A program made the translations under genes and the position numbers. Shown here in pieces: positions 1 through 51,733 of a stretch of DNA of 51,733 nucleotides; the stretch's first letter is position 1, and the number at the start of each line of letters is the position of its first letter. The notes below the pieces were generated by a model that was not told the origin of the DNA, ran no database searches, and saw only the letters and a list, made by a program, of their open reading frames with translations. The stretch comes from Sphingomonadales bacterium (GTDB lineage Bacteria; Bacteroidota; Bacteroidia; UBA7662). Location: assembly GCA_016872215.1 (NCBI GenBank), contig VHAX01000014.1:1-51733 (forward strand), in the 5' to 3' direction.

Positions 1-545
1 AAGAGGTGCCGTCGGCCCTCACCCGTGAGCGTGTGGTCGACAGCATCCGGCGTTTTGCCCTGGCCCTCACCCAGGACTTTGCCATCTCCCGTCCGAGGAT
101 TGCAGTTTTGTCGCTCAATCCCCACGCTGGAGATGCCGGTCTTTTGGGTGACGAGGAGCAAAAGGTTATCATTCCCGCGATCGAATCCTTGCATTCGGAG
201 GGGTTGCTGGTATGGGGCCCCTATGGTGCAGATGGATTTTTCGGAACGGCACGTTACACCCAGTTCGACGGTGTTCTTGGGATGTACCACGATCAGGTCC
301 TCACCCCGTTCAAGGCCTTGTGCTTCGACTCAGGGGTGAATTTTACGGCCGGACTTCCAGTCGTACGCACCTCGCCCGACCATGGAACGGCCTATGAGTT
401 GGCCGGACAAAGGAAGGCAGACCCATCGTCGTTTAGGAGCGCACTCTATGCAGCGGTCGACATCCTGCGTACGCGCCGTGAGCAAATGGCCCTCGAATCA
501 GGGGCTTTGAAACGGGGTGCTGTGGTTGCCGACCGGGAGGACTGA
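1..545 (+). CDS. pdxA: 4-hydroxythreonine-4-phosphate dehydrogenase, C-terminal part (5' end outside window)
   Basis: PdxA oxidises 4-phosphohydroxy-L-threonine in the DXP-dependent route to pyridoxal 5'-phosphate, in the cytosol. About 180 C-terminal residues are visible, against a usual length of about 330-360. They carry the family hallmarks in order: a SLNPHAGD stretch with a metal-binding His, a GPYGADGFF stretch, MYHDQVLTPFK with a second metal His, and TSPDHGTA with a third. The reading frame is already open at base 3, so the GTG at 6 is not a start. It ends in TGA at 543-545. About 80 bp separate it from the next gene, which has its own promoter. The assignment is secure; the missing N-terminus cannot be assessed. 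Confidence 0.95.
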   Translation, partial: EVPSALTRERVVDSIRRFALALTQDFAISRPRIAVLSLNPHAGDAGLLGDEEQKVIIPAIESLHSEGLLVWGPYGADGFFGTARYTQFDGVLGMYHDQVLTPFKALCFDSGVNFTAGLPVVRTSPDHGTAYELAGQRKADPSSFRSALYAAVDILRTRREQMALESGALKRGAVVADRED

Positions 546-572
546 TTCTGAGCGCAGGCACATCCTTTCTTC

Positions 573-603
573 TTGGCTTTCTCCTTTTTTTTCCGTACCT
601 TTG
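573..603 (+). promoter_or_regulatory. Bacteroidota-type promoter (TTG...TAccTTTG) for the DUF177-rpmF-fabH cluster
   Basis: TTG at 573-575 and TACCTTTG at 596-603 match the phylum's -33/-7 elements, with 20 bp between them. The expected transcription start is just downstream, about 15 bp before the ATG at 624. Identified by motif only. Confidence 0.6.
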
Positions 604-623
604 CGGGCTTATCTTAAGTGGCT

Positions 624-1166
624 ATGGCCTCTCAAATAACCTCCGCATACGAAATACGCTTTTCAGCGCTTAAAAACGGGTTTCACTACTACGATTACGC
701 GCTCGACAATGCCTTTTTTGCGCAGTTTCCGGAAAGTCTCATCACCCAGGCAAAGGTCAATGTGCGCCTTTGCCTTGAGCGGAAAACGAGGGAAATGGTC
801 CTGGATTTCGTATTCAGCGGTGCCATACACGGCACATGCGATCGGTGTCTGACCGATGTGGAGCATCCAGTGGAGGGCGACGCCCGTTTGCTCGTGAAAA
901 TAGAAGACGAGCCGGCGGAAAACACCGACCAGATTTGGTATGTGTCTACCACTTCCTGGTCGTTTCAACTGGCCGAATACTTATATGAATCAGCCAGCCT
1001 GCTGCTCCCCCTACGGTTTGTTTGTCGGGGCGGCAAGCAATCGGCCTGCGATGAGCGTTTGTCGTCCTGGATGTCGACCGCCACACCAGCTGTTTCTCAT
1101 GCCCCAGAAGTCGATGAACAAACCGACCCCCGCTGGGAAAAACTAAAACAAATTAAGTACAACTGA
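624..1166 (+). CDS. DUF177 / YceD family protein (23S rRNA accumulation)
   Basis: A 180-residue DUF177 protein. The family (E. coli YceD) is linked to accumulation of large-subunit rRNA and is nearly always encoded directly before rpmF, as here (1 bp gap to the L32 ATG). A CDRC pair near residue 74 and two further Cys after residue 130 (FVCRGG, SACDE) match the family's cysteine pattern. A GTG at 618 is in frame, but the ATG at 624 is the better start and follows the promoter at normal distance. The C-terminal part has the [10 protein letters not shown] ending common in Bacteroidota members. The molecular role is inferred from the family. Confidence 0.88.
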
Positions 1167-1167
1167 T

Positions 1168-1356
1168 ATGCCTAATCCCAAACACCGACACTCCCGCAGC
1201 CGTCGCGATAAGCGTCGCACACACTACACGGCTGAAGCCCCCACCTTGGCTGTTTGTCCCACCACGGGTCAACCCCACCTCTTCCACAGAGCCCATTGGT
1301 TCGAAGGTAAGATGTATTACCGCGGTAAGGTGGTGATGGAAAAGGCCATCGCTTGA
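1168..1356 (+). CDS. rpmF: 50S ribosomal protein L32
   Basis: A 62-residue basic protein with the L32 start ([17 protein letters not shown]) and the central [15 protein letters not shown] segment. It is part of the large ribosomal subunit. Only one Cys is present, so this is not the four-cysteine zinc-ribbon form of L32. The start codon lies 1 bp after the DUF177 stop, so the two are co-translated or at least co-transcribed. The length is normal for the family. Confidence 0.97.
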
Positions 1357-1474
1357 TGACCGAAATAAACCTGTTGACGGCAGACTATACCCACCCAACG
1401 TGACCTGATTTCCAAAAAGTATTTCAGATGAGCAGTATATATGGTTGGAATGGGTTGATTCGTTTAAAGCAAAA

Positions 1475-2530
1475 ATGACCGAAGTCAGAAGAACAGCGGC
1501 CATCACGGGTGTGCACGCCTGGGCACCAGATAATGTGGTGACCAACGCCCGGCTAGAACAGATGATGGATACTACTGATGAGTGGATCACCGCTCGGACG
1601 GGCATAAAGGAGCGTAGGTGGATGGAGGAGATCGGGCAAGCCACGTCCGATCTAGCCGTCAAGGCGGTGGAGGGCTTGTTGAAAAAGACAGGCACGGATC
1701 CCATGGATATTGAATTGCTGATTTGTTGCACGGCCACACCCGACATGGCCTTTCCGGCAACCGCCAACATCATAACTGATAAGCTCGGAATGAACCGAAC
1801 CGCAGGATTCGACCTGTCTGCTGCCTGCTCTGGCTTTCTTTTTGGGGTGAATACAGCCGCTCGTTTTATTGAAAGCGGTATGTACAAAAAAGTCATTGTG
1901 GTTGGGGCCGACAAAATGACCTCAATCATGGACCTACAGGAGCGCTCAACCGCCATCATTTTTGGAGATGCCGGGGGCGCTGTATTGCTCGAGCCCGATA
2001 CAGATGGTTACGGCATAATCGATGGCATCATGTGCAGCGACGGCATTGGCCGCACTTATCTTTGTCAGAAAGCGGGCGGTTCGCTGAATCCGGCAAGCGC
2101 GGAAACCATAGCCCGGAAGGAGCATTACATACACCAGGAAGGTAAAGCCGTTTTCAAGTTTGCCGTCACCAACATGGCTGGGGTAGCGGAAGAGATTATG
2201 GAGCGAAACGGGCTTACGGCTGGCGATGTGCAGTGGTTGGTGCCACACCAGGCCAACAAACGCATTATTGATGCCACACGCGAACGAACCGCACTTCCAG
2301 AGGAAAAAGTAATGGTCAACATACAGCGCTACGGCAACACCACCAACGCCTCTATACCCCTTTGTCTGCATGAATGGGAACCCCAATTGAACAGGGGCGA
2401 CAACCTGATCTTCGCGGCATTTGGCGGGGGCTTCACCTGGGGCTCGCTTTATGTTCGCTGGGCTTATGACGGTGCCAAGGCCCTGAATCTTTCCGATGTT
2501 AAGCCGGGTCAACTCAACCTGATTCCTTAA
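1475..2530 (+). CDS. fabH: 3-oxoacyl-[ACP] synthase III (KAS III)
   Basis: FabH condenses acetyl- or branched acyl-CoA with malonyl-ACP to start type II fatty-acid synthesis. The 351-residue thiolase fold carries the Cys-His-Asn triad: C118 in DLSAACSG, H258 in WLVPHQANKR and N288 in RYGNTTNAS. I chose the ATG at 1475, because the family starts close to the AAITGVHAW strand; an in-frame TTG at 1445 would add ten atypical residues. It follows rpmF by about 120 bp, with no plsX between as in many other phyla. It precedes efp and the acetyl-CoA carboxylase subunits, which make its substrate malonyl-CoA. Confidence 0.95.
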   Translation: MTEVRRTAAITGVHAWAPDNVVTNARLEQMMDTTDEWITARTGIKERRWMEEIGQATSDLAVKAVEGLLKKTGTDPMDIELLICCTATPDMAFPATANIITDKLGMNRTAGFDLSAACSGFLFGVNTAARFIESGMYKKVIVVGADKMTSIMDLQERSTAIIFGDAGGAVLLEPDTDGYGIIDGIMCSDGIGRTYLCQKAGGSLNPASAETIARKEHYIHQEGKAVFKFAVTNMAGVAEEIMERNGLTAGDVQWLVPHQANKRIIDATRERTALPEEKVMVNIQRYGNTTNASIPLCLHEWEPQLNRGDNLIFAAFGGGFTWGSLYVRWAYDGAKALNLSDVKPGQLNLIP

Positions 2531-2551
2531 TTAACTAAATAAATCGACGAA

Positions 2552-3118
2552 ATGGCCTCAACTTCGGAATTTCGCAACGGACTCTGCATCAAATTCAACC
2601 ACGACATCTACCAGGTGGTCGAATTTCTACACGTAAAACCTGGTAAAGGCGCTGCATTTGTGCGCACCAGACTCAAAAGTATGACCAACGGCAGGGTATT
2701 GGAAAACACCTTCCCCGCCGGAGCCAAAATCGACACCGTTCGCGTAGAATCCCGCGAATTGCAGTTCATCTACAAAGATGATCTGGGCTTCAACTTTATG
2801 GATAGCGAAAGTTTTGAGCAGTTTTCGGTAGAGGAGCATAAAATCAATGCCTCAAGGTTTCTGAAAGATGGGGCCGTTTGCCTGGCACTGGTGAACTCGG
2901 AGGACGAGAACATTCTGGGCCTCGAATTGCCGCATATGGTGGAAATGGAGGTAACCTACACAGAGCCTGGCTTAAAGGGCGACACCGCCAGTGGTTCCGC
3001 TTTGAAGCCAGCGGTGGTCGACAATGGCCCGACCGTACAGGTACCCTTATTCGTAAACCTGGGCGACCGGATCCGAATCGACACCCGTACAGGTGATTAC
3101 GTTGAAAGAGTCAAATAA
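2552..3118 (+). CDS. efp: Translation elongation factor P
   Basis: EF-P relieves ribosome stalling at polyproline stretches. The protein has 188 residues, the usual length, with three beta-barrel domains. The domain I tip loop reads HVKPGKGAAFVR, so residue K32 occupies the position that is post-translationally modified in many bacteria. The C-terminal NLGDRIRIDTRTGDYVERVK is typical of OB domain III. It starts 21 bp after fabH and 18 bp before accB. The efp-accB-accC order is widespread in bacteria and suggests one transcript. Confidence 0.97.
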   Translation: MASTSEFRNGLCIKFNHDIYQVVEFLHVKPGKGAAFVRTRLKSMTNGRVLENTFPAGAKIDTVRVESRELQFIYKDDLGFNFMDSESFEQFSVEEHKINASRFLKDGAVCLALVNSEDENILGLELPHMVEMEVTYTEPGLKGDTASGSALKPAVVDNGPTVQVPLFVNLGDRIRIDTRTGDYVERVK

Positions 3119-3136
3119 TCCCTTATTTTTGAGATT

Positions 3137-3634
3137 ATGAATATAAAAGAAATACAGGACCTGATTCGGTTTGTGGCCAAATCAGGCGTCACGGAAGTGG
3201 AATTGGAAAAGGAAGGTTTTAAACTGGTCATCAAAGCGACTGGTTCAGCACTTGCTGCCGCACCGCTTTCGCCTTCGGTTGTAGTGCCGGCACCGGTCGC
3301 CTACTCCCCGGCCCCTGTTGCAGTGCCTGCCGCAGTAACGGCTACTGCAACACCACCTGATACCGCTCCTGCGCAACCGGCGAAATCTCCTGTCGGTGTC
3401 CTACTAAAATCACCCATGATCGGCACGTTCTATCGTTCCTCGGGCCCCGACAAAGAGCCCTTTGTTAAGGTGGGCGATCAGATCGAAAAGGGTCAGGTTA
3501 TTTGTATTGTGGAGGCCATGAAGCTGTTCAATGAGATTGAAGCTGAGCAGTCGGGAACCATCACAAAGGTGTTGGTGGAAAATTCCTCTCCTGTCGAATA
3601 CGACCAGCCTCTGTTCGAGATCGATCCATCCTGA
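3137..3634 (+). CDS. accB: Acetyl-CoA carboxylase biotin carboxyl carrier protein
   Basis: AccB carries biotin between the biotin carboxylase and carboxyltransferase parts of acetyl-CoA carboxylase. It has 165 residues: an N-terminal helical segment, a flexible Ala/Pro-rich linker (about 36-82) and a biotinyl-lipoyl domain (about 88-163). The biotinylated lysine is K129 in the VEAMKLF motif, and the thumb-bearing region SPMIGTFYRS is present. It lies 29 bp upstream of accC. Confidence 0.97.
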   Translation: MNIKEIQDLIRFVAKSGVTEVELEKEGFKLVIKATGSALAAAPLSPSVVVPAPVAYSPAPVAVPAAVTATATPPDTAPAQPAKSPVGVLLKSPMIGTFYRSSGPDKEPFVKVGDQIEKGQVICIVEAMKLFNEIEAEQSGTITKVLVENSSPVEYDQPLFEIDPS

Positions 3635-3663
3635 GCTAACACCTGTCGACAAATCTCAACGCT

Positions 3664-5004
3664 GTGTTCAAGAAAATTCTGATTGCCAATCGGGGAGAAA
3701 TTGCCCTTAGGATCATCCGAACCTGTAAGGAAATGAACATCAACACGGTGGCGGTGTTCTCCACGGCCGACCGGGAAAGTCTGCATGTGCGCTTTGCCGA
3801 TGAGGCCGTTTGCATTGGCCCACCCAAAAGTTCGGATTCCTACCTCAGCATGAAGAGTTTGTTGTCGGCCGCAGAAATCACCAACGCAGATGCCATTCAT
3901 CCAGGATACGGATTTCTTTCAGAAAATGCCCAATTCTCTGAGGTTTGTCGCGAGTACGGCATAAAATTCATCGGTCCATCACCTGAGGCCATTCGAGCGA
4001 TGGGCGATAAGGCTACGGCCAAGGAAACCATGCGCAAGGCCGGCGTACCCGTGGTGCCGGGGTCGGACGGACTTCTGGAATCGCCTGAACAGGCCAAAGG
4101 CCTGGCTTCAGAAATCGGATACCCGGTCATCATTAAGGCTACAGCCGGTGGCGGGGGCAAAGGCATGCGGGTCATCTGGAAGGAAGAGGAATTGGAGGAC
4201 GCCATGGATTCTGCGCGGCGTGAGGCTGCAGCCTCTTTTGGCAACGACGGCCTCTACATGGAAAAGTTTATTGAAGAACCACGTCACATCGAAATCCAGA
4301 TTGTGGGCGATCAATACGGTAAGGCTTGTCACCTCAGCGAACGAGATTGCAGTATTCAGCGCCGTCACCAAAAGCTAATCGAGGAATCGCCTTCTCCCTT
4401 TATGACCGAGGATCTGCGCCAGAGAATGGGTGAGGCGGCCATACAGGGTGCCATGGCGGTAGGCTATGAGGGTGCCGGCACCATCGAGTTTCTGGTTGAT
4501 AAATACCGCAATTTCTATTTTATGGAGATGAATACGCGGATCCAGGTGGAACATCCGGTTACAGAAGAGGTGATCGACTACGATCTCATTAAGGAACAGA
4601 TTAAAGTGGCGGCTGGTATCCCGATCTCGGGAAAGAACTATGTTCCGAAAATGCATGCCATTGAATGCAGGGTGAATGCAGAGGACGTCTACCAGGATTT
4701 CCGTCCCTCTCCGGGCCGGATTACCACCCTCCACATGCCGGGCGGACACGGTGTGCGGGTCGACACGCACATCTACTCGGGCTACACCATCCCGCCTTAT
4801 TATGATTCCATGATTGCGAAGGTCATTTCAGTGGCCCAGACGCGTGAAGAGGCGATTGCCACGATGGAGCGCGCCCTCAGCGAGTTCGTGGTGGAAGGAG
4901 TGAAGACAACTATACCTTTTCACCTGAAGATGCTGCAGGACGAGAATTTTCGGGCAGGCACTTTCAATACCCAATACCTGAACACCTGGACCATGCCAGA
5001 GTAG
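3664..5004 (+). CDS. accC: Acetyl-CoA carboxylase, biotin carboxylase subunit
   Basis: AccC carboxylates biotin on AccB using ATP and bicarbonate. The 446-residue protein has the N-terminal [16 protein letters not shown] fold, an ATP-grasp domain with the glycine-rich loop GGGGKGMR (about 162-169), the [10 protein letters not shown] segment and the catalytic region [14 protein letters not shown]. The start is a GTG at 3664, since no ATG precedes the invariant N-terminus. It is the last gene of the lipid cluster, with 94 bp and a new promoter before the next gene. Carboxyltransferase subunits are not in the window. Confidence 0.97.
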
Positions 5005-5063
5005 GGAAGTGAATCAGCTGAGTGGTGACACAATGGCATTCAAAATGGGACACGATTCAGGAA

Positions 5064-5094
5064 TTGGTTTGTTGGTGTGGTTTTGTTATCTTTG
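5064..5094 (+). promoter_or_regulatory. Promoter TTG-N20-TATCTTTG ending 4 bp before the DUF3089 start codon
   Basis: TTG at 5064-5066 and TATCTTTG at 5087-5094, with the same 20-bp spacing as the promoter at 573. Only four bases separate the -7 element from the ATG at 5099, so the transcript should start at or within a base or two of the start codon. Confidence 0.65.
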
Positions 5095-5098
5095 AAAG

Positions 5099-6163
5099 AT
5101 GTTACGGTTATCTCTCGTCGCCTTCCTCTCGTTTTTCCTGTTGGCTGAGGTGCTTAATGCGCAGCATTACCTCAATCCGACCCGCTTCGCCGAGAGCCCT
5201 GTACCCCCCGCGCCCGACTACAGCGACTCCAAAAACTGGTGTGCCCTACCGGGCAGGGTCGATGAGGCCGACAAGACCCCAAAGGGTCATCGCGCAGCAT
5301 CGGCTGAGGCACCAGCCGATGTATTTTACATACATCCCACCCTATACTCCGACGAGCCCAAAACGGAGTTCAAGTGGAATCAGGACGTGCGCGACCCCGA
5401 TTTGAACCGGCAGGTCGACGAGTTGCCCATCCGCTACCAGGCAACAGCCTTCAACGCGGCGGGACTCGTTTACGCGCCCCGGTATAGGCAAGCGCATTAT
5501 TCCGTGTTCCTTACCCCGCACCTCGACGATAAAAAGCGCGCGCTCGATATTGCCTATGCCGATGTGGAGGCAGCTTTCGACTACTTTATAAAAAATCACA
5601 ATCAGGGACGGCCGTTCGTGCTTGCCGGACATTCACAGGGCACGCTCCATGCGGCACACCTGTTGAAGCATCGGATCATCGGAACAGCCCTGCAGGGAAA
5701 TTTGGTGGCTGCCTACCTTCCGGGTATGCCGATTCCTGCCGATTCGCTGGCGGGACTACCCGTGTGCACTGATTCTCTGGCAACTGGTTGCTGGGTGAGC
5801 TGGCGCACCTTTCGTTGGGGCTATCGGCCCATTGCCCCCATTGGTGATGGTTTCGATCCGGTATGTGTGAACCCCATCAGCTGGAGCTATTCGGGGGGTG
5901 TAAAACGCGATACGGTGCAGGGATATGTACATCGCCATCACCATAAGGGTGCAGCACTCAAACCGTTTGGACGGATCTACAGGCACCGATGCGATGCTGG
6001 TAGCTACCGCGGTGTCCTCTGGGTGCATCGTCCCCGCTTTCCTGGCTCATTTCTTATCCGATCATCCAATTACCACGCGGGCGACATCAACTTGTTCTAT
6101 ATGGACGTGAGGCACAACGCCGCATTAAGGGTGCAACAGTTCGCGGTGGTTCGCGGAAGTTAA
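5099..6163 (+). CDS. Secreted DUF3089 alpha/beta-hydrolase-like protein
   Basis: A 354-residue protein of the DUF3089 family, an alpha/beta-hydrolase fold of unknown substrate. Residues 1-21 form a signal peptide (hydrophobic SLVAFLSFFLL, likely cut after NAQ), so it acts in the periplasm or outside. The nucleophile elbow GHSQG places the probable catalytic Ser at 179. The C-terminal block GVLWVHRPRFPGSFL and NYHAGDINLFYMDVR holds the likely catalytic His. The start is firm, because any later start would remove the signal peptide. The gene stands alone between accC and the Fe-S carrier gene. No T9SS domain is present. The activity (esterase or lipase-like) is inference. Confidence 0.88.
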   Translation: MLRLSLVAFLSFFLLAEVLNAQHYLNPTRFAESPVPPAPDYSDSKNWCALPGRVDEADKTPKGHRAASAEAPADVFYIHPTLYSDEPKTEFKWNQDVRDPDLNRQVDELPIRYQATAFNAAGLVYAPRYRQAHYSVFLTPHLDDKKRALDIAYADVEAAFDYFIKNHNQGRPFVLAGHSQGTLHAAHLLKHRIIGTALQGNLVAAYLPGMPIPADSLAGLPVCTDSLATGCWVSWRTFRWGYRPIAPIGDGFDPVCVNPISWSYSGGVKRDTVQGYVHRHHHKGAALKPFGRIYRHRCDAGSYRGVLWVHRPRFPGSFLIRSSNYHAGDINLFYMDVRHNAALRVQQFAVVRGS

Positions 6164-6215
6164 TTTACCTGACTCCCATACAAAGTGTAAATGTATTTGT
6201 TAATTAGAAAAAGCC

Positions 6216-6803
6216 ATGTCTGAACCCGTCACTTTTTATTCGGAATCGACCCCCAATCCGTCGACTATGAAATTTGTGGCAAACCGTTACCTGCTCGAGA
6301 CGGGCTGGGTGGAGGTCGACCGTCACAGCCCCGAACTTCAAGAAGTGCCCCTGGCGGTCAAATTGTTCGAATTTCCGTTTGTGGAGCGGGTTTACATCAG
6401 CCAAAACTTTGTGACCATTACACGGCTCAGCCATGAGGACTGGCTCGAAATCAATCCTATCCTCAAAGAATTTATCCAAAGCTATGTGGAGGCTGGTCTG
6501 CCCGTGACCCGAACAGTGCGGCCCGAAGTGGCGAACATCGATGTTGAAGGGGGAGTTGAAGGAGACGGTGAAACGCCACAGCGCATCAGACAGATATTAC
6601 GCGAATACATACAACCCGCCGTTGAACAGGACGGAGGCGCCATACGGTATAAATCGTGGGATCCCATTACGGGAATTGTTTCGGTGACCCTTCAAGGGTC
6701 CTGTAGTGGATGCCCCTCGTCGACCATCACCCTGAAAGCTGGAATTGAAAACCTACTCAAGCGCATGTTGCCCGAGGTGAAGGAGGTAGTGGCCGATGTG
6801 TAA
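6216..6803 (+). CDS. Nfu-type iron-sulfur cluster carrier (NifU C-terminal domain protein)
   Basis: A 195-residue protein with an N-terminal Nfu_N domain (about 5-90, starting FYSESTPNPSTMKF) and a C-terminal NifU-like domain (about 120-192). The cluster-binding CSGC pair (C163, C166) is intact. Such proteins carry 4Fe-4S clusters to client apoproteins in the cytosol. The gene is monocistronic in this window and ends 15 bp from the convergent ggt gene. A weak -7-like element, TGTATTTG (one mismatch), lies at 6192-6199. Confidence 0.92.
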   Translation: MSEPVTFYSESTPNPSTMKFVANRYLLETGWVEVDRHSPELQEVPLAVKLFEFPFVERVYISQNFVTITRLSHEDWLEINPILKEFIQSYVEAGLPVTRTVRPEVANIDVEGGVEGDGETPQRIRQILREYIQPAVEQDGGAIRYKSWDPITGIVSVTLQGSCSGCPSSTITLKAGIENLLKRMLPEVKEVVADV

Positions 6804-6818
6804 GTCGCGTTACTTCGA

Positions 6819-8603
6819 TCAATAGCCTAGCACACAATCGTCGCCCCTCGGATCGGCTCCACCCTCGAAACTGCCATCGGCATGCAGGCGTATCAATGCA
6901 GCGCGACCGATCGGAGGCATCGTGCGAATTCGGTGACCCCGCATTTGAAGGGCCGCTTTTCGTAAAATCGACAAGCGGCCTGGTTCTGAGCGGATGTAGT
7001 CGGGCTGCCACTGGTGGTGCAGGCGTCGACGAGCCACAGCGGCGGCGGGACTCATACCCCCGGTGGTGTGGTTTATAAAAACCTGCAGTACGGTCGTCGG
7101 GATGGTGGAACCACCCGGGCTACCCAAGGCCAATTCAGGTTTTCCGTTGCGATACACCAGCGTGGGGGTCATGGAACTCAGCATCCGCTTGCCCCCTGCA
7201 AGGGCGTTGGCCTCACTTCCCAGTAAGCCGTAGGCATTCGACAGGCCGACGCCGAGACTAAAATCATCCATCGTGTTGTTCAACAGGAAGCCTAAGCCGG
7301 GCACCACCCGCTTGCTTCCGTAGGCACCGTTTAAAGATGTGGTAGCAGTCAACACATTCCCCTCATCATCGGCAACCACATAATGGGTGGTTTCGGTATG
7401 TTCCTGTAGAGGATATCGGGATCCGGCAGGAAGGGGAGCTGCCCGGGATGTGCCAGAGGATAGTTCGCCCGGACGAACATCCTTCGAGCGGGTTGCCCTT
7501 CGGCGGTCCATTCCCATCGACCGCATCCGCAGGTAGGCGGTGTCGAGTAGCGACGCTACAGGAATAAAATGATGATCGGGGTCACCCAGATACTCAGAGC
7601 GGTCGGCGTAGGCGCGCCGTGCAGACTCCACCATCAGGTGGATTTCGGAAGGGGATCGCAGGGCACCGGGTGAGCACCCGGCCACCTGCATGAGTCCGAG
7701 CATCTGCAGGAGCAGAAAACCACCGGATGAAGGGGGTGCGGCGCTACATAGCCGATAGGAGCCATAAGATCCGCAGAGGGGTGCCCGCCATTTAGCCTGG
7801 TATTGTTGCAGATCGGACAAAGTCAGATCCACACACTCGCGCAACAAAAATTCCGTGAGGAGGCGGGCGGTTTCTCCCTGGTAAAAGTCACGCCCGCCCC
7901 GTTCGGCGAGTCGACTGAGGGTTTGGGCCAATTCAGGGTTGCGCAGCGTATCGCCCGGTTTGAATGGGGATTCGCGCGACAAATACGTATGCCCTCCGTT
8001 GATCCTGACGAGGTCGCCCCGGTGCGTGTTCAATAAATCGGCTTCGCGGCGAGTGAGCGTCCACCCCCCGCGTGCCAAAACAATCGCCGGTTCAAGGAGT
8101 TTGTGCCACGGAAGGAGCCCATGTTTTTGATGAAGCGCCTCCATACCGGCAAGAGTGCCAGGAATTCCTGCGGCCGAGGCGCCTTCCAGAATGTTCTTGC
8201 CGATAGGGGTACCACTCGAATCAACGTAGCGACTTCGGTTCAGTTGTAGGGGGGCCTGTTCGCGGTAATCGAGAAACTCCGTGCCATCACCCGGGGTGTG
8301 GATCAGCAAAAACCCGCCACCACCCAGATTTCCAGCTGCGGGTAGTACAACCGCAAGTGCCATTTCTACCGCGATACCAGCGTCGAAGGCGTTCCCCCCA
8401 GCCTTCAGTATGTCCAATCCTGCTCGCGCAGCCAGAGGATGTGCGGCCACAACAATGCCCTTCCGATACATGGTTTCGGCGGCACTGCATCTGGGCTTTT
8501 TGTTCTGATAGGGTTGCGCTTTGGCGTCAGAAGTGCCGATCACTACAAAAAAAACAGATACGCAGAGGCAGATGGCGATTAAGCGTTGCGTCCGACGAAT
8601 CAT
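6819..8603 (-). CDS. ggt: Gamma-glutamyltransferase / glutathione hydrolase precursor
   Basis: This N-terminal nucleophile enzyme cleaves gamma-glutamyl bonds of glutathione and transfers the glutamyl group. It has 594 residues with an N-terminal signal sequence (hydrophobic about 8-23, then AKAQ), so it is periplasmic. The autoprocessing and catalytic site is T405 in ETTHYVVAD, which would separate large (about 31-404) and small (405-594) subunits. Oxyanion and substrate regions such as AGNLGGGGFLL and SSMTPTLV are present. It lies 33 bp downstream of the secreted protease gene on the same strand and may be co-transcribed with it. The length is normal for the family. Confidence 0.95.
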   Translation of the reverse strand: MIRRTQRLIAICLCVSVFFVVIGTSDAKAQPYQNKKPRCSAAETMYRKGIVVAAHPLAARAGLDILKAGGNAFDAGIAVEMALAVVLPAAGNLGGGGFLLIHTPGDGTEFLDYREQAPLQLNRSRYVDSSGTPIGKNILEGASAAGIPGTLAGMEALHQKHGLLPWHKLLEPAIVLARGGWTLTRREADLLNTHRGDLVRINGGHTYLSRESPFKPGDTLRNPELAQTLSRLAERGGRDFYQGETARLLTEFLLRECVDLTLSDLQQYQAKWRAPLCGSYGSYRLCSAAPPSSGGFLLLQMLGLMQVAGCSPGALRSPSEIHLMVESARRAYADRSEYLGDPDHHFIPVASLLDTAYLRMRSMGMDRRRATRSKDVRPGELSSGTSRAAPLPAGSRYPLQEHTETTHYVVADDEGNVLTATTSLNGAYGSKRVVPGLGFLLNNTMDDFSLGVGLSNAYGLLGSEANALAGGKRMLSSMTPTLVYRNGKPELALGSPGGSTIPTTVLQVFINHTTGGMSPAAAVARRRLHHQWQPDYIRSEPGRLSILRKAALQMRGHRIRTMPPIGRAALIRLHADGSFEGGADPRGDDCVLGY

Positions 8604-8636
8604 GACGGGCTAGCGAACAAAACAAATCGTCAACTC

Positions 8637-11600
8637 CTATCGCGATTTGAGCAGGAGTTTGTGACGCGAAATCCCTAGACTGCTGTGTACTTCAACCTGA
8701 AGGATGCCGGTAGGGATATTGGGCAATGCCAAACTTTGCGCATTGTCGGGGCAACCCTCAGCGAGCAAACGGCCCTGGAGATCAAAGAACTTAACCCATA
8801 CCCCATGCCCAACCGGTTGAGTGGTATTTTGAATTCCGCCGACCGGACTCGATGCTGAATTTGTTCCGGTTCCTGAGGCGGGAGTACCACTCAGCCAGAT
8901 CCGATCCGTTGCCGGATTGGGGTAGATTTGAATCGCAGGGGAAGATGGGCCGGTGATATGGCTCGTGACTAGTCTCGGAGCCGACCAGTCAACCCTATGC
9001 ATGATCCTTCCCTCCACATCGGCGCATTCCGATTCGTCCGACAAGGAGATTTTTCCCTCACCGGAGCCCTCTATCCAAAGCTCCATTCGGGTAGATCCTC
9101 CACCCGATACACCGTTGAGGCTATACCAGGCGATGCGTACCGTTCTTCCTATCTGACGAAATAGAGGGGTGATGTCCGATGAAGATGCTTGTGGTAGTCG
9201 AACATCGCGCATGGTGAGTCCGTCAGGTAGCAGCATGTTCAGGCTGATGGCTCCAATCGTCCGATCCGATACAGCCTCGATCAGCACAGGGAATCTGTTT
9301 ACATTGGATGTGATCGTCGTTCCATTTTCCGGAAGTTCCCGATACGCTGCCCTAAGCCAGGGATTGGGTTGCATACTGCCGTTGATATCGCCCGTGGCCA
9401 GCACCCGAATATTACGCTCGATGGGGGCGGTACCACTGCCCACCTGCACCTGTAGCGAATCGTATTGCCAGTCACCCGCAGCGAATGAAGAAAGAAGGGT
9501 AGCAAAGCGTTGGTTGATGTTCAGCGCGTCGGATGCGTTCACCATAGATGAGAGGTTTACGTCGGCGGCCTTAAGCGGAAGTCCCGATAACAGGGTTAGT
9601 TCCGAAAAATGACGGGCGGCCAGAAGGGCATCAGTTGCCGTAGCGCCTCCCCATGGCTTATTGTGGGTGATCCTCAGGCTATAGCTTCCGGGGTTGAGGC
9701 CTAAGAAGGTGTAGCGACCTGATGAGTCTGTTGTTGCGGAGCGCAGGGTCTGGTTCGATTGGCGGAGCTCCACCAAGCTGTTGCCCATAGGAGTCTGCGC
9801 TGTGTTCAGATAGGTGATTCGACCTTCTACGCGCGGCGCTGTTTGTCCGCTTAATGCAATATTGGTTAAATAGAGGTTGTTGCCGTAGCCGCAAACCGCG
9901 ACAAATTTCAGCCGGATTCTGCTGCCGGCGTAGGCCGATAAATCAATACTGTCGCGCCTCCATTGGGAAGGTAAAGAAGGGATGAAACTGCCGCTGCTGA
10001 ATGTGCCGGCCGTTGCCAGGTCCAAATTCTGGCGGAAATAGCCGGTGGGCTGGTAGGTTTGTCCGCAGTTGGTCGACACATCCACACGGAGTCCATCGAA
10101 CAGCGTGGTCGAATAGCGGGCATAGGCCACATCAAAGAAGAGTTTTACCTCGCCCGCCACGTTGGAAAGGTCGTAAACCGGAGTGGCCAGGTCGTCTTCC
10201 TGCCCAGCGGCGTTGTAGGAGTAGAAATTAATCCAAGCCATACCCGAGTTATTGCCAGTCGGACCAGCTCCGGTGCGGAATTGCCAGGTGACGCTGTTGT
10301 CGGGGTTACGCAGACTCCATCCAGAGGGTAGGGTTGAGCCGGCAAAACTCTCCTGAATGGGAGGGGTTTGTCCACCTCCCACGTTGATGTAGTCGGTGCG
10401 CAACAGGGTGTCACCCCCCAGGCTGTTGGTCACGATCAGGCGAATGTTATATGTTCCCATGGCAGAAAACACAACCCTCGGATTCTGGGAACTGGCACTC
10501 GTGCCCCCCACAAATTGAAAAGTGGGTGGAGTAATGGTCCACTGCCAGGTCAAGACCGCATTGAGGGTTTGATCCGTTAGAGTAACTGTATCTGTGAGGC
10601 ATGGCGACAAAGAGCTGGAGGCGAAATTGGCCACCGGGGGCGCCTGGCAGTTCACCAGACTGTTCACCGGCTTGGGAATAGCGATACAGCGTCTGCCAAT
10701 ACCTCCCCCCGACTGTACGGGAGCCACAGCAAACCAATCGGCCAACGCCGGAACGGTTCCGGTCACCGTGAATGTGGTGGTTGGGGTGATGCCAATGGAG
10801 TCCATATAGCGTTGTCCCAGTCGGTACACGATATATTGTGATGCACCTGCTACGGCCGACCAGCTCAGGCCGGTTTCGGTTGGACAAACATACGCTATGG
10901 CGAGGCCGCTAACCAGCCGCAAGATGTTAAAAGCCTGCTCCGACTGGGCAGTTGTGGTGCCCGCTGTCACCCGAATCAATGCCTGGTTGGTGGGTGTGAG
11001 CGTTGTGGGAAGGGTCCAGCTCACATGACGCACCGTGTTCGCCTGATTGGTGGCAATGTTCGTCCATGTTTGTCCGTTGTTCAACGAATATTGCACATTG
11101 AAAGTGCCCGAAACTCCGGTTGCGTCCCAACGAATCAATTCTGTCTCCCCCGGCACAAAACCCTCGCCACCGATCGGGTAGGTGATTTGTATGCTGTTTT
11201 CGTGCCACTCCCACACCACCCAATAGCGTTGCGGACCCATGGGAATGGCGGTACCCAGAATGCGCACCATATAATTGCCCGTTTCTGGAAGGGACACGCT
11301 CACCTGCTCCGCATTATTCAGGGTGTCGACTCCAGGAACAGCCAGACTGTTCAGGGCCGTGGCCGTGGGGGTCGGATTCAAAACAAGGGGCAGAAGGTTT
11401 GCCCCATTCGGCGCAATCAGTCGCATGTCTAAATTGTTGACCAGTGCGCGGGTGGCATTGGGTGCCCCCGCTTCGTCAGCCCAATAGACCATCACCCTAA
11501 GGTTACGGGCAGAGGAGGGCACGTTGATGCTTACGCTGGCGCTGTCATTTTGGCTCAGCAATCCGGTCACGTAGCGGTTGTTCTCCAAAATTTTGAGCGC

Positions 11601-13124
11601 CTTGAGTGCATTAACACGTCCCCATCCAAAGCGAAAGTCTGGACCAGCATTACCCAAATCCTCAGCCGTATTTAACATACAAGCCTTCAAGAGAGCCGTA
11701 GGTGGCACCGCGTTGCTGTTGAGGCTGCGGTAGGCATGACTTAACTGGGCAAAAATGCCGGCCACTCCAGGTGAGGCCGCCGAGGTACCCCCTCCCGTCT
11801 GGTAGGTGTTGTTGGGAGCGGTCGACAATTGGTTGTAGCCGTTCGAACAGATATCGGGTTTAATCCGCCCATCGCGGGCCGGGCCACGACTGCTGGAGCT
11901 TTCCAGCTGGTCGGTGTTGCGAAGATTGCCACAGGCTACCACGTTCTTGCCCGCTTTGTAGCCCCCCGTAATGTTACCCCAACCCGCTCCGGCGCCATAT
12001 CCGTGGTCGGACGTGCCCGCATTTCCGGCCGAAAAAACGTGAATCAGCATTTCGTTGTTGTGGATTTGCGCGTCAATGGTGGATGCATTTCCATTATACA
12101 ACCCGCCGTTCACCTCGCTGTATGACGTCGATGTGATGGTGGTGCCCAGCGTATTGTAGTTCGATACAGCGGGTGTTACATGTGGGTATCCGTTAATGCT
12201 GTATAAATGCAGATTAGCACCCGGGGCCATTCCCTTTTTGGTGGGGTCGAGGTTGGCAGAGCCTACTGCAATTCCGGATGTCATATCCCCGTGGGTGTTT
12301 CCTGTGGTAAAATCATTGGTGTATTGGGTGAGGCGACCTGTAAAGTCGATGTGTGGACCAATTGCACCGTCGTCGGCAATCCCCACTACAATCCCGCTGC
12401 CGTCGTAGCGGTATCCACCCGATTGTTGGTTGTCGATGGCATGCGAACGGTGCAACGATCGACCTTCCCGGTCCTCGGGTTGACCCGCAGCAGGGGCAGG
12501 CTCTATATATTGAATGGCGGGATGCGAGGCAAGCGTCATGATTTGATTGGGCATTATCCAGCCGCAAATCAGATGATCGCCAGTTGGGTTTGGAATAATT
12601 TCCAACAGTGAGCCAAATGATGAAAGAAGTTCTGTGCCGATCGAAACGCCCTGAAACAACATGAAGTTGATTTTTACTTTGTCGCCCTTGTGTTGCAGTT
12701 GACTTCTGAAATTGGGATCGTGGAGCGCAGGGTTGATTTTGGCGTTTGAGGGAAGTAAAATAACACTATGTGCACCTGCCATTACAAGGTGTGAAGGGGA
12801 ATAACCCAATGCCGCACGGGCTAAATAGCTATGGGGGGGAACAAATCCCAGCAGGTCTAATCCCGACCCCTTCAGCCGATCAATGGTCGATTGAACGGGA
12901 ATCTGGGCAAACAACAGCAAGAAATATCGATTTCCTTGCCACTGGGGCGACGATTCGAGGGATTGTGCAAGGACTGCCGGACTTTGCTCAGCTATGCTTA
13001 GTGTGCTTCCCGGCAAATAAACCGGCAGGGAATTCTGGGCAATAGTGGGTTTCAGACACAGAAATAAGCCGGTCAACAATAAAACAAATGGGCTGCGGAT
13101 TTTGGAACAGAACATAGTCAACAA
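8637..13124 (-). CDS. Subtilisin-like (S8) protease, multidomain, with T9SS C-terminal sorting domain
   Basis: A 1495-residue secreted protease. Signal peptide about 1-29; propeptide-like region about 30-230; S8 catalytic domain about 235-520 with D251 (GIADDG), H278 (NTHGDMTSG), oxyanion N368 (SAGNAG) and nucleophile S448 (GGGTSAASP). Then, with approximate borders, come a P-domain-like beta region (520-660), Ig/FnIII-like modules (660-850), a PKD-like domain (860-945), a MAM/jelly-roll-like domain (945-1105), a carboxypeptidase-regulatory-like fold (1110-1180), a dockerin-like segment (ADVNLSS, NASDALNI; 1180-1260) and a T9SS type A tail starting IQIYPNPATD. It should cross the outer membrane through the T9SS and be surface-bound or released. 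It diverges from mnmH. Confidence 0.93.
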   Translation of the reverse strand: MLTMFCSKIRSPFVLLLTGLFLCLKPTIAQNSLPVYLPGSTLSIAEQSPAVLAQSLESSPQWQGNRYFLLLFAQIPVQSTIDRLKGSGLDLLGFVPPHSYLARAALGYSPSHLVMAGAHSVILLPSNAKINPALHDPNFRSQLQHKGDKVKINFMLFQGVSIGTELLSSFGSLLEIIPNPTGDHLICGWIMPNQIMTLASHPAIQYIEPAPAAGQPEDREGRSLHRSHAIDNQQSGGYRYDGSGIVVGIADDGAIGPHIDFTGRLTQYTNDFTTGNTHGDMTSGIAVGSANLDPTKKGMAPGANLHLYSINGYPHVTPAVSNYNTLGTTITSTSYSEVNGGLYNGNASTIDAQIHNNEMLIHVFSAGNAGTSDHGYGAGAGWGNITGGYKAGKNVVACGNLRNTDQLESSSSRGPARDGRIKPDICSNGYNQLSTAPNNTYQTGGGTSAASPGVAGIFAQLSHAYRSLNSNAVPPTALLKACMLNTAEDLGNAGPDFRFGWGRVNALKALKILENNRYVTGLLSQNDSASVSINVPSSARNLRVMVYWADEAGAPNATRALVNNLDMRLIAPNGANLLPLVLNPTPTATALNSLAVPGVDTLNNAEQVSVSLPETGNYMVRILGTAIPMGPQRYWVVWEWHENSIQITYPIGGEGFVPGETELIRWDATGVSGTFNVQYSLNNGQTWTNIATNQANTVRHVSWTLPTTLTPTNQALIRVTAGTTTAQSEQAFNILRLVSGLAIAYVCPTETGLSWSAVAGASQYIVYRLGQRYMDSIGITPTTTFTVTGTVPALADWFAVAPVQSGGGIGRRCIAIPKPVNSLVNCQAPPVANFASSSLSPCLTDTVTLTDQTLNAVLTWQWTITPPTFQFVGGTSASSQNPRVVFSAMGTYNIRLIVTNSLGGDTLLRTDYINVGGGQTPPIQESFAGSTLPSGWSLRNPDNSVTWQFRTGAGPTGNNSGMAWINFYSYNAAGQEDDLATPVYDLSNVAGEVKLFFDVAYARYSTTLFDGLRVDVSTNCGQTYQPTGYFRQNLDLATAGTFSSGSFIPSLPSQWRRDSIDLSAYAGSRIRLKFVAVCGYGNNLYLTNIALSGQTAPRVEGRITYLNTAQTPMGNSLVELRQSNQTLRSATTDSSGRYTFLGLNPGSYSLRITHNKPWGGATATDALLAARHFSELTLLSGLPLKAADVNLSSMVNASDALNINQRFATLLSSFAAGDWQYDSLQVQVGSGTAPIERNIRVLATGDINGSMQPNPWLRAAYRELPENGTTITSNVNRFPVLIEAVSDRTIGAISLNMLLPDGLTMRDVRLPQASSSDITPLFRQIGRTVRIAWYSLNGVSGGGSTRMELWIEGSGEGKISLSDESECADVEGRIMHRVDWSAPRLVTSHITGPSSPAIQIYPNPATDRIWLSGTPASGTGTNSASSPVGGIQNTTQPVGHGVWVKFFDLQGRLLAEGCPDNAQSLALPNIPTGILQVEVHSSLGISRHKLLLKSR

Positions 13125-13136
13125 TCGGGTTTTTGT

Positions 13137-14300
13137 ATGATTTTAGCGCAAAATACATATAATCCAATAACCATTGATCGTTTAGAGAGTTTTATTCAAA
13201 TGCCGAACAGAGATTTGTCACCCCAAAAACTACCTGAATTCATGCGGGAAGGGGTATGCCTCGACGTCCGTTCACCCGGCGAGTATAGGGTGGGACATAT
13301 ACCCGGTGCTCTGCCTATGCCGCTGCTGAGCGACGCCGAGCGGGCACAAACGGGAATCACATACAAAGAGAGGGGCCGCGATGTGGCCGTGCAACAAGCA
13401 TTGGTTTGGGCAGGGCCCAAAATGGCCGCATTCGTGGAACAGGCGCGCAGGTTAAGCACCGGGCGCCCGCTCATTTTGTATTGCTGGCGGGGTGGGATGC
13501 GCTCTCACTCCATGGCCTGGCTTCTGCAGCAGGCTGGATTGGAGGTGATCGTGCTTGAGGGAGGCTACCGGAATTGGCGCCATTTCATCTTCGATGTGAT
13601 GGCCTCTTGGGGCAAATGGGTTGTTATTGGAGGGCCTACCGGAAGCGGGAAAACCCGACTGTTGCATGCCTTGCAGGAGAAGGGTGAACAAATACTCGAC
13701 CTAGAACGCTTGGCTAATCACCGTGGATCGGCTTTCGGAGCACTCGGATTATCTCCGCAGCCTGGCAATGAGCAGTTTATCAGCGACATTGGCTGGGCCA
13801 TTAGTGGAATGAAACGCGGGCGTAGAATTTGGGTGGAAGATGAGAGCAGCATGATTGGGAGCCTTCATCTCCCGGAAATTGTTGTGGGTCGACTATCCTC
13901 ATCACGTTTTGTGTACCTTCAAACAGATCCCAGGCGTCGCATTCGGGAATTGGTCGACGAATATGGTCACCTCCCTAAATGGGAACTGGAAGATTCGTTT
14001 AGAAAAATTTCACGGAAAATAGGAGGACAGTACCTCAACAAGGCTCTGGAAGCGCTCAATGGGGACAGACTCGATGAAGCGGCGGGTATTGCGCTGCGCT
14101 ACTACGACAGAGCTTACGCCCGGAGTTTGACGTCGCGGCATCCGTCGGGGGGGTTACTTTTGGAGTGGGGGGAGCACGAGGACGCGGAACAGGTGGCTCA
14201 TCGGTGCCTGCGTATGATTCAGGGCAAAGGCTCGCAAACCAAATGTTTTATTTCACACCAGACCTTATCCACTGAGGTAAAATCCATACCTGCAATATGA
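13137..14300 (+). CDS. mnmH: tRNA 2-selenouridine synthase
   Basis: MnmH (SelU/YbbB) replaces sulfur by selenium in the wobble 2-thiouridine of certain tRNAs, using selenophosphate, through a geranylated intermediate. The protein of up to 387 residues has an N-terminal rhodanese domain (CLDVRSPGEY; catalytic C116 in LYCWRGG) and a C-terminal P-loop domain with GGPTGSGKT (165-173). The ATG at 13137 gives an N-terminus longer than usual; the ATG at 13200 is an alternative and may be the true start. Its stop overlaps the selD start (ATGA), so the pair is translationally coupled. It diverges from the protease gene with very little spacer. Confidence 0.94.
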   Translation: MILAQNTYNPITIDRLESFIQMPNRDLSPQKLPEFMREGVCLDVRSPGEYRVGHIPGALPMPLLSDAERAQTGITYKERGRDVAVQQALVWAGPKMAAFVEQARRLSTGRPLILYCWRGGMRSHSMAWLLQQAGLEVIVLEGGYRNWRHFIFDVMASWGKWVVIGGPTGSGKTRLLHALQEKGEQILDLERLANHRGSAFGALGLSPQPGNEQFISDIGWAISGMKRGRRIWVEDESSMIGSLHLPEIVVGRLSSSRFVYLQTDPRRRIRELVDEYGHLPKWELEDSFRKISRKIGGQYLNKALEALNGDRLDEAAGIALRYYDRAYARSLTSRHPSGGLLLEWGEHEDAEQVAHRCLRMIQGKGSQTKCFISHQTLSTEVKSIPAI

Positions 14301-15349
14301 ACCCGATTCCCAGGTTACCCCGTCTCACCGAATTGGCCCCGGCATCGGGCTGTGGTTGCAAATTGCCATCACAACAGCTTGAAATCATTTTATCGCAGGT
14401 ACAGCCATCGGCAAGCGGTGGACTCCTGTTAGGATGGGAGAACAGAGACGACGCTGCTGTCTACCGTTTCTCATCCGACCGCTTGCTGCTCTCGACCGCC
14501 GATTTCATGAGTCCACCGGTCGACGACCCCTACGATTTTGGTCGGATCGCTGCCACCAATGCCATCAGTGATATCTATGCGATGGGTGGCGAGCCCATGC
14601 TGGCACTGGGAATCCTCGTTTGGCCCTCCAATCAACTGACACCCGAAATGGGAGCAGAGGTGTTGAACGGCGCGCGCGAGGTGTGCGACGATGAAGGAGT
14701 GGCACTGGCGGGCGGACACAGCGTGGAGGGCCCGCAACCCCTATTCGGACTATCGGTGAATGGCTGGGTGGCCCCCGAACACCTGCGTACCAATTCCACA
14801 GCCCGTGAGGGCGATTGGCTCTACCTCACCAAACCTCTTGGTATAGGGGTACTCACAGCAGCCCTCCGCCGTCAGACCCTGCAATCAGGCGACCTGTTTA
14901 CCCTACTACAATTAACTACCCAATCCAACAAGGCGGGCGCGCAATTTGCCCGCGAGGAATACGTACACAGTATGACCGATGTAACGGGATTTGGTCTGCT
15001 CGGACACCTGCTGGAAATGTGCCGCGCATCCGGCACGGGGGCCGACCTCTATCTCGATGCCCTGCCCCAGGCGAAAGGCCTCGATCCCTATTTGTTTTCA
15101 ATGATCGTACCCGACCAAACCTACCGCAACTGGAATGCGGTGGAAGCACAGGTTAGGGGCATGCAAAGCATGGAATTTTTGCTGCTTTGTGATCCGCAAA
15201 CCAGCGGCGGACTCCTTCTGAGTGTACACGCGCAGGCTACCGATACCTTCGAAACCAAAGCCCGGGAGTTGAATCAGCCCGTATGGCGGATTGGCCGGAT
15301 GAAGTCGAAGCCTGGGGTGGATATTTTGCCCCGATTCAACGGAGCATGA
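14297..15349 (+). CDS. selD: Selenide, water dikinase (selenophosphate synthetase)
   Basis: SelD makes selenophosphate from selenide and ATP, the donor used by MnmH. The 350-residue protein has the N-terminal catalytic motif SGCGCK, with Cys at 19 (not selenocysteine) and K22. The ATP-binding acidic loop DDAAVYRF and the AIR-synthase-like region (TAADFMSPPVDDPYDFGRIAA-like, about residues 64-85) follow. The ATGA overlap with mnmH supports a dedicated two-gene operon. Its 3' end overlaps the convergent GMC oxidoreductase gene by 14 bp. No selA, selB or tRNA-Sec is visible here. Confidence 0.95.
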   Translation: MNPIPRLPRLTELAPASGCGCKLPSQQLEIILSQVQPSASGGLLLGWENRDDAAVYRFSSDRLLLSTADFMSPPVDDPYDFGRIAATNAISDIYAMGGEPMLALGILVWPSNQLTPEMGAEVLNGAREVCDDEGVALAGGHSVEGPQPLFGLSVNGWVAPEHLRTNSTAREGDWLYLTKPLGIGVLTAALRRQTLQSGDLFTLLQLTTQSNKAGAQFAREEYVHSMTDVTGFGLLGHLLEMCRASGTGADLYLDALPQAKGLDPYLFSMIVPDQTYRNWNAVEAQVRGMQSMEFLLLCDPQTSGGLLLSVHAQATDTFETKARELNQPVWRIGRMKSKPGVDILPRFNGA

Positions 15350-16916
15350 GTTCAGCCGCTTTTTCGGCGATCAAAACTGTTGGTGCCTGTGTATTTCCCC
15401 GTGTAATGTTAGGCATGATCGATGCATCCACGACCCGTAGTCCATCCACCCCATGTACCCTGAGTTCGGTATCCACCACAGAGTCCTCATCGGGTCCCAT
15501 ACGGCAGGTACCCACCGGATGGTATAGCAATTCGGTATTTCGCCGCAGATATTCAACGACTTCCGGATCACTTTGGAGAAAAACAGATGGTAGATAAGGT
15601 TCGAGTCGCCAACCGTCGAAGGCTGGTGCCTCCATAATGGCCCGCGCCTTGTGAAATCCAACAACCATTTTCTCCAAATCCGATGAATTTGAATAGACAG
15701 CGGGATCGATCCAAGGCACGAAGTGATCGTTGGGCGCGGGGCTCACGATACCGCGTGATTGGGGCTGCACCAAAATGGGCGCGAGGCTGATGCCGTTGCC
15801 CTTGGGCCTCACAAATCCATGGTCTACGAAGAATATCGGTGCAAAATGATACTGTAAATCGGGCGCGCGGAGGTCATCCTGGCTGCGGGTAAAGCCGCCG
15901 GTTTCACAAAGATTGCTACAAAGGGGCCCCTCACGTTTCCACCACCACCTGATCAGGTTGGCGAGTGTGTCCTCACCGTCGAATGAGGAACCCTTGTGGG
16001 TTCGATAGGCGATTGGCACGACCGGATGGTCCTGCAGGTTACGGCCAACCCCGCTGAGTGCACGCCGAACTGGTATCTGCATCCCCCTGATTATTTCGGG
16101 GTCTCCGATGCCGCTGCGCATCAGGAAAAGCGGGGATTCTATGGCGCCCCCACATAGTATGACCGATTCGGTGGCGTAAATGCTGCGAGTCCGACGGCCT
16201 AGGTTCACGTCTACACCAGTCACTTTTCCACTTTCCCACAGAGCGTGGAGCGCACGAGCACCGGTGAGAATACTCAGATTCGCTCTATGCATGGCAGGGC
16301 GCAGGAATGCATGAGCCGGACTGTGCCGGGCACCGTTCTGAATATTGACAGGATGTATGCCCACCCCATGCGCGACATTATCGTTGAGGTCATCCACAAT
16401 CGGATAGCCTGTTTGTTGCGCCGCCTCCAAAAAAATACGGCTTAGGGGATGAATAGTCAAGGGCGTTTCGATGTTCCACAGCCCATCCAGCCCGTGCAAA
16501 TGAGTGTTGGTCGATGCACTGCGTTCACTTTTGCGAAAAAGGGGTAGCAATTCCTCATACCCCCAGCCCGGATTACCCATAGCAGCCCAACCATCGTAGT
16601 CGTCGCGGTGCCCCCTGATGTAAATCATCGCATTGATGGCTCCCGATCCCCCCAGTGTTCTTCCACGCGGAATAAACAGCGATCGCCCGAACAACTCGGG
16701 TTGAGCCACAGAATGGTGGGCATAATCGACTCCCGAACGGTAGAGTTTCGAGAAAGCTGCGGGAATCTTAATCAGTGGATGCCAATCCCGGATTCCGGCC
16801 TCGAGTAGGATCACTTTGCGCGATGGATCTGCGCTCAGGCGATAGGCCAAAACACAACCCGCGGAACCCGCTCCCACGATGAGATAGTCGGCATACAAAC
16901 TATCTGATTTCGACAT
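15336..16916 (-). CDS. GMC-family FAD oxidoreductase (choline/alcohol dehydrogenase-like)
   Basis: A 526-residue glucose-methanol-choline oxidoreductase. The FAD-binding motif VGAGSAGCVLAYRLS is at about 13-27, the second GMC signature GGSGAINAMIYIRG at about 89-102, and the C-terminal active site has H466 (HPVGTCRMG) and N508 (RGNTQAP). The family oxidises alcohols such as choline or long-chain alcohols; the substrate cannot be told here. No signal peptide is seen. The ATG at 16916 begins 4 bases after a TATATTTG element; a TTG at codon 7 is a possible alternative start. It overlaps selD convergently by 14 bp and is divergent from the GH3 gene. Confidence 0.92.
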   Translation of the reverse strand: MSKSDSLYADYLIVGAGSAGCVLAYRLSADPSRKVILLEAGIRDWHPLIKIPAAFSKLYRSGVDYAHHSVAQPELFGRSLFIPRGRTLGGSGAINAMIYIRGHRDDYDGWAAMGNPGWGYEELLPLFRKSERSASTNTHLHGLDGLWNIETPLTIHPLSRIFLEAAQQTGYPIVDDLNDNVAHGVGIHPVNIQNGARHSPAHAFLRPAMHRANLSILTGARALHALWESGKVTGVDVNLGRRTRSIYATESVILCGGAIESPLFLMRSGIGDPEIIRGMQIPVRRALSGVGRNLQDHPVVPIAYRTHKGSSFDGEDTLANLIRWWWKREGPLCSNLCETGGFTRSQDDLRAPDLQYHFAPIFFVDHGFVRPKGNGISLAPILVQPQSRGIVSPAPNDHFVPWIDPAVYSNSSDLEKMVVGFHKARAIMEAPAFDGWRLEPYLPSVFLQSDPEVVEYLRRNTELLYHPVGTCRMGPDEDSVVDTELRVHGVDGLRVVDASIMPNITRGNTQAPTVLIAEKAAELMLR

Positions 16917-16920
16917 TCGT

Positions 16921-16952
16921 CAAATATAGGTTGTCTGTGTAAGATGTTTCAA
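16921..16952 (-). promoter_or_regulatory. Minus-strand promoter (TTG-N21-TATATTTG) for the GMC oxidoreductase
   Basis: Read on the minus strand, TTG is at 16952-16950 and TATATTTG at 16928-16921. The gap to the GMC ATG (16916) is 4 bases, predicting a leaderless or nearly leaderless mRNA. It overlaps the GH3 promoter on the other strand. Confidence 0.6.
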
Positions 16953-16960
16953 TAATTTTG
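16931..16960 (+). promoter_or_regulatory. Plus-strand promoter (TTG-N19-TAATTTTG) for GH3-LysE
   Basis: TTG at 16931-16933 and TAATTTTG at 16953-16960, spacing 19. The expected start is near 16965, giving a leader of about 35 bases before the ATG at 16999. The -33 element lies inside the opposing GMC promoter. Confidence 0.55.
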
Positions 16961-16998
16961 GCCAACCCGGAGGCGTTCACTTTTTCACACTTACAAAC

Positions 16999-18546
16999 AT
17001 GGGTATCATCGGTGGCGTGCTGAAGGGCGCCCTCAAAACACGGGCGCGCATCAAATTGCCTCAACCAACTCCACTGAGGCAGCAGGAGCGTGTACTGCGC
17101 ACTTTGTTGAGCAAGGCCAAGGACACGCAGTTGGGTCGCTACTATGGCTTTGAATCAATGTTGAGTCACCCAAGCCTATCAAAGGAATTTGCACGACGGG
17201 TCGATTGGCACGACTACAACCTCATTTTCGATCGTTGGTGGTCGAAGCAGCTGGCCGGACAACCCAACATCAGTTGGCCCGGCAAGACACCTTATTTTGC
17301 ATTGAGTTCGGGCACAACAGGGGCTCCGAGTAAGTACATCCCTGTAACCTCCGATATGCTCCGGTCGATGCGCAGGGTTTCGCTCCGTCAAATGGAGGTG
17401 CTTGCCCAATACAACCTACCCTCCGATTTGTACACCAAAAAGGTACTCATGCTGGGGGGCAGCTCACGATTAAGGGTTGAGGGCGATCACTACTACGGCG
17501 ACCTGAGTGGGATTACCTTGTCGAAGGTCCCTCTATGGTTCGAGCCTTTTTTTAGTCCCGGACGCCGAATTGCCCGCCTCGACGATTGGAAACAGCGCAT
17601 CGAGGCTATGGTGCAAAAGGCACCTGAATGGGATGTGTGGATTATTTCTGGTACATCAACTTGGGTTGTATGGCTGATAGAAAAGATCATCGAAAGATAT
17701 CGACTCCGAAACATCCACGAAATCTGGCCCAATCTCAAAGTATGTGCCTATGGAGGCGTTTCCATTCAGCCATACCTCAACCGCCTCGAGCGTTGCATAG
17801 CGCATCCCCTGATTTTCATCGAGACTTACGTGGCATCGGAGGGATTCCTCGCCTATGACGCACGGACGAGTCAACTCCGGCAGGGTATGCAACTCAACCT
17901 TAACAGCGGCGTCTACTTCGAGTTCATTCCGTTCAACGGTTCCAATTTTGATGAAGAGGGCGCACCGCGATCTGGATTCGAGGCCTTAAGGATTGATCAG
18001 CTATCGGAGGGAGCAGAATACGCGCCCCTTATCACCACCTGTGCAGGGGCTTGGCGCTACCTGATCGGGGATACCATCAGACTCACTTCCGCCGCGTATA
18101 ATGAAATCACGCTCACCGGCCGCACGCGACAGTTTTTGAGTCTGTGCGGCGAACATTTGTCGCACGACAACATGAATGTTGCTGTCATGCAGTTGTCGGC
18201 CCGCCTCGGGGTTGCCCTCGGGGAATATACCATACACGCGATCGAAGGGAACGACGGACTCGGACACCACTGGTATATCGGTTGCGATGCCCCGATTCCA
18301 ACTGAGAAGGCTGCTATTTGGCTCGACGAAGAACTCTCTGTCCTCAACGACGATTATGCGCTGGAGCGCCAATTCGCTTTATCGCAATTTAAGGTCGATT
18401 TCATACCGGAAAACTGGTTTATGGAGTGGATGGAGCATCGGGGGATGCTCGACGCACAAAGGAAATTCCCTCGGGTGGTGCAAGGAGATGTTTTGAAGGC
18501 ATGGACCTCCTTTGTACGTGAGAAAAAGGAGGGTACCCGCGCATGA
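16999..18546 (+). CDS. GH3 auxin-responsive promoter family protein (acyl-acid amido synthetase-like)
   Basis: A 515-residue member of the GH3 family, whose plant members adenylate carboxylic acids (auxin, jasmonate) and conjugate them to amino acids. The N-terminal RARIKLPQPTPLRQQE region and the P-loop-like ATP motif ALSSGTTGAPSKYIPVT (101-117) are typical of bacterial members. C-terminal elements include WRYLIGDTIRL and LSLCGEHLSHDNM, which match the adenylate-forming motifs. The substrate in bacteria is largely unknown. Its stop overlaps the start of a LysE-type exporter gene (ATGA), so the two are probably co-translated. Confidence 0.88.
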   Translation: MGIIGGVLKGALKTRARIKLPQPTPLRQQERVLRTLLSKAKDTQLGRYYGFESMLSHPSLSKEFARRVDWHDYNLIFDRWWSKQLAGQPNISWPGKTPYFALSSGTTGAPSKYIPVTSDMLRSMRRVSLRQMEVLAQYNLPSDLYTKKVLMLGGSSRLRVEGDHYYGDLSGITLSKVPLWFEPFFSPGRRIARLDDWKQRIEAMVQKAPEWDVWIISGTSTWVVWLIEKIIERYRLRNIHEIWPNLKVCAYGGVSIQPYLNRLERCIAHPLIFIETYVASEGFLAYDARTSQLRQGMQLNLNSGVYFEFIPFNGSNFDEEGAPRSGFEALRIDQLSEGAEYAPLITTCAGAWRYLIGDTIRLTSAAYNEITLTGRTRQFLSLCGEHLSHDNMNVAVMQLSARLGVALGEYTIHAIEGNDGLGHHWYIGCDAPIPTEKAAIWLDEELSVLNDDYALERQFALSQFKVDFIPENWFMEWMEHRGMLDAQRKFPRVVQGDVLKAWTSFVREKKEGTRA

Positions 18547-19190
18547 TTCCCCATCCCTACGCGCAAGGATTCGGCTTCGGGCTGATGCTGTCGGTGCTCA
18601 TCGGCCCCGTTTTTTTTGCCCTTCTCCAGATCAGCATCACCCAAGGCTTCCGGGCAGGTGCCCAGATTGCGGTGGGAACCCTACTGAGCGACATGGTGTT
18701 GGTGGGTTTGTGCTACTTCGGACTAACAGGCCTCATTGCCATACCTGAGAACCAACGACTTCTGGGCATTCTCGGTGGACTTTTTATGTTGGTTTATGGT
18801 GGCTATTTGCTACTCTCCCGCCCCCCGGCGGCATCTCATGAGGCGACAAATATTCCGACACTAGTCACAGGTCCCAAGGGATTTTTGATGGTGAGGGGAT
18901 TTCTTCTGAACATACTCAACCCGTTTACCTTGGTGTATTGGCTGGGACTGTCAACATTGGTCAGCGCACTCCCCACCTACGAGCAGGCCGATGATCTGGC
19001 CTTTTTTGGGGGAACACTAAGCGCCGTTCTCTTCACCGACCTGCTGAAATCCTATTTGGCGCGCCGACTTCGGCCGTGGCTCAGCCGTGCCCGTGTGCTT
19101 TGGCTCAACCGCATCACCGGAATTGTTCTGATGGGCTTCGGCATATCCCTTCTGCTCCAGGTTTTTTGGTTGAAACGAAATTTTTTTTAG
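18543..19190 (+). CDS. LysE/RhtB-family amino-acid exporter-like membrane protein
   Basis: A 215-residue inner-membrane protein with about six hydrophobic segments, starting GFGLMLSVLIGPVFFALLQ with the family's conserved GP in TM1, and the LNILNPFTLVYWLG motif in the middle (about residues 122-135). LysE/RhtB proteins export amino acids or small metabolites. The ATG overlaps the GH3 stop. An eight-T run lies at 18610-18617 inside TM1 and another at the 3' end. The exported compound is unknown; the coupling to GH3 suggests an amino acid or conjugate, as inference. Confidence 0.86.
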   Translation: MIPHPYAQGFGFGLMLSVLIGPVFFALLQISITQGFRAGAQIAVGTLLSDMVLVGLCYFGLTGLIAIPENQRLLGILGGLFMLVYGGYLLLSRPPAASHEATNIPTLVTGPKGFLMVRGFLLNILNPFTLVYWLGLSTLVSALPTYEQADDLAFFGGTLSAVLFTDLLKSYLARRLRPWLSRARVLWLNRITGIVLMGFGISLLLQVFWLKRNFF

Positions 19191-19198
19191 CATTTGCC

Positions 19199-19206
19199 TA
19201 TATTTG
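19199..19206 (+). promoter_or_regulatory. -7 element TATATTTG upstream of tRNA-Pro
   Basis: An exact TAnnTTTG element ends 19 bp before the tRNA 5' end, which fits a short 5' leader. No well-spaced -33 TTG was found. Confidence 0.5.
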
Positions 19207-19225
19207 CGCTCCCTAAGAAGAAGAT

Positions 19226-19303
19226 CGGGGTGTAGCGCAGTCCGGTTAGCGTACACGTCTGGGGGGCGTGTGGTCGCTGGTTCGAATCCAGTCACCCCGA
19301 CCA
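19226..19303 (+). tRNA. tRNA-Pro(GGG)
   Basis: The acceptor stem CGGGGTG/CACCCCG closes the cloverleaf, with discriminator A at 19300 and an encoded CCA at 19301-19303. The anticodon stem CACGT/GCGTG encloses the loop CTGGGGG, giving anticodon GGG at 19261-19263. The T-arm GGTTCGAATCC is normal. It has its own promoter and terminator, so it is a single-gene unit. Confidence 0.95.
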
Positions 19304-19309
19304 AAACCG

Positions 19310-19344
19310 AAATGGCAATTGTCGCACGGCGGTTGCCATTTTTT
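19310..19344 (+). terminator. Rho-independent terminator after tRNA-Pro
   Basis: AAATGGCAA (19310-19318) pairs perfectly with TTGCCATTT (19333-19341), loop of 14 bases, followed by a T run to 19344. It begins 7 bp after the tRNA CCA. Confidence 0.8.
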
Positions 19345-19522
19345 CTTGCGGCTTGCGGCCCATTTTTTGATTTGCGACGTTTTTTGTTGTTCTGCATCAT
19401 TTGTTGATTTTATCGACAATTGTTGAATGCGTTAATTTTTGTTATGCGGCGTTTTTTATTGTACTCTGCGCATTAACGCGGTTTGATTTGGTGGCTTCAG
19501 GAGGGGTTACGAGTTTTGCGGT

Positions 19523-20728
19523 ATGAATGAGGCCATCATGCATTTCATCTGGAGTAACCGGCTGATGAGGCCTGGAGAATGGTACACCCAATCGGGTGAC
19601 CGAATTTGGCTGGAATCGCCTGGTCAGCACAACCATGATGCGGGACCCGATTTTTTGGGGGCGCGACTGCGCATCGGAAAGTTGTGGTGGACCGGCGCTG
19701 TGGAGATACACTGGCATGCGATGGAGTGGTACCGCCACCGCCATCAGCTCGATCCGACTTATAATCAGGTGGTGCTACATGTGGTGTGGGAGGGAAGTCA
19801 GCCCGCTACGCGATTCGACGGAAGTGAGGCCGATACATTTGTGATGAAGCCCTGGGTCGATGGAAGCATTCTGGATCACTATCGGCAGCTGATGTCGGAG
19901 GGAGGTAACTTTCCCTGCGCCCCACAGCAGGGGCAAGTCGACCGCAGCCGGTATCTGGCCATGCTCGATAGGGGAGGGCTGGCGCGCCTCGAACTGCATA
20001 CACGCCGTTTTCGCGAGTATCTACAGCGTTGTGAGGGCGATTGGAACCAGGCTATTTGGATCGGATTGGCGCGGAGTTTCGGACTGAAGGTGAACAGCGA
20101 CGCGATGGAACAAATTGCGTTCTCGATTTCCATCGCGGAAATCCGAGCCTGTCAGGGCCACTTCAACCTGATCTGGAGTAAAATGAAGGAGCAGGTGGAA
20201 ATCGATTCCACGTGGATCCGGCTGCGTCGACTGCGTATGCGGCCCGCGTCTTTCCCGGAGCACAAGTTGAGGCAGTTGGCGGTGTTGGTGGCTCACGGAC
20301 TGCCCGATGTGTATGAATTGCTTTCGACCTCGAGTCCCGCGGAAGTCAGGGCCCTGTTCAAAAGCATGTCTTCGATAGATGCGGCTTCTCATAATTTACC
20401 ATCATCCGACGATTGCTTTTCACCTACAACGCTACAGGTTTTTATCATCAATACGTTGATTCCGGCCCTGTTCTGTTATGGCGAAGAGCATCACCTGCCG
20501 CAGGAGCAGGATCGGGCGGTGCAGTGGCTCGAACAACTCGGGCCGGAAAAAAACAGAATCACGAATATTTTTGCATCTTTGAATGTTCATGCCAACAACG
20601 CTCTTCGCACGCAGGGCATGATCCATCAGTTGGATGCCTATTGTCAGCCCCGGCGATGCCTGGAATGTGCCGTGGGTGCCTATTTGTTGACCAGAACCCT
20701 GAATAAGCGTTATGCTAAAACTGCTTGA
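19523..20728 (+). CDS. DUF2851 family protein
   Basis: A 401-residue cytosolic protein of the Bacteroidota-typical DUF2851 family, function unknown. Conserved features are the N-terminal HFIWSNRLM, the PGQHNHDAGPDFLGARLRIG segment, the GAVEIHWHAMEWYRHRH block rich in His and Trp, and a C-terminal cysteine pair in PRRCLECAVG. The His-rich block could bind metal, but that is speculation. The ATG at 19523 is the first start before the conserved N-terminus. Its end overlaps the PspC-like gene by 17 bp. Confidence 0.85.
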   Translation: MNEAIMHFIWSNRLMRPGEWYTQSGDRIWLESPGQHNHDAGPDFLGARLRIGKLWWTGAVEIHWHAMEWYRHRHQLDPTYNQVVLHVVWEGSQPATRFDGSEADTFVMKPWVDGSILDHYRQLMSEGGNFPCAPQQGQVDRSRYLAMLDRGGLARLELHTRRFREYLQRCEGDWNQAIWIGLARSFGLKVNSDAMEQIAFSISIAEIRACQGHFNLIWSKMKEQVEIDSTWIRLRRLRMRPASFPEHKLRQLAVLVAHGLPDVYELLSTSSPAEVRALFKSMSSIDAASHNLPSSDDCFSPTTLQVFIINTLIPALFCYGEEHHLPQEQDRAVQWLEQLGPEKNRITNIFASLNVHANNALRTQGMIHQLDAYCQPRRCLECAVGAYLLTRTLNKRYAKTA

Positions 20729-20936
20729 TCAACTTAAAGACAGTAGTCAGCTGCAGTTTTTTGGCGTGTGTACGCTCATCAGCGAAACATGGGGTCTGCC
20801 CCTCGATCGGATTCGCATTGTGTTCGTTTATGTTTCCCTGTTTTCCTACGGCTCATCAGTTCCACTCTATCTCATCGCTACCTTTTGGTTGCGGATCCGA
20901 CATTACGTGAAAAGGAGCCGGTGGCTGGTGGAGTGA
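20712..20936 (+). CDS. Small PspC-domain-like membrane protein
   Basis: A 74-residue protein resembling PspC domains: FFGVCTLISETWGLPLDRIRIVF corresponds in layout to the usual GVC-x-G-LAEYFGID-x-x-VRIIF core, followed by hydrophobic segments (about 37-60) and a basic tail. PspC domains belong to phage-shock envelope-stress systems, but many small Bacteroidota members have no known role. It overlaps the DUF2851 gene by 17 bp and shares one base with the following gene (TGATG), so the three genes look translationally linked. The short, divergent sequence limits certainty. Confidence 0.65.
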   Translation: MLKLLDQLKDSSQLQFFGVCTLISETWGLPLDRIRIVFVYVSLFSYGSSVPLYLIATFWLRIRHYVKRSRWLVE

Positions 20937-21844
20937 TGACCCGAATATTGATAACGGGCAGTAACGGTCTGCTGGGCAACCGATTGGTTGAACAGCTGCG
21001 TGCCAGAAATGATGTTGAGCTCATCGCCACCTCATTGGGGGCCGATCGCCGCCCGGATCCGACTGGCTACACATATGAGCCGATGGATGTCACCCTCGAA
21101 CAATCTGTTACCGATGTATGTCAGCGATTCCGGCCAGATGCCATCATCCACACGGCTGCCCTGACTCAGGTCGACGTAGCAGAACAGCAGCCTGCTCGTT
21201 GTCGCATTCTTAACGTTGGGGCTGTGGCGCATCTGGTGGGCGCGTGTGCACAGTTCGGCATTCACCTGGTTCATTTATCGACTGATTTTGTTTTCAATGG
21301 ACTGGCAGGACCTTATGAGGAGTGCGAACCGACAACGCCCATCAGCACCTACGGGCGGTCGAAGGCGGCGGCTGAACAACTCCTGCGCGACAGCACCATT
21401 TCCTGGGCGGTGGTGCGCACCATTTTGGTTTATGGGAAAGAGGTGCCTGGCGGCCGTCTCAACATTCTGCATTGGGCTGCGCGGGTGCTTCGGTCCGGGG
21501 AACCCGTTCAGGTGGTCGAAGATCAGTTTCGCATGCCCACTTACGACGAGGATCTGGCCCGTGCCTGCATAGATTTAGCTATAAAAAGGGAACAAGGCAT
21601 CTTCCACATTTGTGGAAAAGATGAAGTGAACATCTATGAATTAGTAGGACGGGTGGCCCGGCATTTGGGTTTGGGTATGGAGTCTGTAAGGCCTGTTTCG
21701 AGTTCTGATCTGCCCATGGCTGAGCTTCGTCCACCCCGTACCGGGTTTCGGTTGAATAAGGCGAAGTCGAGGCTCAACTATGAGCCGGTTTCGCTGGAGT
21801 TTGGGTTGACATCTGTTTTGGGGCCGTCCGTTTCGGGATCCTAA
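20936..21844 (+). CDS. RmlD-like SDR-family sugar nucleotide reductase/epimerase
   Basis: A 302-residue extended short-chain dehydrogenase. It starts MTRILITGSNGLLGNRLVEQL with the Rossmann GxxGxxG motif. DAIIHTAALTQVD, HLSTDFVFNG and the catalytic YGRSK (about 138-142) follow RmlD / dTDP-4-dehydrorhamnose reductase. Whether it truly makes dTDP-rhamnose is unclear, because no rmlA, rmlB or rmlC is near. The frame is open upstream, but the ATG at 20936, one base overlapping the preceding stop, fits the Rossmann start exactly. Confidence 0.88.
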   Translation: MTRILITGSNGLLGNRLVEQLRARNDVELIATSLGADRRPDPTGYTYEPMDVTLEQSVTDVCQRFRPDAIIHTAALTQVDVAEQQPARCRILNVGAVAHLVGACAQFGIHLVHLSTDFVFNGLAGPYEECEPTTPISTYGRSKAAAEQLLRDSTISWAVVRTILVYGKEVPGGRLNILHWAARVLRSGEPVQVVEDQFRMPTYDEDLARACIDLAIKREQGIFHICGKDEVNIYELVGRVARHLGLGMESVRPVSSSDLPMAELRPPRTGFRLNKAKSRLNYEPVSLEFGLTSVLGPSVSGS

Positions 21845-21907
21845 TTTGCCATTCCCGTTCCTAAGCAGTATGTTTAACGCACTCATTAATCCGTAAACTG
21901 ATTCTTT

Positions 21908-23776
21908 ATGTCCGACAAAGACTCCTGGGGCTCCCGTATAGGCTTAATCCTCGCCATGGCGGGAAATGCGATTGGCTTGGGTAATTTTTTGCGCTTCCCC
22001 GTGCAGGCGATGCAAAACGGGGGCGGTGCCTTCATCATTCCCTATCTGGTTTGTTTTTTGGTGATGGGCATTCCCTTGCTCTGGATTGAATGGGGAGTGG
22101 GCCGATATGGTGGACGTAGGGGCAACCACAGTACTCCCTTCATTTTGGATCAGATGGGTCACAATCGGTTTTGGAAGTATTTCGGCGTTTTTGGCATTTT
22201 TACCAATATTGCGGTAGCGGCCTACTACTGCTACATAGAATCATGGACTCTGGCATACGTATACCACAGCCTGATTCAGACCTTTCAGTCGATGGGACAA
22301 TCGGAGGTGGCTACATTTTTTCTGAAGTATGTGGATGTAGGTAGCAGTACGTCCGGCATACCCTACGAATCGGTCGTGTTCTACGTGGTGTGTCTCTTAC
22401 TCAACATCTGGATTTTGTCGCGCGGCCTGAGTGGTGGGGTCGAACGAGTGGCAAAAATCGGCATCCCCCTTTTGATGCTTTTTGGATTGTTTCTCGCCGT
22501 TAAGGGTTGGACGCTCGGCAGTTCGGGATCCCCGACCGGGTGCACCGACTGCAATAGTTGGCTGGGGATGGATTATCTGTGGAAGCCGCAGTTCGATAGT
22601 CTATGGAACCCAAAGGTTTGGCTGGCAGCGGCGGGTCAGATTTTCTTCACTCTATCAGTGGGAATGGGAACGATCCAGTGTTATGCAGCTTATGTGCGTC
22701 CGAAAGACGATATTGCCCTCAATGCCATGTCGGCGGGCTGGATGAATGGTTTCGTGGAAATCGTACTCGGCGCGAGCATTGTGATTCCTATCGCTGTTGG
22801 GTATCTAGGTCTCGATTGGGTGAAGGAAAATGCCGGATTCTCTATGGCCTTTCAAACCATGCCGTTCCTGTTCAACAAGTGGGGGGTTTTATTGGGCACT
22901 GTGGCTGGAGTGATGTGGTTCGGACTCTTGTTTTTTGCGGGTATAACCTCATCGTTGGCCATGGGTACACCCTGGATGGGCTTTATGTGCGATGAATTTG
23001 GCTGGAAAACCTCCAAAGCAGCCTGGTCGTTCGGGGCATTGGTACTGGTGATGGGACTGCCTACGGTTTTGTTCTATGACAAGGGGGTGTTTGATGAATA
23101 CGATTATTGGGCGGGAACAGTTTCACTAGTGGTTTTTGCACTGGCAGAGACCATTTTATTTGCCTGGATTCTGGGCATCGACAAAGGCTGGGCCGAAATC
23201 ACACGAGGGGCCGATATGAAGGTTCCGAGCATCTATAAGCCAATCATTAAATATGTCACCCCCACCTTCCTGCTGGCAGTATTTTTGGGAGCGTTGTTCA
23301 CTCCCAAAGACAACGATTGGTTGCGTGCTGTTTATAAGGGTTGGGAGTTAGATCCATCCAGCATTATTGGAAATATTACGCACAAGGGACTCGAGGCAAA
23401 TCGAAGTTACTTCTCAGACCGCTTCGAGTCGGAGGTCGCTGGTTCGGTCGATTCTATACAAAAGCAGGGGGGGGGTGGATTTGTGATCCACATTAGCTCG
23501 GCCAAGTCGACCGAGTCGGCCAACCAAACGACCAAGAGTTATCCGTTTGAATCGGATGCGGATCCTGCGGTGGCGGGTGGTGATTCGGTTAAGATCGGGA
23601 GTCCAATCGCCCGTGCCCGTGGGGCTTTTACCAATAAGGTTTTTTACATCGATATGGCCCGAATTGGTCTCTTGGGCATGTTTGCTTTTGTTGCGTGGCA
23701 GGTGCACCGGGCAACCATTCGCAGAAAGCGTTTGGGGATTCCGCTAGAATCTGAAGATGATGATGACCCGGTGTAG
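21908..23776 (+). CDS. NSS-family sodium-dependent transporter (neurotransmitter:sodium symporter)
   Basis: A 622-residue inner-membrane symporter, longer than the usual 450-510. TM1 contains GNAIGLGNFLRFPVQAMQNGG, the unwound sodium and substrate site of LeuT-like proteins. TM6 and TM8 regions (FFTLSVGMGTIQCYAAY, GITSSLAMGTPWMGF) are also present. Between the last two membrane segments there is an unusual insert of about 115 polar residues (about 463-577). It contains a G9 run at 23467-23475. The C-terminus is acidic (ESEDDDDPV). A 36-codon MetS-type small subunit follows 66 bp later. The substrate is probably an amino acid, as inference. Confidence 0.92.
   Translation: MSDKDSWGSRIGLILAMAGNAIGLGNFLRFPVQAMQNGGGAFIIPYLVCFLVMGIPLLWIEWGVGRYGGRRGNHSTPFILDQMGHNRFWKYFGVFGIFTNIAVAAYYCYIESWTLAYVYHSLIQTFQSMGQSEVATFFLKYVDVGSSTSGIPYESVVFYVVCLLLNIWILSRGLSGGVERVAKIGIPLLMLFGLFLAVKGWTLGSSGSPTGCTDCNSWLGMDYLWKPQFDSLWNPKVWLAAAGQIFFTLSVGMGTIQCYAAYVRPKDDIALNAMSAGWMNGFVEIVLGASIVIPIAVGYLGLDWVKENAGFSMAFQTMPFLFNKWGVLLGTVAGVMWFGLLFFAGITSSLAMGTPWMGFMCDEFGWKTSKAAWSFGALVLVMGLPTVLFYDKGVFDEYDYWAGTVSLVVFALAETILFAWILGIDKGWAEITRGADMKVPSIYKPIIKYVTPTFLLAVFLGALFTPKDNDWLRAVYKGWELDPSSIIGNITHKGLEANRSYFSDRFESEVAGSVDSIQKQGGGGFVIHISSAKSTESANQTTKSYPFESDADPAVAGGDSVKIGSPIARARGAFTNKVFYIDMARIGLLGMFAFVAWQVHRATIRRKRLGIPLESEDDDDPV
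23467..23475 (+). repeat. G9 homopolymer inside the NSS transporter gene
   Basis: Nine consecutive G within codons about 520-523. Gain of one G brings TAG within seven codons; loss of one brings TGA within four. Either change removes the last predicted membrane segment. Confidence 0.9.
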
Positions 23777-23842
23777 ATTTTTTACCCTCAAAAAGTGAAT
23801 TGCAACCTTCCTCTTTCCCTGTCAACCAATTAATCCGATTAT

Positions 23843-23953
23843 ATGAGTATCTCCGCATTTTGTATGATGATGTTTGTAAAAATATCTGTTACGCTCATCA
23901 CGGCCTATTTCTTTTGGCAGGTTCTGGAGGCCAACAAACGCAAGTCTCACTGA
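23843..23953 (+). CDS. MetS-type small subunit of NSS transporter (36 residues)
   Basis: A short gene encoding MSISAFCMMMF, then one hydrophobic membrane segment (VKISVTLITAYFFWQVL), then a short basic tail ending KRKSH. MetS-family small subunits are single-span proteins of about 30-60 residues encoded right after NSS transporters; MetPS of Corynebacterium is the described case, where the small subunit is needed for transport. Position (66 bp after the transporter), orientation, size and topology all fit. There is no known catalytic motif. The evidence is context and topology, since the sequence is too short for strong homology by eye. Confidence 0.68.
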   Translation: MSISAFCMMMFVKISVTLITAYFFWQVLEANKRKSH

Positions 23954-23989
23954 TCCATAAACGATTTAGGGCACTTCAGGCTTCAGTCA

Positions 23990-24940
23990 ATGGTGGGGGG
24001 GGACGAGAAAGGCGGATGGCGCCGGTTTTGGGAGTTGAGTCGCTCTGAACGCTATGGTGTTGCGGTGCTCCTGGTACTGATGTCTGGTCACCTCGTTTTC
24101 CGCTTCTACGAATACCAGCATCCCCCTGATCCACCACTAGAGGTGGTGGAGTGGGCTCGGGAAGAATTCCATGGGGCTCGGAAAGGGAAAAGTGTGGACC
24201 AAAAACCTAATTCGGTGTCGCAAGTTGGGTTATACTCCTTCATATTTGAAGAAACGGACTCCGCCGATTTTGTGGGCATGGGTCTTCGACCCAAAACAGC
24301 TGCTTCCCTGCAAAGGTACCGTGAGCGAGGCGGAAAAATACGTAGTTTGAGGGATTGGTACGCCTTGAGGGCATTGAGTGAGGCCGAAAAAGAGCGATTG
24401 GCACCCTATCTTCAGCTACCGGAAAAGGGAAGCCTACAGCCTGAATTAGCCGAGGTTAGTTCCAGGAAATTCCATCGGCGCGACACATCGGGAAGTGCAC
24501 GGCCATCCATGAGCTATATCCCCATTCGACGTTGGGCCGTGCAGGAGCTGAACCGGTCTGACTCAGCGGGCTGGGATGCCATACCGGGTGTGGGCCCTGC
24601 TACTGCCCGGCGCATCATCGAGTACCGCGATCGCTTGGGCGGATATCTGCACTTGTCGCAGCTGCTCGAAATATATGGTATGGACAGTGCCCGATACGAG
24701 GCCCTTCTTCCCTTTGCGTGTTTGGAAGTACCCGTCAACATCCGTAGAATCTCGTTAAACCGCTGCAGCGAGGAGGAACTCTCGTCGCACCCCTATGCCG
24801 GCCGGACAATGGCCCGCCGACTCATTGCATTTCGTGAACGGCATGGACGTCTGCCTGGGCCTGACTCCCTCCTGCAGATGAGACTCTATGGGGTGGAATC
24901 CGAGAAACTGAATCGACTATTGCCCTACCTCGAGCCATAG
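23990..24940 (+). CDS. Membrane-anchored helix-hairpin-helix (ComEA-like) protein
   Basis: A 316-residue protein with an N-terminal membrane segment (about 22-38, YGVAVLLVLMSGHLVF) and at least two helix-hairpin-helix units. The clearest is DAIPGVGPATARRIIEYRDRLGG (about 197-219). A similar fold lies at about 95-115 (FVGMGLRPKTAASLQRYRERGG) and another at about 263-290 (HPYAGRTMARRLIAFRERHG). HhH motifs bind DNA backbones non-specifically, and ComEA-type proteins act in DNA uptake. A role in DNA uptake here is inference. The ATG at 23990 is followed at once by a G8 run (23995-24002). Confidence 0.8.
   Translation: MVGGDEKGGWRRFWELSRSERYGVAVLLVLMSGHLVFRFYEYQHPPDPPLEVVEWAREEFHGARKGKSVDQKPNSVSQVGLYSFIFEETDSADFVGMGLRPKTAASLQRYRERGGKIRSLRDWYALRALSEAEKERLAPYLQLPEKGSLQPELAEVSSRKFHRRDTSGSARPSMSYIPIRRWAVQELNRSDSAGWDAIPGVGPATARRIIEYRDRLGGYLHLSQLLEIYGMDSARYEALLPFACLEVPVNIRRISLNRCSEEELSSHPYAGRTMARRLIAFRERHGRLPGPDSLLQMRLYGVESEKLNRLLPYLEP
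23995..24002 (+). repeat. G8 homopolymer at codons 2-5 of the HhH protein gene
   Basis: Eight consecutive G directly after the start codon. Loss or gain of one G leads to early stops (within about 20 codons), so slippage would switch the gene off. Confidence 0.9.
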
Positions 24941-24953
24941 GAGTCGTATTATG

Positions 24954-24971
24954 CGGGATGTTCTCATCCCG
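24954..24971 (+). terminator. Hairpin after the HhH gene (possible terminator)
   Basis: CGGGATG (24954-24960) pairs perfectly with CATCCCG (24965-24971) around a TTCT loop, 14 bp after the HhH stop codon. No clear T run follows, so termination is only possible. It abuts the -33 element of the next promoter. Confidence 0.45.
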
Positions 24972-25004
24972 TTGATAGAAATGGCTCCGTTTGCCGTAAT
25001 TTTG
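24972..25004 (+). promoter_or_regulatory. Promoter TTG-N22-TAATTTTG for the acyl-CoA dehydrogenase
   Basis: TTG at 24972-24974 and TAATTTTG at 24997-25004. The -7 element ends 23 bp before the ATG at 25028. Confidence 0.6.
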
Positions 25005-25027
25005 CGTAGCGCAAACTCCACTGAAAA

Positions 25028-26191
25028 ATGGCCTCAACAACGACCGGATTAGATTTCTCCACCACCGAAAACCAGCGGATGATTGCCGAAATGGTGCAGA
25101 CATTTGCCGCCCGATACATCAAGCCCCATATGATGGAGTGGGATGAGTCACAGGAGTTTCCCGTTCACATATTCAAGGAACTGGGCAAAATGGGACTCAT
25201 GGGGGTTCTGGTTCCGGAGGCATACGGTGGCAGCGGGTTTGGTTACCTGGAGTATGTAACGGCCATTCGGGAAGTGGCCCGGGTGGATGGCTCCATCGGC
25301 TTGTCGATGGCCGCCCACAATTCATTGTGTACGGGTCATATTCTGCAGTTTGGAAATGAAGAACAAAAGCAGCGCTGGTTACCCAAATTGGCCACAGCCG
25401 AGTGGATTGGAGCCTGGGGCTTGACCGAGCCCAATACGGGTTCAGACGCGATGCGGATGATGACGGTGGGGCGACAAGACGGTGATTATTGGATTATCAA
25501 CGGAGCCAAGTGTTGGATCACGCATGGTAAGTCAGGGGATGTGGCGGTTGTGATGGTGCGAACCGGTGAATTGCTGGATTCACACGGCATGACAGCTTTT
25601 GTGATTGAAAAGGGGCATCAAGGATTCAGCAGCGGAAGGAAGGAAAATAAGCTGGGGATGCGGGCATCTGAAACTACTGAATTGCTGTTCAACGAATGCC
25701 GGATTCATAAAAGCCAGATTTTGGGTCAGGTGGGTGAGGGATTCATCCAGGCCATGAAGGTGCTCGATGGTGGGCGGATCAGCATCGCCGCTCTTTCTCT
25801 GGGCATTGCCCGTGGGGCGCTGGATGCATCTATTCAGTATGCCGATGAGCGGAAGCAGTTTGGTAAATCGATTCGGGATTTTCAGGGCATAGCTTTTAAG
25901 TTGGCTGATATGGCTACGGAGCTGGAGGCGGCAGAGCTACTGACTCTTAAGGCGGCCTGGCTAAAAAATGAACATAAACCAATGACCTGCGAGTCGGCTA
26001 TCGCCAAATACTATGCATCGGAGGTTGCCGTACGCGCATCCACCGAGGCCATACAAATTTTCGGTGGTTATGGGTACACCAAGGATTTCCCGGTTGAGAA
26101 GTTTTACCGCGACTCCAAATTGTGTACGATTGGAGAAGGCACCAGTGAAATCCAAAAATTGGTAATTGCCCGTCAAATTTTGAAGTCTTAA
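25028..26191 (+). CDS. Acyl-CoA dehydrogenase
   Basis: A 387-residue FAD enzyme that introduces the alpha-beta double bond in acyl-CoA during fatty-acid or branched-chain amino-acid oxidation. Signatures: AWGLTEPNTGSDA (FAD and substrate binding, about 131-143), ERKQFGKSIRDFQG (about 276-289), AIQIFGGYGYTKDFPVEKFYRDSK and the catalytic Glu at about 370 in IGEGTSEIQ. The size and motifs fit the short/medium-chain or isovaleryl-like class; exact chain-length specificity is not readable. It is a single gene with its own promoter. Confidence 0.94.
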   Translation: MASTTTGLDFSTTENQRMIAEMVQTFAARYIKPHMMEWDESQEFPVHIFKELGKMGLMGVLVPEAYGGSGFGYLEYVTAIREVARVDGSIGLSMAAHNSLCTGHILQFGNEEQKQRWLPKLATAEWIGAWGLTEPNTGSDAMRMMTVGRQDGDYWIINGAKCWITHGKSGDVAVVMVRTGELLDSHGMTAFVIEKGHQGFSSGRKENKLGMRASETTELLFNECRIHKSQILGQVGEGFIQAMKVLDGGRISIAALSLGIARGALDASIQYADERKQFGKSIRDFQGIAFKLADMATELEAAELLTLKAAWLKNEHKPMTCESAIAKYYASEVAVRASTEAIQIFGGYGYTKDFPVEKFYRDSKLCTIGEGTSEIQKLVIARQILKS

Positions 26192-26209
26192 TTGTTTCTC
26201 TTATCTTTG
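26180..26209 (+). promoter_or_regulatory. Promoter TTG-N19-TATCTTTG for rpsU
   Basis: TTG at 26180-26182 and TATCTTTG at 26202-26209, 22 bp before the rpsU ATG. The -33 element overlaps the last codons of the acyl-CoA dehydrogenase gene. Confidence 0.65.
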
Positions 26210-26231
26210 CGCCTCCTAAGAAAATTCATTC

Positions 26232-26426
26232 ATGATTAAAATTGACATTAAAGACAATGATACGGTTGACAAGGCTCTCAAACGGTTCAAAAAAAAGTTT
26301 GAGAAAATGGGGATGATGCGCGAGCTGCGTGCCCGTCAAGCCTTCGAAAAGCCATCCATTGAGCTTCGTCAGCAGCGGCTGCGTGCGGTCTACAAGCAGC
26401 AGATGATTCAGAACGGGTTAATCTAA
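26232..26426 (+). CDS. rpsU: 30S ribosomal protein S21
   Basis: A 64-residue basic S21 protein (MIKIDIKDNDTVDKALKRFKKKFEK start), a small-subunit protein that in Bacteroidota helps sequester the anti-Shine-Dalgarno end of 16S rRNA together with bS18 and bS6. That role agrees with the general lack of clear Shine-Dalgarno sequences before genes in this window. The length is usual for the phylum. It is followed by a possible terminator and then xerC. Confidence 0.96.
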   Translation: MIKIDIKDNDTVDKALKRFKKKFEKMGMMRELRARQAFEKPSIELRQQRLRAVYKQQMIQNGLI

Positions 26427-26465
26427 GCTCAGGCGCAATCCCCCTGCTCGATTCTGTTCATCAAC

Positions 26466-26493
26466 AGGCATCCGACGTCCCTGCCTTATTTTT
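26466..26493 (+). terminator. Possible weak terminator between rpsU and xerC
   Basis: AGGCA (26466-26470) pairs with TGCCT (26482-26486), an 11-base loop, then TATTTTT. The short stem makes it weak. A near-consensus -7 element, TATATTCG (26497-26504), follows and could drive xerC. Confidence 0.35.
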
Positions 26494-26528
26494 CCTTATA
26501 TTCGCAATGACTTTTTTTGGTTTTGTGC

Positions 26529-27434
26529 ATGGATTGGGTTCAGGAATTCCTCCGATATCAAAAGTTTGAAAAGCGATGCTCTCCCCATACATTGAGGGCC
26601 TATGGGGCGGACCTTCAAGCCGTTCAGTCCTTTAGGAATTTGACGTTCAACATCCAAACGCCGTTATCGGAGTCGAACTACCACGAACTTCGCGCTTGGG
26701 TGGTTTCCCTGCTCCAGTCCCGCCAGTCACCCGCTAGCGTAAACCGCCGGATTTCCACTATAAAATCATACTTTAGTTTCTTGCGTCGACGAGAATTGCG
26801 GGTCGACAATCCGGCGACGCGCATCAAGAGGCCCAAATCGGCCCGGCCATTACCCCCCATGGTGCCGCTGACGGATATGCAAAAGTTGCTCGATCAGGGT
26901 GCTGCGGCCGCAGAGACCTCCTTCGGGGCCTGCCGCGACCATCTTCTGCTGTCGCTCCTATATGGTACGGGTATGCGGCGCGCCGAACTGCTCAGGTTGA
27001 GATTGGACGATGTAAATTTCGCCACGGGGCAGGTTCGCGTCCTCGGAAAACGTAACCGTGTGCGGCTCATTCCACTGCCCACGGTAGTTTGTGCCGAATT
27101 AGGCGACTTTATCCTTCAAAGAAAAAATGTAGTCCAGGACACGGAATTAGATGCGCTCTTCGTTAATGATAGAGGTATGCCCATCAGCGAGTCCTATTTA
27201 TACAGGTGTGTACGAAGAATTCTCAGTCAGGTGAAAGCATTGCCCAGAAGGAGTCCGCATGTGCTTCGTCACACCTACGCCACGCATCTGCTCGATCAGG
27301 GAGCGGGACTACAGGACGTGAAGGAACTGCTTGGGCATACCAGCCTGGCTGCTACGCAGGTCTACACGCATCGTTCTATCGAAAAACTCAAAGAGGTGTA
27401 CCGCGCAGCTCATCCCCATTCCGGAAAAAACTAA
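26529..27434 (+). CDS. Tyrosine recombinase XerC/XerD
   Basis: A 301-residue site-specific recombinase of the XerC/D type that resolves chromosome dimers at dif. The N-terminal SAM-like DNA-binding domain (about 1-88) is followed by the catalytic domain with all residues present: R150 (GTGMRRAELL), K174 (LGKRN), H244 and R247 (SPHVLRHTYA), H270 (LLGHTS) and nucleophile Y279 (TQVYTH). I chose the ATG at 26529 (MDWVQEFLRY); a TTG at 26517 would add four residues. Its place between rpsU and the hibernation factor is the conserved Bacteroidota order, so it is a housekeeping rather than a mobile-element recombinase. Confidence 0.92.
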   Translation: MDWVQEFLRYQKFEKRCSPHTLRAYGADLQAVQSFRNLTFNIQTPLSESNYHELRAWVVSLLQSRQSPASVNRRISTIKSYFSFLRRRELRVDNPATRIKRPKSARPLPPMVPLTDMQKLLDQGAAAAETSFGACRDHLLLSLLYGTGMRRAELLRLRLDDVNFATGQVRVLGKRNRVRLIPLPTVVCAELGDFILQRKNVVQDTELDALFVNDRGMPISESYLYRCVRRILSQVKALPRRSPHVLRHTYATHLLDQGAGLQDVKELLGHTSLAATQVYTHRSIEKLKEVYRAAHPHSGKN

Positions 27435-27445
27435 ACAGGACTTAA

Positions 27446-27730
27446 ATGGAAGTCAATATTCAGTCCATTCACTTCGATGCCGATAATAAGTTGATAGAGT
27501 TCATCCGCCTCAAAGCAGGGAAGCTTCAGACATACAATCTTGATATTCTGAATGCAGAAGTCTTCCTAAAAATCAGCGCCTCCTCCGATTCAGCCAACAA
27601 GGTGGTTGAATTGAAGCTGCAGCTTCCTGGACATACCCTTTTTGCATCCGAAAAGTCCAAGAGTTTCGAGGAGGCAATCGATCATTGTACTGAATCTGTG
27701 CGCCGTCAACTGGAGAAACTCAAGCACTGA
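27446..27730 (+). CDS. hpf: Ribosome hibernation promoting factor (short HPF/RaiA form)
   Basis: A 94-residue protein of the HPF/RaiA (S30AE) family, which binds idle 30S or 100S ribosomes in stationary phase. The beta-alpha fold starts MEVNIQSIHFDADNKLIEFI and ends with the amphipathic helix SFEEAIDHCTESVRRQLEKLK. There is no C-terminal dimerisation domain, so this is the short form. It lies 11 bp after xerC and before the tRNA cluster. Confidence 0.92.
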   Translation: MEVNIQSIHFDADNKLIEFIRLKAGKLQTYNLDILNAEVFLKISASSDSANKVVELKLQLPGHTLFASEKSKSFEEAIDHCTESVRRQLEKLKH

Positions 27731-27772
27731 TTTTTTCTTATTACCGCTCTTTCTTTTTTCAATTCTTTTTCT

Positions 27773-27780
27773 TAAATTTG
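27773..27780 (+). promoter_or_regulatory. -7 element TAAATTTG for the tRNA-tuf operon
   Basis: An exact TAnnTTTG about 57 bp upstream of tRNA-Thr(TGT). No clear -33 TTG is present in the T-rich upstream sequence. No other promoter motif was found before tuf, so the tRNAs and tuf probably share it. Confidence 0.5.
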
Positions 27781-27837
27781 CCCTCCCTTTTCGGGAAGGC
27801 TTTGCCTCACTGATTTCGGGTCGTTCTTTGAGCATCT

Positions 27838-27910
27838 GCCTCCTTAGCTCAGCTGGTAGAGCAACTGATTTGTAATCAGTAGGTCGCTGGTTCGATTCCG
27901 GCAGGGGGCT
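27838..27910 (+). tRNA. tRNA-Thr(TGT)
   Basis: Acceptor GCCTCCT/AGGGGGC (one T-G pair), anticodon stem ACTGA/TCAGT with loop TTTGTAA, anticodon TGT. Discriminator T at 27910. CCA is not encoded (CGT follows), so it must be added after transcription. Confidence 0.96.
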
Positions 27911-27926
27911 CGTGTTGTTTTATGCC

Positions 27927-28010
27927 GGGGAGATACCAGAGTGGCCAAATGGGGCAGACTGTAAATCTGTTGCGAAAGCTTCGGAGGTTCGAATCCTCCT
28001 CTCCCCACCA
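27927..28010 (+). tRNA. tRNA-Tyr(GTA)
   Basis: A class II tRNA with a long variable arm. Acceptor GGGGAGA/TCTCCCC, anticodon loop CTGTAAA with GTA at 27961-27963, discriminator A at 28007 and CCA encoded at 28008-28010. Confidence 0.96.
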
Positions 28011-28034
28011 CCTGTTCTTTTTGGTTCAGGTAAT

Positions 28035-28110
28035 GCGGGAGTAGCTCAGTTGGTAGAGCGACAGCCTTCCAAGCTGTAGGTCGCGGGTTCGAACCTCGTC
28101 TCCCGCTCCA
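28035..28110 (+). tRNA. tRNA-Gly(TCC)
   Basis: Acceptor GCGGGAG/CTCCCGC, anticodon stem ACAGC/GCTGT with loop CTTCCAA, anticodon TCC at 28068-28070. Discriminator T, CCA encoded at 28108-28110. Confidence 0.96.
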
Positions 28111-28147
28111 ATGTGGAGCTTCGGGTGTGAATCCGGCACTTCCAATC

Positions 28148-28168
28148 GCGATGAAAGACGTTCATCGC
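28148..28168 (+). promoter_or_regulatory. Perfect 8-bp hairpin between tRNA-Gly and tRNA-Thr
   Basis: GCGATGAA (28148-28155) pairs with TTCATCGC (28161-28168) around AGACG. No T run follows, so it is more likely an RNA-processing or spacing element in the tRNA precursor than a terminator. Confidence 0.5.
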
Positions 28169-28177
28169 TAGAATCAG

Positions 28178-28252
<75 letters not shown>

Positions 28253-28332
28253 TTCAACTTCAAACCAGGCAAGCGGGCGGCCAACCCGAACTGCCTCATT
28301 CTTTTAAATTAAACCCTTAAATAAAAAAAACC

Positions 28333-29517
28333 ATGGCAAAAGAAAAATTTGATCGTTCCAAACCGCACGTTAACATCGGCACCATTGGTCACGTTGACCA
28401 TGGTAAAACCACGCTGACAGCTGCCATTACAAAAGTGCTCGCTGAAAAGGGTTGGTCTGAGGTTCGTTCTTTCGATTCAATCGACTCAGCTCCTGAAGAG
28501 AAAGAGCGTGGAATCACCATCAACACCGCACACGTTGAGTACCAGACAGCAAATCGTCACTACGCCCACGTGGATTGTCCGGGTCACGCCGACTATGTGA
28601 AGAACATGGTAACGGGTGCTGCCCAAATGGACGGTGCCATCCTCGTGGTTGCTGCCACCGACGGCCCAATGCCCCAAACCCGCGAACACATTCTTTTGGC
28701 CCGACAGGTAGGTGTGCCCGCCCTGGTTGTGTTCATGAACAAGGTAGACATGGTGGACGATGCCGAGCTGATCGAGTTGGTTGAAATGGAAATCCGTGAA
28801 TTGTTGTCGTTCTACAAATTCCCGGGCGAAGAGATTCCAATTATCCAGGGCTCTGCTTTAGGAGCTTTGAATGGTGAGACGAAATGGGTGAACACTGTTG
28901 TTGAGCTGATGAGCACGGTCGACAACTACATCCCGTTGCCTCCACGCCAGACCGAGCTCCCCTTCCTGATGCCTGTGGAGGACGTGTTCTCCATTACGGG
29001 TCGTGGTACTGTGGCCACCGGCCGTATTGAGCGCGGTGTAATCAACTCCAGTGATCCAGTCGATATCATCGGTATGGGTGCAGAAAACCTGAAGTCGACC
29101 GTAACCGGGGTAGAGATGTTCCGCAAGATCCTGGATCGTGGCGAAGCAGGCGATAATGTAGGTCTTTTGCTGCGCGGCATCGAGAAAACCGACATTCGCC
29201 GTGGAATGGTAATTTGTAAGCCCGGTTCAGTGAAGCCGCATGCCGATTTCAAGGCCGAGGTATACGTTCTCTCGAAGGAGGAGGGTGGTCGCCATACTCC
29301 ATTCTTCAACAAGTATCGTCCTCAGTTCTATTTCCGCACGACCGACGTAACTGGTGAGATCATACTGCCCTCAGGTGTTGAGATGGTAATGCCCGGCGAC
29401 AACATTTCGATCACGGTGAAATTGATCGCACCGATCGCGATGGAAAAGGGACTTCGTTTCGCCATCCGTGAGGGGGGTCGTACAGTAGGTGCTGGTCAGG
29501 TTACTGAAATCATTTAA
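28333..29517 (+). CDS. tuf: Translation elongation factor Tu
   Basis: EF-Tu delivers aminoacyl-tRNA to the ribosome with GTP hydrolysis. It has 394 residues, full length. G1 GHVDHGKT (about 19-26), the switch I region ending [13 protein letters not shown]3 [10 protein letters not shown]4 NKVD and G5 GSAL are all present. Domains 2 and 3 follow. The gene lies directly downstream of four tRNAs and upstream of tRNA-Trp and secE, the classic arrangement. No separate promoter is seen in the 80 bp before it. Confidence 0.98.
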
Positions 29518-29538
29518 TTGTAAAACCGCCTGAGTCTG

Positions 29539-29560
29539 TTGCCGGATCGCATTCCGGCAA
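29539..29560 (+). promoter_or_regulatory. Hairpin between tuf and tRNA-Trp
   Basis: TTGCCGGA (29539-29546) pairs perfectly with TCCGGCAA (29553-29560), loop TCGCAT. An outer GTCTG/CAGAC pairing is also possible. No T run follows, so partial termination or RNA processing is more likely than full termination. Confidence 0.5.
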
Positions 29561-29571
29561 TAGGCCGTCAG

Positions 29572-29644
29572 ACGGGTGTAGCTCAATTGGCAGAGCGATG
29601 GTCTCCAAAACCATAGGCTGGGAGTTCGAGTCTCTCCACCCGTG
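29572..29644 (+). tRNA. tRNA-Trp(CCA)
   Basis: Acceptor ACGGGTG/CACCCGT, anticodon stem ATGGT/ACCAT with loop CTCCAAA, anticodon CCA at 29605-29607. Discriminator G at 29644. The 3' terminal CCA is not encoded (CAT follows). Confidence 0.96.
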
Positions 29645-29663
29645 CATCAGATAGATTAGAGCC

Positions 29664-29858
29664 ATGAAAAAGATAATCACTTATATAAAGGAGTCGCGCG
29701 AAGAGCTGCTGCACAAGGTGTCGTGGCCCACATGGGAGGAATTGCAATCTAGTCTGGTGCTTGTACTGGTTGCCTCATTGATTTTCTCGCTGCTGATTTA
29801 TGCTATGGATCTTGGCTTTTCGAATGCGTTGAGTGTCTTTTATCATCTTTTTCAATAA
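29664..29858 (+). CDS. secE: Preprotein translocase subunit SecE
   Basis: A 64-residue single-span form of SecE, which stabilises SecY in the Sec translocon. The amphipathic region ESREELLHKVSWPTWEELQ is followed by one membrane segment (about 30-50). It starts 19 bp after tRNA-Trp and ends 12 bp before nusG, the universal secE-nusG pair. Confidence 0.95.
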   Translation: MKKIITYIKESREELLHKVSWPTWEELQSSLVLVLVASLIFSLLIYAMDLGFSNALSVFYHLFQ

Positions 29859-29870
29859 GGAAAAGTAAAC

Positions 29871-30410
29871 ATGAGCACAGAGTTGCGTTGGTATGTAGTC
29901 CGGGCCATCAGTGGCAAGGAGAAGAAGGCACGGGAATACCTCGAGTCGGAAATTCAGCATTTGGGAATGAGCCATCTGGTGCCCCAAATTCTGATTCCTA
30001 CTGAGAAGGTGTTGCAAATGCGCAATAACAAAAAAGTGATGAAGGAGCGCAACTTTTTTCCGGGTTACGTGTTGATAGAAGCCGCTCTTAATCCCGATTT
30101 GGTAACGGCCATAACTCAGGTACCCAACATCATCGGTTTTTTGGGGGGCGAGAATCCATCGCCACTGCGGGAGTCTGAGATCAATAAGATTTTGGGAAAG
30201 GTAGATGAAATTACGGATTCCGCTGATCTATTGCGTCATTCGTTTACGATCGGAGAGTCGGTGAAGGTGGTGGACGGCCCATTCAATGAGTTCACAGGAG
30301 TAATTGAGGAAATCAACGAAGAGAAGAAAAAACTTAAGGTGATGGTCAAGATTTTCGGAAGACGTACACCATTGGAGTTGAATTTCATGCAGGTAGAAAA
30401 AATAAGTTAA
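29871..30410 (+). CDS. nusG: Transcription termination/antitermination factor NusG
   Basis: A 179-residue NusG with an N-terminal NGN domain (RWYVVRAISGKEKKAREYLE onward) that binds RNA polymerase and a C-terminal KOW domain (VKVVDGPFNEFTGVIEEINEEKKKLKV region). It links transcription with Rho or ribosomes. Its length and position between secE and rplK are standard. Confidence 0.97.
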   Translation: MSTELRWYVVRAISGKEKKAREYLESEIQHLGMSHLVPQILIPTEKVLQMRNNKKVMKERNFFPGYVLIEAALNPDLVTAITQVPNIIGFLGGENPSPLRESEINKILGKVDEITDSADLLRHSFTIGESVKVVDGPFNEFTGVIEEINEEKKKLKVMVKIFGRRTPLELNFMQVEKIS

Positions 30411-30422
30411 TATAGTCTTGTC

Positions 30423-30869
30423 ATGGCAAAAGAGATTAGTGCGTTCATCAAGTTGCAGATCAAGGGTGGAGCAGCCAACCCGGCCCCCCCGATCGGCCCG
30501 GCTCTGGGTTCAAAGGGTGTGAACATTATGGAGTTTTGTAAGCAGTTCAATGCGCGTACGCAGGACAAGCCGGGCAAGGTGTTGCCTGTTGTCATCACGG
30601 TGTATTCCGATAAATCGTTCGACTTTATTGTGAAAACACCCCCGGTAGCTGTGCAGCTTTTGGAAGTATCGAAAGCACCCAAAGGTTCCGCTCAGCCAAA
30701 CCGTGTGAAGGTAGGTAGCGTAACCTGGGATCAGGTCCGTGCGATCGCGGAGGACAAGATGCAGGATATGAATGCGTTTGAAGTGGAGTCTGCTATGAGA
30801 ATGGTGGCCGGTTCGGCCCGTTCATTGGGTATCAACGTATCAGGTGTAGCCCCCTGGGAAAACAATTAA
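30423..30869 (+). CDS. rplK: 50S ribosomal protein L11
   Basis: 148 residues. The N-terminal domain ([21 protein letters not shown]) and the RNA-binding C-terminal domain ([10 protein letters not shown]) are intact. L11 forms the GTPase-associated centre with 23S rRNA. It lies 12 bp after nusG and 11 bp before rplA. Confidence 0.98.
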
Positions 30870-30880
30870 AATTCACGACA

Positions 30881-31579
30881 GTGTCTAGATTAACTAAAAA
30901 TCAGAAAAAGGTACAGGTACACCTGGAGGAGGGTAAGTTCTATTGCCTTTCTGAAGCTACTTCCTTGGTGAAGGAAATCACCTACACAAAATTTGATGCT
31001 TCGGTCGACCTCGACGTGCGCTTGGGTGTAGACCCGCGCAAGGCCAATCAAATGGTACGTGGAACGGTAACGCTTCCCCATGGAACGGGTAAAGTGGCGC
31101 GCGTACTGGTATTGTGCAACCCTGATAAGGAGACCGAGGCCAAAGAGGCAGGAGCAGATTTTGTTGGATTGGATGAATTCATCCAAAAGATTGAGGGCGG
31201 GTGGACCGATGTTGACATTATCATTACACAGCCGTCTATTATGGCCAAGGTAGGTCGGTTGGGACGAGTATTAGGCCCACGGGGGCTCATGCCCAATCCC
31301 AAAACCGGTACAGTAACGGATGAAGTGGGCCGCGCCGTCACCGAGGTGAAGAGTGGTAAAATCGATTTCAAGGTCGACAAGACTGGGATTGTGCATGCTG
31401 CGATTGGAAAAGTTAGTTTCAAGCCCGCACAATTGGAGGAGAATGCCAACGAGCTTATCCAGACCATCCTTAAGCTGAAGCCTTCGGCGGCAAAGGGCAC
31501 CTACGTAAAAAGTATATCTATGTCCAGCACGATGAGTCCGGGCATACACATTGAACCCAAATCCGTCTCCGGAATTTAA
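30881..31579 (+). CDS. rplA: 50S ribosomal protein L1
   Basis: 232 residues with a GTG start at 30881. It contains the L1 signature around [20 protein letters not shown] and [11 protein letters not shown]1 forms the mobile L1 stalk and in many bacteria represses its own operon; a matching operator was not identified here. Its stop lies 4 bp before the rplJ start. Confidence 0.98.
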
Positions 31580-31583
31580 CAAA

Positions 31584-32108
31584 ATGACACGGGAAGAAAA
31601 AAAGCAAACCATCGATGAACTAGCGGATAAACTCGCGAGCAGTTCCTATTTCTATCTGACCGACAGCTCCGCGCTCGCGGTTGAGACCATCAATAAATTC
31701 CGCCACCTGTGTTTTCAACGTAAGGTTGAATTCCGAGTGGTAAAGAACACACTGCTTCGGAAGGCGATGGAGCAGGTCGATTCCAGTGCCTATGTTGAAT
31801 TGTATCCATTATTAGCTGGGCCTACCTCCGTTTTATTTGCAGATACCGGAAATGTTCCGGCGAAGCTCCTCCAGGAATTCCGGAAATCGAGCAAGAAACC
31901 TGTTTTGAAGGCGGCATTTATCGATTCAGCCGTTTATGTGGGTGATGATCAGATTGATGCGCTCACCAATGTAAAATCCAAGCGAGTTCTCATCGGGGAG
32001 CTTGTTGGTTTGTTGCAATCACCTGCCCGCAACGTTATTTCCGCCCTACAGTCATCAGGCGGTAAATTGGCTGGCATCGTGAAGACCCTACAGGAAAGAA
32101 ATTCATAA
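31584..32108 (+). CDS. rplJ: 50S ribosomal protein L10
   Basis: 174 residues, starting MTREEKKQTIDELADKL. L10 anchors the L7/L12 stalk. An in-frame TTG upstream would overlap rplA and is not needed. The gap to rplA is only 4 bp, so there is no room for the L10-binding leader found in some other bacteria. Confidence 0.97.
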   Translation: MTREEKKQTIDELADKLASSSYFYLTDSSALAVETINKFRHLCFQRKVEFRVVKNTLLRKAMEQVDSSAYVELYPLLAGPTSVLFADTGNVPAKLLQEFRKSSKKPVLKAAFIDSAVYVGDDQIDALTNVKSKRVLIGELVGLLQSPARNVISALQSSGGKLAGIVKTLQERNS

Positions 32109-32141
32109 AACAACTTACAACCCTTTAAACCCCATTATCCC

Positions 32142-32534
32142 ATGGCAGATTTGAAAGCATTTGCAGAGCAGTTGGTAAACCTTACCGTTAAAGAGGTCAA
32201 TGAATTGGCCCAAATCCTGAAAGATGAGTATGGCATTGAGCCCGCTGCAGCTGCAGTGGCCGTTGCTGCTGGTCCCGTTGCCACCGGTGGTGGCGCCGAT
32301 GCCGGTGATTCAGGTGCTGCACAAACCGAATTCGATGTGATCCTGAAGAGTGCAGGTGGACAGAAACTCAATGTAGTTAAATTGGTTAAGGATCTGACTG
32401 GTTTGGGACTGAAAGAAGCCAAAGATTTGGTGGATGCAGCTCCTAAGACCCTGAAAGAGAAGTGTCCGAAGGATGAGGCAGAAGCCCTCAAAGCTAAGCT
32501 CGAAGAGATTGGCGCTGAGGTCGAGATCAAGTGA
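32142..32534 (+). CDS. rplL: 50S ribosomal protein L7/L12
   Basis: 130 residues: N-terminal dimerisation domain, an Ala/Gly-rich hinge (about 38-60) and the C-terminal factor-binding domain ([24 protein letters not shown] region). It recruits translation factors to the ribosome. It is followed by a 107-bp spacer with nested hairpins before rpoB. Confidence 0.98.
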
Positions 32535-32554
32535 TCAGCTGTCTTTTTCATAAT

Positions 32555-32600
32555 AGCTGTAGTCTGATAGCCTGAAAACAGGCATTTAAGCTCTACAGCT
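32555..32600 (+). promoter_or_regulatory. Nested RNA hairpins in the rplL-rpoB spacer (likely attenuator or processing site)
   Basis: Outer stem AGCTGTAG (32555-32562) with CTACAGCT (32593-32600), and inner stem GCCTG (32570-32574) with CAGGC (32579-32583) around AAAA. Both pairings are perfect. A regulatory hairpin at this place is known from other bacteria and balances L12 and RNA polymerase synthesis; the role here is inferred. Confidence 0.65.
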
Positions 32601-32641
32601 TTCCGCATTTTAGGTTCAGAGGTTCAACCAAAGTAATTACA

Positions 32642-35600
32642 TTGGCACAACATATCACACCCGATGGACGGATTAGCTTCTCTTCCGTTGCCCACCCACA
32701 CGAATACCCCGATTTCTTGGATGTTCAGATTAAGTCGTTCCGCGACTTTTTCCAATTGGAAACTTTGGCAGAAAACCGGTCCAATGAGGGCCTTTTTAAA
32801 GTTTTCGCTGAAAATTTCCCTATTTCTGACACCCGCAACAACTTTGTCCTTGAGTTCATTGACTATTTTGTGGATCCACCACGATACTCCATTGAAGAGT
32901 GTATCGAGCGGGGGCTGACGTATGCAGTCCCGTTGAAAGCGAAGCTCAAATTGTCGTGCAATGATCAGGACCACGAGGATTTTGAGACCATTGTGCAGGA
33001 TGTATATTTGGGGACCATTCCTTATATGACCCCAAAGGGCACTTTTGTAATCAATGGTGCGGAACGAGTTATCGTTTCCCAGCTCCACCGTTCACCCGGT
33101 GTCTTCTTTGGGCAGACAATACATTCGAATGGTTCAAAATTGTATTCGGCGCGAATCATCCCGTTTAAAGGGTCGTGGATCGAATTCGCAACGGATGTTA
33201 ACAATGTCATGTATGCATACATCGACCGAAAGAAGAAGTTTCCGGTAACCACCCTTTTTCGAGCCATTGGCTACGATTCCGACAAGGATATCCTAAATAT
33301 TTTTGGTCTAGCCGATGAGATTAAGGTCTCAAAAGCCGGATTGAAGCGGGTTGTTGGAAGGCGTTTGGCTGCCCGTGTTCTGAAGTCGTGGGTAGAGGAG
33401 TTCGGTGACGAGGATACAGGTGAACATATGGTTATTCCTCGACACGATGTTCTGTTCGATCGTGACATGGTGCTCGAAGAGTACATGATTGATGAGATTG
33501 TGGACGCGGGTGTGAAGTCGATCATTCTGCACCGTGAGGAAATTTTGCAAGGAGATTATTCAATCGTCTACAATACGCTCCAGAAGGATACATCAAATAC
33601 CGAGAAAGAGGCCTTAGAACATATCTATCGGCAGCTCAGAAATGCTGAGCCACCCGACAATGAGTCGGCTCGTCAGGTGATCGAGAAGTTGTTCTTCAGC
33701 GACAAACGCTACGATTTGGGTGAGGTTGGCCGTTTCCGGATCAATCGTAAGTTGGGCATGGAAACGGGTATGAACGTGCGTGTTCTCACAAAGGAGGATA
33801 TAATTGCGATCGTGAAGTACCTCATTCAGCTTTCGAATTCCAAGGCCGACGTGGATGATATCGATCACCTCAGTAACCGCCGTGTTCGCACGGTGGGTGA
33901 GCAGTTGTACTCCCAGTTCGGTCTCGGTTTGTCTCGTATGTCACGCACCATACGTGAGCGTATGAATATTCGTGACAACGAGGTATTTACCCCTACCGAT
34001 CTTATTAACGCCCGGACGCTGAGTTCCGTAATCAACTCGTTTTTTGGCACTAATCAGCTAAGCCAGTTTATGGACCAAACCAACCCACTGGCCGAAATCA
34101 CCCACAAGCGCCGCTTGTCGGCCCTCGGACCGGGTGGTTTGTCACGCGAGCGTGCCGGCTTTGAGGTGCGCGACGTACACTACACCCACTATGGCCGTCT
34201 TTGTACGATTGAAACGCCTGAGGGGCCGAACATCGGTCTAATTTCGTCGCTCTGCGTTCACGCTAAAATCAACAATATGGGTTTCATCGAAACCCCATAT
34301 CGCAAAGTCGATGCAGGTGTGGTGAACCGAAACCAAGTGATTTACCTGAGTGCGGAGGATGAAGACGAGGGCGTTATCGCTCAAGCCAACGCACCTTTGG
34401 CCACCGACGGTTCTTTTAGTCAAGACCTCGTCAAGTGCCGGTTACAAGGTGATTTCCCAATTGTGGAACCCGGTGTTGTTCAGTATATGGATGTCGCCCC
34501 CAATCAGATCGTGGGTATAGCGGCTTCACTGATCCCCTTCCTAGAGCACGACGATGCCAACCGTGCCTTGATGGGATCCAACATGCAGCGTCAGGCCGTT
34601 CCCCTTTTACGCCCACAAGCTCCTATCGTGGGAACCGGTCTTGAGGGAAAAGTGGCACGTGACTCACGGTCCATGCTCACTGCAGAAGCTGATGGTGTGG
34701 TAGAATACGTTGATTCACGGAAGATTGTGATTCGCTATAACCGTACAGACGATCAGCGGATTACCAGTTTTACGGGTGATTCCAGAACCTACAGCCTTAC
34801 CAAATTCAGAAAAACCAATCAATATACCTGCATCAACCACAAACCTGTGGTGGTGACCGGTCAGCAGGTGTCGAAGGGCCAGGTATTGGTTGACGGCTAT
34901 GCCACTGAAAATGGCGAGCTCGCTCTGGGTCGTAATCTGAGGGTGGCTTTCATGCCTTGGCAAGGCTACAACTTTGAGGATGCGATTGTGATATCCGAGC
35001 GTGTTGTTCGGGAGGATTGGTACACCTCCGTACACATCGAGGAGTTTGAACTTCAGGTTCGCGACACTAAGAGAGGTGAGGAAGAGTTGACCAACGACAT
35101 CCCCAATGTGAGTGAGGAGGCCACTCGTCACCTCGACGAAAATGGCCTGATTCGCATCGGTGCCCACGTGAAGGAAGGTGATATTCTGATTGGCAAAATC
35201 ACGCCCAAAGGGGAAAGCGATCCTTCTCCGGAAGAGAAACTGCTTCGCGCCATCTTCGGAGAAAAGGCGGGAGATGTCAAGGATGCATCCCTGCGTGTGC
35301 CGCCGAGTATGACGGGTGTGGTGATCGACAAGAAACTCTTTTCCCGCGTGAAGCGTGATAAGCATTCGAGGGGCGAGGATAAGGGCGCGAATGAGTTGAT
35401 TGACGGCAATCTTGCGCGTGAGTCGGGCAAGTTAAGGGAGCTCTTAATCGATAAGCTGATGTTGCTCACAGAAGGCAAGGTATCCCAGGGTGTAGCCAAC
35501 CAGTATGGTGAAGAAGTGCTATCGAAAGGCACCAAATTCACGCGTAAGGCACTATCTGAAATGGATTACGCTCAGGTGAACCCGGATGGGTGGTTGGTCG

Positions 35601-36451
35601 ACAAGTCCAAGAATGAGTTGATTAAGACCTTGTTGAAAAATTACCAGATTCGCTTGTCGGAAATGCAGGGCGAGGCCAGGCGCGACAAATTTGCGATTCA
35701 GATAGGTGATGAATTGCCCTCAGGAATACTCCAATTGGCTAAAGTTTATTTGGCGCAAAAAAGGAAACTGCGGGTGGGCGACAAAATGGCGGGACGTCAT
35801 GGTAACAAAGGTATTGTGGCGCGCATTGTGCGTGATGAGGACATGCCCTTCTTAGAGGATGGTAGTCCCGTAGACATTGTGCTGAACCCCCTGGGTGTTC
35901 CTTCCCGTATGAACCTAGGCCAGATCTATGAGTCGGTACTTGCCTGGGCCGGAAAGGAGTTGGGCCTGAAGTTTGCCACACCTATTTTTGACGGGGCGAG
36001 CCTCGAAGAAGTTCGTGATTTCACCCTACAGGCAGGAATTCCGGATTTGGGCAGCACGCGTTTGCGGGATGGTCAGACCGGTCGGTATTTCGATCAGCCC
36101 ACAACAGTAGGGGTTATCTACATGTTGAAGCTCGGCCACATGGTCGATGACAAGATGCACGCCCGTTCCATCGGTCCCTATTCACTCATTACCCAGCAGC
36201 CGCTGGGTGGTAAGGCGCAGTTTGGTGGACAGCGTTTTGGCGAGATGGAGGTATGGGCGTTGGAGGCTTTTGGTGCCGCTAATATCCTGCAGGAGATTCT
36301 CACTGTTAAGTCGGATGATATTGTTGGCCGTGCTAAGGCCTATGAATCGATCGTTAAGGGCGACAATCTGGCGGTTCCGGGCATCCCGGAGTCTTTCAAC
36401 GTGTTGTTGCATGAGTTGCGTGGATTGTGTCTAGAGGTTAAGTTGGACTAA
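32642..36451 (+). CDS. rpoB: DNA-directed RNA polymerase subunit beta
   Basis: 1269 residues. The start is TTG at 32642 ([13 protein letters not shown]), as no ATG precedes the conserved [13 protein letters not shown]. The rifampicin pocket reads [33 protein letters not shown], where the residues matching E. coli Q513, D516, H526 and S531 are the wild-type ones. The C-terminal [21 protein letters not shown] block is present. The gene lies 11 bp before rpoC. Confidence 0.98.
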
Positions 36452-36461
36452 AAAAAATCAA

Positions 36462-39400
36462 ATGTCATTTCAGAAAGAACCCAAGATCAAAAGCAATTTT
36501 ACCCGAATCACCATCAGCCTCGCTTCGCCCGAGACGATTCTGAATCGTTCGAAGGGCGAGGTCACCAAGCCGGAAACCATCAATTACCGGAGCTACAAGC
36601 CAGAGATGGGTGGGTTGTTTTGTGAGCGCATTTTCGGTCCGGTCAAGGATTTCGAATGCCATTGTGGAAAGTACAAGCGAATTCGCTACAAGAACATAGT
36701 TTGTGATCGCTGTGGCGTTGAGGTTACCGAAAAAAAGGTGCGCCGTGAGAATATGGGACACATTAAACTGGTGGTTCCGGTGGCACACATCTGGTATTTC
36801 AAATCTCTGCCCAACAAAATTGGATATCTGCTGGGATTGGCTGGCAAAAAACTGGATTCAATCATCTATTATGAACGGTATGTGGTCATCCAACCTGGAA
36901 TAAAGGAAGAAGACGGGGTTCGCAGCATGGACCTACTGACGGAGGATGAGTACTTGGCTATTTTGGATACCCTTCCCCGGGAGAATCAATATCTGGATGA
37001 AAAGGATCCCCAGAAATTTATTGCTAAGATGGGTGCGGAGGCGTTGCAGGATTTGTTGAGCCGTATCAATCTGGATGAGCTCTCATTTCAGTTGCGCAAT
37101 CAGGCGGCCACGGAGACTTCTCAGCAAAGAAAGATTGAGGCTTTGAAGCGTCTGAAAATTGTGGAGGCCTTCCGTGGTTCGAACCGGGAGGGGTTGGAAA
37201 ATCGTCCGGAATGGATGATTGTGCGCATGGTGCCGGTCATTCCACCCGAGTTGCGCCCACTGGTGCCCTTGGAGGGAGGACGATTTGCCACCTCCGACTT
37301 GAATGATTTGTACCGCCGCGTAATCATCCGCAATAACCGTTTGAAGCGTTTGATCGAGATTAAGGCTCCGGATGTGATTTTGAGGAATGAAAAGCGAATG
37401 CTTCAGGAGTCGGTCGATTCGCTGTTTGACAACAGCCGCAAGGTCAATGCGGTGAAGGCCGATGGTAACCGTGCACTGAAGTCACTCAGCGACATGCTGA
37501 AAGGTAAGCAGGGGCGCTTCCGTCAAAATCTCCTCGGTAAGCGTGTGGACTACTCTGGCCGTTCGGTCATTGTCGTGGGCCCAAACCTTAATCTACATGA
37601 ATGTGGTCTGCCCAAGGACATGGCCGCTGAGTTGTTTAAGCCGTTTATCATACGGAAGATGATTGAGCGGGGCATCGTCAAGACCGTGAAATCGGCTCGC
37701 AAAATTGTGGATCGAAAGGAAGCGGTGGTTTGGGATATCCTGGAGAATGTCATGAAAGGTCATCCCGTCCTCCTGAACCGTGCCCCTACCCTGCACCGAT
37801 TGGGTATTCAGGCTTTCCAACCCAAGATGGTGGAGGGTAAAGCCATACAGCTTCACCCGTTGGTGTGCACGGCTTTCAACGCTGACTTTGATGGTGACCA
37901 AATGGCGGTCCACGTTCCACTCGGCAACGCGGCAGTGTTAGAGGCACAGATTCTGATGCTGTCATCGCACAACATCCTGAATCCGGCCAATGGTTCGCCC
38001 ATTACCGTTCCCTCGCAGGACATGGTTCTTGGGTTGTATTACCTGACCAAGGGGCGCAAGAGCACGAACACCCACACAGTGCGCGGTGAGGGTTTGGTTT
38101 TCTACTCTGCAGAAGAGGCGCTGATTGCCTACAACGAGGGCAGGGCCGACCTCCACGCATGGGTTAAGGTACGGGTACCCGTGCGTGATGCACAGGATGG
38201 CACGCTGCATACCAAATTGATTGAGACCACCATAGGAAGGATTATGTTCTCGCAGGTAACTCCGGAAGAAATTGGATTTGTCAATGAGCTGCTCACAAAG
38301 AAAAGCCTGCGTGAACTGATTGGCCGGATCGTACGCTATACCGACATTCCCTCTACCGCGAAGTTTTTGGACGAAATCAAATCCATTGGATTCAAAATGG
38401 CGTTTCAGGGTGGACTATCGTTTAACCTGAATGATGTTATGATTCCGGAAAACAAAACCCGTCTCCTGGAAGAAGCGGCCAGGGAAGTGGCAGAGGTTAC
38501 CCAAAGCTACAATATGGGGTTCATAACGAACAATGAGCGCTACAATCAGGTAATCGACATCTGGACCCGCATAAACAGCCGGATCACAGACACGCTGATG
38601 AAGGAGATTTCCTCTGACAGGCAGGGTTTCAACTCCGTTTACATGATGCTGGATTCCGGGGCCCGTGGTTCAAAGGAGCAGATTCGCCAACTCGGCGGGA
38701 TGCGTGGACTTATGGCCAAACCGCAGAAGAGTGGCGGCGCAGGTGAAATTATTGAGAATCCTATTCTTTCCAACTTTAAGGAGGGATTATCCGTATTGGA
38801 GTATTTCATCTCCACGCACGGCGCGCGTAAGGGTCTTGCAGATACGGCCTTGAAAACGGCAGACGCCGGTTATTTGACCCGTCGTTTACACGACGTGGCC
38901 CAGGATGTGGTAATCTCAGAGGTGGATTGCGGTACCCTCCGCGGTTTGGAGATTTCCGCTCTGAAGGACAATGAGGAGATCGTTGAATCCCTTTTGGAGC
39001 GGATTGTGGGTCGCGTAGTGCTCAATGATTTGTACCACCCTATCAGCAAAGAGTTGATTGTGGCTGCCGGGGAAGAGATTACAGAGGATATAGCTGCTGT
39101 TATAGATGCTTCACCCATTGATTCGGTTGAAATTCGTTCGGTACTTACATGCGCTGCCAAAACCGGCGTATGTGTAAAGTGTTACGGAAGAAATCTTGCG
39201 ACCAATCATTTGGTTCAAATGGGCGAATCAGTGGGGGTTATCGCCGCCCAATCGATCGGTGAGCCGGGTACCCAGTTAACACTTCGCACCTTCCACGTGG
39301 GAGGTGTAGCGGGTAACATCGCCTCAGAATCCCAACTTATTGCCAAATTTGATGGCCGGTTGGAATTCGATGAGGTGCGTAAGGTAAACCACAAGGGTGA

Positions 39401-40760
39401 CAATGTACCGCGACAAATCGTAGTATCCCGCTCGGGTGAGATGCGGATTGTGGACCCCCAAAGCGGTCAGCCCCTAATGACCAACGTGCTGCCCTATGGA
39501 GCCGAATTGTTTGTGAAAGAGGGTGATCTCATCAAAAAGGGTGATAAAATTTGCGTGTGGGACCCATACAACGCCGTGATCATTTCGGAGTTCACGGGAA
39601 ATGCCGATTTTGAAAACGTGATCGAGGGCATCACTTTCCGTGAGGAATCCGACGAGCAAACCGGTCACAGGGAAAAGGTAATCATTGAAACGAAAGACAA
39701 ATCGAGGAATCCGGCCATTCGAATCCTCACCAAGTCGGGTGACAACCAGCGGACCTACAATCTACCCGTTGGCGCGCACATCGTGGTGAATGCAAACGAC
39801 ACAATCGTGAAGGGTGTTATTCTTGCGAAAATCCCAAGGTCCACCACTAAGACACGTGACATAACTGGTGGTTTGCCACGGGTTACGGAACTTTTCGAAG
39901 CCCGCAACCCATCCAATCCGGCTGTGGTTTCGGAAATTGATGGAATCACCACTTTCGGAGGTGTTAAGCGGGGCAACCGTGAAATTCAGGTGGAGTCGCG
40001 CGATGGCCAGCAAAAGAAATATCTGGTGCCCCTGAGCAAGCACATCCTGGTGCAGGACGGGGATTTCGTGAAGGCAGGTTACCCCCTGTCGGACGGTGCC
40101 ATTACCCCTTCGAACATTCTTTCGATTAAAGGTCCTGGTGCTGTTCAGGAGTATCTCGTGAATAACATCCAAGAGGTATACCGATTGCAAGGGGTGAAAA
40201 TTAACGACAAGCATTTCGAGGTGATTGTTCGCCAGATGATGCAGAAAGTAGTGATCGTGGATCCGGGCAATACCACTTTTCTCGAGCAGGAAGTGGTCGA
40301 TAAAATCGACTTTATGGAGGTGAACGACGAGATCTACGACAAGTATATTGTGATGGATTCGGGCGACTCTGCACAGTTCCGTGTGGGTCAAATCGTTCCG
40401 CTGGCGCGTTTGCGGGATGAGAACTCTTCTTTGAAGCGTAGAGATTTGCGCTTGATGGAGTTCAGCAAAGCGCTTCCTGCGACCTCACAGCCCATGCTTC
40501 AGGGTATAACCCGGGCATCATTGGGAACCCGTAGTTTCGTTTCGGCTGCATCATTCCAAGAGACAACCAAAGTGCTCAACGAGGCGGCCATTGCTGGTAA
40601 AATAGATTATTTAGCAGGTTTGAAGGAGAATGTGATCGTCGGTCACCTGATTCCGGCCGGTACTGGTCTGCGTTCCTATGAGAAGATTGTTGTGAGTACA
40701 ATCGAAGAACACGAAAAATTGATGGCCTCCAAGGCGCTCTTGTTGGCTGAAGAAGAATAA
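36462..40760 (+). CDS. rpoC: DNA-directed RNA polymerase subunit beta'
   Basis: 1432 residues, full length for the phylum. An N-terminal zinc finger ([20 protein letters not shown], about 66-85) is followed by the catalytic Mg site NADFDGDQM at 473-481 (D475, D477, D479). The trigger-loop region and the second zinc site ([15 protein letters not shown]) are intact. The start is the ATG at 36462. DUF3467 follows 11 bp downstream. Confidence 0.98.
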
Positions 40761-40771
40761 CAATTCAAAAA

Positions 40772-41083
40772 ATGGAAAATCAAGATCAGAATCAGATCAA
40801 TATAGAGTTGACTGAGGATATGGCCGAAGGGGTGTACAGCAACTTGGCCATCATTACACATTCCCAGACTGAGTTTGTGGTGGATTTTGTTCGCATGATG
40901 CCCGGAGCCCCAAAAGCACGGGTGAAATCGCGGATCATTCTTACGCCCCATCATGCGAAGCGGTTGGTTCACGCTCTTCATGATAATCTTGGTCGCTATG
41001 AGCAGTCGTTTGGGGTAATCGATGTGCATGAAAACCAGCCGACCCTGCCCATGACTTTTGGCGGCCCCACGGCTCAGGCATAG
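40772..41083 (+). CDS. DUF3467 family protein
   Basis: A 103-residue small cytosolic protein of the DUF3467 family, encoded directly after rpoC in many Bacteroidota. Typical segments are GVYSNLAIITHSQTEFVVDF and SRIILTPHHAKRLVHAL. The function is unknown; the position suggests a link to transcription, without proof. The last 23 bp are imperfectly duplicated just after the stop codon. Confidence 0.9.
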   Translation: MENQDQNQINIELTEDMAEGVYSNLAIITHSQTEFVVDFVRMMPGAPKARVKSRIILTPHHAKRLVHALHDNLGRYEQSFGVIDVHENQPTLPMTFGGPTAQA

Positions 41084-41108
41084 TTGGCGGGCCCATGGCT
41101 CAGGCGTA
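41060..41108 (+). repeat. Imperfect 23-bp direct duplication of the DUF3467 3' end
   Basis: 41060-41082 and 41086-41108 agree at 20 of 23 positions. The first copy encodes the terminal GGPTAQA; the second lies beyond the stop codon. Confidence 0.8.
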
Positions 41109-41201
41109 TTGTACAGGCACACCAATTCAGACATAATTTAACCTCCGGACCGGGCGTAGTTCAAATGCCCGCGTCCCTGGGATATATTGACGGTTCTGCG
41201 A

Positions 41202-41987
41202 CTAGTTTTGCTTAGGTAGACTACCGCTTGCGCATATCCGACGATCGAATTTCATCTTGGTGTAGGTAATGATACCGTTCGGCATAGCCTCAGGGATATC
41301 CTATGCCGGATAGGTGCTGTCGCCATACAAGTATAAGCTTTTGAAACCGCTTCGTGTACCCCCGCGTATATGCCACAGGGTGACTTAGGGTTTCTGCGGA
41401 TATTCGCCAATGAAACCCAATTCTCGTCCGGACCATTTCCCCCATGATTGGGAACCTTAATGGTGGAAAAAATTGATTTGCCAACGGTTCATGATTCCGG
41501 TGTTATCCGGTTCATCGAGGATTGCGTCGATTGCGCTTTTGACCGATTCCAATCGAAGCTTGTCGGGGTTGGGCCAATGGGTGTTCACGGAAGCCGTTGC
41601 TGTCCCTCGGGAGCGTGTGACTGGTTGGATTCGGGTTGCAGGGAAACGAAGATGCTGCGACTGTTAACATCTGGAAGGGTTGTGCGCAGGCGGATCTGAT
41701 GTTGCAGACTTTCGGGATTAATCCGAGGTCGGTAAACTATTCCGAACTGAAGTGCGCTGTAGTGCTGATCCGATGGAAAGCGGTTGAGCAACAATTGCCG
41801 TGTGGCTGGGTGTTGCACAGGACGGAGTTCTACCAAAGGTATCGAATCGGTATCTTTTCCGGGTAGGTGCTACTGTTTCCCCCGTCCTCCAATTGCGTTC
41901 ATAGACCGTAACCTGCGCCCTAGTACGGTCGGGTAGAGCAGCGACCAACAAACCACTCATGCCTGAACCCACTACGGCAACCTCCAT
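41202..41987 (-). pseudogene. Decayed CrtI/CrtISO-type FAD-dependent oxidoreductase (phytoene desaturase/carotene isomerase-like)
   Basis: Minus-strand fragments of one protein appear in all three frames in the right order. From 41987: a Rossmann start VAVVGSGMSGLLVAAL, then VTVYERN and YRFDT. A second frame gives SHAPEGQQ (about 41600), a third TASVNTHWPNPDKLRLESVK, and near 41340-41260 SLYLYGDSTYPA, a stop, then IPEAMPNGIITYTKMK. These match the N-terminus, middle and C-terminal GDSTYPxQGIPEA region of CrtI/CrtISO-like enzymes. The intact family has about 490 residues; only about 260 codons' worth remains, so there are internal deletions, several frameshifts and stops. The assignment rests on motif recognition. 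Confidence 0.75.
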
Positions 41988-42067
41988 GCCCCTGAAGGTC
42001 TATGATTGGGGCTGCAGAATCCATGGCAATGTGGGAATTAATAGAATAATTGCGGTGTAGTCGGGCG

Positions 42068-42075
42068 TATTTTTG
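42068..42075 (+). promoter_or_regulatory. -7 element TATTTTTG upstream of dihydroorotase
   Basis: An exact TAnnTTTG ending 16 bp before the ATG at 42092. The nearest TTG upstream (42050-42052) is only 15 bp away, shorter than the usual 19-22. Confidence 0.5.
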
Positions 42076-42091
42076 CACAAAAAATAAACGA

Positions 42092-43429
42092 ATGAATTCG
42101 ATTTCTATTCGAGACGCATTGCTGATTAATGAAGGTGAAGTGAGAGAAGTGAATGTCCACATCCAGGATGATAAAATATGGCACATCGATCCGATTGGTC
42201 GCAACCGGCCGGCTGATCAGATTCTATCGCTCAAAGGTGCCTATTTGATGCCCGGCGCAATCGACGACCAGGTGCATTTTCGGGAGCCGGGTCTCACCCA
42301 CAAGGGGGAGCTGGCAACAGAATCTTGGGCCGCGGTGGCTGGGGGCATCACCAGCTTTATGGAGATGCCCAACACAAAGCCAGCCGCCATCACTAAGACA
42401 CTATTGGAGCAGAAATACGTCCGCGCAGCGGAGGTGTCGCCTGCTAACTATAGCTTTTACCTCGGCGCCACGCCCGACAATGTGGAAGAATTAAAATCGG
42501 CCGACTACAGCCGGATCTGCGGGGTAAAGATATTCATGGGCAGCTCAACCGGCGATTTGCTGGTTAATGAAGAGGAAGCACTCGACACCATTTTTCGATC
42601 CGTTAGCGCCCTCATCGCTCTGCATTGCGAATCAGATCCCATGATTGCCGAGCAACTGAAGCACTGGAAAGAGCAGGTGGGGGAGGGTGGACTAACTCCG
42701 GCGCATCACCCGCTTATTCGTTCCCGAGAGGCTTGTTATACCTCTAGCGCACAGGCCGTAGAACTAGCGTGCAAGCATGGTACACGCATTCATGTACTTC
42801 ACATAAGCACAAAAGAGGAACTGGAATTATTCGACGCGGGCACACCTCTCAGCGAAAAGCGGATTACAGCCGAGGTCTGTGTGCACCACCTTTGGTTTGA
42901 GGAGGGCGACTATCTCCGGTTGGGGAATCGGATCAAGTGGAATCCAGCCATTAAATCGGCCGAAGACCGGGCCGCACTGCGCAGAGCGCTGAACAACGGC
43001 CGCATTGATGTGGTGGCCACCGATCACGCGCCCCATACCTTGGAAGAAAAAGCGCAGCCCTATTTATCGGCCCCCAGTGGCGGCCCTCTGGTTCAACACT
43101 CCGTGCCCATGATGTTCGATCTTGTCGAACAAGGGGTATTGTCGCATACCCGACTTGTAGAGTTGATGTGCCATAACCCGGCTGTGCTATTCAGGATATT
43201 AAACAGAGGATATGTGCGGGAAGGCTACCAGGCCGATTTGGCCGTGGTGCGGGCAATGCCTCATACTGTAAATCGCGAGAGTTTGATGTACCGCTGCGGC
43301 TGGTCGCCCCTGGAAGGGATTACCCTGCGACATACCGTAGAGAGCACATTGGTTAATGGACACCTCATTTGGCACAAAGGGCAAAGAGGGACGTTTATTC
43401 CGGGCCATCGGCTCGCCTTTCGTCGCTGA
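42092..43429 (+). CDS. pyrC: Dihydroorotase
   Basis: A 445-residue amidohydrolase of the class I dihydroorotase type, which closes carbamoyl-aspartate to dihydroorotate in pyrimidine synthesis. Motifs: IDDQVHFREPGLTHKGELATES (about 57-78), VKIFMGSSTGDLLV with the likely carboxylated Lys, HCESDPMI, RIHVLHIST and VVATDHAPHT with the catalytic Asp. The metal motif that is normally HxH reads QVH here, so the first His ligand is replaced by Q60. I recall this form from Bacteroidota PyrC proteins, but metal binding may differ. The ATG at 42092 follows a promoter element. Confidence 0.9.
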   Translation: MNSISIRDALLINEGEVREVNVHIQDDKIWHIDPIGRNRPADQILSLKGAYLMPGAIDDQVHFREPGLTHKGELATESWAAVAGGITSFMEMPNTKPAAITKTLLEQKYVRAAEVSPANYSFYLGATPDNVEELKSADYSRICGVKIFMGSSTGDLLVNEEEALDTIFRSVSALIALHCESDPMIAEQLKHWKEQVGEGGLTPAHHPLIRSREACYTSSAQAVELACKHGTRIHVLHISTKEELELFDAGTPLSEKRITAEVCVHHLWFEEGDYLRLGNRIKWNPAIKSAEDRAALRRALNNGRIDVVATDHAPHTLEEKAQPYLSAPSGGPLVQHSVPMMFDLVEQGVLSHTRLVELMCHNPAVLFRILNRGYVREGYQADLAVVRAMPHTVNRESLMYRCGWSPLEGITLRHTVESTLVNGHLIWHKGQRGTFIPGHRLAFRR

Positions 43430-43472
43430 TGGTTGCGGGGAACTGTTACTTTTTACCAAGATCGATCGCATA

Positions 43473-43612
43473 TTTAAGCAAAAGAGCACCATCCGATTCA
43501 ATTTTTGTACTATTGAAAGCAGAGGCAATAGGTAATCCATAGATTGTACTTTTTGCAACCCAAAGTCAGGGTTTTGGGCCATCGATGGCTTGCAACCAAG
43601 TTTAAGCAAAAG
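43473..43612 (+). repeat. Short direct repeats in the pyrC-T9SS spacer (43430-43717)
   Basis: TTTAAGCAAAAG occurs at 43473-43484 and 43601-43612. TTGCAACC occurs at 43553-43560 and 43590-43597. A CCCAAA/TTTGGG stem (43559-43564, 43573-43578) lies between. No gene was recognised in this 288-bp spacer. Confidence 0.6.
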
Positions 43613-43676
43613 GGGAGGTACAAGAATGGCATGAATTCAAAAGAAAAAACCCCGATTAGTGGATAATACAAATAAC

Positions 43677-43710
43677 TATTTTTGACACATAATCTTTTGA
43701 CACATAATCT
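43677..43710 (+). promoter_or_regulatory. Promoter-like TATTTTTG plus 15-bp tandem repeat before the T9SS cargo gene
   Basis: TATTTTTG (43677-43684) is an exact -7 match. It overlaps two perfect tandem copies of TTTGACACATAATCT (43681-43695, 43696-43710), which end 7 bp before the ATG at 43718. No spaced -33 TTG was found. Confidence 0.5.
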
Positions 43711-43717
43711 TGCTTTT

Positions 43718-46700
43718 ATGAAGGCACTCTACCCCCGCATTCTGTTCTTTTTCTTAGCCAGTACATTACTGTCGGCATTTCAATCCAAGGCTCAATATTG
43801 TCCGTCGCAATCCAATATTTCGACCGATGAACACATCACGGGTGTTACCATCGGTGCGCTGTCGAATCCATCGGGTGGATCGAATTATTCCGATTATACT
43901 GCCCAAAGCGCAACAGTCAATCCCGGCGGAAACCCTCAGATTTCGGTCACCATCTACAACGGAGCGCCTCCTGGTGTGACATGGAACGAATATATTTCCG
44001 TTTTTATCGACTGGAATCAGGACCAGACTTTTGACACTCTCACTGAAATGTATCTGGTTGGGTCTTGTAACACCAACGGATGCACGGTAACTGGCAACAT
44101 CAGCGTACCGCCCACGGCAACAACTGGAACCACCCGAATGAGGGTAATTCTTCGGTATAATGAATACCAGCGTAATCCCTGTGGCAATTATACGTTTGGG
44201 GAAACGGAAGACTACAGCGTGGTGGTTTTACCGCTTGTGGGCCGCGACGTGGCTGCTACCGCGGTATTATCGCCAGTGACCCCCATTCTCGCCTCGACTT
44301 CGGTGTCCGTCACCATCCGCATTTCCAATCTGGCTGCCGATCCGATCAATACGGCGACCGTGGGATTTCAATTGGATGGGGGTGTGCCCGTTACAGAAGT
44401 GTGGACGGGAAGCCTTACATCTGGTCAATCCGTCAACCATACCTTCAGCAGTTTATTGATTCTGCCTGCGAGTAGCCCAGCCCGGATCAAGGTCTGGGCC
44501 ACCAATGCCAATAATTTGGGTGCCGATATCAACCCGGGCAATGATACCCTGCGGGTGAGCCGCTGCTTGGCCCTGCCTGGAGGTGTATATCTCGTTGGCG
44601 GAAGTCCGCAAGCCACCTTCCCTACCCCCGACTCGGCGATTCGGGCCATCAGCTGCGGTGGTATCGCGGGTCCGGTTACCTTTTCCATCGAGCCGGGAAC
44701 TTATTATGGCAGCTACAACCTCAACAACATCCCGGGTTCGGGTGTTTCGTCGATCACCATCAGCAGCCAAAACGGCATCGCATCCAGTGTTGAATTGCTG
44801 CCCGATACAGTTGTAGTCCCTGCAACCGGAAGAATCTTGTTTAACATCAACCATACGCCCGGGGTGAATCTGAGTAATTTGACCCTGCGTATGCCAACCT
44901 CAACATCACCCACCACCACGGGTAGCATGCTGGTTTTTGCAGATCGCTCCCCTTTCTTGAACGTGACAGGCTGCACATTGCAGGGTCCCGCATTGACGGG
45001 AGGATTTTCATTCGGACAAATGGGCATATCCGCCCAGCGATCCGATACGGTGGTCATTTCCGGCAATATCTTTCAGCGCTTCAATACAGCCGTTCAGCTG
45101 ACGGATCCCATACCGGGTCGCCCCTATGTTTCGGGATGTGCCCTAACCTTCAACCAGTTTAGCAATTACGAGACTGTGCTAAACGCCCGGAATCAAGCGA
45201 CATTAGTTGTACAAGGAAATCAATTGACTGATGCTGCGGCGCATTCGGGGGCCTTTGAGTTTGAAACGGTGGCCGGCCTCCGGATTGAATCGAATAAAGT
45301 GACGGGTAATCTGGGCAGCACAGTGTTTACTATTCAGAACCCGAACGACAGCACGGGTCTGTCGAATCAGATCGTGAACAATGTTGTGAGTGGCCGCTTT
45401 GCCGGAACCGGATTTCAAAACCTGTACTCTGCTTTGAATGTGAATGCCTTTGCCGATACCACCAATTCGGCGAATCCGATCGATCAAATAGAGGTAGTTC
45501 ATAACACCTTTCATGTAGAAATGGCAGCTCCATCTGCATCGGGTGGGTTGGTGAATTTCAACGGGATTAATTTCCTGCCTGTTCGTCTCTGGAGCCAGAT
45601 CGATTTCCGCAACAACCACGTCACAGCGCGTGCTGAGATTGGCAGTGCACTTTCTACTGCGGTTGTCGCCCTGAGTCTCGAAGGGGATTCGACTCTGGTG
45701 GCACTAAACAGCAACTACAACAACTACTTGTTGTCTGATCCGGCCAATGCCAATCCCACCAACAACTTGATTTTCGATAACAACATTCCCCAGGGCTACG
45801 CCAATTTATCGGCATGGCGTACGGCCAGTGGAAAAGATCTGCAGTCGATTTCGGCTAGTCCGGTCTACGCGAGCCTAGCCACCCCGATCCCGACTTCGGC
45901 TGCAGTCAACAATATGGGAACTCCGATTTCGGGGGTAACGGCCGACATCACAGGTGCGCCACGCAACGCAACGACTCCCGACATGGGCGCGTATGAGTTT
46001 ACCCCATCACCCAACGATTTGGGTGTCATTGAAATAAGTGGCGTTCAGAGTGGATGTAGTTTAGGCTCCGCGATCCCGATACAGGTACGAATATTCAATT
46101 TTGGTACAGCTGCCCAAGCGATTTATTCAGTGGGTTACAGTGTCAACGCCGGTACACCCGTCACTGAACCAGTGAATGTGAACCTAAACCCAGGGGATAC
46201 GCTTTCCTATACGTTCTCTACCCCGATTAATCTGAGTAACCCCGCCACTTATGAAATTAAGGCATACAGCATCCTGTCATCCGACGTCCTTCCGGCAAAT
46301 GACACCACTACCCGTGTCGTTGTGAGCATCCCCACTGTGGGTGCGTCGGCCCTGCCTTATGAAGAGAATTTCGAAAATGGAAATGGTGGATGGATCGCCG
46401 GCGGCGTCAACAATTCTTGGGCATTGGGGGCACCAGCGGGCACCACAATTACCACAGCGGGCACGGGCACCCAGGCTTGGGTGACCAACCTAGCAGGCGA
46501 CTACAACAACAATGAGCAGAGTTTTGTGGTTTCGCCCTGTTTCGATTTCAGTACAGTGGTAAATGCGGAGATCTCGTTCGACCTGTTTTATGTGACCGAA
46601 CTTAACTGGGACAAGGCAGCCCTGCAGTATACGCTGAACAACGGACAAACGTGGGTACGATTGGGCTCGTTGGGCAGTGGCATCAACTGGTACAACCAGG

Positions 46701-48568
46701 CCAACACCACAGTGGGACCCTACACCGGCAACCCGGTATGGTCGGGCACACCCGGCAGCGGTGGATGGGTGCGGGCCGTACATTCCCTATCCGTTGTCGA
46801 TAATCAATCTTCCGTCCGTTTTAGAATCGCATTCTATTCGGATGGCTCAGTGGTCGATGAAGGTATCGGTTTCGACCGTGTTTTGATTCGCCGTCGCCTC
46901 GATCCTGTTATTTTGTCGGTGAGTCGACCCAACGACTCCTGCGTGGCATCTCCCAGGACAATCCGGGCCCAGATTACTTTCAACAACCCCGTGGCCTCGG
47001 TCTCGCTCCGGCGCGACCTTACGAATTCTGGTGTATACACCACCCAACCGATGACGTTGAATGCCACTTCCGGATTGTGGGAAGCAACCATTCCAGCCGG
47101 TCAGCCCAATGTGCCTGTGCGCTTTTTTGTGATTGCAACCGATAACACACAGCTGGCAGATACATCAGATGTTACGAGCTATGTCGACGATTACCTGCGG
47201 CCCAATGCAGGTGCCGATACATCGATTTATGTTTCTGGTACAGCCACATTGCGCGGTTCAGGGGGTGGTTTCGACGCCTTCCTGGGTACCGGAACAATAA
47301 CCAATACCAATATCACGTATCCTGCACCCTATGGGGGATTCTATTGGGGCGCCCGTCACCAGTTCCTCATCCGAGTGTCGGAACTACAAGCGTTGAACAT
47401 CGGGGCGCCGATTGTTTCGCTGGCTTTTGATGTGGTGGCCAACCAAGGTAGCCCCCTGTCGAATTTCGAGATCAAGATGGGTCATACTTCTGCTACGGAT
47501 TTGACCTCCTGGCAGAGTGGACTCTCGACGGTCTATTCCGTACCGAGCTATACAGACGTTCCAGGTTGGAATACACATAATTTTCAGAATCCGTTTCTTT
47601 GGAACGGCCAAAGTAATGTTGTGGTGGAGGTTTGTTTCCAGAATGGTTCTTTTACCAACAATGCCATCGTGAATCAGTCCGCTACCCCCTTCGTTTCCTC
47701 TTATTATTATCGGGCTGATGCACAAGGTGTTTGCCCCAATACGGGTAATTCCGGCTCTATTTCACAGCGTCCGAACATGCGTCTAAGGGGTGGTTATGCC
47801 TTTGCCTGGAAAAACTTAACGACTGGGGCGATCGTTTCCAGTATACAGAATCCTGTACAGGTATCCCCGGTAACGACCACCGCCTATGAGTTTCGGCTAA
47901 CTGATCGTGGATGCTCGCGGGCCGACACGGTATTGGTTACCGTGCTACAACCCCTGCCGGATGTGGGGGTATCAGCGATAGTGCAGCCTACATCGTTTGT
48001 GACGGGTCAACAACAAACGATTAAAGTGGCCATCAAGAATTACTCCACAACAGGCGCCTCGGCAGTTAATTTTGACGTAGCCTACCGTGTAAATGGGGTT
48101 GAGGTGAACTCAAACACCATCTTCAGACAAATTCCTCCAGGCGATACCATCCATCACACCTTCACCGCGCGCTACACCCCGCCAACAGGTGGTGATTATC
48201 TCTTATGTGCCTACACCCGTTCGGCCGGTGATATCAACGCACAGAACGACACAACCTGTCGGTCATTCGTGCGGGTGGGCATCGATCCATTGGATCGGGT
48301 TGATGTTCGACTCTATCCCGTGCCAGCCTCCGACTATTTCTGGTTTGAGTTTCCCGAGCCCTTGGGCGCTTCACCCGTTTTGCTGGTGACCGATGCCGTA
48401 GGTCGTAAGGTTTGTGAGGAGCAGGTCTATGCGCCCCATCTTTCGGCTGGTATGCTACCCACAAACCTGCACCGTGTGCGGGTGGCGGACTGGCCAACGG
48501 GCATGTATCACTACCGATATCTCGATGCGGGCCGAACAGCTACAGGGTCGTTCCTGATTGCACGATAG
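43718..48568 (+). CDS. Giant secreted T9SS cargo protein with GEVED domain, beta-helix and CARDB-like repeats
   Basis: A 1616-residue surface protein. Signal peptide about 1-26 (FFFLASTLLSAFQSKAQ). A GEVED domain at about 75-170 (VFIDWNQDQTFD, FGETEDYSVVV), a CARDB-like domain about 185-280, a right-handed beta-helix-like region about 318-760 (Asn- and Ile/Val-rich turns), a CARDB-like domain about 780-880, a MAM/jelly-roll-like domain about 890-1060, further beta domains, another CARDB-like domain about 1420-1510 and a T9SS type A tail from about 1530 (VRLYPVPASDYFWFEF, ending FLIAR). I chose the ATG at 43718 because it begins the signal peptide. It probably acts as an adhesin or binding protein; no catalytic motif was seen. 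Confidence 0.9.
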   Translation: MKALYPRILFFFLASTLLSAFQSKAQYCPSQSNISTDEHITGVTIGALSNPSGGSNYSDYTAQSATVNPGGNPQISVTIYNGAPPGVTWNEYISVFIDWNQDQTFDTLTEMYLVGSCNTNGCTVTGNISVPPTATTGTTRMRVILRYNEYQRNPCGNYTFGETEDYSVVVLPLVGRDVAATAVLSPVTPILASTSVSVTIRISNLAADPINTATVGFQLDGGVPVTEVWTGSLTSGQSVNHTFSSLLILPASSPARIKVWATNANNLGADINPGNDTLRVSRCLALPGGVYLVGGSPQATFPTPDSAIRAISCGGIAGPVTFSIEPGTYYGSYNLNNIPGSGVSSITISSQNGIASSVELLPDTVVVPATGRILFNINHTPGVNLSNLTLRMPTSTSPTTTGSMLVFADRSPFLNVTGCTLQGPALTGGFSFGQMGISAQRSDTVVISGNIFQRFNTAVQLTDPIPGRPYVSGCALTFNQFSNYETVLNARNQATLVVQGNQLTDAAAHSGAFEFETVAGLRIESNKVTGNLGSTVFTIQNPNDSTGLSNQIVNNVVSGRFAGTGFQNLYSALNVNAFADTTNSANPIDQIEVVHNTFHVEMAAPSASGGLVNFNGINFLPVRLWSQIDFRNNHVTARAEIGSALSTAVVALSLEGDSTLVALNSNYNNYLLSDPANANPTNNLIFDNNIPQGYANLSAWRTASGKDLQSISASPVYASLATPIPTSAAVNNMGTPISGVTADITGAPRNATTPDMGAYEFTPSPNDLGVIEISGVQSGCSLGSAIPIQVRIFNFGTAAQAIYSVGYSVNAGTPVTEPVNVNLNPGDTLSYTFSTPINLSNPATYEIKAYSILSSDVLPANDTTTRVVVSIPTVGASALPYEENFENGNGGWIAGGVNNSWALGAPAGTTITTAGTGTQAWVTNLAGDYNNNEQSFVVSPCFDFSTVVNAEISFDLFYVTELNWDKAALQYTLNNGQTWVRLGSLGSGINWYNQANTTVGPYTGNPVWSGTPGSGGWVRAVHSLSVVDNQSSVRFRIAFYSDGSVVDEGIGFDRVLIRRRLDPVILSVSRPNDSCVASPRTIRAQITFNNPVASVSLRRDLTNSGVYTTQPMTLNATSGLWEATIPAGQPNVPVRFFVIATDNTQLADTSDVTSYVDDYLRPNAGADTSIYVSGTATLRGSGGGFDAFLGTGTITNTNITYPAPYGGFYWGARHQFLIRVSELQALNIGAPIVSLAFDVVANQGSPLSNFEIKMGHTSATDLTSWQSGLSTVYSVPSYTDVPGWNTHNFQNPFLWNGQSNVVVEVCFQNGSFTNNAIVNQSATPFVSSYYYRADAQGVCPNTGNSGSISQRPNMRLRGGYAFAWKNLTTGAIVSSIQNPVQVSPVTTTAYEFRLTDRGCSRADTVLVTVLQPLPDVGVSAIVQPTSFVTGQQQTIKVAIKNYSTTGASAVNFDVAYRVNGVEVNSNTIFRQIPPGDTIHHTFTARYTPPTGGDYLLCAYTRSAGDINAQNDTTCRSFVRVGIDPLDRVDVRLYPVPASDYFWFEFPEPLGASPVLLVTDAVGRKVCEEQVYAPHLSAGMLPTNLHRVRVADWPTGMYHYRYLDAGRTATGSFLIAR

Positions 48569-48603
48569 GTTCTATCCTAATTTTCTGATAGGTATGTTCC
48601 TGA

Positions 48604-49581
48604 TTGCCTGATACATTCTGTTTGGCACCAAACATCTGGTTTTTCCACCATCTCGCCAAAGCAGTTTGTGCTTTGTTCTTTCGGGTGGTGTTGCGCGATG
48701 GATTTGACCTCCGGGAGGGTGACGAGTACCCCGCCAGACGACCCCGCTTGTATACGCTGAACCACACTAATTCATTTTTGGATCCTGTTTTGTTTGCCGT
48801 TCAACGAAAGCAGCTTCTGTATTTTTTGGCCCGCGGCGATGTGCTTTATGGCTTTGCCTGGGGGGTACTCCCCCTGATCTTTCCCTTGTTGCCCGTTTGG
48901 AGGCGTAGGGAGGGACAAGCATATCTGAAGGGCAATTATTCAACCTTCGAGCGGTGTTTCGACGTCTGGAATCGGGGTGGGGCAGTGGTCATCTTTTCGG
49001 AGGGGCTGTGTGAAAACCGTATGGGACTAAAACCGCTCTTGAAGGGTACTGCGAGGTTGGTTTGGCAGTCCTATGGACGAGGCTTGGATCTGGAGGTGGT
49101 GCCTGTGGGTGTGTGTTTCGAACATTATAGCGGAACGGGTAAGGCAGCGCGGGTGCGTTTAGGGACTCCTTTGAACTGGCAGAGCCTGGCCAAAGGAGCT
49201 TTGTCGCCCGCTCATTTCTATCAGGCGTTCAATACCGCCTTGGCTCCGGCCATGGCCGCTTGTATGGTGGATCCGGAAGAATCGGGATACGGCGCGAAGT
49301 TTTGGTCTGATGTACCGCCACGTACGGGATGGCAACAAAGCATGCGCTGTTTGTCGCGTCTCATTCATTTTCCCATTGCTTTCCCGTCTCGTGTGATGGC
49401 TTCGTTGCTCACACGTGGAACAGTGCATTTTGATGCGGTATATTTCGTGATCCTCATGCTGTCTTATCCGCTCTCGCTCCTTTTATTGCTCGTTTTTGGG
49501 TTCAGTTTCTTTCCGGGGCATGCGTTCGTTGTATGCTTATGCGTGGCCCTTTTTCCGTTGATTGCATGGCTGGGACGATAG
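48604..49581 (+). CDS. PlsC-type lysophospholipid/glycerol-3-phosphate acyltransferase-like protein
   Basis: A 325-residue membrane-associated acyltransferase. The acceptor motif is NHTNSFLDP, with five residues between His and Asp instead of four in the classic HX4D, a variant I recall from Bacteroidota homologues. Motif III is FSEGLCENRMGLKPLLKGTARL, and the VVPVGVCFEHY motif IV follows. Two membrane segments end the protein (about 280-322). No ATG suits the conserved N-terminus, so a TTG at 48604 (or 48622) is proposed as start. It should acylate a glycerophospholipid precursor. It follows the T9SS gene by 35 bp. Confidence 0.85.
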   Translation: MPDTFCLAPNIWFFHHLAKAVCALFFRVVLRDGFDLREGDEYPARRPRLYTLNHTNSFLDPVLFAVQRKQLLYFLARGDVLYGFAWGVLPLIFPLLPVWRRREGQAYLKGNYSTFERCFDVWNRGGAVVIFSEGLCENRMGLKPLLKGTARLVWQSYGRGLDLEVVPVGVCFEHYSGTGKAARVRLGTPLNWQSLAKGALSPAHFYQAFNTALAPAMAACMVDPEESGYGAKFWSDVPPRTGWQQSMRCLSRLIHFPIAFPSRVMASLLTRGTVHFDAVYFVILMLSYPLSLLLLLVFGFSFFPGHAFVVCLCVALFPLIAWLGR

Positions 49582-49604
49582 TCGGGTGAGCGGGGTAAAT
49601 TGAC

Positions 49605-49612
49605 TATTTTTG
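49605..49612 (+). promoter_or_regulatory. -7 element TATTTTTG upstream of 3-hydroxybutyryl-CoA dehydrogenase
   Basis: An exact TAnnTTTG ending 15 bp before the ATG at 49628. No well-spaced -33 TTG is visible. Confidence 0.5.
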
Positions 49613-49627
49613 CGGAAAATTGAATGT

Positions 49628-50515
49628 ATGAAAAAGATTGTCGTGGTGGGAGCGGGCACTATGGGCAACGGAATCGCCCATGTTTTTGCACAAAATGGAT
49701 ACCATGTGCGGTTGGTGGATGTGTCTGAATCGGCCCTACAACGGGGCATGCAAACCATCGAAAAGAACCTCGATCGCATGTTGGCCAAGGGCAGCCTCAC
49801 CGAGGCCGATAAGACGGCTACTTTGGGTAGGGTAACACCCCATTTGGCCATCGACAGGGGATTGGCCGATGCGGATCTGGTTGTGGAAGCTGCCACGGAG
49901 CGGGTCGAATTGAAACTGGATATTTTTCGTTCGCTCGATAAAATTGTAGCCCCAGAGGCGATCCTGGCCAGTAATACTTCGTCGATAAGTATTGGGAAAA
50001 TCGCCTCCGCTTCCCTTCACCCGCAACGTGTTATCGGAATGCATTTTATGAACCCCGTGCCGGTTATGAAGCTGGTGGAGATCATCAAAGGTTACAACAC
50101 CTCGGATGAGGTGGCACAACGCATTCGCGATCTTTCCGTGGCGCTGGGCAAAATTCCCGTATTGGTGCACGACTACCCCGGATTTGTGGCCAACCGCATT
50201 TTGATGCCCATGATCAATGAGGCCATTCAAAGTCTGTTTGAAGGGGTAGCAGGGGTGGAGGAAATTGATCAGGTGATGAAACTGGGCATGGCCCATCCGA
50301 TGGGGCCACTTCAGTTGGCCGATTTCATTGGGTTAGACGTTTGCCTGGCTATTTTACGCGTACTTCAGGAGGGATTGGGACAACCCAAATATGCCCCTTG
50401 TCCCTTGTTGGTGAATATGGTAACCGCCGGACACCTCGGCGTTAAATCCGGCTCCGGCTTTTATGAATATACCCCAGGCAGCAAGGAGGTGCGCGTAGCC
50501 GCCCGATTTCAGTAA
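49628..50515 (+). CDS. 3-hydroxybutyryl-CoA dehydrogenase
   Basis: A 295-residue NAD(P)-dependent enzyme that interconverts acetoacetyl-CoA and 3-hydroxybutyryl-CoA. The N-terminal Rossmann motif [16 protein letters not shown] (6-21) is followed by the catalytic set S118 (SNTSS), H139 (GMHFMNP), E151 and N189 (VANR). The C-terminal helical domain ends [12 protein letters not shown] chose the ATG at 49628; an in-frame TTG at 49610 lies inside the promoter element. It could work with the acyl-CoA dehydrogenase encoded at 25028 in fatty-acid or butyrate metabolism, but they are not linked in one operon. Confidence 0.94.
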
Positions 50516-50827
50516 TATTTCTTTTTGATTTGGGTTTTCCATATCGAGATAAACGCAGAGGGGTGGCTCTTCTACGCTGGATTGCTCGTATTTGCCGTGG
50601 TAACTTTTTATATTCCGTCCATCACCACCAAACCGCTTCCGCAAACGCATGTTTATCAAGCACTTGCATTTTGGTTTTGCGTCGGTGCCATAGAAAGTGC
50701 ACAACACAATTTTCCAAGGACACCCTTAAAGACCTTTTCTAACGTCGTTCTGAAGCCTTCCCTGCACTCTTTCGAGGCGCAACCCGAGGCGTGGATTTTG
50801 GGCCGGGAAGGGCATGTATTTCGAGCC

Positions 50828-50948
50828 GGGAGGGGGAGTAAGGGTGGAAATATAGGGGGACTTGAGAGGGAATGGGGAAAACCTCTAGGGGTTAGGGAGA
50901 GAAGGAGGGGTTGGATTGCTAGGATGGCGGTGTAGGCGGGTTGGGGGG
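50828..50948 (+). repeat. G-run cluster (G-quadruplex-prone stretch)
   Basis: Eleven runs of three to six G on the plus strand in about 120 bp (for example 50832-50836, 50855-50859, 50943-50948), with few C. Such spacing can fold into one or more G-quadruplexes. Confidence 0.7.
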
Positions 50949-50971
50949 TCTTGTGAAATACCAGTTATCAC

Positions 50972-51007
50972 AAAAACCCGCTAATGAGGTATGGAAGCGA
51001 GGTTTTT
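50972..51007. terminator. Terminator-like hairpin with A- and T-flanked stem
   Basis: AAAAACCCGCT (50972-50982) pairs with AGCGAGGTTTTT (50996-51007) with one bulged base and a 13-base loop. The A5 and T5 ends allow function in both directions. It may end transcripts from the hbd side or shield the AT-rich locus. Confidence 0.5.
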
Positions 51008-51398
51008 GGCTTGGAATAGTCAGGATTGGCTATTTATGGCCTTGTTCAAGAAAATGGGTACTTACACTGGAAAAATGCTAGAAAGCCTTTTTTAGGTCTT
51101 TTATTTGGAAATCCTGACGATAACAATCAATAGCCGACAACAGGCAAAATGTCATGGAAATTGATTAATTTTGGAAATCCGCATAGTACTTGGAGGGTGA
51201 TTCAGCCTGCCGCGGCCTATAGGCGGAAAGTTGTGGGCAATTTTAAAAACAAGACGGTTTGCGAATGCCAACGGGCTGAACACCCAATGTGACATAAAAT
51301 AGTATTATTGAACTATAAAAGAGGAGACCAGAACCCTCTAAAATAAACGGGGCGTATTCTGAAAAGCCAAACGAGTAGGAAAAATAAATTTAAATAAA

Positions 51399-51733
51399 AT
51401 GGAACAAGCAAGAAACAAAGATCAAAAATGTCCGGTTGTACTTTTATTAGACACTTCCGGTTCCATGTGCGACGAAGCCAATGGAGTGAAAGCGATTGAT
51501 GAGTTGAACAAAGCTATACAATCACTTAAAGATGAAATTATTTGCGATCCTATACTCTCACAGAGACTTGAATTAGGAATCGTTTGCTTTGATGATGATG
51601 CAAGGGTGGAAAAGTCAATCGACCTAGTATCGCCAGAAAGTAGTTTACCGGTTTTACAGGCGGGTGGTACAACCAATGTGGTTGCAGGGATGAACAAGGC
51701 TATGGAAATTATTGAGGAAAGAAAAGCTTTTTA
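51399..51733 (+). CDS. Cytosolic VWA-domain protein, TerY-like (3' end outside window)
   Basis: The first 111 residues of a von Willebrand factor A domain protein. The MIDAS metal site is intact: D18-x-S20-x-S22 in LLLDTSGSM, the Thr in GGTTN (91-92), and acidic residues in CFDDDARV. There is no signal peptide or membrane segment, so it is cytosolic. The sequence resembles TerY-type VWA proteins, which often sit with a PP2C phosphatase and a protein kinase in stress or defence loci. Whether that holds here is outside the window. The gene is AT-rich, unlike its neighbours, suggesting transfer. The ATG at 51399 follows an A-rich leader. Confidence 0.8.
   Translation, partial: MEQARNKDQKCPVVLLLDTSGSMCDEANGVKAIDELNKAIQSLKDEIICDPILSQRLELGIVCFDDDARVEKSIDLVSPESSLPVLQAGGTTNVVAGMNKAMEIIEERKAF

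Follow-up and report, generated by a model that had tools for sequence, protein, structure and literature searches.

The window analysed here is a whole contig (C14, 51,733 nucleotides) of a draft genome of 2.09 Mb that is split into 53 contigs; that the window edge is a contig end was missed in the first-pass annotation. It stops within an open reading frame that starts at 51399 and stays open through the contig end (111 residues), so that the sequence downstream of 51733 is unread. The following features occupy this end of the window:

49610..50515, plus strand: 3-hydroxyacyl-CoA dehydrogenase gene, the left (core) flank of an insertion (Pfam 3HCDH_N, 212.6 bits; 3HCDH, 121.9 bits)
50516..51084, no strand: lineage-specific spacer without a convincing gene, with G-runs at about 50820-50950 (sequence and congener comparison)
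51085..51404, plus strand: shared leader block of 320 bp (upstream DNA, RNA and start codon), 75% identical to contig C19 of genome G011
51230..51298, plus strand: segment GTTGTGGGCAATTTTAAAAACAAGACGG...GGGCTGAACACCCAATGTGACA, common to leaders of unrelated genes (found in G109:C4; similar words in G023, G019, G053 and G093)
51303..51310, plus strand: TATTATTG, a weak candidate, recognised by eye, for a Bacteroidota -7 element (TAnnTTTG-like); similar words stand at the same place in loci L002, L003 and L015
51316..51385, plus strand: DUF805 RNA (Rfam RF03081), a cis-regulatory leader (78.6 bits; gathering threshold 51.1)
51399..51733, plus strand: 5' portion of the gene for a TerY/YegL-like VWA protein, truncated by the contig end (open reading frame, Pfam VWA_2 and relatives)

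The protein encoded at the contig end matches Pfam VWA_2 with 29.5 bits (cut-off 27). A signal peptide is not apparent, and the N-terminal MEQARNKDQKCPVV of the protein is kept in its relatives. The intracellular VWA domain proposed in the first-pass annotation is thus borne out. The complete MIDAS motif that had been claimed for it is so only in part: the DxSxS element (D18, S20 and S22) and the T (T91/T92) are seen, i.e. two of the three elements, whereas the final aspartate (the D of TDG, D124 in the numbering of L007) falls past the end of the sequence, so that completeness is not supported. The gene was also described as AT-rich, and its GC content is indeed 39.9%, compared to a mean of 52.2% (sd 3.8) in 333-bp windows of the first 50.5 kb, of which only 0.2% are as low. 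Likewise, its GC3 is 33%, compared to 56-60% in the neighbouring genes. The gene-poor boundary with G-runs that was said to precede it is present as the stretch 50516-51398.

The VWA gene is part of an insertion that is specific to this lineage and separates two core genes. A homologue of the dehydrogenase is found in 16 of the 17 genomes of the family, with 90% identity in the congeners G002 and G003. In both congeners it is followed, after a gap of about 120-190 bp, by a small lipoprotein gene. In G003 an SH3/NlpC_P60-like gene comes after the lipoprotein gene; the G002 contig stops before this point. The window's own genome, like genera g3 and g4, has an NAD(P)H-hydrate gene (YjeF_N/Carb_kinase) between the lipoprotein gene and the SH3/NlpC_P60-like gene. 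In the own genome, this right-hand gene set stands at the start of contig C38 in the orientation that fits, and the lipoprotein gene ends at C38:541. Because of this synteny, which is the one line of evidence that joins the two contigs, C14 and C38 most likely represent opposite sides of a single insertion whose middle is unassembled. Its flanks, placed at the synteny break with the congeners, are C14:50515 on the left and C38:541 on the right, and the part between the contigs is unread. C38 has extra AT-rich DNA of its own and, at positions 3-185 of its minus strand, the start of a HEPN-domain gene (a fragment, 39.7 bits).

Within the insertion, the spacer at 50516-51084 yielded no blast match among the other loci compared, and the congeners match only up to the dehydrogenase. 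Direct repeats at both insertion edges amount to just 17-bp matches at chance level. The VWA gene is absent from the three congeners and from 13 other members of the family, and a match was found in just 6 of the 395 genomes of the class. The suspicion of an accessory locus therefore stands, since the segment is not present in all relatives, which would have spoken against it. We consider that the inserted signalling module was probably acquired horizontally.

Directly upstream of the VWA gene lies the DUF805 RNA, which the first-pass annotation did not mention and which Rfam lists as a cis-regulator (RF03081). The match covers all 68 model positions, and the 3' end of the RNA is 13 nt ahead of the start codon. 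In the window copy all seven pairs form and both helices are intact, with a U-A pair swapped to A-U in helix 1. Across 32 copies of the RNA, both helices are paired in 99.6% of cells, and six of the seven pairs have changes on both sides, compared to 0.9 in shuffles. Three further copies occur in the own genome (G000:C13:25720-25789, C6:87430-87499 and C6:64890-64955), the first two of them ahead of AT-rich predicted membrane-protein genes that are unrelated to each other. One copy was found in the congener G001 and none in G002 and G003. The window copy resembles known DUF805 RNAs in its full-length match, its conserved helices and its position directly 5' of a start codon; it differs in that it precedes the gene of a cytosolic VWA signalling protein, whereas most other copies, by inspection, precede membrane or exported proteins. 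Separately, one copy (L038, G030:C8) stands before a gene that, judged from its translation alone, resembles a microbial rhodopsin. None of the other VWA homologues examined is preceded by a DUF805 RNA, so that the leader does not belong stably to the VWA system.

Three relatives of the VWA protein (L005, L006 and L007) emerged from a scan that covered 84,980 species genomes; their identity is 64-66%, or 67-69% over the 106 residues of aligned columns. In all three, the order is VWA, PP2C_2 and protein kinase on one strand. The PP2C_2 domains score 71.6-97.2 bits and the kinase domains 29.0-39.5 bits against a cut-off of 31.7, with L006 (29.0) slightly below it; the kinase DxKPxN and the PP2C DG motifs are kept. 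In the tree, the window protein joins L005 and L006 with support of 98/96 within a clade of triad-bearing sequences. Among remoter Bacteroidota homologues, G386 has a triad (VWA and PP2C by Pfam, the kinase by sequence), as does G078 (PP2C and kinase by Pfam). Since the three nearest relatives each have all three genes, a TerY-P-like triad is likely at the window locus as well, and by analogy PP2C and kinase genes likely follow the VWA gene.

In PMC11090510, which cites Anantharaman et al. 2012, the TerY-P triad is a set of a TerY-like VWA protein, a PP2C phosphatase and a Ser/Thr kinase, the latter usually with a zinc ribbon. The same source connects such triads with tellurite resistance and related forms with defence against phages, and their switch logic is still to be worked out. 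The window protein belongs to the same VWA family, and L005-L007 share the gene order on one strand. In contrast, their kinases (351-358 aa) do not extend past the kinase fold and contain two cysteines apiece, and therefore lack a zinc ribbon; no OB or HhH C-terminal domain was found in them either. The kinase with zinc-ribbon or HhH domains that had been anticipated is thus not what the nearest relatives encode. A further difference is an extra proline-rich, apparently membrane-anchored open reading frame in L005 and L006, and from the window locus itself only part of the VWA gene has been read. A second known system is yegL-pphC-yegI of E. coli, in which YegL is 41% identical to the window protein and the annotated order is yegL, pphC (phosphatase) and yegI (kinase). 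YegI, however, has 646 aa and is almost twice as long as the kinases of L005-L007. PADLOC returned no TerY-P hit and just weak kinase-domain matches to PD-T4-6 and mad6.

Some further genes were seen around the triads of the relatives. The extra reading frames after the kinase (L005:2941-3710 and L006:3111-4127), both cut by contig ends, encode short repeats of acidic residues, a region rich in proline and what looks like a membrane segment; the one in L006 has no match in Pfam or NCBIfam. Directly 5' of the triad, L006 carries a reading frame with five near-identical repeats (LGKAIIKGEEYYLPxGDLG; positions 64-369), and L007 a HipB/HipA pair (positions 1362-3007; HipA_C, 172.9 bits). This HipBA pair and the HEPN gene on the far side of the assembly gap point to a toxin or defence neighbourhood, although a defence role is a guess.

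We thus propose, with a probability of roughly 0.75, that the gene in which the window ends is the first one of an accessory insertion and that its product is an intracellular TerY/YegL-like VWA protein, most likely the first member of a TerY-P-like phosphorylation triad of VWA, PP2C and Ser/Thr kinase. The best-supported reading is that of a TerY-P-like phosphorylation switch that would be expressed from a portable DUF805-RNA leader. The RNA would control expression of the mRNA and the VWA domain would bind a metal and a partner protein. Judging from the relatives, the kinase and the PP2C phosphatase would then switch a target on and off, which might act in defence, toxin control or stress. 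The triad suggested by the first-pass annotation is supported in part, by the PP2C and kinase genes that follow the VWA gene in all three closest relatives, but these partners were not found elsewhere in the own assembly.

This last result bears on the alternative that a solo VWA gene was acquired singly behind a DUF805 leader, with no phosphatase or kinase after it. We searched the own assembly for the PP2C and kinase of this clade and found neither, in a search without a positive control, which makes the result weak; their absence, which counts against the triad, is also what is expected, without being proof, if both genes lie beyond the contig end in the assembly gap. A single acquired gene would fit the observation that most of the DUF805-RNA loci looked at have one short gene behind the leader, and two of the remoter Bacteroidota homologues (G058 and G130) are indeed solo VWA genes. 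These are, however, just 34-35% identical to the window protein, whereas the relatives with 67-69% identity all bear triads, and we regard a solo gene as unlikely. Even less probable is that the AT-rich end of C14 is foreign to the own genome, owing to mis-binning or a chimeric contig, as the sharp change in composition and the contig break within a gene could suggest. The own genome contains three other DUF805-RNA copies, and the two of these that were examined are equally AT-rich and lie mid-contig. Furthermore, C38 has the expected right flank together with its AT-rich extra DNA and HEPN fragment, and the best match of the leader is to G011, which belongs to the same family. A TerY-P-like triad behind the DUF805 leader remains our preferred reading.

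The match to G011 also shows that the leader is shared between unrelated genes. In G011:C19, from another genus of the family, the leader block precedes an unrelated membrane-protein gene, and the likeness ends just past the ATG. We surveyed 75 DUF805 copies above the cut-off and found that their 74 open reading frames fall into 50 protein clusters. Thirty pairs of loci have similar upstream regions (E < 1e-6); the proteins are dissimilar in 27 of these pairs and common in 3. In most of the pairs that were inspected singly, the similarity spans the RNA up to about the start codon and then ends. Furthermore, the upstream block occurs again 3' of the gene in the same direction at 16 loci, with 28 hits compared to 1 on the opposite strand; some of the same-direction recurrences belong to the following unit in a tandem array. 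At L014 (G049:C4:1-1923), the gene with the DUF805 RNA lies between direct-repeat copies of 130 bp that are 99% identical. The repeat is an imperfect hairpin or inverted repeat, and its identity starts with AAC and ends with CGTT. The unit begins with a sequence complementary to the outer box of the copy downstream. Across all loci this complementarity is modest (5 of 66 compared to 1.4 expected; 3 of 200 shuffles were as high). One DUF805 RNA (L158, 62.2 bits) was found on the conjugative alphaproteobacterial plasmid pNK6d of Bradyrhizobium diazoefficiens (1977-2045), where a short uncharacterised gene follows the RNA and transposases are near.

This leader swapping looks cassette-like. A tentative idea is that DUF805 RNAs mark an unrecognised mobile gene cassette in Bacteroidota. 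Such a cassette might start at a GTT-edged recombination site, bring a promoter of its own together with a structured RNA leader able to serve any following gene, end in an attC-like inverted repeat and depend on a non-canonical tyrosine recombinase for its movement. The TerY-P-like module of the window would be one cargo. Several observations argue for it: the leader likeness that stops at the start codon of unrelated genes across genera and families, the upstream block that reappears 3' of the gene in the same direction (28 compared to 1), the nearly identical repeat that flanks one gene with its outer box complementary to the unit start, and the copy on the Bradyrhizobium plasmid.

Integron cassettes, which are flanked by attC, are a further known system for comparison. 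The likeness is that some genes with a DUF805 RNA have a direct copy of one imperfect inverted repeat, with GTT/AAC edges, on either side, and an attC-like repeat is present at some of the other DUF805-RNA loci. The differences are the non-canonical edges of the repeat, the missing integrase above the cut-off and the window, where no hairpin was detected. None of 24 genomes, the own genome included, has an integron integrase above the cut-off of TIGR02249. Matches below the cut-off occur in all 24 genomes and also in 13 of 14 control genomes, and thus the scan gives an integron no support. In the window stretch 50516-51400, the best attC-like hairpin scored 14, which is within the noise of a weak, nearly strand-symmetric scanner. 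We therefore do not class the window locus as an integron cassette. Among the recombinases below the integron-integrase cut-off are five tyrosine recombinases (G000:C16:2631-3446, G049:C44, G023:C57, G117:C25 and G019:C84) that fit both ends of the integrase model and skip its middle (model positions about 180-237).

According to PMC9024848, integrons are very rare in Bacteroidetes, and in this phylum the DUF805 leader may be part of a cassette system. A leader common to unrelated accessory genes, with a likeness that ends at the start codon, is a testable case of a portable expression module. In addition, a Bacteroidota clade whose kinase lacks the usual C-terminal domain offers a simpler version of the triad for study. 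In phages, a search with the whole leader gave no match and a search for VWA relatives just three weak unannotated records; pattern searches of IMG/VR yielded no exact DUF805 pattern and no confirmed VWA relative. Elsewhere in the window, a tRNA cluster (Thr-Tyr-Gly-Thr) lies at 27838-28252, with a Trp tRNA 1.3 kb further on (29572-29645) and a XerC/D-like recombinase just ahead of the cluster (about 26643-27371).
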